Source: Symmetrospora coprosmae
Taxonomy: Eukaryota; Basidiomycota; Cystobasidiomycetes; Symmetrosporaceae
Length of the DNA stretch: 64,000 nt
Assembly: GCA_008802785.1 (NCBI GenBank)
Contig: VUYT01000003.1
Location: 682,001 to 746,000 of the forward strand
Direction of reading: 5' to 3'
The notes below the pieces were generated by a model. It did not search any database, was not told where the DNA came from, and saw nothing but the letters and a program-made list of their open reading frames with translations. Positions 1 through 64,000 of the stretch are shown in pieces. Positions within the stretch are counted from its first letter, which is position 1. Each line of letters starts with the position of its first letter. A program made the position numbers and the translations under genes.

Positions 1-1674
1 CCCTTCTATGACCTCCACCGCGTCATCGACGAATCTTATCCAGATCTGTTCAAACACTCATCAGTCAATCTGACAATCATAAACAGCCTCGGCCGGGTCG
101 TCACCGTGCAAGGCAGCGACCCAGCCCTCAAACCCCTCGTTCTCATGGCACACCAGGATGCCGTCCCCGTCTCCAAAGAGACATTGAGCCGGTGGACATA
201 CCCGCCTTTTGCAGGAGCCATTGACGAGCGGGAGGAGTTCGTCTGGGGACGTGGCGCTGCGGACTGCAAGAGTCTCTTGATGGCAGAGTACGAGGCTCTC
301 GCCCTGCTTCTACAGCAAGGTTGGACGCCGCGGCGATCGGTCATCCTCGCACACGGCTACGACGAGGAGACGTCCGGTCTCCAAGGAGCGCTCAAGATCG
401 CTGAGCACCTCGAAGGAACTTACGGCAAGGACTCGATGCTCATGGTTATTGACGAAGGGATGGAGAGCGAGCGCTTTTACGGGACAGCATTCGCGCTGCC
501 CGCTACGACGGAGAAAGGCTACTTGAACATCGAGATTGCCGTGGGCACGCCAGGCGGACACTCATCCGTGCCGCCTGCCCATACTGGCATTGGCATCTTG
601 TCGGAGATCGTCAAGGCTGTGGAGAGGTGTCATTACAGTGCCGGCTTCGATGGGGCCAGAGATCCCATTCTGCAGTTTCAGCTGTGTGCCGACAAGTATA
701 CTTCCGAGTACCCGAAGCCCTGGCGTAAGCTCATCAAGTCTCGAAACTGGAAGGGACTCGCCAAAGCGTGGGCCGACTACAACCCGTCTGCTAAAGGTGA
801 GTACGTAGATAGCGAGCACAAGCAATCTGCCTCTGTATCAGCTCACTCGTCTATCTACTTGCAGCCTTGATCGCGACGACGCAAGCCGTAACGACTATCC
901 AAGGCGGCGTGAAAGTCAATGCGCTACCCGAATTGGCTACGGCTGTGGTGTGAGCGAGCCTTGCATCCATTGTTGCTCTCGGATCTGATCTGACTCGACT
1001 TGGTGGTCTGGCGGCAGCAACCATCGCATTGCCTTCAAGTGGTCCGTCAGGGAGGTTCAAGAGCATATGGCACAGATCGTTCGCCCTCTTGCCAAGAAGC
1101 ACGGCCTCCGCTTTGACGCTTTCGGCACGAACGCGACGGACCTTGGCAGCGCGTACGTCCAGCTGTCGAACTTTGACCACGCCATCGAGCCAGCGCCGTA
1201 CTCGCCGACAGAAGGGCCGGTATGGGATCTGTTCGCTGGCTCGATCCGGCATGTCCTGAAGGATGCGGAGAATGGGAACCAGCCGTATATCGTCAGCCCC
1301 TTTGCGTCCACGGGGTGAGTCGTTGCTCATAGAATGGGGGATGGTTCGACACAAGCCCAAGACGAGCAGGCGCTAACATGGCGCACCCGCAGGAACACTG
1401 ATACGGAGAAGATGTGGAATCTGACGCGGTCGATCTACCGCTACATTGGCTCGCCTGTGGCTACGTGGAACGCACACGAGCACACGGTTGACGAAAAGAT
1501 GAGCATTGGCAGTCATCTGGCCGTCATTGCGTGGATCCACACCATTGTCCAGAATGCGGTGGGTCGCCTCCGAACGCGCAGCGCAACCGAGCGCATGCGA
1601 AGTGCGACCCAGGCTGGTGTGACATACTGATTCTTGTGATACTTTGACGACAGGACGCCTTCGAGGGGAATTGA
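1..1674 (+). CDS. M20 family carboxypeptidase S-like metallopeptidase, 5' end outside window
   Basis: This is the C-terminal part of a vacuolar carboxypeptidase S (Cps1)-type zinc peptidase, which releases C-terminal residues from peptides. Visible M20 landmarks are the first metal motif MAHQDAVPV (His and Asp ligands), the second Asp in GRGAADCK, the Glu pair in HGYDEETSG, and the dimerisation-domain signature GTPGGHSSVPPAHTGIG. Inferred exons are 1-796, 865-949, 1018-1314, 1393-1558 and 1654-1674; all phases agree, and the last exon encodes only DAFEGN before the TGA. The N-terminal region lies upstream of the window, so a signal or membrane anchor cannot be checked. A paralogue lies at 59959-62148 on the opposite strand and shares the last splice site. 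I see no lesion in the visible part. The family call is certain; the exact substrate is not. Confidence 0.9.
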
Positions 1675-2102
1675 GATGTGCAGGAGGTGGATGACGTCGT
1701 CGGAGTTTGCATACAACCCGAGGCCCGGGAAAGGTAGCGGTCAAGCGGTCGGGAAGAATCATATTGTAGGCGACCCTGTAGGATTGTCGTGAAAGTGTGA
1801 TCCTGCAAGCTGCCATGCTATGCTACTCGTGGCGGTCAGAGCTGCTGCCTGAGCGCGATGTGCCATTCCCGTCGGTGGGACATCCGGTGCCCCGGACGGT
1901 CTTGGGGCCCCACACCCACCGGCCTGCATCAGCCACGCGTGTCCCCGTGCGCCTCTGCCTCTCTGCCTGCCTTGCTCCTGTCCCAGCCAACTGGTCCATC
2001 TCGATTTCTTCCAGAGCGCCGTCGTGCACCAACCTGACACGCGGCTGGCCCTCTGGCCATTGCTGCGCCGCTTGTGCCGTCAAGCGTGGTGGTAGCATAG
2101 CC
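1675..2102. other. Intergenic region, presumed MGA2 promoter
   Basis: About 430 bp lie between the carboxypeptidase stop and the chosen MGA2 start. An open frame runs into MGA2 from 1797, but its upstream residues look non-coding (Cys/Arg-rich, no low-complexity bias like the gene itself), so I treat this stretch as 3' UTR plus promoter and 5' UTR. No RNA gene or repeat was seen. Confidence 0.4.
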
Positions 2103-5100
2103 ATGTCGTCGTCGTTCTGGGCAGGCGGTACCGGTAGCGCCGACAGAGGCGCCGGATTCGCGCAGCCAGGACAGGGGGGACAGCACAGCAAGCGCACAGG
2201 AGCAGGTCGCAGCAGCAGCAGCAGCAGCAACTTCTGGCTGGGAGGCGATGAAGGCGGAGAAGCAGCAGCAGGAGGAGGAGGAGCGTCGCTGTCGGGAGAG
2301 GAGGACCAGCTCGAGGAGCCCGATGCAGGCTTCGGGCTGCAGCTCGGGCGAGAGTACAATGACAGCAACAGCAACACGCCGAGCGCTGGTGTGCACGTCG
2401 GAGCCTCGTCGCCATCCACAATGCTCGGCCTGACGAGCATGGACTTCTGGAGCATGGACCCGGGCAATGCTGCGAATCCGAGCAGCGGCATTGCAGGCGC
2501 AAGGGCAGGGGCAGCAGGGAGGACCTCACCCTCGAGAGCAGCAGCAATGGACACACGCGACTTCATCAAGCAAGAGGAGATGGACGACACGGGAGACAAT
2601 GAGTTCAATAGCCTCTTCAGCACTCTCGCGGACCCTTTGGTCAGAGCTAGGAGGGAGATGGCCTTCAGCAGAGGAGGAGGAGCAGGGGGCGGCTTTCAAG
2701 CGAGCTCGCCAGAGGGAATGGATTTCGATGACCTCGTCAACACGGAATCGTTCGGGTACGTCCACTTTGCTGCTACGTTCTCTATTGCTGTCGCAATGCT
2801 GACGCCAGGCTGGCTACGATTCTGCTGCCTGCCGCCCTGCTGCGCCTGACAGCCCGAGCTCGCTTTTCTACAATGGCTCTGCCGCCACTCGCGACACTGG
2901 ACTGGCAGGACTCGCGACAGACAATGACTCTCGCGAAGGCACGACGTCGAGCTTTGCAGAGTACATCAACAGTGGCGCAACGAGCAGCCGTGACGTCCCC
3001 TTGAGCGAAATCACCATCCCAGGGGCGTTCGACCCAGATGCCATGTTTGGCAGCGCGCCATCGTCAGCTTTCAATTCGCCCATATCGTCAGCACCGGGTG
3101 GGATGGCGCTGCAGGAGCTCCTTGGACACGTTATGCGTGAGCCCGTGAGCGCATCGCAGCAGCCCGGTCAACTCGCACCAGCGCTGTCGCAGGGGACGAC
3201 GCAACAGCAGCAGCAACGACAGGGCCCTTCAAGCTCGTTCGCAACAACGCGCAACAGTCAGTCTGGCATCGCACATCAACGAAGCGGCAGCAACGGCATC
3301 CACACTGCCAACTCCCGCTTCAACACCTTCTCCCCCGAATCGTCACCAGCATCACCCAACTCGATACTACAGCAGTTCGCGTCGTCCGGAAGTGCATCCG
3401 ACCCAAACTCTGGGAGCTCGCGCTCGTCGTCGGCAAATCCAGCTTCGAGGCCTGTTACTGCCGAGGCTGGCAAGAACATGCCCTCCATCGAGCAAGGTTT
3501 GAGGCCTGTGACTGCCTCGGCCTTTCAGGCTCCTCGCAGCCATGTACCAAGCGGGAAGCAGCCCGCAGCTTCGAATGGTGTGACGCAGGCAGCAGCGCCT
3601 GTGCCATCGGCGATCAGCCGGTCCCAGAGCGCTGCGGACCTCAAGAAGAGCAAATCCAGCGTATCGGTTGCTTCCTCGACTGCGACAGAGACACGGAATA
3701 GCTCGACTACTTCAACGACGCCGCGCGAGGTAGCGCCCGCTGTAAAGAAGGAGGACCCTGCAGAACGCCAGTACGGCGAGGGTACAAGCCTCTCGGACAA
3801 GCTGCAGCAAGCACAGCCAGCGGACTCGTCGGCATTCGTCAAGACGGTCGTGCGCGACCCGAGCCTCGTGCACGACAAATACTCGCAGTGCCAGCTAGTA
3901 GTGCTGGGCCTGCCGGATGAAGGCGCACGCAGCCGAGTGGAGACGCAAGTCAAGATCTCGTTGGTGTTGGTCCGACCGAAGAAGACAGCGCCTGGTAAAT
4001 CTGCGCCGGCCCCAACTGCGGCAGCACAGGGCAAGACGCCTCACGCCATGAACTTTAAGGATGCAAAAGGTGCCTTCACACCCGAGGTGGACGAACATTT
4101 CGAGAAGGTTGGCAACTGGAAGTACATCTCGCTTCCGACCGTCTCTTCCGTCAAGCGCAAAGCAAAGAAGCACTATCGCACGGGCCTGCCGGTCGAGCAG
4201 ACCCTCTTTGCGGATATCAAGGTAGTCTCGGCCACTTCTCCTTCAAAGGAGATCTACATCTGCTCAAATTGCCAGGCGAGAGAGGTCAAGCGGATACAGA
4301 GAAAGACGCAGAACCGGAGCAAACCCTCGCAAGATATCGGGTCGGGAGGGGAAGACGAGAAAGGAATGACTGAGGATGAGCTCGCGAGAAGGAAGGTAAG
4401 GGCGCGATGCCGTACTTTGCAAGTGGGGCATCCGCTGACTTCCCGTCTTCTTTAGATCGTGCTGTTCAACTGCGGCAAGTACCTCGACTTCGAAAATGGC
4501 GAGGTCGTCATCCCAACGCGGATCACATGCTACTGCCGTCATCACAAGGAAAAGTACGGTTTCCACATTGTTTACACCTTGACGGACCATCTGGACAACG
4601 TTGTTGCCGTCGCAGCTTCACCCGCGGTCTTCCTTACCGACGACCACAAAGCCAGACCCACAAAGCCCGATGCGATTGACCTCAAGCACATTCCCTCTCT
4701 AGCAAGCGTAGCGAACGGACCTCGCTCCGCGCACTCTCGGAATAGCAGTGCAGCCACGTCCGTGCCTGGTTCCATGCCAAGCTCAGCCGCAAGCTCGCTG
4801 CCTTCTTCGCAAATCCCTTCTGCCGCGTCTTCAGCGGGACCTAGCAGGGACAACAGCTTTGAGAACCTGCAGGATCTGCACCAGCAGGCTGGAGGCGGCG
4901 CATCAGCGCAGCCCATACGCGGCAAGCGCGATCGGAGCAACAAGCCCTACAGCATGGATGCGCGTCCGGCAAAGCCGAAACGCACGAATAGTCTCAACAG
5001 GCTCAATAACTTTGCCATGACGCCCCTCACCCTTTCCGCACCTGCGTCGCCCCGGTTGGGCACACGAAGTCCGCTCACAGCCATGACAAGCCTGCCTCAG

Positions 5101-7664
5101 GACTACTTCCAGTCGCAAGTTCAGGAGCCTCTGCAGGATTTCGCCAATATGCTCAACACTAGCTCTTCCGGCTCAGCGGGCATCGACATTCAGCCTTCGC
5201 CTGGTTCCAGTCTGTCCGCACCTTCCACCCCAGGGGCCGGTCTCGAGGGTCTTTCTACGTCATTCGGCTCGTACGCGAGCGGGAGTCATTTGGCTTTCAT
5301 GCCCGGCAGCATTTCGTCTACGTCGGATGACCTGGCGTCGAATAGTAGCCGGTCTGTCGAACCCAGTCCGGCCTTCCCTGGATTCGTACCTCTCCCTCAC
5401 CAGACGCAACTTCAGTCTCGTCCCTCGCAGGCGGCCGGCACGACACAGCAGCTTCGGACTCAGCAGCAACAGGGCCTGTCATTTGGACTGCCAGTACAAT
5501 CGCCTAACCTCGCGCAACACCTTGCTTCGCTCGAGATGGCCGAGAATGAGGCGCTGCGACTGCCTATACCCAGCATTAGCAGGCTCATCCCCGCTGAGGG
5601 ACCGGTGCATGGTGAGCGGCTTCTGCCCGAGCGTTCGAGATACCTGTATCGTCAAGGCCGTGCTGACACTGATTGGCGACACAGGCGGAATCGAGGTCAT
5701 CATTCTCGGCGAGAACTTCTCGCAGGGCCTGGAGATCACCTTTGGCGACATTCCCGCAATTTCCACGCAGGCTTGGGGCGCAAACACACTCATGTGCGTT
5801 CTACCGCCGAGCCCATCCCCTGGACCGGTTGTTGTCGGTATCAAAAACCTGCAAGCGAGTCACAACACCGGCATCCAGCTGTTCACCTATCTCGACACGA
5901 GCGACAAGGCGCTCATGGAGCTCGCGCTACAGGTTGTAGGCATGAAAATGACGGGTCGGATCGACGACGCCCGCAGCGTCGCGCGAAGAATCATCGCTGG
6001 CAATGCCGCCGGAGACAGCGGCAGCACTGGTAATAGCCCGCCCTCGAGCGCAGGCGGCTATGCGCAGCATGCAGGTGGCGTCAGAATGTCGAAGAGCTCG
6101 CTGGCTCTGCACGATCAGCTTCTGACCATGGGCGAGAGGGGTGAGACTCGGGACTTCCAGGCGATCATCATGAAACTGCTTTCGCTGTTGGACGTGCCCG
6201 ATGACTCCAGCGGAGCAGAGGACGAGCAAGACGTTAATGCGTCAACCGAAAACCCCATTAACCACCGAAATGAGCAAAGTCTGACACTTGTAGGTCGGCA
6301 TCTGTGCGGTCTTCTGCATGTAACATGCTAACCTTGCTCTACAGCTCCACCTTGCCACTGTCCTCGGCTTCCATCGACTGGCAGCTTTCCTCGTCGAAAG
6401 GGACGCAGATCTCGACGTGTGCGACAAGCACGGGTATACCGCCCTTCACCATGCCGCCCTCCGTGGTCGCGTGGCAGTCACCCGCGTCCTGCTGGAGGCA
6501 GGTGCCGCTATCTTCATCCGGAACAACGCGGGTCAGACTGCTCTTGATATTGCGCGTGAGCGAGACCAGGTCGACGTCGAGACACTGTACCCGCGGAGGT
6601 TGCGCTCGCATACGCCTTCCAGCACCTCGCGATTGCCAAGCGGACGAGCTTCGCCGACGCCGCTGCAGCTATCGCCCGGACTGTCTGGCCGTGCATCCCC
6701 GATGGAGCTCCGAGACACAGGGATGAGACAGCGCAAGAAGCTCTTCTCCCTCTCGCATCGTACGAGCAGGACAGACAGCGACCACGCAGACGACGACAGT
6801 GGGACTTCAGACTGGAGCAGCGAAGAGGGCGAGGACGCAGCTTCTGCGCCGGGCTCCGATCTCGAGAGCCGCCTCTCGCGTCATGCGTCGAATGTCTCGC
6901 TTGCGCGCAGCTACGCCCAGTCACCACCCCCTGAGCTGGCTGACTCGGACGATGACGACCTCCCTGAAGTTCGGCCAGCCGGTATTATAGGAGTTCCGAC
7001 GTACGAAGGGAGTGACTCGCCCACCACAGCAACAGTCCACAATGCGAGTTGGCTTGCGCGTCAATTGCTCGCTCGGATGCCACACCTCAGACTGCCAGCT
7101 CCGCCAACCCTCGCAAGCTGGCGGCTTTCTTCATCTCCCTCCTCTCTTTCCGTGGCTTCGACTCGCGCATCGACCATATCTACCGCATCCACAACGGCTT
7201 CGACAGCGCCATCTACACATGCCAGCGATGTCGACGAGCCCGAGTGCTTCCCACGACGATCTTTGTTCATTCAAGAACCGGCAAAACCGCCATCGTTGAG
7301 ACCCTCAGCTAGCAGCCTTCAGCAGCAGAACGTCGGACGCCTCAAGGCCAGCCTCAAGAAGCGGTTGGGCTATTCTGTCGATAACCTGACAGAGGATGCC
7401 CTCCGCTCATACTCTTACCACGCGCAAAAGTACAATACCCTGAGGAAGGACAAGATGTGAGTCATTATTACCGGAGTGCGATGGAGGGGGTTCTGAAGCT
7501 GACAGGAGTGCCCCACGCCAAGGCTCTACTTCTTCTGGCTGCCTCTGCTGTTTGCAGCACTCGTCTGGGCAGCCTTACAGGCGTCAAGCGTGGCTAAATT
7601 CGCGCTGCTGAGCTTTCAGCGAATCGCGCCTCTCGATGCAACTATGGGAGAGCTGCGCAGCTAG
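2103..7664 (+). CDS. MGA2: Mga2/Spt23-type membrane-tethered transcription factor (IPT/TIG, ankyrin, C-terminal TM)
   Basis: This family (yeast Mga2/Spt23) senses membrane lipid packing or oxygen at the ER and, once released, activates fatty-acid desaturase genes. Inferred exons are 2103-2755, 2853-4395, 4456-5611, 5685-6289, 6345-7456 and 7523-7664 (1736 aa, all phases agree). The order is a Ser/Gln-rich N-terminus; a conserved DNA-binding region with CSNCQAREVKR, then FNCGKYLDF and ITCYCRHHKEKYGFH; an IPT/TIG fold (IEVIILGENF, residues about 910-990); ankyrin repeats (HGYTALHHAALRGRV, NNAGQTALDIA); a polar linker; and one C-terminal TM helix (YFFWLPLLFAALVWAAL) followed by a short tail. The start is the ATG at 2103 in good context. 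The TM helix sits alone on the last exon, so that splice decides whether the product is membrane-bound. The family call is secure; the target genes are inferred. Confidence 0.92.
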
Positions 7665-7878
7665 GCGGCTTTGATGTCGGCCTCGAGCTGAATTGCCTAC
7701 CAGGCCAGTTGTACCAACGTAATCTTTAGTGGCCTCCGGTGTGACATAGTCTGCTTTTCGTCGTATGTAGCTTCGTGCAACACATCGCACCTCGTCGTGC
7801 TCGTTGAGGATTGCGACCTGCGCTATCAAGAAGGTTGATGTACAAAGACATGCGCGCAGGCAGACAGCACTGTAACAT

Positions 7879-9547
<1,669 letters not shown>

Positions 9548-9699
9548 GGCGCGATGCAAGGGGGTCTGACGAAACAGTCGGATAGCGTCAGAGCCGCAGA
9601 GACAGTCGGCGGCAGAGGCACGCTGACACGCGCGCTGACATGCTCCCTCGAAAAAGCTGCAAAGTCTGCTCTATAACGATGGATTGCACTGCTCAAGCT

Positions 9700-12366
9700 C
9701 TACTCCTGCTCAACAGTTGGCACACGGGTAGGCGTAAAGATGGGCAACGGGTGTGCCTGCAGGGAAAAGCGACGCCGTCGCGCATTCAGCTGTGATGGAC
9801 ACCGCGCACCGGGGAAAATGGCGCCCACCTCCGTATTAAAGACGTATCGGTCCAGCGGCAGGACATCACCATCCGAATACAGCAGGAACAGGTATTTAAG
9901 TGTTTCGCTCTGCCAGATGAGTACCGACGCCACATCAGGCGTCAGCTTCACCTCCACCAAGAACCAAGAGCATGAGCACGAGTACACACCAGGAAGAACG
10001 TCTCCATCCGGTCTTCGTGTACCGCTGGTATCTCGTCAACATCGCGGATGGACGCATACCCGCCTGTCGGAATCTTGCAGTGCTCTTCGAAAGCCTGGAA
10101 AACGAACCAACCCCATTGTCTGCGGCAGCGGGCACATCGGCAAGCTCAGTCAGATGTCGCCCATCCGATCCGAGCCTCTGGACAGATGGCATCGTACCTA
10201 TAGATAGGATTGTGGGTGAGCCGCCAGCCGATGAAGAGGCTCTCGACTGTCTCGGGTCGTAGGATGTTTCTGGCATCGAGCGGTGGAACCGGCACAGTAC
10301 CTTCCTCGCCGCCCTCCATGTTTTGAGTCCATACTGGCAGTGGTTCCCGCTTGTCGATGTACCAGCTGCGGCCTGACTCATCCTTCCTTCGGAATGCTCC
10401 TCCCGCGCTCTCATGGAAGTAGACAATTTCAGCACCTAGACCAGTTGCGGATTGGGTATAGGTGCGCATGCACGTTTTGGTGAGCTCTTCGCCAAGGAGC
10501 CAATTGTTCTTGTCATCGAATGCTGCACTATTCTTGTCTCTAGAGCGGTCGTTGCTTGCTTCTCGCCATTGTGCCGCGAGCGCAGGCGTAAAAGGCGCGC
10601 CGCCCGTTACGCCGAGCATGAGTAGTCCGCCGACAAAGCAGACGAGGTGGTCCTGCTTACGCTCCCGGCGGAATCCGCTAAGTCGACAGCCAGTATGTTC
10701 AGCGGCGCTGCAGCTCAACTGTAGCCAGGTGGCTCGGTCAGACTCACAACTGCCCATGCATGTCCCGCCCTGGAATGAGCTCGAGTGTGAACACCGAGTT
10801 GTCAACCGGAGAGACCATGGCGAGATGTCGGCGGATGCCGCGCATCGCCTCGCTGTACATCTCGTGGTACGCAATCTCGGTCTGATTCGTCTGCAGCCAC
10901 TGCTTCAGAAGGTACTCTGCATGATGAGAACTGTTTCAGCCGAGACGTTTTCTTACACAGCGTAGCGCCCAAGTGCCACGCTCACCATAGTAGGAATCCG
11001 CTCGCGATCCGAGCCGGATCTCGGACATCTCGAAGCGTCCCAGCTGCGGATTCAGGAACAGAGGGACCAGCCCGTCTGTCTTCGGACACTCACGGATCAC
11101 GTCCATGACCTTCTCGACCTTGTCCCAGTAGGTTGGATTGCCAGTGAGGTGCGACAGGTACTTGAACTCGAGCTGCAAGGTTCCTGCTTCGGCTACAGAG
11201 GAGAAGTTCCAGTTCTTGAGCATCGAAGGGTGTCCATAGGCGTCAGGCGGAACTGGTTAGATGTGATTGCCAGGAAGGGCTCACATCGCGGTCGGCTATC
11301 CCCTCGCGCTTGTGCAGGTTGACGAACGATAGCGGAATGCCGGAGGGCTGTCCACGATTGCCACAAGCAACGCTACTTGTCAGAGAGCTTGGCTAGCGAG
11401 AAACCGGCGGAACGGTCTCGCTCTCACCGTGTCGAAGACGGGGAGTATCCGGTCAGCTAGGTCAACCGCCTTGTCCAGGTAAAGCTTGTCGCCGTCGGAG
11501 AGATGGTACGCGGACAGGAGGCCGCCGAGGACGCGTATAGTCGTCTCGAAAGCGTGATGCCGGTCATCGACATCGAAGTCAAGCTCAGTTGCGACCCACT
11601 CGCGGGCACGAGCGTACTCCTCCTCCAGCCCAAAGAGCTGTAGCGAGTCCAGCGTGTCGACGATGAAGCTGGGGCAGAGTCTGTGTCAGTCTCTGAATCC
11701 TCAGGGTCGAGAAGTGCCTAGGCGCAGGCGCACTAGCCAATTCCGCGCGACTCGAGGTTGGAGCCCTGCTGGCTGATCGGGTGGTAATTGTCGAACCCGA
11801 AGGCGTCTCGCTCGTACGCATGCCAGGAGCTCTAGAATGTACATTAGTGTCAGAAGAGAGGCCCAGAATGGTACGCTGCGGATTGGGCAAGGCTGAGAAT
11901 CGGAGACGCAACGAACCTTGAAGGCCTCGCGAATGGCTTCCCGGCGGCGCACGACCTCTTTCGCGTCGAGACTCTTCCGAAAGTGAGGTGCGAGTATGTC
12001 TCCTGGTATCGCCTGACTCAAGGGCTGTTCGGCCCTGCCTTGTCCGGATCGTTCCGTCGCCGCCGCCGCGTCGATGTCTGGCTCGAGCTCTCCAGGCACA
12101 TCCGCTTGATGCGAGTTGACCAGTGAAGGCAGCAACGGATCTGGTGCGTAGTACTTGCGCGCCGCGCGGGAGAGGAAGAAGAAGGCGAGCGAGAAGGTGA
12201 CGCCGTACTTGAGCAGCTGCACGGCGTATTTGCGGCTGGTGCTAGCAGGAGGTGCCTGAACGTTCGCGCGAGCTGGACGAGCTTTTGTGTTGCGTGGTGC
12301 GCTCGGAGAGCTTGCGCTCGGCGCTGAAGGAGGGCCCTTGTCTGGCCTCCGACGCGTGACGGCCAT
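9700..12366 (-). CDS. MNS1: Class I alpha-1,2-mannosidase, glycoside hydrolase family 47
   Basis: This is an ER/Golgi alpha-1,2-mannosidase that trims N-glycans (Man9 to Man8 or lower). The start is the ATG at 12366. After a Pro/Ala-rich cytosolic tail there is one TM segment (YGVTFSLAFFFLSRAARKYY), so the product is a type II membrane protein. GH47 landmarks in order are GIGYFIVDTLDSL, AFETTIRVLGGLLSAY, RLGSRADSYY, then EIAYHEMYSEAM, DHLVCFVGGLLMLG, NILRPETVESLF, SETLKYLFLLYSD and finally FNTE joined to AHPLPIF. The last junction is made by removing 9757-9828, a 72-nt intron that is in frame and has no stop; its removal restores the Ca-binding TEAH motif. The gene has about eight or more exons; internal boundaries were not all fixed. 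It lies in tandem with MAP2, 152 bp upstream of the MAP2 start. ER versus Golgi placement is not determinable here. Confidence 0.92.
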
Positions 12367-12680
12367 CTTTTGCTGATTACTCTGCTGCTACTGTGCTGTT
12401 TGAGCGAAGCGTGTAGGCCCGCGTGGTGGTGACGCGCTCAGACGGCTTTCCACTCGGACAAGATCCGAAGCGGCTCAGATCACGAAGTACAGGCTGGGCA
12501 CTCGAGTAGCACCTTCTCGCTTGTCGACCTAATCTCCCAGTCCACAACACCAGACTAAGCCGCGACAAGTCCGCTGATTACAGGCCATGTTATCGAGGGC
12601 GGCCACTGCTAATGCCAGGGACTACAAACCAGCTGTTGCACGCGTACGCTTTGCGTGTCTACACCATCCGTCCCATGGCC
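12367..12680. other. Intergenic region upstream of the GH47 gene
   Basis: About 300 bp lie between the GH47 start and the furthest likely 3' end of the F-box gene. A minus-strand open frame (12568-12377) has an Arg/Ser-rich start resembling a mitochondrial presequence, but it begins at TTG and stops 11 bp before the GH47 ATG. I see no supported gene here; it probably holds the GH47 promoter. Confidence 0.4.
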
Positions 12681-13656
12681 TCACCCGCCGATACCCACGT
12701 CCCATTCCGTCTCCGACTGTATCTTCCGCTTCAAGCTCTGCAGCAAGTTCAAAGCTAACTCGCGGTCGGCGCCCAGCCAGGTAGGAGGAGGCAGGAGGCG
12801 CACGGAGCCGAGTCGAGAAGTGGTTGGGCTAGCGCGCAGGTAGTCAGAGACATAGACCACGTTTCGCTCGAGGCTCGAGGTCAGCACTATCACAGAGGAG
12901 ACTGCGGCTGTCTGACGGATGCTCGGAGAGACTGTTGCACCCCAACGGATAGACCGACAGCTGGCGCGGTCGCAGGAGACTCGTTCGGAGAAAGTTGAAG
13001 AGGAACGAATCGTAGCCCCAGGGAGACAGAGTCGAGCTGACTGTCAGAGCTTCCACTTGCACGGGCGCGGACCCTGGTGGAATCACTCCGGAGGCCTCCC
13101 CCAGGAAGGCGGCCCTCACGCGCACATATTGCAGATTAGGACAGAGAGGAGCCAGATGCACCATGATCCTGTCCCAGTGCTGATGCGTGTAGCTGTCGAT
13201 ATCGAGTGATCGAAGGTGCGGGAGAGGGGCGGGCATGGCATCGTGCAGGTCGGCGACCCATGGTGCACGGATGTGATCTCGAGCGACGAGCTTGAGTTCG
13301 CGCAAGCACGGAAAGCTGGTCAAGACCTCCACGAGAAAGCGATGACTGCACAGCACCACATCGCCGAATTGTACGGTGATTGTCAGAGTCCGTTCCTGCA
13401 GTTTGTGTAGGCGTGCAAGGTGAAGAGCGTGCTCGTAAGCGAGCTTCTTACGCCATGGGACCAGGTCTAGGTAGGGCGGTATGAGCTCCGAGTGTGTGCA
13501 TCTCAGATCACGCAGTAGCGCAGGAAGGGCCACAGCGTTGAAGGTTGAGTGGACGAGACGCAGATCGAGCAGGCCACGGCTCGTAAAAACGTCTCGGTCG
13601 CCCGGGAGGATAAGGTAGTCCAGTATGCGTTCGAGGATCTCGACGGACAGGTCCAT
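12681..13656 (-). CDS. F-box/LRR-like protein (3' end uncertain)
   Basis: From the ATG at 13656 the product opens with MDLSVEILERILDYLILPGD, the usual F-box start, which would bind Skp1 in an SCF ubiquitin ligase. This is followed by the typical fungal F-box continuation (DLRLVHSTFNAVALPALLRDL) and weak leucine-rich repeat segments (LRELKLVARD, LPHLRSLDID, CPNLQYVRV). The open frame ends at 12844. A second minus-strand frame continues from about 12960 to 12681 with protein-like sequence (VIVLTSSLERNVVYVSDYLR), so the true C-terminus may lie at 12681 through a small intron or a frame change that I could not place. The frame is also open upstream of 13656 for about 30 codons (PPIRILKTSIEIPKRRQSK) without another ATG, so a 5' exon is possible. 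The substrate is unknown. Confidence 0.6.
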
Positions 13657-14181
13657 GAGCTTGCTTTGGCGGCGCTTGGGAATCTCTATGGACGTCTTCA
13701 AGATGCGGATTGGAGGAGCATATCGAGGTAACTTGTCAGCACCGTCCGACACGCAACTTCACCTCGCTGTGAAAGTACACAGATGTGTGCATACGCACAA
13801 GAGCATCGTCACATCGCGCACTGTTCCGCTCGCGCCAGCGGTACTTGAGACGCTTCAGAACTGACTCGCACTGGCCCATGTCTGCGATGAAGCCGATCCG
13901 TGTCGAGATGGAGCGGAGGCAAGCCTGATCCAACGGTTCGACGCGAGGTAATGCCGCCCGGCGAGACGGTCGAGGCAATGCGAGGCAGGTCACAATTGTC
14001 TGACAATAAGCTGTCTCTTTCGTGTGCATTGCTGGCATTAGAGTGGGTGGTCGTCAACTAAGTAGGAAAGCGAAGAGCAGTCTGGAGCCACAACGGGAGG
14101 CAGTCATTCGTGTATTGTTTGATTAGAGATTCCGGGCTTCTAGTGAAAGGAGATGAGCCAATCGTCTCGAGACGAGCAGGC
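13657..14181. other. Region between F-box and MARVEL-like genes, possible 5' exon of the F-box gene
   Basis: A minus-strand frame with an ATG at 14038 runs to 13736 (about 100 codons, basic, no recognised domain). It could be a 5' exon spliced into the F-box frame, or untranslated leader. The remainder is the 3' flank of the MARVEL-like gene (stop at 14182). Nothing else was seen. Confidence 0.3.
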
Positions 14182-14964
14182 CTAGACCACAACGGGGGCG
14201 GCGGTGTTGTTGTGGGTGTAGGCGGCGTTGTTGTTTCGGACGGCGGCGCGCTCCTTGTGCCTCCACGAGCGGACGAGGAAAGTGGCGAGGAAGGGGAGGG
14301 CGAACAGGACCCACGAGAGGATGCGGGTGGCTCGGAGCTGTGAAGCGAGGCGAGGGTAAAGAGTAATCAGCACAAGGCTGCATGGGCTGATATGGACAGG
14401 GGTCCAGACGCACCTCTCGGCAGATACCACGGGCAAGGAAGGCAGCGCATGTGAACTCGCCGAGGATGTCCTCGAGGAGTGCAGCCGAGATGAGCCAGAG
14501 AGCCGAGGTTGCAATGAGGAAAGCAACGTGGGTTTTCCATGCGAATTTGCGCGCGACCATGGCGAGGACGAGGAAGACGAGCGAGAGGATGGTGGTCCAG
14601 ACGGCGACGAAGAGCGAGTACTTCAGTCGGGCAGAGACGTTGCCGGTGAGCTGGAGCTCGTCGTCGTTGATCTTGCTGTGAGAGTAGGGGTCAAGAGTCG
14701 CGTGTTAGCTGGGCTCAGTCAGCGGCGTCTAACCCGACGCATCAGAGGGACTCACGAGATCAGGTGGCCGAGCAAGCCCATCTGGGTGGCGCCGAGCGCA
14801 AACATGGTGAGGTAGATTGCCTTGTAGTGGGTCGTGTTGTTGCCGTGGTTGCTCCTCGTTGTCGTCGGTGCTGTGGTGTGGTGAGCGCCAGTGGTTATGG
14901 TGGGGTGCGAGCCGACCTGTGTCATGGCTGGCTCGGTGGTGCGCTTGTTGCCGAAGAGAGGCAT
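14182..14964 (-). CDS. Four-TM MARVEL-like membrane protein
   Basis: Inferred exons are 14964-14756, 14675-14414 and 14337-14182 (208 aa, phases agree). The product has a polar Thr/His/Asn-rich N-terminus, then four hydrophobic segments: YKAIYLTMFALGATQMGLLG, YSLFVAVWTTILSLVFLVLA, VAFLIATSALWLISAALLE, and ILSWVLFALPFLATFLV. A Cys/Arg-bearing loop (FTCAAFLARGICRE) precedes the fourth, and the tail ends in an Asn/Ala/Val-rich stretch. The size, spacing and a loop with two cysteines before the last helix fit the fungal MARVEL (Nce102-like or small tetraspan) families of plasma-membrane proteins. This is assignment by topology; no diagnostic motif proves the subfamily. Confidence 0.75.
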
Positions 14965-15890
14965 GGTTGGTTGGTGCAGGGAGGGAGAGGTTGAGAAGTA
15001 GAGAGGTTATACGAGGGAGAGCGATGCGATGTAGCTGGGATGGATGCGGTGAGGAGAAGGAAGGAGAGAGGCAGCGCGCAGGGCAGGAAGAGGACGCAGT
15101 ACAGACGGGGCCAAGCAGGAGAGGAAGATTTCTGCAGCTCCACGTCAGAGAGGAAGATCGCTCGGCGTCCCTTACGTGACGGACCCAAACAACGGGGGTC
15201 CCAGCGGACCTGGGCCTGCCTGCCTTGACGGCATGCTCCATCATTGGGGAAGCAGAGGAAAGCGCGGGCCAGATCCCAGATGCGACCAGAGAGCTCGAAA
15301 GCAGCGAAGTTGGGCGTCTCCTGCAGCTGGTCAGGGTGCGGATCTGTGTCGATTGGGCTGGTCAGCAGTCAGCTCGACCAATGCGCTCGTCTCGACGTTG
15401 TCTGAGGTTGTGCGTGTCCGCGTCAGGGCCGTCAGCGGCGAGAGGAAGGATCGGCAGTCGCGAAGGCGGAGGTCGGTTAGAAGTTATGATAGCGCCAGCG
15501 GGGTGAGAGCTTCGTCGACGCGTGGTGCGATGAATATCCCGTACAGGTGCATGCATCAGTCTTCTGCGCAGTGAGAAGAGCGAAGAGAGAGAAGGGCGGC
15601 CCGCGCGCGCTAAAGCCCGAACGCCGATGCCCGAAGCAGTCAGGGCGAACTTGTCATCAACGACGAGGCACTTTGCGGGTGGATGGAGGGACGAGTGAGT
15701 GGTGTTCCTCTCTTCCTACGCCCAACATTTACACACATATCTCTGCACAACGGTTGAAGTCCGTCTACACTTGCCCCACCCACCTGTGGCACAGTACAAG
15801 CGCAGCTGAGCCAGCTCGCGGTATCGATAATCTTAGCGCACGCCGACGACGCACGCAAAGGGGAGGGGAGAGATCTGCATACGGGCACCG
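14965..15890. promoter_or_regulatory. Divergent intergenic region, MARVEL-like gene / VTT gene
   Basis: This 926-bp region lies between two head-to-head starts and is the longest head-to-head spacer in the window. Short open frames exist on both strands but none resembles a protein. CT-rich stretches occur next to the MARVEL start (around 14990-15110), as is usual for fungal promoters. No tRNA or other RNA gene was seen. Confidence 0.45.
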
Positions 15891-18208
15891 ATGGAGGGAG
15901 CTCAGCAGCAGCAGCAGCAGCAGCAGAACGGGGATGCGGGAAACGCCACGAGAGCAAGAGCGTCGTCGAGCGTCGCTCTGCGGCCGTCGCTGGGTCAGAC
16001 GCTCACCAGGATGCGCAGCAGGTCTCTTCTCAAGGCAGCAGGAGGAGGAGAGCCAATATCGCCCACTGACGCGACTGTCGACGGGGCGGGACAGCAGCAG
16101 CAGCACCAGCATGTGACAGCACCATCAATAGCCACCTCGCATGCATCGTACAGCGTACCGTCATCCACCTCGTCCTCCTCGTTCGGGTACAGCGAGACGG
16201 ACAGCACCGACGGCTCGGACTTCGCATTCACCCCTACCTCGCCCGCCCTGTCGTCGCTCTTTGGTGGAGGCGATGGAAGGGACGAAGGCAGGTCCAGCAG
16301 CGAGTACGACGCAGCTGCATCGTCGCTGTCGTCGTACCCTGGCCCACTGCCCGCTGCCAAGTTGCCGCATCTTCCCAGACGAGGGACATTCTCGCGATTC
16401 CTGCGAAGCGCCGCCACCGGAGTCGCAGCCGCTGCAGCGGCAGGAGCTGGTGCCAACCCGTTCGCTGCAGGACCTTCTCAGCAGTACCAGAACGCGTCGT
16501 CGTCCTCATCGTCTGCACACACGCCCCGCCTCAGCCGCCAGCAGAGCTACCTCGCGCTCAGCATACCGCCCACACCTGGGGCCTCGCCGTCCATGCCCCT
16601 GCAACAGCTCAAGGGCGATGACGAGGATAGGCGGTTACCTTCGCCAGTGCGGGAGGACAGCGCACATCCGTACGATGCACTGGCTGCTCGGCCGTCCACC
16701 TCGTCGTTCCCACTTGGACTTGCGACGGCCGCCGATAGCAGCATAGCAGGCGCCACCACCCTCTCTGGACAAGCAGCAGCCCGCCAGCAGTCCCTCCCGC
16801 TGTCCAAGCTCCTCCCGCCCGTGCTCTTCCTCCTCAGCCTCTTCTGTGTATCGCTCGTCTGCATCTACTATGCCATCTCGACCATCCCCCTCACTCTGCC
16901 GCACAACATCTCGGAAATACGGCAGCAGTCCACCGCGTTGCGGGACTATAGCCGCAGAGGCTTCACGGAGGGCCTGCACGTATCGGCCGTCCTGTCGGCC
17001 ATCTTTGTCTTCAAGCAGGCGTTCTCGGTCCCGGGCAGCATCCTCGTCAACATCCTCTTTGGTAGTTTGTACGGCACGGTCAGTCACTGCAGACTGCAAG
17101 GATAGGGATCATGCTGGCGGGCACAAGACTGATGGTGTTCTGTCTGTAACAGTATGCAGCCACTCTCTGCGCCTGCCTGTTCACGGGCGTCGGCTCCGTG
17201 TGCGCCTACTACATGGCAAAGCTATGTGCCCCACTGGTGGAGCGCTTTTTCCCAAGGGCGCTCGCTACAACCCGCTCGACGCTACTGTCCGGCAGCTCCG
17301 CCGATCTCTTCAGCTATCTGCTCCTCGCGCGCCTCTTCCCCTTGCTGCCCTACAGCGTGCTCAACATCGCCTGCGGCGTGCTCAAGATCCCCGTCGGCCC
17401 ATACTTCATCACGCTCGTCCTCGGCTCATTCCCCTACAACTTCGTCACGACGCAACTAGGCGACCTCCTGGGTTCGCTCACGGGCGCAGCGGGGATCGAC
17501 GCCATCTGGACATGGGACCTGTGCTTTAAGCTCGCAGTCGCCAGCGTGCTGTCTGCCGCACCGCTGCTGTTCAAGGAGCAGCTACGCGCCTACTTGGGAG
17601 CAGGAAAGACGTCTGCTCCCGGTGCATCTGCTTCAGCCAAGCTTGTTGCGTCCCGCCCCCTGAACGCGCAGGATATTCCCCTGCTCCGCCGCGACCGCAC
17701 CGACAGCACAGCATCAGAAGTGCTTGCTGCGCCCGCAATGCTCCCGCCCCAGCGCGCACGGACGGCAGCAGCCTCCGCCGCCGCCGATGGCCGTAGCCGC
17801 AGGCACGCAAAGAAGTGGTCGTTCTCCTGGAGCGAGTGGCGCCACTCGCCCGCCAACGACTCGGGGTACAGCAGCGGGCGCCGGTCGCCCGTCATTGCGT
17901 CGTCCTCCGGTCGCGGTCATGCAGCAGCGGGAGAGGCGGTCAGCGACGCAGAGGAGGGCGACACGGACGAGGAGGATGCCCGCGAGCGCCGCGTGAGCGA
18001 CAGCCGTCGCTCCTCCAGGAGCTTCGAGCAGCCCGTCGCGGCCCCCTCCTCGCAGCGGAGAATGGCGAGCATCGAGACGTCGGCGACCATCAACGGTCAC
18101 AATCATCACTATAGCTCACCTTCGCCGGCTTCGAGCTACTTTTTCGATGCGGCGCCGAGGAGAAGCCCGAGCGCGAGCAGCGCCTTCAGCGAGTGGGATC
18201 GCTTCTAG
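15891..18208 (+). CDS. VTT-domain (TMEM41/TVP38/DedA-type) membrane protein
   Basis: Two exons, 15891-17078 and 17153-18208 (747 aa, phases agree). Residues 1 to about 300 are a low-complexity Gln/Ser/Ala-rich cytosolic region. TM1 follows (VLFLLSLFCVSLVCIYYAI, about 307-325), then the VTT core: FKQAFSVPGSILVNILFGSLYG, a second helix with a Gly-rich turn (CACLFTGVGSVCAYYMA), the conserved ARLFPLLPYSVLNIACGVL, and YFITLVLGSFPYNFV. The Ser-rich tail is cytosolic. TMEM41B and VMP1 relatives are ER phospholipid scramblases, and yeast Tvp38 is Golgi-located; which branch this belongs to is inferred as TMEM41-like from the SVPGS and LPYS motifs. The unusually long disordered N- and C-termini are typical of basidiomycete versions. 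It converges on the CSF1 3' end 205 bp away. Confidence 0.88.
15903..15926 (+). repeat. (CAG)8 microsatellite, polyGln in the VTT protein
   Basis: Eight CAG units in frame just after the start codon encode a run of Gln at the N-terminus. It is likely length-variable between strains. Confidence 0.95.
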
Positions 18209-18413
18209 GGCGATGTGCGCCTTGCGTTGCCCGCCTTTCATGTCAATAGCATACCCATGTCTGTCTCGTTCCAGCATTGTCAGCTTCCTTCCCAGCAGTA
18301 CGCAGTCCATCATCGTTGTTTATTCCCTTCATGTCTTTGTCTTCAATACGTGCGAGGCATACAGCAGACAACAACAGAACTGCTTCATCAACTGAAAGGT
18401 TCCCTAGCGCGCA

Positions 18414-21400
18414 TCAACAAGCGTTCCTTTCGAGCGTCTTTTGATAGACATCTGACAGCTCGAGCAAGATCTTCTCGAGGAGGACAGTCACGCCCTCATG
18501 GACCCAGCCTGGATATAGGCCCTGCTTGACACCGAACCAGTCGAGCGGCGGTGTCGCTGTATGCCAAGGCAAATCGATCAGCTCGAGCGCTCATTCGGGA
18601 CTGGAACAGCATCAACGCACCGTCACCCAACATCGTAAGCTGCGGATTGTGGATTTCGATACCCCCGGGCGGCGAAATGTATTGCAGCGAGCCCATGGCG
18701 CTGACCGTTGGCGGGGCAGGTATGTCCTCGCCTGCAACCTTCTTGACCGCAGTGTCCTTGTCCGTCGTCTTTCCGTCGCTCTCCACGGCCGGCTCGGCCT
18801 TTGCCTCGCTCACGCCACTGCCGTTCAGCGCGTCCGAAGCAGCCACTGCCGCATCAAGCGCAGGCGTGCTCGGCGCCGTCCGATTGTCCGTCTGACGAAT
18901 GCGGCGCATCCCTTCCTTGTATGCATTGAGGAGCTCGCCGAGCTGCTTGAGCATTGCCCAGTTCAGGCTAACGTCCAGAGTCCCGACGTATTTGAGCGAG
19001 AAGCGGTGGTGTAGCTCGTGTGAGTGCGCCGCTTGAGTCGACTTCATGCGCACTTCGGCCGAGGGGGCCTTGAATATGTTGCGCTCCGGTGCGGCGCGCA
19101 GCAGATCAAGCCATTCGGTGATAGTGAATTCGCGCTCTTGATTCGGCGATACAGGCTTTGGCCGGAGTCGGCGCACGCTGAAGAAGCCCAGACGCAGATG
19201 CAGATCGCGCCCGACGGAACCGCTTCCATCGACAGCCCGCTCGAGGCGAGCCTGGATGGACCCAGCATCGCCTCGGAACGCCTCTTGGTCGGTAAAATGA
19301 TGCAGGAATATGGCCAGGCGAAGGCGCTCTGCTTCCAGCTGGATGTCGCCCAGCACCACGGTCCCTGCTGGGATGATGGATCGGGACGAGTCGCGCCCAC
19401 CAGCCGGTTTTGGCGCAATCGCAGCTTTTCGGGCGTCCGCTATGCTCTTGCCCTTCTCGACGATCTTCAAATCTGGCAATAAGCCCGAGCTACCGAAGAG
19501 GGCGTTACGTGCCTTGACACGGCGATCCTCAATGAGGCGCTCGAGGTCGTCCACGAGTTTGACGAGGATAGGCACCGTCTGTGTCGTCATGATAACGTTG
19601 ACGCTGCCAAAGACGAGCGAAAAGTGTAGCTGGAGGCGGGACGCGTCCGTGCGAGAGGCTGTCCATTCGTCCGTCACTGCCACGCGGATAGGGTCTGACT
19701 CGATGAGCATGACCTTGCGGTAGTCGAACTCGAGCGCGCCGTCCATCTGTCCAACGACGGCGCCTAGCTTTACGTGGCTGCCATCGAGTTCATCGAGTGG
19801 GCCACCGATGTCTCGGATCGTGCTCTCAAGCGAGAGTCCGCTAGTATTGTAGTAGCCAGAGAGACGGCCACGGGACGTGATGGCGAAGCTCTGCAGATCC
19901 AGACCGACGGACTTAGACTCGTTCGGAACTTGGCGCAGCCTCGCTACAAGCTCGGATGCCTTGAGCTCGACCGTTCCGATGCTTTGGCCTAGCATCAGGG
20001 TGAGCTTGACCTCCCGCAGACGCGCCGCCACGATGACTACCAGCACCGTGGTCTGTTGGACCTTGTGGGGCGCAATCACTTGTTCCGAGGGCGCAGTGTT
20101 CTCGTCCGGCAGCGGGACAAGCTGTCCTAGGCGATCCAACCAGACGGCCTTGAAGCAGAGGAAATCCTGCAGCTGCCGGAAATTGACGTCGCCAGTGATG
20201 CTCGATGCATCGAAACTGCCCGAGAGCAATGTCTGGCTCTCCGAGTACGGTGCAAAGGAGAGAGCGAGAATAAGGTTTTGAGCCGAACCTCCGATGCATC
20301 GTTCAGGCGAGCTAACAGCAGGCAATGTTGTGTTAGCGACGTGCCCATCTCGGCATCAGCGCTGAGAGCACCCACAAGGTATGCCGGATCTCAAAGCCGA
20401 CCTCATCGACCCGCGCAGAGACCTCGAGCTTGCGGCTGCCCGGCTGAACGGCGATAAGCAGGCCTCCACTCTGCCAGTTCAAGACTGCAGATACCTGAGC
20501 AGCTTGCAGACAGCTGATCTCGAGACGTGACCGATCGATGCGCAAGCTGAATGTGATACGAAGGTTGCGGATGCCAGAGGGCTGTATGACCGGCTGCGCC
20601 TGCTGACTGGATGCTGTCACTCCTGGCAAGTTGTCCGGATTTGCTGTCTCTGTCACCCAGTCAGGCTCAGCGACTTGCAGTGGCTTGTTGTGCTGCATGC
20701 GGCCTTTGACAGCATCCGAGGCCTCGGACAGGAACGGCAAAAGTGTTGGATACAGCGTATTGCGGCTGGAGTGGATGATAGCATCCAGGTGGATGTTATT
20801 CTGCTCTCCAGCCTGCCGTGCTTCCCGCTTGATAGCCCACATGGTGAATTTGGGAATAACGAAGCTGTCTGGAGCCAGGGACGTGCTTTGGCCAGTGCTG
20901 GGAGGCTGTAGACCGATGCTTGCTTTATGCGAGAGCGAATGACCGCGCCGGGGAGGCTCAGGCCTGCCTGGCTTCTTTGGCGATTGCTGACTGCGGTCCT
21001 TACTCTCCATATGCCGGCTAGAGGTGCCGTGCATGTTGATGATTCCGGAGTCGACGACAAATGAAGCCTCAAAGGTGGTTGTATCAATGAAGGACGGTAG
21101 GCTCTCCGGCTGCTCTGTCTGGGACTCGGCATCCGCGACCGCACTTGGGACTGCTTCATCACGCGCCTCCTCCTGTGCCTCCTTTGCTGCTTTCGCCTCG
21201 AGTGTGTATCGCGCGAAGCGCTTGTAACCGATCTCGTAGAGATCCAGCAGCGCGAAGGTTGAATTGACAATGGTTGGGTCTATGTCCAGCTCGGCGCCGG
21301 ACATTCTCGCCCGAACGGTAAACGCCTTCATCTTTGCGGCCGATGCCTTGTCTGATGCGATGGTTAGCTGGGCGTGCGGGAATAGGAGCCTGTTTTGCGT

Positions 21401-24400
21401 CGCGTGTTGCAGTCCAGAGAAGTGTTCCGGCTTCGTCTGATCGAACGATTGGACAAATTGTGCGGATAGATTGGCGATGCTAGCGAACCCTGCAGTCGCC
21501 CTGCTTGTCGCGAACAGGATGGACGGAGCAGATAGCAGGAATGCAGGGCGGGTCCGGCTCGTCGACTCAAGACGATGCCCAAACCACGGTGCTGCAATCT
21601 CGATGTCTTCAAGCGGGATGGCCACGCCAACGCTCTCGATCCGGAGAGAGAGGACGCAACGCTCAATCCAAGGCAGCACTTTCGGGGGCGCGGCCTTCTC
21701 TGGAATTTCGAAGGTCTGGATGACCTTCTCCTTGATGGACGCAAGTTCCGCAGCTCGGGCTTTGCGGCGCAGCGCAATTTCCGAAGAGACTGCGTGGGAC
21801 GGGTCAGAAGTACCGACGATCTGAGATGGAGCGCATCTTCACTTACAATGCTCAATGAGCTCGTCAAGAGCTTCGATGGCAGCCGTTTGCATGACCGCAT
21901 GGAGCTTCGGTATGCGGAGATGCAGATGACTAGCGTCCTTGTTCTCTGTGATCTGCGGCAGTTCAGAGATGTATGACACCTGATTGCCAGCGTGCACGTC
22001 AAGCACAAAATAGGCCAGACGGTAGCTCCGGTCGAAGGTGGATGCTGAACCTGTTGAGCCAGCCAGGGGAAGGCGGGGAGAGCTGACACTGGTTTGTTGA
22101 GCCAAGGAAAGGGCCAGATTGGAGGCGCTGACTTCCCATCTCGTTTCTTGTATGCCGCCAGCCAGGTCCTGTCGGATGAATCCATCGACAAGGTCGGCGC
22201 CAATGTACTGAGTAGAAAGAGGACCTCGAAGTCCAAGGTTGAGTCCCTTAAGCGCGAGCTGCGCTTTCCACTTCGTCAAACGTGGCGGTTCTTGCTTATC
22301 AGCCAGCACACCTGCTGGCGTGGCCGACATCTCTCCTTTGGCGGACTTCGCTGCCTTCCGCTTGGACAGAACCGAGAGAAGTTCGTCGATATCCTGCTCG
22401 AATCTGTTCTGAACGGCCAGAGCGCTGTCGAGGACATCTACAGTGAGGATCACACTGATGCGCTCGAGACTGGCCAGCACCTCGAGTTCTTGGTTCGAGT
22501 AGCCAACGGACCCATGGAAAGCAGGCAGCTTGATGCTGTCGCCACCAAATGGCAGGGGCTCTCCTAGGCGTTCAGAGTCGCTGACGGCAATGAACGACAC
22601 AGACTGGTCTCCGATGCGCAACCCGGCCTCGCTTTCCTCTAACTGCGTGCCAAGAAGGTGAGTTCTGGCATGCAGGAGTATCTCGCCGACCGAGTAGTCG
22701 AGCCATAGCTTCTGAGCCGCTCTAATGTGGCAGGTGACCAGCGGGATTGCCAGATTGGCATCTAGCACGATACGCGAACCTGGTTCAGCTGGCATTGACG
22801 AAGGCACAGGTCGGGGTGGCGACGCGCTCCGTTCTTTTTCGAGATCCTTGCGGAGTTCCTCGAACGCAACCTTGGACTGTGGTAGGGAGTCTTCGCGCCA
22901 ATGCTCGACACTGCAGTCCGAGTGATGTGACGGTCAGTACAAAGACCAGGCGCTGAAAGGCATGAGAAATTGCTCACAACTGCGACATCCTGAGTATGCT
23001 TCTCGGGATGCGTATCCTGCTGCTCCCGATGATACTCGTGAGCAGGATCTTCAGACCACCCTCGGATAGGTCTCGAAGCAGCGCATGCGTGTGGACATCC
23101 TGAAGCTGCATCGAAGCTAGCGTGCTGCCAGGAGAAATGCGTTGGCTGTCAAGCTTCGCTTTCGATTCGGTAGCGGCGAGAATGCGGATGCTGTCACAGC
23201 CGAGGAAGGCAGAGCCGTCGAGTGACAAGACTGTCCCATACTCCTGGTGAAGGTGAAGTGTAGGGTCGATACATGCATTGATTTTATTCAACGTCAAGCT
23301 TGCGCGGACACCCTGTGCTTGCGTCGAGACATCGATCGATTCGAAGACGAGGGAAGCAAAGACGGGCAGGTTTCGTGGTCCGGCCACTGTCACCTGCCGG
23401 ACAGGCTGGACCTTCGGAGCTTCAGGCTGTATAGGTGCTGCGTGCGCTCGCGGTCGAGGCAGCAAAGGGGCGAGCTTCACCTCGAAGACCTTGCGCACCC
23501 GCGCAACATGTCGCACAAGCCGCAGGAGGGCTGGATCTAGCTCGACGGCGAGATTGCCGAGTATGATGCGAGTCTTCAGATCCTGGGTCTCGCCGGGCAG
23601 CTTGCCGCCGTAGGCGCTGATGACTTCGCACGGCGTCAAGACCAGGCGGTTCTTGCATCCACGCTCCTCGAAGAACTGGACCGTTGCCGTCAGAGTCGAA
23701 ATTCGGGCCTTGATGGCCGTCTCCCACGAAATGACTGGTTCCGCTGTGGCGCGACGAGGCTGCTCACCGCCAGGCAAACCATCGATAGACTCCCTCGCGT
23801 GGCGAGACGGCCGCGGCACAGGTTTGCAGTATGTCGGGAAGAGGTGCCTAAATAGGCCCAGCTGCGCGATTTGCTCCTTCTCCAGATCCCAACCATACCA
23901 CTCCTGAAGGAGAGGCATGAGCACAGCATAATCTGCTGCCTCCGAAACCTCGGTGGGGTCGGAGAAAGCTTCTCTGATGCTGTTCTTGGCCGTGTGGGAC
24001 AGGTGGCGATACGAGTGACGAACATGCGCGAGCACTCTCCAGCCCATGTCGGCCCGCTGCCGGAGTAGGACGATGGTCGGTCTGTTGAGGAAGGGAGGGT
24101 CTGCGAAGATCTGCTCTTGCTGACCCTTCTGCAGGATGGTGGCGAAGAGATGGCGGTAACGCCATAACGGTTGGTAGTGTGCTCGCAGGACGGCCGTTTC
24201 AATGGCTCGGGATACGATGAACCAGGAGTGCACGGTGCCTGTGATGAGTTCGGCGGCGGAGGAGACGAAAGACATGTTGCTTTCTGCGATGTCCAGCCCG
24301 AAACGGGTCTCGTCTGATTGGAGCCGCACTTGACTTCCCATGCCGTCGACAGACAGATCCAGCACGGTCCCATCTACGGACCCCGGGACGCCGAAATCCA

Positions 24401-27400
24401 CAAGACGGCTGCGACGGTCTGATACCATATCTGTCGCGTGGCGTACTTGTAGCCTGACTTTGCCGGTTCGGAGTGTGCCAGTCTGCCGAAGGGAGATGGC
24501 AGGATAGTGGTCGGTAGCGAATGTGCGCAGGAACGAGGCCGATATGCTCTTGATCGATATATGAGTCGTAGATAATATAGCAGAGTCTGAAGGATGTTCG
24601 CCGTCAAGCTGCTCGGCCATGTCGATGTCCCCCGGTCTCAAGATATCCTGCACCAGTCTGAGCTGAATCGAGGCGATACTGGCCGTGACCTGGACAGCAG
24701 ATGTGGCTGTTGAAGGCTTGATCTCTTCCTTGGCAACGACCAGTCCGCCATAGTCAGCTCCGAGATCGTCCAGCCAGTGTTCTGCGGTAGTGTTCTGGTT
24801 CGGAAGAGTGAAAGTCAGTCCAGGAAACAGGAGCCTGGTATGTAGCCGGAAAACTTGCCTTCTCTAGGCACGTCACGATGTTTTCGGCTACTTTGACAGC
24901 AGCCGGGGAGCACACAGCCCGAACAGGGCGATCGAGGGAGATGTGCACCCGAATCAAGGTCTCCCCTAGCTCCGCCGGCTTGTAGTTCGCTGGATCCCCC
25001 CGCAACCTAGCCTTAGCAGTCTGCACTTCTATACCTTTCTCGACTATAACGTCGCCGAGTTGGCCGTCCCGCCCAACGACAACGAATGTGAAACCATCGT
25101 CGTTGTCGGCGGTACTGTCAAAGCGTCGAGATCGATAGGCACGACGTAAGAGAGAATCGTAGGTCGTGGAGGTAGTGTCTGAAGTTGCAAAGGTGCGGAC
25201 GGATCTGTCGGATATCTTGACGGATCGCCGTTCAGACATCCGTCTCGTGCGAGGGTACTCGGACGCCGAGAAGTCGTGCTTGACTCTATCGAGGCGGGCC
25301 GCCCACGCGATGGCGCCTGCGAACAGAGGGGGGAGGTGGAGAGCACGATCAAAGGGACCAGCTACACATTGATTCACGATTAGCTGTAGCCATGAGGAGC
25401 GGTCAGAAAGGAAATAACAGACGTACCATCGTGCTGATTCTGGGTCGCACTGCTGTAGAGGGCGGCAGCACGCTTTGTCGATGCATCCTGGGCTTGCACA
25501 AACTTCGACTGGCGCTGCTGTAAGACCTGGTAATCTGCTGATGTTTTGCCCAAGCCCAGTGATAGTCCAGTATCGATGGCAACCACCTCAAGCCACTCTT
25601 CCGAGTCTTTCTCGGTGGGAGCCAGTCCGCGAAGCTGTAAGCTGGGAAGGTCGAAACCGACATGCGACAGCCAATCATCCTCCGCCAAATCGTCGAGCCG
25701 GATCGACAGCCCATCTTTCAGCAGCAGGTTGACGGCTGTGTCGACACTCCATATAGTAGCATCCAAGGCCTCCATGTTGACTGACAGGAAGATGACGTCC
25801 GGGTCACTCGCAATGCCGTATGCACTCGGAAGGGCGTTGTCCTTGTCTGCATAGTTGGCTGCGAAAGCCCTTGCTACACGTTGGAGCGCGTTGACGTGCG
25901 GGATGGTCAGATTGGCCGTGAGCTGGCCGATTGTGAACTCCCAGACCGCGACATAGACTGAGGTGCGCGGTTGCTGATACAGTGCTACAGCTGGTCAGGA
26001 CCCAGCGCCACCGGATAACATCGCGGCGGCAGACCTGACTCACCGGGCCAAAGAGACGGTGTGATGTGATAGCTAGATTGTCCAGCAGCCAGCGATTGTC
26101 CGCCTCTGCAGGCGGGAAATCAAAGGTGGCAAGGGACGAGCCGCAGTCTTTGATGAAGGCCAACTCTAGCGGGTCGACGTTTACAGCCAGTTCTACATGG
26201 ATTCGACGTTAGTCGCCAGCGAGTGTACCTGTCTGTACCGAGCATCTGAGACTCACCCATGAAGTAGTCGTGGTTTCGAAGGTGCACGCCGAACTCTGGT
26301 ATGCTGATGCCCAGTGCAGACTTGCAGTCATGCACCTCCTCCGGAAGCAGTGCTATGCTGTTTCGGCCAACCAAATTGAGGTTGACCTCGAAGATGTCGG
26401 ACTATACCGACGCAGAGGCAGGGGGCTCATTAGTCCGACACGCGCCGTCATCAGCTTCTATGTCACTCTCACCTTGCCTGGCCGATACTTCTCTTCGACA
26501 GGATCGCCTTGGATGCCGTCGGCGTGCCTACTGCGATACTCGTTGGGTGTGACCTGCCCCGGCAACAGCCGACCTGCATCAGCGATCATCGTTGTGGATC
26601 TCCTGTGACCCTGTACAGGCATGCAAACTCACGAAGTGTACAAAGTTGCCAAAGTAGTTCTCTACGTCCAGAAAGCGCGGCGTCAGCCTGCAGTCTAGCA
26701 GAAGGCTGGCCTGAAAACGTAGTCACCTTTGATCTCTATGAAGTACTTGATAACCCAGCCCAGGACCTGCAGCTTGACCCCATCGAGCTGACGTATTCAC
26801 GTAAAGTCGGCGACTGGCCCAAACGTGCAGCAATGCTAAGACACTCACCTCGACATCCACATCGAGCGTCTCCACATTGTCGGGATGCACTACGGCATAT
26901 ACCGTCTGCGCAAGCGTGACCTGAGTTCTTTTGACATAGCCGACAGTCCGTGTGCGCTCAGTCATGAAACCAGCGTGCGTGACCCAGTCTGGCGGATTGA
27001 CTGCCAGCGATAGATCATCCGCCTGCAGATGACAGGTCTCAGCCTGGTACTTATATCGCCTGCGCCTTTGCTGACAGAACGCCGCCTACATCGATTCCCA
27101 CGGTCAGCGTGGAAAAGGGCGCAGCGAATGCGATAGACGGTACGTTCACACTAATCCTGGCAATCGGACCGGATAAATTGAGCAGGGCTGACACGGGAGA
27201 TACAGCAAGCTTCAGCAGAGGGAGACATTCAGCAGGAAGCCATCGCGGACGCACTGTTCGCTTGCGGGATGGCAGCCTTGTCGACAATGTTGCGTCTAAG
27301 AAGATCAAGGGCATAGCATCAGCATTGGGCTGATAGACGTTGGATACTCCGGAGATGCACTCACTCATTGAGGTATAGGTTCAGGCGATAGTCCTTGATG

Positions 27401-29658
27401 GTAAGATCCAGCTTGTAGAGAAAGGGAATAAAATGCTCATAGCTGGCAGGCGGTCCAGACGTCCAGTCTCTAATGAGATCTACAAGCAAGAACGTATGGT
27501 CTCTAAGGAGGAAGACTTCTGGCTGCTCGAGCGCAACGCTGATGACCCAGGTGTGAAGATCGTCCCACTTGAGAGGCTGAGGTAATTGGCACGAGATCCT
27601 GCAGATACGCGACCGCAGGAACGTGTCGTAGTTGACACTACTTGAGAGACTGATCTCATCGAGATGTACCTCGAGAAAGGTGTCGAATCCGCCCTCGCTG
27701 GCCAGCATCGGCAGGACAAAGCTGATTGACGAGTTCTCGCCTAGCCGGACGTCGAGCCAGCCATACGCGCGCTGTCCCAGGTCGATGATTGATCGATCGT
27801 CCTGCATCCCATCGTACTTCCAGTCTTTGGAGCTCTCGCGTGTCGGCAAGCGGACGGACGTTGTCTGGCTGAAGTCGATGTAGATCTTGAGCGCAGCATG
27901 CATCCGACGATCTCCGGGCTTGAGGCGTGGAGTCGGTTCGGCATCGAAGAAGCCTGGCGGGAAAAAGGTGCGCTGAAGTTCGGCCCTGCAAGTGCGTTGT
28001 CAGGCCTTGCCGCTCCGTCCAGGGTCTACAGGCACGCATGAGGCTCACCGTTGCCGATCGGTCCAGGGACCATAGGTCAGCGTTCCTCCATTCAGCCTGA
28101 GATCTATACCCCATTCCGGTGCCAGGTCGCCGTTGCCGATGTCGGGCTTCTCCAAGCCAACTGCACCAAGGTTGCTGCCACCGTTCAGCTCGGCTTTAGT
28201 TGGGACAAACCCAGCCACATCCGAGTAGTAGGTGAAGTCGATGCTTTCGCCGGCGTCGTAGATGGTGGATGCCTTCGCATACTGCTGATCTGCTGGCTTC
28301 AAGCCGCTGGAGTCGTCATCGTAGAGCGCGCCTACGACGGCTTGATATCGAGGCAGCCCATGCCACGGTTCCGGCGGCTTGTGCGGGCGAGGCGTGTATA
28401 TCCGCTCAGCGAAGTGTGTGAGCCGCCGAAGGATTCGCTGAAATGCGTGAGAGTCGAGCAGAGTTGACATTCTTCGATTTGCGTGTAAGCTACGGCACGG
28501 CAGAAATGTCAGTTGGCTGTGGTACTAGGGCCACAGAGATCCGCGGTTGCGACAACCTACCTCTGCAAGTCGACATCCTGCTGCATCCGCGCGCCGTGCT
28601 TCTCGATGGGCTCTTGATAGTCGTGATTCTTGCGAAAAACGATCTTGGGTTTGGCGAAGCTGAACTGGTACACTTGCTTGTAGAAATCGAAGCGCGAGCG
28701 GGACTGATGCAAGGGAGGACGACGGCATCAGTTTTGCACGACAAGGCCCCTCGCCTCCCGCAAACCAACCTTGACAGCCCCGCAGGTCCCGAGAGCCGAC
28801 TTGAAGCCTGCGATCAGAAGTGACGGCGTGGCGCTGTTGCCGAGGACGACAGCGCCCTTCACGACTTGCACCTCGATGGGCAGAGCTTCGCGGAACCAGT
28901 CGATGCTGTCCGAGTCTTTCGGCTGTGTAGGCAGGTCGTTTGACGGCGGCACAATCCTGACAGAGGCTGGATCGTGCTCGGTACGAGCTCTGCCTTGCTC
29001 ACCGAGACTGGCACTGCTGCTGCTTTCAGTGGTATCGCTGCCCTGACGATGACGGAGGCGCTCCTTCTTTTCGGCAAGGCCGTTAGGCAGTAACGGTTCC
29101 TCATCCTGCTCGGGTTCCTCCGTGCCGGACTGCCGTTCCTCCCGCTTTTTGAGCTGGTCAAGAAGCATGTCAAACGCCGGTCCGCGGTTGTATACGAACC
29201 ACTCCAGCCCCTCGAGCTTGACGGTTGTGCGGCATGGCAGGCGGGTGTCATCCTTCTGTAGGTCCGTATCCTGCCTGACGCGCCAGAGCCAGTACCGCCA
29301 CGTGATGTGACCCATGGTGATACGGATGGTCTGATTCTGTCCGACGTAGCGGACGTCTCGGAAGAGGAGACGCCCTCCGAGCGGGGAGAACTGTACGCTC
29401 CCAATGTCGATCCATGCTCGGTACTTGCGCCAAAGGATGGTCCGCAGGATGACCGAGATGATGGAGGCGAGCGTGCGGCCAAAGTAGAAGAGGTAGAATA
29501 GAACGACGACGCTTATCACGATGCACAGGGTGAGGAAGAGCCTGCGCGAGAGTACGGAGTGTCGGCCTGGAATCAGCCGCGCAGCTCAACCTAGACTGCC
29601 AGTCTTGGCCGACAAACCAGTTCAGGTCGCTGACCCGGAGGTCGAACGAGAGGGCCAT
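18414..29658 (-). CDS. CSF1: Csf1 / bridge-like lipid transfer protein (BLTP1, Tweek family)
   Basis: This giant rod-shaped protein forms a hydrophobic groove that moves phospholipids between the ER and other membranes. Exon 1 is 29658-29591; a 49-nt intron (29542-29590) leads into exon 2, joining NWFVGQDWQSR to LFLTLCIVISVVVLFYLFYF, the N-terminal ER membrane anchor. Family motifs follow: SPLGGRLLFRDVRYVG, ITWRYWLWRV, LEGLEWFVYNRGPAFD, then LTYGPWTDRQ in the middle and many beta-rich repeats. At least a dozen exons run down to 18414. The C-terminus is reached through a short intron near 18570-18640 into PPLDWFGVKQGLYPGWVHEG...LERNAC, the conserved Csf1 ending; without that splice the frame would end early at 18496. 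Internal boundaries are only partly fixed. The estimated length is about 3,400 residues. It shares a 433-bp head-to-head promoter with the orphan gene at 30092. Confidence 0.9.
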
Positions 29659-30091
29659 CGTCGGGATGAGAGCTCGTTAGCTGTGCGCAGTCGCAGAACC
29701 GATATCCTCCCCTGCCTCTGCAGAGTCTACGGTCTTGATGGCATGCTCGTGTAGGCTGCGACTCCTTACAGCCGCGACGCCACTTGGCCGTATGCGAGTG
29801 AGCGATCCGCGCCTTGAGGAAGCTCGCGCTAGAGCGAGGGCGCGATGAAAAAGTGCAAGGGCATGCGGAAGGTGCGCATGTTCCTGTCAATGGGGTCAGC
29901 AAGAAGAGAGCACCATGCGCGACCTCTCTGCTGCTCCCTCCGGAGCTCCTCGTCGGTCGATCGACTTTCGGAGACGGCCGCGTGACGAGCATCTCGAGGC
30001 CAATTTACGCCTCTCTTTCCTCTTGCTCTTCGCCCGAACTGCCTTCTCTTGCACAAAGGTTGCTACTGTAGTAGCTGCCTGAAGTGCCATC
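29659..30091. promoter_or_regulatory. Shared divergent promoter, CSF1 / orphan two-TM gene
   Basis: The CSF1 start (29658, minus) and the orphan start (30092, plus) are 433 bp apart with no gene between them. Open frames across it (for example 29992-29591, minus) overlap the CSF1 first exon in another frame and look like shadows. No TATA-like element was clear. Confidence 0.5.
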
Positions 30092-31368
30092 ATGTCCTAC
30101 TACAACCGCCGCATCCTCAACCTCCAGCTGCCGGGGCACCATCGGCTATACCCACGCCAGGAGCCGGGTGATGGCGGCGATAATGCAGCTCCATTCGACA
30201 CGAGCCTGGGAGAGCTGCCCACCCGACGCCAGCAAGAGCCTCAGCGCGAGTCTGAGCTGGCAGCTCGCGGGCAGGTGAACTCGGTGCGAGCGCCACCACC
30301 AGCATACCGAGGCACAGGCGCCGGACTGCCGCTCTCGCGAACCGTCTCGTCTGGCGCCACACTAGTCAGCACCTCTGGCGGATCGCGGCGAAGTCGCGTG
30401 TGCAAGGTAGCATGGGCGTACCATCCTTCGCTGTCTGGCCCGCACCAGCTACGCGACAGGCTCTACCGTTACCTCTGGCGGAAGCAGGAAGCGCTGTCGC
30501 TTGACTTCCCACCGGAATTCAACGAGCTACTTCTCGCGGGATCGGCAAAGGAGCAGGACATTCTCAAGATACAAGAGCTCTGGCAGGCAAGAATCAGCCA
30601 CTTGAATGACTGGATCATACCGGATCGTCTCGCTGTGACCAGGCAATGGCTAGCCGTCCTTGAGGTGGATCTGTCCCCGCTTCTCTCGATATCTCCGCGT
30701 GCTGGAGCTGACTTGCTGGCATGCGTGGACCCTGCCAGATCATCGACATTGTCATTGTCATCTTGTTCATTGTGGCTCTTGCAGTGACGCAAGGGCGTTT
30801 GGAGGTAGGTTGCCTGGAAGCTTGGGTCGTTTCCCATAACTCGATAGCTGACCTCGTTACCATCGCCGTACCGCAGGGCCTGCTGCAAGGCGCCGCAGTC
30901 GCTCTCATCATGGTCATCCTCCTCAGCGCTGGCTTTGTCAACCAGGTCAGGATCCGCCGGTGGCAGCTCCAGTCCACGCTGCGGAATCTCTCGCGCGACT
31001 GGTCCCCTCTTCCGACGACATCTTCGACCGCCACCGACCTCGTCCAGGCGTATATCGGTAATTCGCGCGAGAACGAAGATGCCGAGAACAGTGGGGCAGC
31101 ACTACGGGCGCAGGCAGAAGAGGACGGCCTCAAGCCCGTCATGCGCTGGGGCATGTACACGATCGAAGGTTCTTTCTGGACGAGCTGGCGACCGGTCGTG
31201 AACGTGGAGCTCATCGTGCCAGGTACAGCGCTCGCACCGGCGCTATCGAGATTGCAGCAGCAGGCGCAGCAGGATCAGACTACGACGGCGATGCGTGCAG
31301 AGGACTGGGTGCCGACATACACGGCGCGGCAGGCTGAGGGAGAGCGGGTCGTGCAGTTCTCGGCGTAG
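30092..31368 (+). CDS. Unassigned two-TM membrane protein
   Basis: Exons are 30092-30664, 30739-30804 and 30877-31368 (376 aa, phases agree). I do not recognise the family. Visible parts are a disordered N-terminus; a conserved-looking amphipathic region (CKVAWAYHPSLSG, LYRYLWRKQEALSLDFPPEF, ILKIQELWQARISHLNDWII); two closely spaced TM helices (IIDIVIVILFIVALAVTQG and LLQGAAVALIMVILLSAGF) forming a hairpin; and a C-terminal region with MRWGMYTIEGSFWTSWRP. The middle 66-nt exon encodes exactly the first TM helix. Such a hairpin with cytosolic ends suggests an ER or nuclear-envelope protein, possibly a regulatory subunit of Spo7-like architecture, but no Spo7 motif was found. It is head to head with CSF1, so co-expression is plausible. 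The coding call is good; the function is unknown. Confidence 0.75.
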
Positions 31369-32011
31369 GGCGATGCATCAAGACCTGTCCACTTTTTGTC
31401 CATAGCACCACTCCATTCAATGTAGCTTAGCTTTCCAAACGCATCAGAGTTACGCTCCAGCAAACAGTCAGCAAGGTATCGTGTACGCGATTCTCCGCTG
31501 TCCGCGTGCAATCAGGGTCACGCATGAGAGGTTCGTGCTCGATGATGTCCGGACCGGCTCCGCAGCCGTGCGACCCGCATCCGCTACGGAGGAGCGCGAG
31601 TGCGGGGTTGCGACCAGTTCACTCATCGTCAAGACGACGTGCGCCCACTCTGCTTGAGTAGAATTTCCGCTGCGAACCGTCGCGCTCTCGACCTCCATGC
31701 ACATCGAGATTGTTGTTGGCTGGCGCCCGGGGCTGCACTGGAGGACGATCTCGCCCCTCGAGAGGCTGCTTCGATGGCCGACCATCGCAGCGATGCAGAG
31801 CTGACTTTCTTCTCCGCTTTCTTGAGCCTCGCCATGCTGCAAACTCACATTCTCTGACTCCGCTCGTCTTCTTACATTCCTGGCCTTCCGAGGTCGTCCT
31901 CCCTGCTAGCCGCGCGGTCGACGAGGCGACCGCTTGATGTCTCCCTTGATCAATCATCGCCAGAGTCACGACGTCCCTGCTTGCACTTTCTCCTGGCGCT
32001 CAGACTCCAAG
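31369..32011. other. Intergenic region with unassigned minus-strand open frames
   Basis: These 640 bp separate two plus-strand genes. On the minus strand, an ATG-started frame of 68 codons (31835-31629, starting MARLKKAEKKV) and an overlapping frame (31848-31468) with a protein-like stretch (PTTISMCMEVESATV, AEWAHVVLTMSELVATPH) could be exons of a small spliced gene, but I could not build a consistent model or name a family. The rest presumably carries the promoter of the 32012 gene. Confidence 0.3.
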
Positions 32012-35000
32012 ATGCAGCTGTTCCAACGAAAGTCATCCAGCAGCCGCCGCGCAAAGGCTCAGCGGAAAGCCACCAAGGCAGCCAAGGGGTTGCATACCGC
32101 CAGCGAGGCTGAAGCACCATGCCCCGACACACTCGACATCACTCCATCTGCCTCGCGATCTGGAACTGCCAAATCCACTGGCGATGAGCGCACTTATTCT
32201 ACGCTCATCCAGGCGGCTGGCATCTCCGACGCTCCACCCACCTTCACCATGCTCACGGGCGCACCTCGCTACACTTTCCCTTCGCCGCCGCCTATTCCCG
32301 AGAAGCCTCTCCGCGTTGCGACCAATCTCCGTGATCCATATAGCAGCAAGACGCCAGGTGTGAGGAGTTCCTGCCTCGCTGAATCTGCCGCTGTCGCCCC
32401 CGCTTCTCGGGCTGACCGGCCTCTTACTCATTACGCAGCTTCAACCATTGGGTGCGCGCTCGGACAGCCGTCAGTCATCCAACAGGTCCATTTCGTACTT
32501 CTCTCCGGTGATAGGGAGGGTGAGCATCTTCGCCGCCGTACTGCTCGTCAGCCAAGGGCGACGGCTGACCCTCGCGATTGCGTACAACAGGCTGGCACCC
32601 CCGTCACTCCCATCTCTGCTGGTGCATCGTTCGCGCATTCAAGGGCTCATTCCAGAGCAGGCTCGAACGCTATGAAGGCGCCTCCGCCTCCTCTTCTAGT
32701 AAGTCCGGCCTCTCCCACTGTCTTCTCATCATCATCGAACTGACGGGCTTGAACGAACCGCAGATCCCGCCTCCGACACGCAAAGGCAGTCTGCCAGCGC
32801 TTGATCTGCGCCCACCGCCGGTTCTCGAGATGAGGGCAAGGAGCTCTTCCCTGCCTTTCAGCTCGCTGTCCGCGGGTCCACCACCTCCCGGACACGTCGA
32901 GCCGGTCCCCGCCCTGCCCACCGTCCCACCGAAATCAGCTCCGGTGCAGCCTCAGACTGCGCAAACCATCTTGCCAAAGTCCCTGCCGCCGGCTCCGCCG
33001 CAACTACCCCAGCTTGAGCCGGTCCACGGAACTGGCTTCCTGTCTTTCCTCAACAACGCCAGTTCCGGCAGCATCGATGCCGCGAAAGACAGCAATGAGA
33101 CACCGCCAGCCACGGCGACATCTGCTGCACGAGCTTCGTCAATACTCTCGGTCTCACAGGACACGCACGCCGTACGTGTGCGGATGAAGAACTTGATGCA
33201 CGACCGCAGCGCTGGACAGAAAGGGATGGCTAGCGGTGCGCGGGACCGTGGCGACTTTGAGGTCGTCGAGATCAACGTCCGGCACGCATCCATGGCGGGC
33301 AGCTCGCCGCATGACCACCGCTCCGAAACCGACAGCGTGCCGCAAGACACGACCTACACGCCTCGGGAGTCTCAGAATGTGCATCTTCATCTGCACAGCT
33401 ACGCCCACGCACCTCACGGCATCATGAGCGGCAACTCGGAGAAGAGCTTTGACCTTACATCGGTCCCGTTTCAGATGGGCAAGGCGCCTCCTCTACCGAC
33501 ACAAGCAGGCCAGGCTACGGGACGTAATCTCATGCCTCAGACCCCCACCTCTGCTCGCCAGCCGCTCTCTCCCATCCGATATAGTGCTAGCACGCAGGCG
33601 GCCAGTCAGCAGACCGGACCAACCCCTTCCCGACCTGCTTCCGTCAAGTCTGGCCGATCGTCCAAGCGCTCTTCTCGCCGCCAATCCAGCCTCGCAGTGC
33701 AAGCGCTGTACCGGCCTTTGCCTGCTGCGTTGGCCGCGCGGCGCCCGTCGAGCAGCATCGCGCACCTGCTGCATCCTGAGCCCAAGCCGCGGCCCTTCCC
33801 ATGGAAGCAGGTCAAGGTATCCGAAGCGAAGCGGATCTGCACTCCGCGTGAGCTGCAAGGCATAATTCTCGAGTCGATGCGGGAGTACGGGAGCGCATCC
33901 AAGCACTCGCTGCTCCTCGATCGGTTCGAGCAGATCCCGCTCGAGCTGGAGCAGTGCGCCCAGCGTGTCGAGCAGCTCGAGAATGCGTTCAAGGCGGAAA
34001 CAGCGCAGAGGGAAGGACTGCTTCAAAGGCATGTCGCTTGTTTGAAAGTGCTCAATGGCGAGCAGGGAGCGAGGTTTGCACAGAGTCTCGTCTCGACCGT
34101 TTCGAAGAGCGATAGGCTTGCGCAGGAATCGCTACTGCTGAGGGAGCACATGGCAAAGGTCGTCAGCATTCGTGACGACCACTGGAGGGCGGTAGGTGCT
34201 TACCCTACCGATTGACGTGGCTTTCACGGCACTGATACAGGCTTCATGACGTTGCAGGCCGCCTCGCTTTCACTGGCACGCCTCAATGCGTCTTACCTGA
34301 AGGCCAAAGACAAGGTGAAAGAGCAGGAGGACGAGCTTTCGACCATACGCGCAGAGCGAGACTCGGCTTTTGCAGAGCTCCGCTCGCTGAAAGCTGCAAT
34401 GGCGCGATCGTCGACTATGACCATGCCTTTGTCACCGACGGGCGGCACGCCGGCGACGTCCGCCTTCGATTTCTCCAGCTTTCCGGTCCCGCCGCAAATT
34501 ATCAACTCAAATCTGCTCTCGCCGCCGGTTTCGCGCTCGAATACGACGGCTAGGTCGGCCCCCACGCGCTCGCCGCCTGTCTCGCCTGCCCCGGAGACGC
34601 CCAGCTCCGCAACGCACTGGCAGGGTCAGGCCTCCGGTCCTGCTTCTTCGCCCTTGCCAGTCCCCAGTCTCGCAGCCCCATCGTCCACAGATAGGACACT
34701 CCCCAGCATCGTCATCCCAGACTACCGATTCCCGCCGGTTGGCCCATGCCCTTCCTCGGGCGCCACTGCCGCTGCCTCGGTGTCAAGCGACGGCAAGAGC
34801 AGCAGTAATGGAGCGTTCTGCTCGTTGCCTACTCCGCCCGTCTCGGCGCAGGACGCACAGTCTCTGCGAGGCGGCCCGCCGTCATCTCCCGCCGCGTCGC
34901 CGGCCTCGACCTCCCGCTTCCGGGCTTTTGCGGACAAGGTGTTCAACAGCGGATCCAATGGCAACGGCAGCAGCGGTGGGACGCGATCGGCACCAAGTTC

Positions 35001-35482
35001 CATGCCGCCAGTCGAATCGGACCTCCTCTGGACGAGGCTCGGCGAGCGGGCTTCTCCGGTAGGGACGCGCTCCGCCAGCACCCCGTCGCCACTGCTCGAC
35101 CCATATGCCGATCAGTTCTCGCCCGAGGTGGAGACGCTGCGCTTCATGCCGCGTAAGTCATGCTGCCTTGCCAGACTCGCATGCTCTCTCAGAGACGAGA
35201 CAGCCTAATCTGATGCGCTCTCCTCTTGCTCCTAGAGCTTCGTCCCATCTCGGCGGCGCGATGGACGAGCACCAGCCTTCTGCGCGTACATCGTGCGACA
35301 ACGAGTCGCTCGGCCTCGACCCGTCCTTCATCCGCGCATCGACCATGGGCCTCGAGACGGTCGAGATCGACAGCCTGCTCGCGGAGCTGCAGCCAAGGAA
35401 GGGATCGTCGAGCAAAGCCTCAACATCATCATCGAGCGCCTCTGCCTCGGCTTCTGGCTCGCGAAGGCGCGGTCACGCCTAG
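32012..35482 (+). CDS. Unassigned large Ser/Pro-rich coiled-coil protein
   Basis: Six exons are inferred with matching phases: 32012-32359, 32439-32519, 32591-32698, 32764-34191, 34258-35152 and 35238-35482 (1034 aa). The N-terminus is basic (MQLFQRKSSSSRRAKAQRK); a long Pro/Ser-rich disordered region follows. The conserved-looking core at about residues 520-720 is predicted helical: ICTPRELQGIILESMREYG, then LEQCAQRVEQLENAFKAET, QESLLLREHMAKVVSIRDDHW and KVKEQEDELSTIRAERD, clear coiled coil. The tail is again disordered and ends with STMGLETVEIDSLLAELQP. The core position after a Pro-rich region is reminiscent of fungal septation-linked coiled-coil proteins (Uds1-like), but this is only a resemblance. 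The alternative upstream ATG at 31934 has weaker context. No catalytic motif is visible. Confidence 0.7.
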
Positions 35483-35867
35483 CTTTTGCCATGCCACTTG
35501 GGGATCTTGGTCGCTCCGTTTGAACCACTTCTTGGCTTCTTGTGCCTTTCGTATGCTTCGCTCTTCACACTAGCTTTTCGTAGTTATTCAGGTGTATTTC
35601 GGTCTTGTAGATAGTCTTAGATAGGTTTCGGAGTCATACACGCTGGGATGGCGCATTTGTGCAAGAGTTCAGTCAGTGACAGGCATCAGTCAGAGAGTCG
35701 GAGAAGGCGTCCTGAATCAAGAGGCATGGAACAGCGTTTCTGCAGTGTGATGTCATTGATGTCGCCGTGGGTATAAAAATGCAAGGTGCGAGAAAGACTG
35801 AGCAGAGGGTTGTAGAAGGAGACTGCTATGGACAGAATACGATAAGAGAAAGCTCCGCGCTTCATCA
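35483..35867. other. Intergenic region between convergent genes
   Basis: These 385 bp lie between the 3' ends of the coiled-coil gene and TIM10. They are less G+C-rich than the surroundings, with T-rich stretches typical of fungal 3' UTRs and poly(A) regions. No gene or RNA was seen. Confidence 0.5.
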
Positions 35868-36296
35868 TCATGAAAACCAGCCCTTCTTCTCCTGCGTTTG
35901 TGCGGCGCGACCAGACTCGAGAGCTTGTCCCTGTGCTTGCATCCGCTGTCCGACCTTCTCGTTGACTTCGAAGAACTTTGCGACTGCGGGCGGGGAGGAG
36001 CAGTTCGGTCAGCTTGTAGGGCCGTCCTCTCAGATGTAGATCTCCCCAGGCTAGGCTTTCTCCTGCCACGCACCACATCGGTCCGCGCAGACCTGCTCGC
36101 CCTTTGTCAGAGCCTCGTCGAGGTACTTTCGGTCGATGCACTTTGTGTGGCACGACTTTGTGAGGCGCGTAAAGAGGTCCGAGACCATGTCGAGCTCTGT
36201 CGCTGCTGCTTCCAGGCGCTCGTTGTTGATGCCTCCGCCCGGTGCGCCGTACGCTGATCCGGGCATGGCCTGCGGGCGTCCGAACATCGAGGTCAT
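35868..36296 (-). CDS. TIM10: Mitochondrial small Tim chaperone Tim10
   Basis: Tim10 forms a hexamer with Tim9 in the intermembrane space and escorts carrier and beta-barrel precursors. Two exons, 36296-36074 and 35983-35868, give 112 aa. The twin CX3C motif is intact: CHTKC and CADRC separated by 16 residues, preceded by AATELDMVSDLFTRL and followed by VAKFFEVNEKVGQRMQAQGQ, which closely follows yeast Tim10. The 90-nt intron falls directly after the second CX3C; retaining it would stop soon after. The C-terminal tail EKKGWFS is slightly longer than in yeast. The gene is head to head with the orphan mitochondrial-type gene at 36561. Confidence 0.95.
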
Positions 36297-36560
36297 TGTG
36301 GCTGCGGGCGATGACCGTCCAGGATCAGCGAGAGCAGGTCCGGCGTCCGATGTCGCATGTAGCTCGCTTTACCTGTATTGGTGGTACTCGAGGAGCTTGT
36401 GTGCTGTTGATGGGCCAGAGAGAGAGCCCAGCTCGTCACGGCACACGCTTTCCCAGAATTTCAGGGTGCGCCAGGGCGAAGAGAGATGCATGACGGCAGC
36501 CGTCGGGGAGGGAGCTTGGGCTTCTCTACACACACGCATATCGATTGAGCTGCCTCGTAG
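36297..36560. promoter_or_regulatory. Shared divergent promoter, TIM10 / orphan mitochondrial-type gene
   Basis: These 264 bp lie between two head-to-head start codons, with no room for separate promoters. The spacing implies shared control of TIM10 and the orphan gene. Confidence 0.55.
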
Positions 36561-38019
36561 ATGCACACAACCATGCATCACTTGGTGGTCAGACGCAGTG
36601 CTGCTCTGCTGCTGGCGAGGCAGGCGGCAGCGGGCCAGCCAGCGTCGACGAGGACCGGCATCCAACGCTGGGCGAGCACCGAGGCGGGAGAGGAAGCGAC
36701 TGCGACTCCAACGGCAGAAGCGGATGCGAAACAGACAGAAGGCCGCAAGAACAAGGCGAAGGTGGAAGCTGCGGAAGGTGCGTCGGTGCTCCGTCTCTGT
36801 TCCTTGCGTCCAAAGAGCCCTCAACTGACGCCTCTTCTCACCTCGTCGTCGGACACCTCCAGCTGTGAATCTCGACGCGGACGTCGAAGCGTCTGCCTCT
36901 GCACAAAGCTCGCAGAACGGCACCAGCCAGTCCGAGAACGTCTACGCTCGAGGCCTCACCCCGGAACTACGAAGGCAGCGCCGCGCCGAACTCGCCCGCA
37001 GAGGCGAGACCGAGGACATTGCCCTCGACGCGGAAGTCGCTAGCGCCGACCCGAAGCCCGCACAAGAAGAGCAGGCCCGGCCCCCGCGCAGGCAGCAGCA
37101 GCAGCAGCAGCAGCAAAGCGGGAAGAAACCAGCTAGGCGGCGCGTAGACCTGCGGGGCGGTGAAGGCGGGCGAGCGAGCTACCCTGGGTCGAGCCGGACC
37201 AACGACAACGGAGACGATGCCACGGCCATCGTCGAGCGGCCGGGAAGCCGCAGCAGGAGCGGAGGCTTGGGAGTCGACAGGTCCCACAACGGACCTGTTA
37301 GGTCCGACCGACCAGGTGGGGAATACGTGCTAGGCGCATCGCGAGGAGCTGGGTCAGGAGGCGCTTCGCCCAGAGGGACCGGCGCGAGACCGGGGCAGCC
37401 TGGCCTCAACACGCAGAGGGATCCTCTTGTGGGCTTCGCCGCGCCCTCTGAACGCTCCAGCGGGCAGCGATATGGCGGCTACGGCGGCGGCGACCGCAAT
37501 ACGTCCAGGTTCGGCGGAGGGGGCAGTGGCGGGAAGAAGTCCGGTGGTGGGCCACCCCGGCGTCGTCGCATTCAACGAGGCACGATGGCTGCCGCGCCCA
37601 TGAAGCCTCTCCCGCCGCCTCCCTCATCCGTCGTCAACGCGCAGGGTCGATACATCCGTGCCCGGCCGCTCGACGCAATCCTCGACTCGACGCCCCCGTC
37701 CGCGTCCATCCCCGCGCGCCAGTTCGCGAGCCTGTCTGCGGACATCAAGGCCGCCAACCTCGGTGGTGACGGTGCAGCGGGAAAGATGTCCGAGAGGCTA
37801 GCAGGGATCGCCCGAGGCGACTGGAAGGCTTTCGCAGCGCCCGTCTTCAGGGCGCAGAAACATGCTGCGAGCGAGAAGGCGGGAGGAGCAGGGTCCATCA
37901 CGCAGCGCAGCACGAAGGAGGAAATCATGCGAAGGGCGAGAGAGGCAATGGTCGCGAACGGGTCCGTTGGGCTGGGTGGGAAGGTCACCGTTGTACAGAA
38001 GATTGAGAGCGCTGTCTAG
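36561..38019 (+). CDS. Unassigned protein with a mitochondrial-type presequence and Gly/Arg-rich middle
   Basis: Exons are 36561-36777 and 36863-38019 (457 aa, phases agree). The N-terminus (HHLVVRRSAALLLARQAAAG then IQRWAST) is Arg/Ala/Leu-rich without acidic residues, with a plausible processing site before ST: a typical mitochondrial presequence. The middle is polar, with a (Gln)8 run and RGG/GGYGG-like low complexity (RYGGYGGGDRN, KKSGGGPPRRRRI), suggesting RNA binding. The C-terminal 130 residues look folded: RARPLDAILDSTPP, LAGIARGDWKAFAAPVF, STKEEIMRRAREAMVANG. I do not recognise a family; a mitochondrial ribosomal or RNA-processing protein is a guess based on targeting, composition and the promoter shared with TIM10. 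Confidence 0.7.
37093..37116 (+). repeat. (CAG)7-CAA microsatellite
   Basis: Seven CAG units plus CAA, in frame, encode eight Gln in the orphan mitochondrial-type protein. Confidence 0.95.
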
Positions 38020-38165
38020 ATGCGCACATGGCCATGATATGAGCAGCCATCGCTGCGCGTCCCCGTCCTGCCACAAGCACACCGTTCCCAGTCGCTGGGG
38101 TCATCAGAGGTTCGACTGTATCTCTTGCTTGCTTCCCTACCAAGCCGGCTGGGTGAAGCGCCGCA

Positions 38166-39258
38166 ATGGCCTCTCAAAGCGACTTCGAGCGAGCTGTCGC
38201 CTTTGTCGGTGCGAGCAAGGCGCCCACGAGCAATGACACCAAGCTCGAGGTGAGCCTGCTTCAAGTTCGCAATCATCGGGACCGAGCCGAATGGCCGGCC
38301 ATAGACGAACGGAGGAGCCGCGTGCGCATATGGACAGCTGACGTACGCCTCGCCGCTTCTTTTCAGCTATACGCTTTCTACAAGATCGCAAGCGTTTCGC
38401 TCCTCCCCAGCGACTCTGGGATATCCCGACCAGGCCTCTTTGACTTTGCAGGACGCGCCAAATTCGATGCCTGGGTGCAGCACGGGACGGCCCTCCAGGG
38501 CGAGGCGATAGGCGATACGAGAGCGCATGCTCGTGCGGCATATATCGAGATCGCGTGCGAGAAGCTAGCCTATGACCCTGGCGCGGCTGAAGAGCCTGAA
38601 ACGATGCAGGCGGGCTCCAGGCCAGCCAAGCGTGACGAGGACAAAACCGCCGACGAGCTGCTGGATGAAGATAGCGGGTCGGATGAAGGCACTGGAGGCG
38701 TCGGGATGGTATCTGTCTCGACTATGCGGCTCGGCGAGGACGAGGAGCCGGCTCAGCTTCGAAATGGTGACCATGGACCAGAGTGCGCAATATGCCGTCA
38801 ATGAACGCCATGAGACAGGTCTTTGAGTACAGCTGATGAGACAATGCCTACCTTGCCAGCGATGTCCGGACCCTGGCGGCTAATGGGGACTTGGAAGCTC
38901 TTCGAGCACTCCAGCCTTCACAGGAACAATGCAATACACCCGACGAATACGTAGGTGATGAGCTACTATGAACAGCCCTTGCCTTCACTGGAGCTGAACT
39001 TTATGCACTGCTATACGCTCAGGGCTTCACTGCGTTGCATCTGGCGACAGACCGCGGGCATGTCGAGGTGGTCAGATACTTGCTGCAGAGCGGTGCAGAC
39101 GCCTCAATACAGGTGCGCGCAGTCGGCTGGCGTCAGACCGTGATTCAACTATCTGATAGCGCGTCACCCGCGAACAGGACTCGGAAGGAGCCACGGCACT
39201 CGACACTGCTCGCGTCCTGGAGAACGAGGAGCTTATTCTGATCCTGGAGGATGCCTAG
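38166..39258 (+). CDS. Acyl-CoA-binding domain plus ankyrin repeat protein (ACBD6-like)
   Basis: The protein binds long-chain acyl-CoA through an N-terminal ACB domain and carries C-terminal ankyrin repeats, as in ACBD6. Exon 1 (38166-38249) encodes FERAVAFV...KLE; exon 2 begins at 38367 with LYAFYKIASVSL and FDFAGRAKFDAWVQHG, the classical ACB signature, then AYIEIACEKLAYDP. A Glu/Asp-rich linker follows. Ankyrin exons are up to 38950 (LAANGDLEALRALQ), 39023-39112 (GFTALHLATDRGHVEVVRYL) and 39178-39258 (EGATALDTARVLENEELI). The junction between the linker and the first ankyrin exon (38700-38860) needs a frame change that I could not place uniquely. The ACB domain has about nine extra residues (IGDTRAHAR) between the usual EA and YI positions, next to the ligand-binding helix. 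Confidence 0.85.
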
Positions 39259-39507
39259 AGCAGGATACACTGCAATTGGCTCGCTCACCTGTCCTTGTTG
39301 TTGTCGTCAAGAAGCCTGGAGCATCGTCGCACCCTCGAGGCTGGTGCCTGTCGCATCTCCTCATTGACATGCTCGCCAAGCCGGGCTATACAGCCTTGAG
39401 TAATATATACTTGCGTCGTAGTAGCAACAACATCCCTCGCGAGGTGCGATCGCGCATCCACATCTCGTCAACCCGCAAACTGGGCCCAAGCTGGCTGAGA
39501 GGGTGCG

Positions 39508-42500
39508 TTATAGGCCTGCCGCCTCACCAGGTTGCCCCCGGACATTGCTCTCCATCATGTGGATCTGCCACTCGCCAAACGGTCGCTCCATGTATAACTT
39601 GCCGAGCGTCTCCTCCTTCTTTTTGCTGACAGCCACGTAGGACCGTCGAAGCCCGGCCATCTCGATATCGAGCACGCGGGCAAGCTCGTTCGGGGGATAC
39701 TCGGAGAGTTGCACCCGCCTGCGCGTCTTGATACCGCCGATAGTCGTGTAGATGGGACCCGAGGGCTCAGGCGTGGCCGATGGAGACCGGTTGCGCCGCT
39801 TGCCTTCCACTGGCCCCGGCGGGAAGAGCGAGTTGCCGCCCTTGTTCGCCGGCCGTGCTTTGCTCTTTGCGATGACTGCTAGTAGCTCCCGCGGCAGGAT
39901 CTTGTCCTCAGCCTCGAGATGACGCGTCGCACGGTCTGTCCGCCACTTGGTGTCCGAATCTTGCGCGTCGAGCTCATTGTCCGAGGTCTCGGACGACACG
40001 GATGACAGCTCGCCGTCGCTATCAAAGGCTGCTGAAGCAGCAATGACGATTGCCTGTTTCGCCGTCGCCTCCTTTGGCGATACCTGCGCTCCATTAGGCG
40101 AGTCAGGCTTGGAGCGAAACGTGCGGGGTGGTCGATACTGCACGGGCGCCTGTACGGGAGGATTGAGAGTAAAGCTCAAGGTGGCAGCAGAAGTAGAAGC
40201 GGGTGTTGATGCGCGCGAAGAAGAAGCTCGTGGCAAGCGTCGTCGGCCCAGTGTCGTTGACTGCGGGGCGGGCGACAGGGCATGTGCTGACATGGGTCTT
40301 TCAGCAAAGGCACTGAGGCCAGAGAGCGATGCGTAGGGATGCGGAAGGATGAGCTGCGGAGTTGGAAGCGGAGCTGAAGCGGGGACAGCGGGCCCGAGCA
40401 TCGGTGGCTGATCAGCAAGCGGGGCCGGTGGGGCCGACATTTCTTGCAGAATCCTATCGATGCTGAAGTCCCGCTGAACATTGAATGCACGTTCCGGCAC
40501 CTTGCTGCCCCAAGCATATGCTGCTCTGGTCGTCCTCCTCTCAGGTGAAAGAGGAGGCTGACTGCCTCCAGTGATGGACGGTGACCGCTCGCCATTCGAG
40601 CCGGGTTGCTGAATGCGAAAGAAGGAGTCGACGATAGTCGGCGGACCAGTGTATTCCCAGTACTCTGGCTTTGCCTTGCCCTTGCCTTTCAGAGAGGCGA
40701 TATCGGCGATAGCAGCAGCTTCCCTCGGCGCCCTTTTCCTCCTTTGCGGCCTCGGCCGTTCCGTGTAGGAGGCGTCAGTGTCTCCATCGTCCGTTAATGG
40801 CGTCCTGTTGCGTGAGAGCACAGGCGCCGTTTGAGGCGCGCTGAGACGGGCACCATAAGGGTCGTGCAGCAGATCCAGCCGCATCTGCTCATCATCAAGG
40901 AACTCCTTAGACGCCTCCATTGCTGCAATTGCTTCCTGTCGACCGTCGTCATCCTCCGACGAATGTCCTTTGGCTCTTCGCCGTCTGCGCTTCTTCGTCT
41001 GCGCCGCAGGAGAGCTGGAGGAGGGCGCACCAGAAACGATGGAGAGAGGGTGCTGTTGATAGCCAAAGCCCTGGTCGTAGCTCGGCTGTGGCAAGTTGAA
41101 CTGCAGTGCTTGCATTGGGATACCTTTGGTTGCGCGGGATCGGCGTCCGAGAAGGTCGGACTGTGCGGCGCCTGAAGAGGCGGGCGCAAGCGGGTCCGCT
41201 CGCTTGGGTGCAATGAGGATCTTGGAGCCGTTGGCTCGGGCTGTCCTCCCATTCGAGAGAGGTGCTGTTCCGTTGCCATTGGCAATGGCGCCAAAGGTCG
41301 GCATTGAAGTGCCTGGCGACCCCGACCTGGACGGGGGACCGCTCGCACTGGTGGTACCGATATTCCGGTATGCAACGGCTGCTGAGCCAGCAGATACACC
41401 CTGCATTGGACTCTGAGCGCGCGGAGTGTCGAGAAAGTCGTGTGGTGAGATGCCCCGTGGTGCCGGTGGGATACCTGGGGCGGCGGAATGCAAGAACGGG
41501 GATTGGGCGGAGGGCCCGGTCCGGAGGAGAGTGAGCGATGGAGGCGGATGAGGCGGGTCAGCATGGCCAGGTCGCGGGAGGCTAGACCACTTGAGACACA
41601 TCAGAAGTGAATGCAACATACCCTTTCCGCCCGACGTGAATGTGCGTGCAGCTGCTCCTTTTTTGCTGGAAGCGCTGCCGTTGGCCGGCCCGCCACCTCC
41701 GTAGGGCTCTCTGGGCTCGAGCAACTGGTCGTACTTCCGAAGCATGTCTTCCGAGTCCTGCAGCTGCTTTCTCTTGAGCCGTTCTGCCTCCTTGACGCGC
41801 TCGCTGGCGACCGGTGTCGGAGCATAGAGGCGATGCCCGCCCTTGACCGGCGAAGCGTTGGCGTAATAGGCCGAGGAGGCCACCTCGGACCGCAGAGCCT
41901 CAACGTCTCTACGGAGACGGATGCGCTCTTGCACAAGGCGATCTCGCTCCTGTTTCCTGCCTTTCCTCTCCAGCGCCTCTCCCGGCTGGTGCTTCTTTGT
42001 ATAGTAAGCGTCCGAGGAATCGTATTTGCTGGCCATGGCCATCAAGGCAGGGTCGGCGACGGGCGGCAGCTCATGCTGCTCCAGCAGACGGAACTCTGGC
42101 ACTTCTATGTCATGCTGTAGCGTCACTGGGAGGGGCGGGGGATCGTATAGGTCAAGCAGTGCGGGAGGATGTGTCGTGAAGAGGAGCTTGACGGTGTTGG
42201 GCAACAAGGGCGGTTCTGAGAGGATGATCGGAGACGAAGACACAGGGAGTCAGATGATGGTCATGGATGAGTTACGTGCATCATGGGAGGTTTACGCATC
42301 CGCAATGGGAACCCCACCTTCTCCATCAGCTTCGTGACCGGATGCCTGGGCTTCATTGGCAGCAGCAGCCGCGGCCGCAGCGGCAGCATTGATGGCTCGA
42401 GTGCTCCTTCGAGGTTTGCTTGCAGAGTCTGTCGAAGCTGCTGCTGTTGCCTGAGCCATTCCAACGGTGTCTGTGCCAGGCGTGCCCATCCCCGACGGCG

Positions 42501-42555
42501 GCGCTAGCACAGCAGCAGCAGCAGGGGATCCAGACGGCGGAGCGGGCGTCGTCAT
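39508..42555 (-). CDS. Nuclear Ala/Ser/Pro-rich protein with a possible SAS4-type region
   Basis: Exon 1 is 42555-42318 and exon 2 starts at 42215 (phases agree, joining HEADGE to EPPLLPNTVKLLFTTH). Near residues 120-180 is a charged helix (YDSSDAYYTKKHQPGE, KQERDRLVQERIRLRRDVEAL) that resembles the SAS4 domain of chromatin acetyltransferase-complex subunits; this is a moderate resemblance only. A long disordered region with basic clusters (KKRRRRRAKG, RPQRRKRAPRE) suggests nuclear location. The C-terminus is conserved-looking (TTIGGIKTRRRVQLSEYPP, NELARVLDIEMAGLRRSY). Near 41616 a GTATGT donor and near 41577 a TAG acceptor suggest a 40-nt intron, and 41403-41476 another; removing both keeps the frame and exposes a helical stretch (ASRDLAMLTRLIRLHRSL). 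Both forms are open, so I cannot choose. Confidence 0.6.
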
Positions 42556-42812
42556 ATCGTGTCCATAGGTAGCGAGAGTGAGAAGTCGAGTCTCTAATGC
42601 AGTTTGTCCTGCGCCGCTCTTCCTCCCCGACGGCGGCAACGTCGATGGATCTGGGAGAGACTGCGCTGCGCGTGCACAGGCAGGCTCAGAGCTGAATGCT
42701 CGAAGGTCTCACGGCGCGCTTTCAAAGATTAAAGGCGCGAGAACGACAACAACAGGAGCGACAAAGGATCAACGAAGAGACTCGCATGTCCATTCCGCAG
42801 CTCGCGATCGCA

Positions 42813-45389
42813 TCATTGCACCACTCGGACGTCCGCATTCTCCTCCAACCACTCCATCCAGGCTTCCAGGAACTTGCCCCCTTCGCGGACAGTCTCGCTG
42901 TCTCCTACGACGCAGAGGCACCTCTTTGCTCGCGTCATGGCAACTGAGTGCGCGATAGAGTCATGCCGCAGCCAGTCAGCGCGCCGCTTTAGCCGGATCC
43001 GCAGATCAGTGCCTGTGCAGACCCACCATTCAGACGTCTCTTCTCGCTCAAGAAGCCAACCTCCTTCTTGGCGTTGCTGCGCACCAGGCTGAGCACAATG
43101 ACCTCCTTCTCTCTCCCTTGAAAGCCGTCGACCGACCCGCACTCTATCGGGCTGGCCTGGCGCTCGCCAGACGTCGCGGCAGCAAGCGCATCTGGCGGGT
43201 ACCGCTCGCGGATGAGACCAGAGATGAGCGCGACTTGAGCATTGTACGGCGTGATGACGGCGATGCTCTCCTTGCGTACCCCGGCAGCGACAAGCTCGTC
43301 GATGAACTTCATGACAATCTCGGCCTCATTTTCGTTTGACTTGGATTCGCCTTGCACTGTACGCTTCACAGCGGTGTCAGAGTCTGCGTCTTCGGCTCGC
43401 TCGTACATTGCGGCGCCGGCAGTGTCGTAGAAGATGACTGGCTCCGTGAGCAAGCCATCGTCTTCGTCAGCGGACTTGTCCGGGCTGCCGTCATTCGAGA
43501 GTTCTGGGAGTTCCGCCAGCAACCGTGTGCTGACGCTCTCGTGGGCTACGAGCTTTTTCTGGTACAGCTCGCGCGAAGGGAAGAGCATGATCTGGATGGG
43601 CAGGCGACACAGTCAGTTCCGAATTGATTGAGCTACAAGCTGAAATGGACGCAACCGCACCTTCTCGTGCATGCGGTACTGCACGTTCAGCAGCCTTTTC
43701 ACCTTGCTGCCATGCAAGTCCAGCATCCTGTCGAAGAGGGTGACTTCGAGGGTCCTTGGACTACCCTGCTTGTCCTTCTTCAGGCTGTCCGGCAGGTCCG
43801 TGTTGCTGCCCTTTATTGTCGGCGGGAGCTGGAGATGGTCGCCAGCCAGGATGAGCTTTTTGGTGGCTTTGAGTACGGGGATCCAGCAGACGGCCTCGAG
43901 TGCCTGTGCAGCTTCGTCAATGACAAGCACATCGAAGTCTTCATTGTAGAGCTGTCGCGAGCCGGCTCTACGTGAGGGCAAGCCAGTCAGGCTGTGATAC
44001 TGATCGAAAGGAGCGGGGTGGGGCTCACCCGTGGCAGGTAGCAAGGACAACCTTGCTCTGTCCGACAACACCCTTGACGACCGCGCCTTCTCGCTTTCGA
44101 TATTCCTTGCGCAGCTCCCGGACTTCGCCCCACCCTTCCCTGCGCTCTTTGCCCCTCATCTTGCCGCTCGCAAGCTTCTTGGTCCACTGCTCTATCTCAT
44201 CCTTGACCTCCTTTGTGATCTGTCCGCTGTCCGAGTTCGACGTCTGGTAGTCCAGAGTCGAGCGGACGAGGCCGGGAAGGATCCTAGCTGGATGTCCAAG
44301 GCGAGACATGCTATTCGCGGGCAGGTGCGCTGACAAGCGTTCCAGCACGTTGTCGACGGCCAGATTGCTCGCAGAGCACACGAGAACGCGCTTGTCCTGC
44401 GCAACGAGCTGCCGGATGCACTCGATAAGCGTGGATGTCTTGCCCGTGCCAGGCGGACCATGGATGAGAGCCAGCTCGTTCGCTTCATATACGGCAAAGC
44501 GCACGGCGTCCTTCTGCGAGTCGTTCAGAGTGGGCTCGAGGAAATCTAATGAAGCTGCTTTGTCTGGAGACAGGGGATTGAAGGATGGCTTGCGTATGCC
44601 GAACAGCACCTGTATCAAGTCGGGAGGCGTAGGCGCCGATGGCGAGACCATCTTGAGCAGACGCTGCAGTGTCTTCTCCATGCGCTCGTACGTGACAGTA
44701 TTCGCTAGCTTCTGCCTGCGTGACGAAGGTGATGGCCAGCGAGTCGAAGATCAGACATGTGAGGTCCGCGTGGGCGTGCATTTGCGAGATGTATGCATTG
44801 CGTGTGCGGAATCTGCTACGCACAGGCGACATTTCTCGGGTAGCTCAGGGTCTTTCTCATCCTTGTCACCTGCGCCGCTGTTCAGAGCAATGACAATCTT
44901 GTCTTCATGCGTGCGATAGACCACTCCTTGCAAGCCTGACGAGCGCCTCGCGTCGTCACCTCCATTCGGCCCCTCCGTGTCTTTCGCTTTTCCTTTCCCT
45001 TTGCCAGCCGCCTTAGGTCCGCCGCCAACGTCGTTGCCGAGAATCTCGCAGGTGTCGCCGTTCCGAAAGTCGTGACTCGGCAGAGGGCCCTTCATCCATC
45101 TCTCGAGCTCGACGAGCGTCTTGCCGCCCAGACCGACGGACATGGAGCACACCTGCAGGTTCAGGATGGCCAACCCGCGCGACTCGAGCAGCTTGGGCGA
45201 GCATTTCGAGGCCAGGAGGGACGTCTGTGCTAGGTCCGTGTCCCGCTCGTGCGCCAGCAGCTCGATGGTCCGCTGGATGTGCTTCTCGGCGTAGGTTGGG
45301 GTGGAGGCGGCGCCTGTCACTGCAGTCTCCAACGATGCGCCAGCTCCATTCTGCTGCGGCTTCTCTACCGTCTCGGTATCGACGCTCAT
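42813..45389 (-). CDS. HCS1: Superfamily 1 helicase, SMUBP-2 / Hcs1 type
   Basis: This is a 5'-3' DNA/RNA helicase of the Upf1-like group (IGHMBP2; yeast Hcs1, DNA polymerase alpha-associated). From the ATG at 45389 the N-terminal domain reads HIQRTIELLAHERDTDLA and GLAILNLQVCSMSVGLGGKT. Helicase motifs in order are Q/I (LNDSQKDAVRFA...HGPPGTGKTSTLIE), Ia (VLVCSASNLAVDNVLERL), motif II (DFDVLVIDEAAQA), III (LILAGDHLQLPPTI), IV (LNVQYRMHEK), V (GSVDGFQGREKEVIVLSLVR) and VI (VAMTRAKRCLCVVGD). About six exons are present; the first junction joins KCRL to QKLANTVTYERM across an intron near 44700-44830. No R3H or zinc-finger tail follows motif VI, as in yeast Hcs1 and unlike human IGHMBP2. It is head to head with the dynactin gene. 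Confidence 0.93.
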
Positions 45390-45587
45390 GCTGCTGATGC
45401 TGCTGCTTGGATGGCCGATGTCCTGCCCTCGAGTTCCAACAAGAGTGCGAGCGGAGGCAACCTGTGGTGGTGACGACGAACGAGCGAGGACCACGCCCTC
45501 TCTCTGCGTGCAGCGCATCCTCATCGCATGCATGCATGAGATGCTGCAGCATATGGACATTCACACAGGCAAAGAGCAGTGACGGCC
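45390..45587. promoter_or_regulatory. Shared divergent promoter, helicase / dynactin p25
   Basis: Only 198 bp separate the helicase ATG (45389, minus) and the dynactin ATG (45588, plus). If the helicase used a further upstream ATG around 45534 the gap would be smaller still. Confidence 0.5.
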
Positions 45588-46595
45588 ATGGTCTTCTACA
45601 ATCGTGCAGAGTACATTGAGACGGTGAGCCAGTCCGGTCTGTGCAGCGCATGCAGTGAGGTGAGTGGGGCTGACCGCCAGGCGAAACACAGGACCAAGGG
45701 AACCGCATCAACCGCAAATGCACAGTGCAGGGCAGCCAGAACATTGTCCTAGGTATACATGCTGAGATGCGCTACAAGCTGTGCCTTGTGCGATGCAGAG
45801 CAGCTCGCTGATTCCTGATTCCTTGCGGCCTCAGGTACAGCGGGGCCTCTAGCGACGCGCCTGGACACCTCGGAGCTGATGCACTCCGCCCCCCTGCGCG
45901 CACAATGCAGGCGGCAAGACCATCCTCGAAGCTGGCGTCATCCTGCGAGGTGACCTCAGACGCGCAGGATCCGGAGCAGCCGTCGTCCTCGCGCTGGGAA
46001 AGTACTCGCGACTGGGACAGAACTGCGTCATTCGTCCACCCTACAAGACTTATAAAGGGTGAGCGACTGACTCGTCGAGAGCGCTAAAATGTGGGTCTCT
46101 CGCACTCGAGACGCCTGCTGACGTGCATCACTCGACTTTCTGGACGTGCAGCGTCTTCAGGTAAGTCTCGCGCAATGTGGCCACTCACCCAGCATAGAGA
46201 CACTGCGCTGGTCCTGATGCACTCTTCAAACAGCTACTACCCCATGAAGATCTCGGACTATGTCACCATTGGTGAGAACTCTGTCGTCGAAGCCGCGTCC
46301 ATCGGATCCATGGTCAGGATCGGCAAAAACTGCGTTATAGTGGGTGGTAGCCGATGCCGTCGTGTTTCGTGGAGCTGACACAGTGTCATCTTTTGGTTCA
46401 TAGGGCCGCTTCGCCATCATCAAAGACTGCGCTGTCATCGAAGACAACACAATCATCGCCCCAGGCACCGTAGTGCCCGCAATGACGGTCTTTGCAGGAT
46501 CACCAGGCAAGCTCGTCGCAGATCTGCCAGAGAGCTCGCCAGAGCTCTTCGAGCACGCTTGCCGGGACTACTATGTCAACTTCAAGGCGGCCTGA
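45588..46595 (+). CDS. Dynactin subunit 5 (p25), left-handed beta-helix protein
   Basis: p25 caps the pointed end of dynactin and helps link dynein to endosomal cargo. Similarity to human DCTN5 is clear: [28 protein letters not shown]-like [57 protein letters not shown] and [19 protein letters not shown], i.e. repeated hexapeptides of a beta-helix. Exons are 45588-45636, 45681-45752, 45911-46058, 46152-46160, 46234-46339 and 46404-46595 (191 aa, phases agree). The fourth exon is only 9 nt (CGTCTTCAG), with a perfect acceptor and a GTAAGT donor; it supplies the residues that align with human KGVAFFP. The first intron uses a weak GTCTGT donor, so the first exon's end is less sure. It converges on the WDR7-like gene 127 bp away. 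Confidence 0.93.
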
Positions 46596-46722
46596 GTGGG
46601 GTTCCGGTGCTGTGGGGCTCGGTGTCGGTGGTCCGGACTAGTCTCAAGAGACGACGCTGTTGTCTGTACATCAGCATCGCTGCAACAAGATCGCTACTTT
46701 GAAAGTGGCTCTGCTGCTACGC

Positions 46723-49700
46723 TCAGACAACAGAGAAAGTGAGAGCCGTCTCCCGGATCTTGATCTTGACCCTCCTCTCCTCGAGCCAATCGACCGTCAG
46801 CCACTCGAGCTGCGCAGCGGCCGTCATCATGGCCTCTTCGGGCGAGGCGAGCTTGAAGTCGAGCGTCTTGTACGCCTCGTGCGACTGCGCGCCGTGCCCC
46901 TGTGGCGGTGGGCCGGTAGGGTTGAGCAGGCCGAGGAGGCTCATCCCGACCTTCCACACCCTGAGTGCCGTGGATGCCCAAGGCGGATGAGGGTCAGCAG
47001 CCGCGCCCAGTCTGCGACGAGGCCGAGGCGCAATGCTACGCACTTGACATTGGACTCTTCGAGCGAGACAGTGACGAGCCGCCGCCCGTCCGGCGAATAC
47101 GACACCGCGGACGCGCGCTTCTTGTGCGAGTCGAGGATATACAGCCGCGTCGCCGTCTTGAGGTCGTACACCACGACAGCGCCTTCGTGCGTGCCGACAG
47201 CCAGCCGCTGCGTCTTGCCGTGAAAGGCGATCGAGGGGTACGTCTTGACGAGCTCGCTCAAGATGAACGTTGCCGTCTGCTGAAGTGCGCCGCGCAGACC
47301 GCCTCGCGGGTCCAGCGAGCGGACGACCATCTCGACGAGTCGGGGAATGCTAGCAAACAGGACGATCGGTTTCTGTGAAGCGTGAAAACCAAGCTCAGCA
47401 CTCTTTGCCTCTCGCTTGCGCACATCGGGAGCACACACACCTTCCGGACCATGAATGCGATAAGCTTCATCGTCTTTGCCCGCTCCTCCGAGTCTGCATC
47501 GGCCTGCACCGCGTCAAACGAGAGGACAGTCATGAAGAGCGGGGCATTGATGGCCGCGATCGAAAGGACAGCCTGTCTCGCCAAATTGCGCAGATTGACG
47601 AGCGCGGGGAGAGTCGACGTCGAGGTGGCCAGGCGGAAGATTGAGCGAAGCACGCGCACGGCGTCGAAGCTGTTCTGGAAGACTGCAAAGCCCCGGATGC
47701 AGAGCTCGAGGCTGACATTCTGGCTTGCTGGATTGTCCGTCTCGTCGAGGGATTTGCCGATCTGATAGGCGATGGTGCGCAGGACGCTGCGGGAATGCGG
47801 GTCGGCACCGTTAACATTCTCGGTTGCATTGCGTGCAGGCCAGGGTCGCACTCACCCTAAAGACAGAAGCGACTGCTTGGCAATGGCGATCTCGCCAAGT
47901 ACTAGTAGTTCCTTCGCCGTGTTCAAGCTGGTTTGCAGCACTTGCAAAAGCGGCGACAGCGTAACGCCTGGTTAGCCTTTGTGTGATTCGTCCTGTTCCC
48001 GACAGCTACCGCGTCAAGCTCACTGCGGCCCTGTCGTTCCTGCACCTCCTGGAACACCTCGCTATCGGTAAGACGCCCGACTCGAGCGCCGAAGAGCATA
48101 CGTGCAGCTTGCTTCAACTCCGCTGATAGTGTAGAGAGGATCATCAGCTACTCAAGCGGCTAGGCCCGTATTTGATTTCGGGCTGATACTACGCACCCGA
48201 CTCGTCAAGCCAGAAGTCAGCAAGATAGTCCAGTGAGGCGTCTTTGAAGCCTGTGCCGGCGCTCTCAGGCAGCTGCGTGGCGAAATAGGCGATGACCTCA
48301 TTCGCGTAGCGCTCGGTGTCTGAAGGGGTTTCCATATCAGCCTTGAGTCATGCGGAGGATAAGGTTCCATGGCCCAACGAACCGGCGAAGTTGAGAAAGA
48401 CTCGACACAGAGCGACTATGACCAACAGCCGCTGTGCTGTGCATTTATGACTTGCCGAGAACGGCTGTACATCAGCGAAGATGGCAGACGACTCCGATCT
48501 GTCGAAAGAAGAGACAGTCAGGCGCCGCCCAGCTGTGGGCAATGCTTCGGTAGAGCGACGAGCTGACGTGGATCCGGAGAAGACGCATGGCTCTTCGCCG
48601 ATGGGCTGGATGTGAAGGTGGTCCCGCAAAGCTGTCTGGACGTATGCCTCGTCGACTGGGACCAGGTAGCGTGAGAGCAACCAGCGGATAGATGGGTCTA
48701 GGGTATCCTCGGCCCTGCGACTGCCCTTTGCGCACGAAGCCGCTGCATTGTCGACCACTTGTCTAAGGTCGATAGGCAATGCCTGCCTCGTACTATCGGC
48801 CCCGAGCTCGCTGTATTGTGGCCCACGCATGTCAGCTAAGCAGAGTTGCGGCTCGCTAGCATGTATCGCCAACTCACACTTCCGTCCAACCGTCCATGTG
48901 TACGAGAATGTCCGCTACCCCAGCATGATCCAGCGTCTTCTGCATTTTCCCGCTCTCAACGTCCCAAAGCCGCGCTAGGCCGGAGTCGTAGACCACCAGG
49001 AGCTGTGACTGTGACCGTCGCAAGAGAACCCGCGAGAGCGGGCTTCGAGAGCTCGGGATGAGAACGACCTCGACATCTGTGTCTGGTCCGCGAGAAGCAC
49101 CCTCCTCCACACTCGAGAGCGGCCAGAGCGCGATGCTGCCATCTGCTGCAATCGCCATCATCCCGATGGTGGTGGCCGCTATAGACGTGACTGGAGACGC
49201 GAAGATGTGCGACGAGGTGAGTTTGCTGCGCGAACTATGGACGAGGCATGACATTAGAACGGTACTGCATTGGCTTGAGGTCGCAGATAACCCACAGCGC
49301 GTCATAGATGGCGACTGTTCCATCGGCATGGCCCGCAAATACAGCATCCACAGTCTGGTATCGACCTTGGCCCAGCACAAACACAGCACTTGCTGTCACC
49401 GGTGCAGTGTGCACTTCCGACTCTGGTGTCTGCGTGTCGCCAAATGCAATCTGGCCGGTCGCTAAAGATTGAATGAGGTCAGCAAGGTCACGCGCGCAGT
49501 TGTAGTCAGCAGACTTGCGAGGCGAGCTTACAAGTGCCACTGATCAATGCGCCGTCATCGAGCACCAGAGCAGCGGTCGCCCCGCCGACGCCTTGCGGCA
49601 TCGCCGAGGGAGTGGTATACGCGATGAGCACGTCAGGCTCGCCATCCTCGTCTAGATCGTTGGCGCCTGCCGCAGGAGCCAGGCAGATCCGCCTGCACCC

Positions 49701-52100
49701 GTCCTCATCGCGGGTGACCAGCACAACGCAATCGTCGGAGGAGGTAAAGGGCAGAAGACACGACGCGGACTCGATACGCTCAGACAAACAGAAGCTGGAA
49801 GCCCAATGTCAGTAACGATGCGGCCGCACAACGTTGATGTCTGGCCAACTTACTCCAAGACCGATTCCATGGTCTCGTCGCTACCCCTATCGAGTGACGC
49901 GAAGCGGACTAAGCTCTGAGCAGCGGAAGTGTGCGGTATCAGTGACTCAGCGTGCGTAATGTCAAAGCACGGGTGTCGTTCGCCTACCTCAGAGACGAGC
50001 GCCAGCTTCCTCGAGGACATAAGCATCACGTCCCGAAGCGGGCTAGTGGATGGCAATGTCTTCGTGACGCGAGCCTTCTGGTCTAGAAGTCGAAGGATCT
50101 GCGGCAGCAGAGGGGGTCAGGCTAGCACGAATGTTTACAGGCGGGAACCAGAGACGTCTGCAGCACACCTTTACCTCGCTCTGTGTCCAGACGATGACAT
50201 CCTCGCCAATTGTGCGGACGCCAAGAATAGGCGTCGCCTGTTCGCCAATGAGCCCCGCGTCGTGCATGTCTGTAGTGGTTGGGTCTGCTGTCGACGTCGT
50301 GGAAACATTGTCGCTAGCCGTCCATTTCTGGGGTATCTCACCGACGTAGAGGTGCCCATCGTGGCGTGCTTCCAGCAAGAACGACTGTCCTTGGGTTTGG
50401 AGCAGGGCCTGGCGGGACCCACGGGCTTGCTTGATATGTGAAAGCACCTATAGCGACAGATACATCGGCGTCAGTCCGGCAGAAGGCGCTGTCTTGCCGC
50501 AAGAATGCTACGCACCTGCAGGTCGGCTGTTCTCACTGCCACTACAGCATCTCCGGTAGCCGTCACGCAAAGGATCAACGGCTCCTGTTGATAAAGAAGC
50601 AGTGTCAGGCGACGTCTCGATGCAGCTGCCAAAAGCCTCCTCATCCGCACGTACCTTCTGATCCGACTGCACCACCATGCTGCCGAAAGCGGAGCCTAGC
50701 AACTCGACGCTCCGACCAAGGTCGACCTTTTCCAGGAGTGAGCCATCGTCGCACGATAGCTTGAACAGTCTGCCATTTTGGGTTAGGCAGAGGACGGCAG
50801 CCGTGGTGCCGTCAGGCGGGAGCAGCTTGATATCGACAACGGGAGAATGACGAGCGTTCAGAGTGACGTGCACGATAGGCTGGAACTTGATCTTGTCAAA
50901 ATGAGGCGGATCGGGCTGGGGCAGCTCTTCGAACGAGAACGATGGACGCCCGCGCTCATTTAGACTCGGTGAATCCAGTGAGGCGGCAAGGGGGGAGACG
51001 GGTGGACTGGGGAGGTCTTTCTCGCGCGAGACGGTTTTCACCGACTCTGCGAGCGTAGGCATGGATGCTTGGCTTGACGCGGTAGCGGTCGTGACGGAGG
51101 CCTGCAGGCTCTTGAATGCGTCAAAGTCCGAGACTGAGATTGTCGCAGAAGCTTTGCGAGGTGTGTGCGCGCCCGATGACGGGTAGTTCGGCGGAGAGCC
51201 CTGCATCGCGAGCGAGATGGAGCGGTTCTTGCGCGTCCCGCCGTGGCCGTGGTGACCAGGGTGAAAGTGTGACGAGCCGGACCGCGAGCCGACCATGGAG
51301 GAGGAAGAGGCCGCTTTGCCGGCTGCGAAAGAGCCAGGCGAGCTTGGGACCGGCGAGGCACCTTGTGCAGGATGGCTTCGCTTCCCGGCACTGCTGCGCA
51401 GGATCGTGTCCGAGCTGTTGCGGGCCCGTGCATGGACGGGCCGCCCCTGCGGTGAATGCTGCTGCTGGTGGGCAAGGAGCAGGTTCGGGAAGCTGCTGTT
51501 CCGCCGCGCACCAGCAGCCGAGCCAGCTCCTGCGCCGGCCAGGGGCGAGTGCGCATGCACATTTGAGAGGCTCGCTGCTCCGCTTGCCCCGCCTGCCGGA
51601 GTTGTCGAAGATGTGGAGAGGCTGAGACTGCAGAAGATCCAGACGGAGCCATCCTCGCAGCCTGCGACGAGCCAGATGCAGTCGAGCTTGTCCTCTGTCG
51701 TGCCGTACGCCGTGTCCAGGCTCATGACGCGACTCGAGGTCCAGCGCGTCCACGGTCGTTGAGCATCGTCGGACTCGCCCGCTGTCGAAGCGGCGACGTC
51801 TATGCGCGGAAACAGGGTGGGCGCATCCAGGAGGGCTGCGCCAGTGCTGCGCTCTGCATGTTCGCCGTGCTGGGCCTGCTGCTGCGATGGTGCCTGCCCG
51901 ACATCATCGCTCTCCTGCTGCCGCTTGCCTCCTACACTTCCGCCATCCGAGAAGCCGCTGTCACTCTCGTCATCCTCGAGCTCGTCGAGCAGTTCATCGA
52001 CAGTCTTGACGGCGCTCGGCAGCACAGGTGCGGCTGCGTCCTTCGCCGACGTCAGCGATGCATACGGTATGCTCGCATAGATTGGGGTGCGCGTCGCCAT
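46723..52100 (-). CDS. WDR7 / rabconnectin-3-beta-like WD40 protein
   Basis: Animal WDR7 pairs with DMXL proteins (yeast Rav1) to control V-ATPase assembly and vesicle acidification. The start is the ATG at 52100 (MATRTPIYASIPYASLTS). The N-terminal half has WD40 blades interrupted by a very long Ser/Ala/His-rich insert (about 51,000-51,700): CIWLVAGCEDGSVWIF, VVDIKLLPPDGTTAAVLCLT, AVFAGHADGTVAIYDALW, MMAIAADGSIALWPLSS, LLVVYDSGLARLWDVESGKM. The centre is helical. The C-terminus has two more blades (RLAVGTHEGAVVVYDLKTAT, ASAVSYSPDGRRLVTVSLEE) and ends LEWLTVDWLEERRVKI...LTFSVV, as in WDR7 relatives. There are about twelve exons, several boundaries not fixed. Saccharomyces lacks an obvious WDR7, so this gene informs on the ancestral RAVE/rabconnectin complex. 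Partner and role are inferred. Confidence 0.75.
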
Positions 52101-52369
52101 TCTTGCCGGGGGAAAAGAGCAGTGGCCGTCCGGATGACGCGCGAGCAGGACAGGGTCGACAGCGCAGGATAAGGGAGACGGGCAGCACAGCATTCTGCTT
52201 CATGCGAGGATCAGACTAGAGCTACACTTTGACGTGAGATGCGCACAATTCCCCACAGCGCTGCAGGGAGGACGAGGCGCACAACAATGACGACGGAGAT
52301 TGCGGAATGCGAGGTGACTGCTGGAACGGAGGACTGCAGACTGCGGTTCTGAAGTTGGAGGTGACGGGG

Positions 52370-55300
52370 CTACAGGGGCATGGGAAACCAGTTCGTGTCG
52401 TATCGCGTGCAGAGGAGGATCTCGCCGCTCTTGCTGTCTGGGCGGGACCAGGCATTGGTATTGGTGGGGTAGAGGTTTGCGATGATGTATCGCTTCCCCT
52501 CAGCGAGGAAGCCAGGTGCGATCTTCTGCAGGTCGGTGATCTGCAGCTGACAGTCACGGTTGTTGTAATCATGACCTTCGGCGGGTGCAGCACCATGGCT
52601 GTAGTCTTGTAGGCGGACAATGCGGAAGCTCTTTGCGACTCGAGGCGGGCATCGCTCCTGTTCAAGGCCAGACAGCACTTCAGCCCAAAGGTCTCACAGA
52701 CTTCAGTGCTGACTGGGTCGCGCACTTCCACCTCCTTTCGCATCACTTCTGCGCAGTCAAAGGCAAAACTCTCGGCTTTGCGCTGTGCGTGCTGGAGCGT
52801 CTCTTCGAGCAGTTCCTTGTCGAGCGTCTTGAGGACGACGGTGCGCTTCTCCGGCTCGTCCTCGAGCTTCTGATAGACGTCCGAAAAGTCCGACAGACCA
52901 GGCAGTGCTTCGGGCTTTGCCGCTATTGGGCCGCGCTGGGAGACGAGGTACAGCTGCTCGGCGAGTAGCTGCTGGATGACGCGCAGCTCCACCTGCGCTT
53001 TCTGCTGCTCGACCTGAATGTCGTGTACGATTTTGTCGCGCTCTCTCTGCGGGTCCCAGCTACGGGTCAGTCTGCGCATCGAGCCGCTCCTGCGTGCTAG
53101 GAGCAACCCACCTCCCAGGCCCGCTTGCGCTCCGCCTCCTCTGTTTCGCCCCATGTGTCCGTCGTCTGCCCCTCGACGTATGGTCCCTTGTAGCCAATGG
53201 GGTAGAGCTTTGTGAGGATGACGTCGATGAACGGCACAAACCCTCCATCCGGCAATAATGAGCGGAAGGAGCACACGCATGGCCGCTTGCGCTTGGGCTG
53301 GAAGCCGAGCTTCGTGTGCCAGGGCACGCGGGTCGTGGAGTTGCCAGTGATGGTAAGCTTACACGACTCGTACGCTTCGAGTGGCTCGGCGCCGTCTGAC
53401 GAGTCAGAATCGAGCTGAGCGGGTGCGACATCAGCAGGCGGTCCGTCGAGAGCCGGAATTCGGTGCACTCCAGCGCACTCACCTTCGCGCCCTGTACGGC
53501 AATCTTCAAGCCGCTGTAGATGTATCCGTAGAACACGGCGCGGTACAGGCTCTCATCGTTGGCGAGTAGGCTGCTCCGGATGCGGTACCACCCGTCGCTG
53601 AGCTCGATCTGGGAGGGGCAACTCATTGTGCGTGTGATGCCTTGGATCGCGTCATCGCTTCCCGGCTCAGGGGGTACCTCGCGCTGCTCGTAGATGATGC
53701 GCGTAACGACCAGGACCATGGGTGCCTTGGAACCAGAGTCGCGCTCCGTGATGCGCTTGATGCACGAGCGCTGTGAGAGAAGCACCTCGCGCTCGTATCT
53801 GCGAGCGCGGCGCGTCAGCAATTGCCGTTCGCCTGTCTCAGGCATGCGAACTGAGCGACCCACCTGTACTTGAGTTGCTCGCACACCTTCTCGAACGTCC
53901 ACCACTCGCGCCATCCTCCGGAGCGCGCCAGGCCTTTCGCAATGCCCGCGAGCTTCCACACGATGAGCGCATAGTGATTCTTGACCCACGCAAGCGAGAT
54001 GCCCTTGCATGCGCTGTAGTACACGAGCTCCTCGAACGCGTCCTCGTGCCCTAGTGTGTCGCCTTGTCCGATGTCGAATCTGTGCAGCTCGCATTTGTCA
54101 AAGGTGAGGAAGATGAGGGCGGGAGGGCTGCGAACGAACAGCACGTCAACACTGCGCTCACGAGACTGCAAAGTCCTGCAGGCGTGGCAACCCACAGGCT
54201 GGCATCGATGAGGTCGTTCACGCGGTACGACGGGTCGATGCCGTACTCGACCATGTTCTTGCGGGGTTCCGATCCCGTTGCTGCAGAGCCACCACGCTGC
54301 CCTGTCAGCCTGATTCCCACGACCACTTCCACTCAGGGAGATGCTATACCCACAGTAGACATCAAATACCGAGTCCTTGCCAGCTTTGAGCTGCCTTTTC
54401 TCCTTGCCCTTCCCGCTTCCATTCACTGGTGCAGGAGCGACAGCTTCCTTCTCGAGAGCTGCAACGACTGCAGCCGGCGCTGTGCCAACGAGCGTACCGG
54501 GGCGAACACTACCCTCGAGGCTCTTGTGCTTGAGCTCCTGCAGGCGATTCGTCGACGGCCGCACGCCGTCTTTGAAAGGCGTCTTGAACGTGCTCCGCCT
54601 GGGCGCCGTCTGCGGTGTGTTTCGAGGCGACATGAGCAGGTTGAGCTGCGGGTGTGCCGCCTGCGTGGCGCGTAGGGGGCCGAGCTGGGAGGATGCACCG
54701 GGCCCGGGCGTGCGAGTGGGCGTAGCGGGCGCGATGTTTGCTCCAGTTCCAGGCCGCGCTACCGTTCTGGGCGGCTTGAAGGCCTGCCGGAGCTTTGGCG
54801 TCGTCGCAATCGTCTGCGCTCCGCCGGCCCCGGTGAGCAGGCCCCGCTTGCTGGCTGCGTTCTGCTGCGCACTGCGTAGAGGACTGGCGGCTCCCATGGT
54901 CATTGCATTCGAGTTCTTGGCGAGCAGCACAGGTCGAGCTGGCGTGTTTAACGGGCGGGCTGCTGCCGCATGGGACTTGCTCCCATCGAGCAGCGCTTCT
55001 GCCCGTTTGAGAGCCTCCTGGTCTGGCATGGCAACTGCTGCTCCACTGCCGCTCGTGAATCCTCCTGCTCCTTGTCCTCGTCCCAGCTGCGAGGCGCGGA
55101 TAGCCCCGACCTGCTCTTCCGCTGCTGCTGTAGCTGCTAGGAGATCCTCGTCGTCCTCATCATCGCCTAAAACATCGAACTCGTCCACGACTGCGGCTGC
55201 ATCGTCAGGCTCGGGAGCAGGCTGTGTTCCGCTGAGCATGGCCGCAGTGCGCGCTACAGCCTCCTTCGAGGGCGGCTTGAGGGCCTTCCCGGACCCCGTG

Positions 55301-56567
55301 ACGAGGCCGAATGGGATGGGTCCGCTTCCTTCGCCGGCATCGCCGTTCCACTCTGCTGCGGCGTCCGTGTCGCTGCGTCGTATCTTGCTCTGCTCCTTCT
55401 CGAGGCTCGCCTTGGCGGGCATGGTGAACGCGCCTCCTCCGCCGAGAGAAAGGCCCACGTCTTTAGGCGCCGGTCGTGCAGCCTGCGCACCGCTTCTGTC
55501 GCTCTCGAAGCTTCGCATGCGCGCCTCGGCATCCGCCTTGCTCGGCATGCTGACGACCGCGCCGCTGCCGGACGTGAAGCCTCCTGCACCCTGCGCGCCG
55601 GCTGCAGCGGCAGCGGCATTGGCGTTCGCGTTCTGTAGAGCGTATCGAAGCGGGTCGAGGCCAGGTCTTGCGAAGGCGCGGTGTGCTGGTGCAGCAGTGG
55701 GCGTATCGACGAGCTGGTTGTGGTTGTGGTTGTGCTGCTGCTGGGGACGGGCCGATGCAGCGCGCGAGGGCGGCCTGAAAGCCGACATCCCTCGTCCTGC
55801 CATGCCGACTGCAGCAGTGCGCGCAAGGATGGGCGTGTCCGCACCCGCATTGCCGTGCTGCGCGCCCGCTGCCTCAGAGTCCTCAGAGTCGTCGAGCAAG
55901 CCTGCCTCGAACTCGCGCGCCTTGCGCAGGGCCGCCTCGGACAAGGGTGCGAATGCTTTGCCCCGCGCAGAGGTGAATGACACTGTCGCTGGGACGAGGG
56001 GAGGGCGTCGGTGTGCAGCAGCAGCAGGTGTGTCGGGTCCACCGGCCATGATGGCCTCGTCCCCGTCCCCAGCCGCGTGACTAGTTTCGTTGTTTTCGTA
56101 TTGCGCCTGGTCCGGAAAGCGGGCTGCGAAGCCCTGCAGAATGGTGCTGTATTTCGCTGCGACGGCTGCTTCGTGGGCTCTTTGTTGAGCATCAGCGTCT
56201 TCTTCGCCTTCGCCTTCTGCGTCGTCGCCATTGCCGTTCTGATTGATCTGTTCCGAGTCCGCGTCCACGAGCATCGCCATCGCGTCTCGTTCTCGTTCTC
56301 CCGCATCTGCATCCGTCCGCGCCTTCAACGGCGACAGCGATGCTGACTGGCGCTGTGAGGGAGGTCTGTGCTGCTGTGACGGGCTGAATATGGCCTCTGC
56401 AGCTTTGTTGGAGGCCTCCTCGGATGCCAGCACCTCATCCCAGTCCTCGCCCGCGTCGTATGAGTCGTACTCGTCCTCCTCCTCGCTGTCTGGCACCGTC
56501 TCATCCACAGCCACCTTCCTCCTCTTGGCTGCTCTGTCGCTGTCATCCATGTCCATGTCCATGTCCA
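52370..56567 (-). CDS. BRH2: BRCA2 orthologue (Brh2), Rad51 mediator with several BRC-like repeats
   Basis: Brh2/BRCA2 loads Rad51 onto single-stranded DNA for homologous recombination and needs Dss1. The start at 56567 (MDMDMDMDDSDRAAKRRK) gives an early basic cluster. The N-terminal 700 residues contain repeats of BRC type at about residues 194 (VSFTSARGKAFAPLSEAALR), 326 (GGFTSGSGAVVSMPSKADAE), 419 (GLVTGSGKALKPPSKEAVAR) and 501 (GGFTSGSGAAVAMPDQEALK), plus a degenerate one at about 373 (GGGAFTMPAKASLEKEQSK). The helical domain has WVKNHYALIVWKLAGIA and LKYRYEREVLLSQRSCIKRI. OB1 has PMVLVVTRIIYEQREVPPEP, IELSDGWYRIRSSL and KIAVQGAK; later parts have VPWHTKLGFQPKRKRPC, LLPDGGFVPFIDVILTKLYP and a coiled insert. 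The last exon ends RYDTNWFPMPL. The junction after NDLIDASL is best read as a 69-nt intron to PPALIFLTFDKCEL. About seven exons; some boundaries are approximate. Confidence 0.94.
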
Positions 56568-56927
56568 TCTCGTCTATCCTGCCTGGCGGTGAGTGTCCTC
56601 GATGGATGGATGGATGGATGGAGGGGAAGACAGCAACAGTCGCCCGCCCTTCTGAGTACGCGTGCTGCTCACTACTCTCTGTGGCAAAGAGCGCGGACAT
56701 CCAACCCTGGGGGAGCATACGAGTGGCAGGCAGCTCGGGATGTGTAGCAGCAGAATAGCAATTCAGTGTACTGCGCCGCTGTCCCGCGTGCGAGGATGAC
56801 AGTATGCCTTCCTTCGTTCTCCGCCTCCACTGGCAGCTGCAGCAGCCCGTCCTGCCTGCACGGGCACGGGGGCACAGAGGACAGAGGGTCGACTGCAGTC
56901 TCCCATCCACTAACAAGCATCGCCAGC
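56568..56927. promoter_or_regulatory. Shared divergent promoter, BRH2 / IST1
   Basis: These 360 bp lie between head-to-head starts. They contain a GATG-type tetranucleotide repeat close to BRH2 and, immediately before the IST1 ATG, a branch-point and acceptor-like sequence (CACTAAC then CGCCAG), so IST1 may have an intron in its 5' UTR. Confidence 0.5.
56601..56622. repeat. (GATG)5 tetranucleotide repeat
   Basis: Five and a half perfect GATG units sit in the BRH2 leader, about 35 bp upstream of its ATG. This is a simple repeat that could vary in length. Confidence 0.9.
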
Positions 56928-58529
56928 ATGCCCTGGATCGCAGGACAGACAAAGATCAGATGCAAGCTCGGGATACAGCGCATACGCACAGTCATTGGTG
57001 GGTGGGAAAGGGACACGCTCTCAGGCATCCTCCCAGACTGACAGCGTGCGCAACGCCGACGTCCCCGACAGAGAAGAACGAGGCACTGGCGAAGCGGTCC
57101 CGCAGAGAGGTCGCATCCCTGCTCGAGGTCGGCAAGACTGAGACGGCAAGGATACGCACAGAGAGCCTCATCCTCCAGGACACGCACAATGAGCTGTCAG
57201 TGAACGAGTGTGCGCCCGGAGCGGGGCTGGGAGCGGGGCAGGCAAGGGGGAGACTATCGCGGCCGGGACAGACGGCAGCAGCAAAGGCAGGGACGGGCTT
57301 CAAGCGAGGCATAGTACCACTCTGTACGGCTCGGCAGTACCCCTGCAGCCTCCTGGACAAGGCCTGTCTGCATGCCGCAGAGCCCCATCGTCTGGCTGGG
57401 CCTGTCGTCCTGCAACACCCCCGCCCGGCCCCGCCTTGCTGGCATTGATGCACGGTCACCTAGCAGGCAGCTGCTGACTGTGTCCGCGCACCCGTATCGT
57501 GCACTCCCACAGCCTGGAGCTCCTCGAACTCTACCTCGAGCTCATCCTCGCCCGCTTCGGCCTGCTCGAAGCCAACTCGAAAGCCAAAGAGCCCGAAGAA
57601 GGGGTGCGCGAGGCCGTGTCGTCCATCGTGTACGCCGCCCCGCGGTGCGAGGTGCGCGAGCTGCACATTGTCCGAGAGGCCCTCATGTCGAAATTCGGGC
57701 GCGAGTGGGCCGTCTCCGTCATGGAGAACACCCAGGGCCACGTCCCGCCCCGCGTGGTCGACAAGTGCACGTCAGAGACACCGTCCAAGGACTGGGTAGA
57801 CCTGTACCTCTTCGAGATTGCGAAAGCGTACCAGGTCGACTGGCGTCCCGAAGGCTTTATTGATCTCGAGCACCACCCGGGCCCAGCGCCTGCTTTGGAC
57901 GGGGAGGCCGACACGGCGGCGCAGGAGCAGCGCTTGGAGGAGGCGGCGCTGTCGAGTGATCCAGTGCATGGGGAAAGCAAGGGCCGAGGCACGAGTGGGG
58001 AAGCAGGGAGAGGCGAAGACGACGACAGTGATGCCGAAGGAGGTGACCTTGCCGAACCAGCCGCCAGCGGGAGCAAGAGCGGGAGTACCAGCCTCCCCTC
58101 TGCTCCATCGATAGATCCCAAGCTAGGCGACGTGCGCAACTCAACATCGACTATACCTATCGTCCGCTCCCCTCCCACATCTTCCTCGTCGCTCCCGTCA
58201 ACAGCGCCGACAGACGGCACATCCGCTTCTGCACAAGCAGGAGAGGGCGGGATCGTCGACCTACCTGCGCCGCCACCCTTTGACCCGGCGCAGAGTGCTC
58301 GCACAGTCGTCATCAAGAGCAATCTGGGCGCTTCGCCTTCCACTGCCACACAGGCAAAGAAGCCGATATCGGGAGGAAGCGGAGACCCGGCTTACGACGT
58401 GTGTGCATCGAGACGCTGCTCGATGCCGTAAAGCTTGTCGACCAGGCTGACCATCGCCTTTTCATATTCTTTCTGCCGGGCCGCCGACAGGATCTGGCAA
58501 GACGTTTCGAGGCGCTCAAGAGGAAGTAG
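56928..58529 (+). CDS. IST1: Ist1, ESCRT-III-like regulator of Vps4
   Basis: Ist1 binds Did2 and Vps4 and tunes ESCRT-III disassembly on endosomes. Exons are 56928-56997, 57072-57195, 57513-58398 and 58491-58529 (372 aa, phases agree). The splices rebuild the Ist1 domain without gaps: MPWIAGQTKIRCKLGIQRIR, EKNEALAKRSRREVASLLEV, GKTETARIRTESLILQ, LLELLELYLELILARFGLLE, SSIVYAAPRCEVREL, FGREWAVSVMENTQGHVPPR and DLYLFEIAKAYQVDW. A disordered linker follows. The last exon encodes only DLARRFEALKRK, a good MIM1 helix (LxxRLxxLK type) that binds Vps4 MIT domains. Intron 2 (317 nt) is far longer than the others. It is head to head with BRH2. Confidence 0.94.
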
Positions 58530-59958
58530 GGCTCGTTCGATACCATTCCACCCGCAGCTAGCCAGCCGCACTGTACAAATGACGAACAGGTGTAGCTATC
58601 TCCGTCTCCGCATACCAGCTATGCAACACCATTCGCCGCCGTCTCGGCAGCCTGTATACATCGCGATGAGCGTCAAATCAGGGTACAGCTTTACGGGCAG
58701 CAGCCCCGCCGCCATACCCTGATCCTCCCAGACCGGTCGTTAGACCCGCCCTTACGCCTGCCTGTGCAGGCCCCGCTAGCCAGGATATACGCATGAGGCG
58801 GGCGAAATTCAGCGGCTCCGGACGCTGTGGGGATGGCGCAGCCGGCGTGTGCACTTATGCCAGATGCAGTGCGGAGTGAGAGGCATGCGTGGGTGTGGGC
58901 CTGCGCCGGGCACAGCACAGTAAAGTAACAGAGACAGTCAGCACGGCAGTCGGGGTAGCAGAGCAGATTGTGCTCTAGCAATCACGGCACTAACAGTCCT
59001 CGCACTGACACGCGTGCGCCAGACAGAATGACGTGGAAGGGCCGGCGGGCGGCTGATCGCAGTCCTGGCCATCATGAGCACAAGGGCAAGATCCTGTCAA
59101 GATCGGTCAGAGTCAGCTTGACGTGCAGTAGGATGCGCGTGTGCGCAGAACGAACGAGCGCGTACTTGTCGCGACCGCCTCGGAGTCGCATTCGGCAGCA
59201 TCTGTCACGAGTGCGTGCGGCCTCGTCGGCAAAGGGCTGTGGTCGGACTCGTTGCGAGTCCGCGTGTAAAGTGGAGCTGGCATTGTCTGCTCAGGAGGAG
59301 ATGCAGGCAATCTGACCTTGGTCGAGAGCTTTGGAATCGGTATTTGTGGGGTGCAGAAGGTGGCAAACGGCTCGTGGCCGCTTGCGATTGCCTCGGGATG
59401 AGGGAGGCAGAACGCTCTGACCATGCTGACACAGCACCGTGGGACAAGCTGATGCAGTGAAAGGAGGCTTGGCTCGAGGCTGGAGTGGCGACTTCCTTAC
59501 CGGATCACCGTGGGGTGCAGGAAAATGATGGAGGAAAGAGGGAGATGGACAGATGGACAGAAGCAAGGCTCTCGTGTCCTGTCTGCTCCATTGTACGACA
59601 TCCTCCACGCCCTGCATGCTCTGCACAGGGCAAAAAGTGAGGCGAACCCAGCGAAGGCAACCATGTCAGTGTGATCGGGAGGCCGCCCTCCTTGGAAGAG
59701 GCCGCCCGTCAGTGGAGAGCCGCCCCGAGAGGTGCACCTGGGGCACCTGTGGGTGCCCTTTGACTGGCACTGGGGTCAGGCGGGTCCGTCCTGCCCTGCC
59801 TGCCCAGGCGGGAGCTTACTGACACGGAGAACGGACCGTTAGCAGCGGCGGATAAGCAGGAGGAGCAAACGGTTGCAGCAGGAAGATCATTCCTCTGTAC
59901 GTCCGTCGTGACCACCAATGATGACATCTTTACATGTACTTCTGCTTACTGCACGGCG
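58530..59958. other. 1.4-kb gene-poor region
   Basis: This is the longest stretch without a supported gene, lying between two convergent 3' ends. Several open frames of 60-115 codons exist on both strands but none shows a domain, consistent composition or a splice-compatible partner. An ATG frame at about 59029 (MTWKGRRAADRSPGHHEHKG) follows a plausible branch point and acceptor (CACTAAC...GACAG) and is the best small-gene candidate. Around 59690-59780 the sequence can form G+C-rich hairpins, but I recognise no RNA family. Confidence 0.4.
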
Positions 59959-62148
59959 TCATAGTTCGCGCGGCCCGCGCGAAATGTTGATTCCTCCTTC
60001 GAAGGCATCCTGTGGAGACGAGCAGAGGCCACTGCTCAGCTTGTGGTCTGGATTGTGCGAGCATCCCACGATCAAAACGACTGACCGCGTTTTGCACGAT
60101 CGTGTGGATCCATTCAATGTGTTTCACATGATCATGAATGCTGATCTTCTCGTCCACGGCTGCGACGATCCAGAATGGCGGGATTAGCTAGATCAGTAGC
60201 GGACGTCGTGAGCACGGCGCGTCACCGCTCACTGTGGACGTTCGACGAGTAGTCGGCGACCGGCCCGCCAAAGTAGCGATAGATGTGCCTGGGGCATTGG
60301 GGGAGGGGCTACTGAGCGGGCTCACTTCAGGCAACCCCGGCAGTGCCGATCATGACCCACCTCGTCAGATTCCAGTACACCTTTGTATCGGTGTTGCCGG
60401 TAGTGGCGCCCGGACTGACGACGTAAGGCTGATCGCCGTTATTTTCATCCCTGTGCACATGTCTGATTGACCCAGCAAACATATCCCACACCGCTCCGTC
60501 GGTCGGCGTCCGCGGCGCAGGCTCGAGTGCGAGGCCCTGCACCTCGAGCTGGAGGTACCGATTCCCTGTGCGTTCGCCAGCCTCGTCGAAATCAACGAGC
60601 GTGAGGTTGTGACGCTTTGCGATGGGCCTGGCGATCTTTGACAGATGGTCTTTGACGTTCTGCACAGACTGTCCGAACCGGATCCGGTGGTTCATCGTGG
60701 CGCTTGCGAGCTCCGGCAGCGCATTGACCTTGACGCCGCCGCGAACGACGTCGAACGCCTGCGTCGTCGATACAAGCGCCTTATTGCCTACGCCCATCTC
60801 CGAGAATGCCCGAGCGAGGCCTTCCCAGTCCCTGTGCCTGATGTGTCGCTTCCACGCAGCAGGAATGGAATGCGACGCGTGTTCCGCCGCGCACATTGCG
60901 AACTGGAGCAGGGGGTCCGATGGGCCGTCAAACCCGGGCGCCCAGGGGTGCTGCTCGACGGCGACGATGAGCTCGCTGAGAATGCCAATGCCGGTGTGCG
61001 CCGGAGGGACGGACGAGTGCCCGCCGGGCGTGCCGACTGTCAACTCGACGTCGATGTAGCCTTTCTCGGATGTTGCAGGCGTCGCGATGGCCGTTCCGAA
61101 GATGCGCGTTGCGGATGAGCCTTCGTCAATCAGCAGTAGCATCGAGTCGTGTCCGTAAGTCGCCTCTAGGTGCTTCGCTAGCTCGCCTGCCCCTTGGCGG
61201 GCCTGCACTTCCTCTTCGTCGAAGCCGTGTGAGAGCACGATGGAGCGGCGCGGCTGCCACCCCTTCGAGAAGAGCTGAGAGAGCGCCTCGTACTGCGCAA
61301 GAAGGAGGCTGCAGGGAGGCGCATCCAACGAGAGCGCGTCAGCTTGTGCCTCGTCTTTGTAGGCAGGGTGTCAAGCTTGTCTTCTCACGACTTGTCGTCC
61401 TTGGCCCCTCTGCCGTGCACGAATTCTCCGTCGTACTTGCCATCGAAAGGAGGGTACGTCCAGCGCTCCAGAGTACGGTTCTCGACGGGCACGACGTCCA
61501 TGTGGGAGGCGAGCATAAGTGGCTTGAGGGCAGGGTCGCTTCCCTTGACCTCGACAAGGAGGGCGAGAGTGTTGACCTTTGTCACAGTGACGGCTTCGCT
61601 CGTAAATACGGCTGGATACGTCCGAAAGAGCCAGGCATGGAAATCGTGGAAGACAGCCCATCGCGGCTGTTGAGCCGAAAAAGGCGGAGAAAAGCGCGGA
61701 GAAGACGACGGAGTTCAGACTGACGTGCACGGCGTTCGCACTTCATGGTCGAGAGAACGGAACGCAGGCATACATCCTCTCCAGGGGAGCCATTGTCATC
61801 GAACGACATTGTCGGTATCCTGACGGCTTCTGATAGTCGGTCCGCGTACTCGGCTGCCGACGCAGGCTCGAAAGGCCTGGACGGGACCAGGGGAGCCACC
61901 TGAGGTGGGCAGAGAGGGCGCAGCCCTTCTCCATGCTGATGCGTTCCTGCAAGTGCCGGTGGGGATGCTCCCAAGGCGAGGATAGTGAGGACCACTGAGG
62001 CGGCGCCTGCAGCCAGCATCATGACGTTGATGCGAAGGCGCCGTCGAGCAGTGGCGGCAGAAGAGGAGGGAGAATGGGAGACCTCCTCCTTCTTCTCAGA
62101 GTAACCTCGTCCATCATCTTCATCGTGCAGTGCAATGGGTCCCTTCAT
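59959..62148 (-). CDS. M20 family carboxypeptidase S-like metallopeptidase, membrane anchored
   Basis: Complete paralogue of the gene at the left edge. From the ATG at 62148 a polar, Glu/Lys/Ser-rich cytosolic tail leads to one TM helix (INVMMLAAGAASVVLTILAL), so it is a type II protein like yeast Cps1, delivered to the vacuole lumen. An intron after SPGED joins PRWAVFHDFHAWLFRTYP. M20 motifs are ASHMDVVPV, GRGAKDDKS, HGFDEEEVQ, LIDEG, GTPGGHSSVPPAHTGIG and, near the end, IEWIHTIVQN. The final exon encodes DAFEGGINISRGPREL. The stretch after the Glu pair reads DEEEVQARQGA where relatives have DEE-SG-QGA, so the Ser-Gly is lost; the catalytic Glu pair itself is kept. The start is 138 bp from the divergent SET gene. 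It is likely active; the substrate is not known. Confidence 0.92.
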
Positions 62149-62286
62149 CGCTTTGTCGGCCGGGATGATGATCTGCAGGAGAAGGTGCTGTAGGGAGCAA
62201 GGCGCAGTCGCCGTTCACGTGCCTGCCTGCCTGCGACCGACTGACCGGACTGACGCAGTCAAGGCAAGGGAAGACTACGCCCGAAG
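62149..62286. promoter_or_regulatory. Shared divergent promoter, carboxypeptidase / SET methyltransferase
   Basis: These 138 bp lie between two head-to-head start codons, the shortest such gap in the window. Confidence 0.5.
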
Positions 62287-64000
62287 ATGGACGGCCTCGA
62301 CTACGCTGCATCTCCTCTAGGAGCATGGATTCAGTCGCATGGAGGGCGCATTCACCCCAATCTCTGCTGGCGGAAGGGTGCGACTTTCTCCCTGCGAGTG
62401 ACCGCGCGCTGACCTTTTCCGCCGAGACGCGCACCTCTGTCCTGAAGCCTCTCCCTCACTCCCCTCACCTTCCACGCTGTTACGAACACAGAATCCACCG
62501 GACACCGTCTGGAAGCGACTGCGAATGTGCAGCCAAAGTCCGAGCTCGTCGCCATGCCCTTCGACCTGGCCATCTCGCCGGACTTCATAAGGGCCAACCT
62601 CCCTCCAGAAGCCACCTCCGGCCTAAAAGACCATGCCGTGATGTGCCTCTATCTCTCCCTGCTTGACCTGCACCTACTCGGCCTCCTTGGACCAGACGCG
62701 CCCGAACCCGCCGCCAGAGCTGCCGTCTCGCGGCATCTCGAGTATGCAAAGACCCTGCCCCGCCCAGATCAGATGGAAACGGCCCTCTGGTTCAACGCAG
62801 CGGAAGTCGACCTCTTGCGTGGCTCGAATCTCTACCCTGCTTTAGAGGAGCGCAGAGCCGAGTGGAAGGCAGAGTTCGCCGGAATCCAAGATCACCATTT
62901 GGATAGCGTAGGCATTGTGCGAGATCTGTTCACGTGGTGAGGACCGGACGTTGTAGCCTTCCGGCATTGCATGCATCTCGCCTACCTCTTGCTGACTCTG
63001 TCGAGTCGCAGGGAACGCTACCTCTGGGCTGCCTCGCTCCTCTCGACCAGAGCATTCGGCTCTTACCTCCTAGATGGCGACAAGCCGAATGCGACACAGG
63101 TCCTCCTGCCCGGCATCGATGTTTTCAATCATCGTCGAGGTACGGCCGTGACATGGAATACTGATTACGCCGCCAAACAGATCCAGCTCGTTACGGAGGA
63201 AGGCGTGCAAACTGGTGCGGCGAGCCCATTCAGAAGCTAACGCCTGCTACGCGCGAGCTGACAGAGTCTTTGACGTATACAGGCGCCGAGGTCTTCAACA
63301 ACTATGGAGCGAAGCCCAACGACGAGCTCCTGCTAGGCTACGGCTTTGTCCTCGAAGACAACCCTGAAGACTTCGTCTCGCTCAAGATGGGCACAAGTGG
63401 AGAAGATACTCGCCCAGCCGACATTCTGCTCGCAGTAGGGATCCCACTCACCAAACCGCATTACGTCAAGAAGCGTGTTACAGAACTGCCGGCCGTCATC
63501 CAGGCGCAGCTTAGGGTGCTCGTGGCGAACGAGGAGGACCTGGCGGCGCTCGGCGAGCGCACATCGGGTCTGTCAGCGGCTGGGCCGTCGGTAGATCAGA
63601 GCAATCCAGCAGCAGGTCGACCGGCAGACGACCAGTCCGAAAGCCAAGACGCGCCATGGCGCAAGTACCTAAGCTTTGTGAACTGGGAAAATGAGTTCGA
63701 CATGCTCGAAGCGCTGGGCGGGATGCTCGAGGCAAAGACCGAGGGAATGAAGGATGCTTTGCAGAGAGTCGCGGAGGCAGCCAAGGTGGCGGACAGCGAG
63801 CGGCCCGGCAAGCGCGTCCGAAAGGATGGACAACATACGACTACGACTGTCCGGCCTCATATACGCAAGATGATCGAGATCTATCTGAAGGGTGAGTCGG
63901 GCGCTTGTCGCGAGTCGGTATCCTCGGTTTTGCTGCACCTACCCAAGGTGCTGATCAGCTTGCGCGTACTCCGCGTTACGCCAGGCCAAGTCGGCATCTT
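62287..64000 (+). CDS. SET-domain protein lysine methyltransferase (RKM / SETD3 / Rubisco LSMT group), 3' end outside window
   Basis: This group methylates lysine (or His in SETD3) on ribosomal proteins and other non-histone targets. Exons are 62287-62377, 62492-62936, 63012-63214 and 63283-63891, then an intron near the window edge (phases agree). The first exon gives WIQSHGGRIHPNLCWRK and joins STGHRLEATANVQPKSELVA, the split SET N-terminus. The insert (iSET) contains LLRGSNLYPALEERRAEWKA. The SET core shows YLWAASLLSTRAFGSYLL, LLPGIDVFNHRRGTAVTW (AdoMet-binding N-H) and EVFNNYGAKPNDELLLGYGF (catalytic-Tyr NYG motif). The Rubisco LSMT substrate-binding domain follows from about LKMG onward, with VNWENEFDMLEALGG. 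RKM1-like is the best guess among ribosomal methyltransferases, but the target cannot be decided from the visible part. Confidence 0.92.

What the first reader, a model, noticed from the sequence alone, without database searches (positions are those of the whole stretch)
54980..55990. Brh2 with a tandem series of about four or five BRC-like repeats
At least four segments share the F/V-x-T-x-x-G-x-x...S/P...A core of Rad51-binding BRC repeats (about residues 194, 326, 419 and 501), plus a degenerate fifth. Ustilago maydis Brh2, the model fungal BRCA2, is known for a single BRC element. Repeats at 326 and 501 are nearly identical to each other (GGFTSGSGA), suggesting recent internal duplication, while the one at 419 is closest to the vertebrate consensus. 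This would give a fungal BRCA2 able to hold several Rad51 molecules.
Basis: partly seen in the sequence, partly recalled or inferred. Interest (0 to 1): 0.75.

Follow-up and report, generated by a model that had tools for sequence, protein, structure and literature searches.

The report
Fungal BRCA2 with five BRC-like repeats
This is the gene for a fungus's version of the cancer-related DNA-repair protein BRCA2; it carries five short Rad51-binding-type repeats instead of the single one of the best-known fungal model, which is within the range seen in other fungi, and it also keeps a second kind of recombinase-docking motif that seems to be shared with animals.

Summary
The minus-strand gene (7 predicted exons, 56568..52370, 1266 aa) is a BRCA2 orthologue: Pfam helical and OB1 domains pass cut-off. 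A BRC profile built from other fungi, without this protein, finds exactly five segments (Phe-position residues 198, 331, 373, 422, 504), each above all 5000 shuffles. Several BRC repeats in fungal Brh2 are already published (Naganishia 3, Cryptococcus 2). Held-out counts run from 0 to 8 in 82 fungal proteins; six have five or more. None of 31 Pucciniomycotina, the probable subphylum, exceeds four by that count (one reaches five). Repeats 2 and 5 share a 12-residue core, but codons and flanks argue against a recent duplication. Pfam's own BRC model passes none of the five. Rad51 binding is inferred, not shown. Beyond the finding: a conserved block just before the DNA-binding domain (FKTPFK here; F-x-[ST]-P-[FW]-K in 32 of 38 fungal representatives) matches the exon-14 PhePP motif of one lizard BRCA2 by profile (0 of 20000 shuffles), with Thr/Ser in place of the first proline. 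A second motif, AFKPPR, resembles the exon-27/TR2 motif, with weak support.

The parts
52370..56568 (-). Brh2 (BRCA2 orthologue) gene, predicted 1266 aa, 7 exons: 56568-54354, 54280-54196, 54127-53864, 53798-53483, 53414-53112, 53046-52698, 52638-52370; six introns of 59-73 nt with GT donors and AG acceptors
   Evidence: Gene model; Pfam OB1 102.8 bits and helical 31.7 bits on the spliced protein; aligned over 98% of residues 725-1266 to P0002 at 36% identity. Start codon and splices are predicted, no transcript seen.
55894..55983 (-). BRC-like repeat 1, aa 196-225, core FTSA (FxxA type), GK present
   Evidence: 32.6 bits in the fungal profile, 0 of 5000 shuffles; Pfam PF00634 16.3 bits, below the cut-off of 20.3
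55495..55584 (-). BRC-like repeat 2, aa 329-358, core FTSG, Ala where GK is usual; fits the published strict consensus Fx[ST][AG]xGx12[ASV]
   Evidence: 31.4 bits, 0 of 5000 shuffles; strict pattern match
55369..55458 (-). BRC-like repeat 3, aa 371-400, degenerate (LSLG, no LFDE-like module)
   Evidence: 23.4 bits, 0 of 5000 shuffles; residues
55222..55311 (-). BRC-like repeat 4, aa 420-449, core LVTG (Leu in the Phe position), GK present
   Evidence: 29.4 bits, 0 of 5000 shuffles
54976..55065 (-). BRC-like repeat 5, aa 502-531, core FTSG, LLD in the distal (LFDE-like) place; best fungal-profile score of the five
   Evidence: 40.8 bits, 0 of 5000 shuffles; residues
54766..54801 (-). FxPP motif, aa 590-601 TPKLRQAFKPPR, resembling the vertebrate exon-27/TR2 motif (Ser/Thr-Pro seven residues before the Phe, Arg four after)
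   Evidence: Best local alignment with the P0060 TR2 stretch, 21 of 3000 shuffles as good; two FxPP in the N-terminus, 89 of 20000 shuffles as many. Weak.
55768..55779 (-). second FxPP tetrapeptide, aa 264-267 (FRPP), between repeats 1 and 2; no TR2-like flanks
   Evidence: Pattern only; weak
54550..54612 (-). conserved block aa 653-673 around FKTPFK (661-666), proposed counterpart of the vertebrate exon-14 PhePP motif
   Evidence: Pattern F-x-[ST]-P-[FW]-K in the 200 residues before the domain anchor in 32 of 38 fungal representatives, query included; profile from 32 basidiomycete proteins carrying the pattern, query excluded, scores 21.3 bits here and 27.7 bits at the PhePP motif of lizard BRCA2 P0060, each 0 of 20000 shuffles

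Best explanation
An ordinary, intact-looking basidiomycete BRCA2 orthologue (Brh2): a Rad51 mediator. Its N-terminal half, presumably disordered, carries five BRC-like segments. Three of them keep the Phe (repeats 1, 2 and 5) and repeat 4 has Leu, so four plausible Rad51-monomer docking sites and one degenerate one (inferred). The C-terminal half (helical domain, OB1, and a region aligned to the tower/OB2 end of other fungal Brh2 proteins; no OB3 found) would bind Dss1 and single-stranded DNA. Between them lies at least one PhePP-like motif, possibly two, that would stabilise the finished Rad51 or Dmc1 filament. Most likely sequence: repeats capture Rad51, the DNA-binding domain places it on ssDNA, the PhePP-like motifs hold the filament. 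Shown by sequence: orthology, five segments, the conserved block, and the presence of Rad51, Dmc1 and Dss1 in the same genome. Inferred: every binding step.
For: Pfam helical and OB1 over cut-off; 97 homologues at E <= 0.001 with residues 725-1266 as query, among the 7992 candidates scored (a capped list), best 4.4e-75. Five segments above all shuffles in each of 14 hold-out trainings; negative controls clean. In the same genome: Rad51 (C6:81350-82413), Dmc1 (an exon of C33:247503-248442, best PDB match DMC1 at 7.7e-30 against RAD51 at 1.5e-19) and Dss1 (2.0e-9). A 181-residue piece of its Rad51 aligns with RAD51 chains (human, by recall) at 8e-95; by the chain numbering of 5jzc_A it keeps the FTTA self-association motif, E91 and D187, with Glu at D184, residues named as TR2 or BRC contacts in PMC10622577 (passages). 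FxxG cores are reported in fungal BRCA2 (PMC10684384, section 13).
Against: No transcript, binding or docking data. Pfam PF00634 passes none of the five. Repeats 2 to 5 have Gly for the Ala of FxxA; F and A are reported critical in a mammalian BRC repeat (PMC12803100, passages). Repeats 3 and 4 lack the Phe. The distal LFDE-like module is fair only in repeat 5 and partial in 1 and 2. No separate Pfam hit for OB2 or tower. The start codon and all splices are predicted.
Confidence: 0.88

Rival explanations
1. Only one to three of the five segments bind Rad51; the others are decayed relics, so the protein works much like the single-BRC Ustilago Brh2.
For: Repeat 3 (LSLG) and repeat 4 (LVTG) lack the Phe; only repeat 1 has the full FxxA (FTSA) and any Pfam score. 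A single repeat, BRC2 or BRC4, is reported sufficient for viability of mouse stem cells (PMC12803100, passage).
Against: All five keep fungal-profile scores of 23-41 bits, above all shuffles; Gly for Ala is common in fungal repeats (PMC10684384 section 13).
Confidence: 0.45
2. The array grew by a recent internal duplication (repeats 2 and 5).
For: Twelve identical residues in a row, QGAGGFTSGSGA. The two Phenoliferia proteins look like cases of real tandem expansion, so the process does occur in this family.
Against: 7 of the 12 codons in that run differ; DNA 53% identical over 34 codons, flanks 33% and 40%; the nine-residue core GGFTSGSGA recurs in Phenoliferia. An old duplication is not excluded.
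Confidence: 0.07
3. The segments are chance matches in a Gly/Ala/Ser-rich region.
For: The core pattern is short; Pfam does not confirm it.
Against: 0 of 5000 shuffles of the same composition reach any of the five; no hit in 77,378 residues of other frames or in the reversed N-terminus.
Confidence: 0.03

Closest known systems
Brh2 of Naganishia liquefaciens (PMC10684384)
   Same: Basidiomycete BRCA2 with several BRC repeats, helical-OB1-OB2 domain without OB3, 1193 aa there, FxxG and FxxA cores in fungi
   Different: Three potential repeats there, five here; the word PhePP does not occur in that paper
Brh2 of Ustilago maydis
   Same: Orthologue, same domain order as described in PMC10684384
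   Different: One established BRC repeat (PMC10684384); seven Ustilaginales-type homologues here give 1-2 by the held-out profile. The U. maydis protein itself was not among the proteins fetched by name
Kwoniella and Mortierellomycota BRCA2 proteins (P0030-P0032, P0062, P0065, P0122)
   Same: Five to eight BRC-like segments each by the held-out profile
   Different: Other lineages (names, placement recalled); several of their repeats keep GK
Vertebrate BRCA2 exon-14 and exon-27 PhePP motifs (PMC11436757, PMC10622577)
   Same: F-x-x-P-F-K block before the DNA-binding domain (exon 14) and AFxPPR with a Ser/Thr-Pro seven before the Phe (exon 27)
   Different: Exon-14 core is FVPPFK; here FKTPFK with Thr for the first Pro. 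Exon 27 lies after the DNA-binding domain; the AFKPPR motif here lies before it

Membership tests
BRCA2/Brh2 | BRCA2 helical domain | tested here: met
   PF09169 31.7 bits, cut-off 25
BRCA2/Brh2 | OB1 domain | tested here: met
   PF09103 102.8 bits, cut-off 25.6
BRCA2/Brh2 | OB2 with tower | tested here: inconclusive
   No separate Pfam hit, but residues 725-1266 align over 98% with P0002 and other Brh2 homologues; no structure was predicted
BRCA2/Brh2 | At least one BRC repeat | tested here: met
   Five segments by the fungal profile; three by the published loose pattern; none by Pfam cut-off
BRCA2/Brh2 | Binds Dss1 and ssDNA, loads Rad51 | not testable with these tools
   Dss1 and Rad51 genes are present in the genome
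BRC repeat (Pfam PF00634) | Score over the curated cut-off of 20.3 bits | tested here: not met
   Repeat 1 16.3 bits, other four none; control segments: P0020 36.9 and P0022 24.3 pass, Phenoliferia P0033 repeat none
BRC repeat, published consensus Fx[ST][AG]xG (PMC10684384) | Core pattern | tested here: met
   Three of the five (198, 331, 504) match; 331 also matches the strict form with x12[ASV]; 373 and 422 do not match
BRC repeat | Binds Rad51 through FxxA and LFDE-like modules | not testable with these tools
   Residues listed
PhePP motif (FxPP) | Phe-x-Pro-Pro | tested here: met
   FRPP at 264 and FKPP at 597
PhePP motif, exon-14 type | F-x-P-P-F-K | tested here: not met
   FKTPFK at 661: Thr in place of the first Pro; profile relation to the motif of one vertebrate protein is strong
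PhePP motif | Binds and stabilises Rad51 or Dmc1 filaments | not testable with these tools
   No binding assay or complex prediction available

The most novel reading that the evidence does not exclude
The recombinase-filament-stabilising PhePP motif of vertebrate exon 14, described so far as a DMC1-binding motif, is an ancient part of BRCA2 that fungi and perhaps plants keep as F-x-[ST]-P-F-K just before the DNA-binding domain. In that form the motif carries a proline-directed phosphorylation site in its core, so that filament stabilisation could be switched by cyclin-dependent kinases, a switch that vertebrates have instead in exon 27. In this fungus five BRC-like repeats (Rad51 capture) and two PhePP-type motifs (filament holding) would sit together upstream of the DNA-binding domain.
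Probability: 0.33. Interest if true: 0.6.

Novelty: new member of a known kind. Interest (0 to 1): 0.33.

Why it matters
For the finding as given: modest. It adds a higher-count member to a known pattern of variable BRC number, useful for asking why some fungi manage with one repeat and others keep eight. The by-product matters more: if the conserved block before the DNA-binding domain is the counterpart of the exon-14 PhePP motif, genetically tractable fungi could be used to test what that motif does, and whether a kinase switches it.

Tried and rejected
Family search for PF00634 in the own genome: no answer either way, since the short model rang in none of the 14 control genomes. Pfam on the unspliced frame and on single segments does not confirm the repeats; judged insensitive for fungi (58 homologues P0002-P0059, one with a listed match; Phenoliferia control negative), with the reservation that one Ustilago segment passes when scanned alone although its protein lists no match. 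Nucleotide search in phage records: no match, as expected.

Recent duplication of repeats 2 and 5: rejected on codons and flanks. Tree of the DNA-binding half: the protein is a long branch of 1.83 with no supported sister; the five nearest rows by path are Pucciniomycotina (placement recalled). A conserved neighbour gene, Ist1, has its closest named relative in Cystobasidiomycetes sp. EMM_F5 at 62% identity and unnamed ones at 94%, so the fungus is probably a Cystobasidiomycete, unproven.

Count comparisons: 121 homologues were held; 85 fungal ones were put in the hold-out test and 82 had the anchor (P0048, P0056 and P0057 dropped). The 36 others are vertebrate, insect, plant, unnamed or odd-length proteins and a few fungal ones that I did not list. 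Thresholds differ: not held out, P0055 reaches five and the two Puccinia proteins four; held out they have four, and two and three.

FxPP motifs as a general fungal feature: enriched only moderately. 34 in 62 N-termini, query included, against a shuffle mean of 18.3 and maximum of 30 (500 shuffles), but relatives are counted many times. With 38 representatives, mostly one a genus, and local shuffles, 8 have one in the linker, mean 3.2, 58 of 5000 as many; without the query 7, 171 of 5000. Control orders of the same letters are not all rarer: PF.P occurs in 8 and P.PF in 7 of 38 linkers, which weakens the FxPP claim. The TR2 spacing (Ser/Thr-Pro at -7) occurs at the query's 597 site and at none of the other FxPP sites listed, so it may be chance; six of 84 other fungal N-termini align better with the same TR2 peptide, some of them away from any FxPP. 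Local alignment with the exon-14 peptide alone was not significant (661 of 3000 shuffles as good), although it landed on FKTPFK; the profile test was.

Limits of the exon-14 profile: only one vertebrate protein was tested. A beetle (P0070) and a Mucoromycota protein (P0074) give nothing above shuffles. Five Mortierellomycota proteins score 4.7 to 12.4, around shuffle level, in a register that puts the profile's PFK, not its F, on their LPFKPP-type stretch. Plant hits are weak singly, 4.5 to 16.2 bits, some under the shuffle 95% line; they are suggestive only for their constant place, 152-157 residues before the anchor in 13 of 19 named plant proteins, seven of these 13 being Brassicaceae; the other six lack it as best hit.

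Full report
What the gene is. The finding lies in a minus-strand gene. Exon 1 is one open stretch of 2215 bases (56568-54354) that holds all repeats; six short introns (59-73 nt, GT donors, AG acceptors) interrupt the rest, and the predicted protein has 1266 residues. The spliced protein passes Pfam's cut-offs for the BRCA2 helical domain (31.7 bits) and OB1 (102.8 bits). Its residues 725-1266 find 97 proteins at E <= 0.001 among the 7992 candidates scored, led by Rhodotorula and other basidiomycete proteins (4.4e-75, 36% identity over 98% of the query), with a vertebrate and plants further down. It is a BRCA2 orthologue. No OB3 was found, as PMC10684384 describes for fungi (section 6 read). 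The start codon and splices are predictions.

The repeats. The published loose consensus Fx[ST][AG]xG matches at residues 198, 331 and 504; the strict form matches at 331. To test all segments I built a 30-column profile from other fungal Brh2 N-termini, never including this protein. Seeded with 82 pattern-matched segments it finds exactly five peaks here: 198 (32.6 bits), 331 (31.4), 373 (23.4), 422 (29.4) and 504 (40.8); none is reached in 5000 shuffles (best 18.1). With each of 14 taxonomic groups left out of training in turn, the same five exceed all 300 shuffles. The DNA-binding half, the reversed N-terminus and 77,378 residues of other window frames give no hit at 14 bits (profile). The cores are FTSA, FTSG, LSLG, LVTG and FTSG; the distal LFDE-like place is fair in repeat 5 (LLD), partial in 1 and 2, poor in 3 and 4. 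Pfam PF00634 gives only repeat 1 a sub-threshold 16.3 bits; of three control segments from homologues two pass and one does not.

Is the number unusual? With held-out profiles 82 fungal proteins (of 85 put in; three lacked the anchor) have 0 to 8 segments. Six of 82 have five or more: three Kwoniella and three Mortierellomycota. Among 31 Pucciniomycotina (placement of the genera recalled) the highest held-out count is four; one of them, P0055, reaches five with the profile, which was not held out. So five is at or near the top for that subphylum, to which this fungus probably belongs: the neighbouring Ist1 gene has its closest named relative in Cystobasidiomycetes sp. EMM_F5 (62% identity; lineage). 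The tree of the DNA-binding half does not place it with support. In print, PMC10684384 reports three potential repeats in Naganishia, two in Cryptococcus and one in Ustilago, and sees the potential for more to be identified (passages and sections 6 and 13). PMC3136434 notes a range of one to fifteen over eukaryotes (passage). The finding is thus a new member of a known kind.

Recent duplication? Repeats 2 and 5 share a run of 12 residues, QGAGGFTSGSGA, in which 7 of 12 codons differ. Over the 34 residues from 327 on, 15 are identical, 9 of them with different codons; DNA identity is 53%, and the flanking 60 bases are 33% and 40% alike. The core GGFTSGSGA occurs three times in P0033 and twice in P0055, both Phenoliferia. 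This is an old or recurring form, not a recent copy.

Partners. The same genome holds Rad51 (C6:81350-82413), Dmc1 (within C33:247503-248442) and Dss1 (C76); the Dmc1 exon tested matches DMC1 structures at 7.7e-30 and RAD51 at 1.5e-19 at best. A Rad51 piece of 181 residues aligns with RAD51 chains at 8e-95. By the numbering of chain 5jzc_A it keeps FTTA (86-89), E91 and D187 and has Glu for D184 (the roles of these residues from passages of PMC10622577).

PhePP-like motifs. PMC11436757 (passages) and PMC10622577 (passages) describe FxPP motifs in exons 14 and 27 of human BRCA2 that bind and stabilise recombinase filaments, against the disrupting BRC repeats. This protein has FxPP at 264 and 597; two or more occur in 89 of 20000 shuffles. 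The 597 site reads TPKLRQAFKPPR and aligns with the lizard (P0060) TR2 site SPFLKRAFQPPR; 21 of 3000 shuffles align as well, and six of 84 other fungal N-termini align better. More striking is a block close before the DNA-binding domain: F-x-[ST]-P-[FW]-K lies in the 200 residues before the domain anchor in 32 of 38 fungal representatives, the query included. A profile from 32 basidiomycete proteins that carry the pattern, query excluded, has its best hit in P0060 exactly at the exon-14 PhePP motif (AFVPPFK, 27.7 bits) and in the query at FKTPFK (21.3 bits), each 0 of 20000 shuffles, and in a chytrid at FTTPFK (24.3 bits, 0 of 5000); the window's other frames reach 13.1 at most. P0060 is the only vertebrate protein tested; the human sequence FVPPFK is quoted in PMC11436757. 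Against a universal motif: a beetle (P0070) and a Mucoromycota protein (P0074) show nothing above shuffles, five Mortierellomycota proteins score only 4.7 to 12.4 and in another register, and plants are weak: in 13 of 19 named plant proteins the best hit is a PFK-[RKM]-PR motif, 12 of these [VI]SPFK, 152-157 residues before the anchor, at 4.5 to 16.2 bits, while the other six have another best hit. So the exon-14 motif seems to have a basidiomycete and chytrid counterpart with Thr or Ser for the first Pro. Dunce and Davies remark that exon 14 lacks the CDK site of exon 27 (PMC11436757, passage); the fungal form has a Ser/Thr-Pro inside the motif. No paper naming such a fungal or plant motif came up in the searches. 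The library is limited, and the papers of Miron et al. 2024 and Sutherland and Holloman 2023 were not read.

How it most likely works. Shown by sequence: orthology, five segments, the conserved block, the partners' genes. Inferred from the families: repeats dock Rad51 monomers, the DNA-binding domain with Dss1 puts them on ssDNA, PhePP-like motifs hold the filament. How many of the five repeats bind Rad51 is open; on the cores I would guess repeats 1, 2 and 5, possibly 4.

Noticed in passing
54550-54612 (aa 653-673) and homologues: Conserved F-x-[ST]-P-[FW]-K block before the BRCA2 DNA-binding domain in 32 of 38 fungal representatives, matching the exon-14 PhePP motif of one vertebrate protein by profile.
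   Followed up: partly
54766-54801 (aa 590-601): AFKPPR with a Thr-Pro seven residues before the Phe, like the vertebrate C-terminal TR2 motif but placed before the DNA-binding domain.
   Followed up: partly
Agaricomycete homologues (P0017 ... P0121): 18 of 24 mushroom-type Brh2 proteins with an anchor show no BRC segment by the held-out profile and the other six show one: either very diverged repeats or BRC-poor BRCA2 proteins. One of them (P0049) had three weak peaks of 8-13 bits with the profile.
   Followed up: no
Phenoliferia homologues P0033 (Phe at 348, 381, 414) and P0055 (341, 372, 400, 433): Closely spaced, very similar BRC repeats, 28-33 residues apart, that look like a real recent tandem expansion.
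   Followed up: no
57499-58431: Neighbouring gene on the plus strand encodes an Ist1 (ESCRT regulator) protein, Pfam PF03398 121 bits; its 94%-identical relatives come from unnamed ENA contigs.
   Followed up: partly
own genome C33:247503-248442 (L011): A Dmc1 gene on the same contig as Brh2; a frame there reads PRDMGGAEGK about where human DMC1 has the PhePP-binding loop GAGGYPG (quoted in PMC11436757), thus looking more like the Rad51 loop.
   Followed up: no
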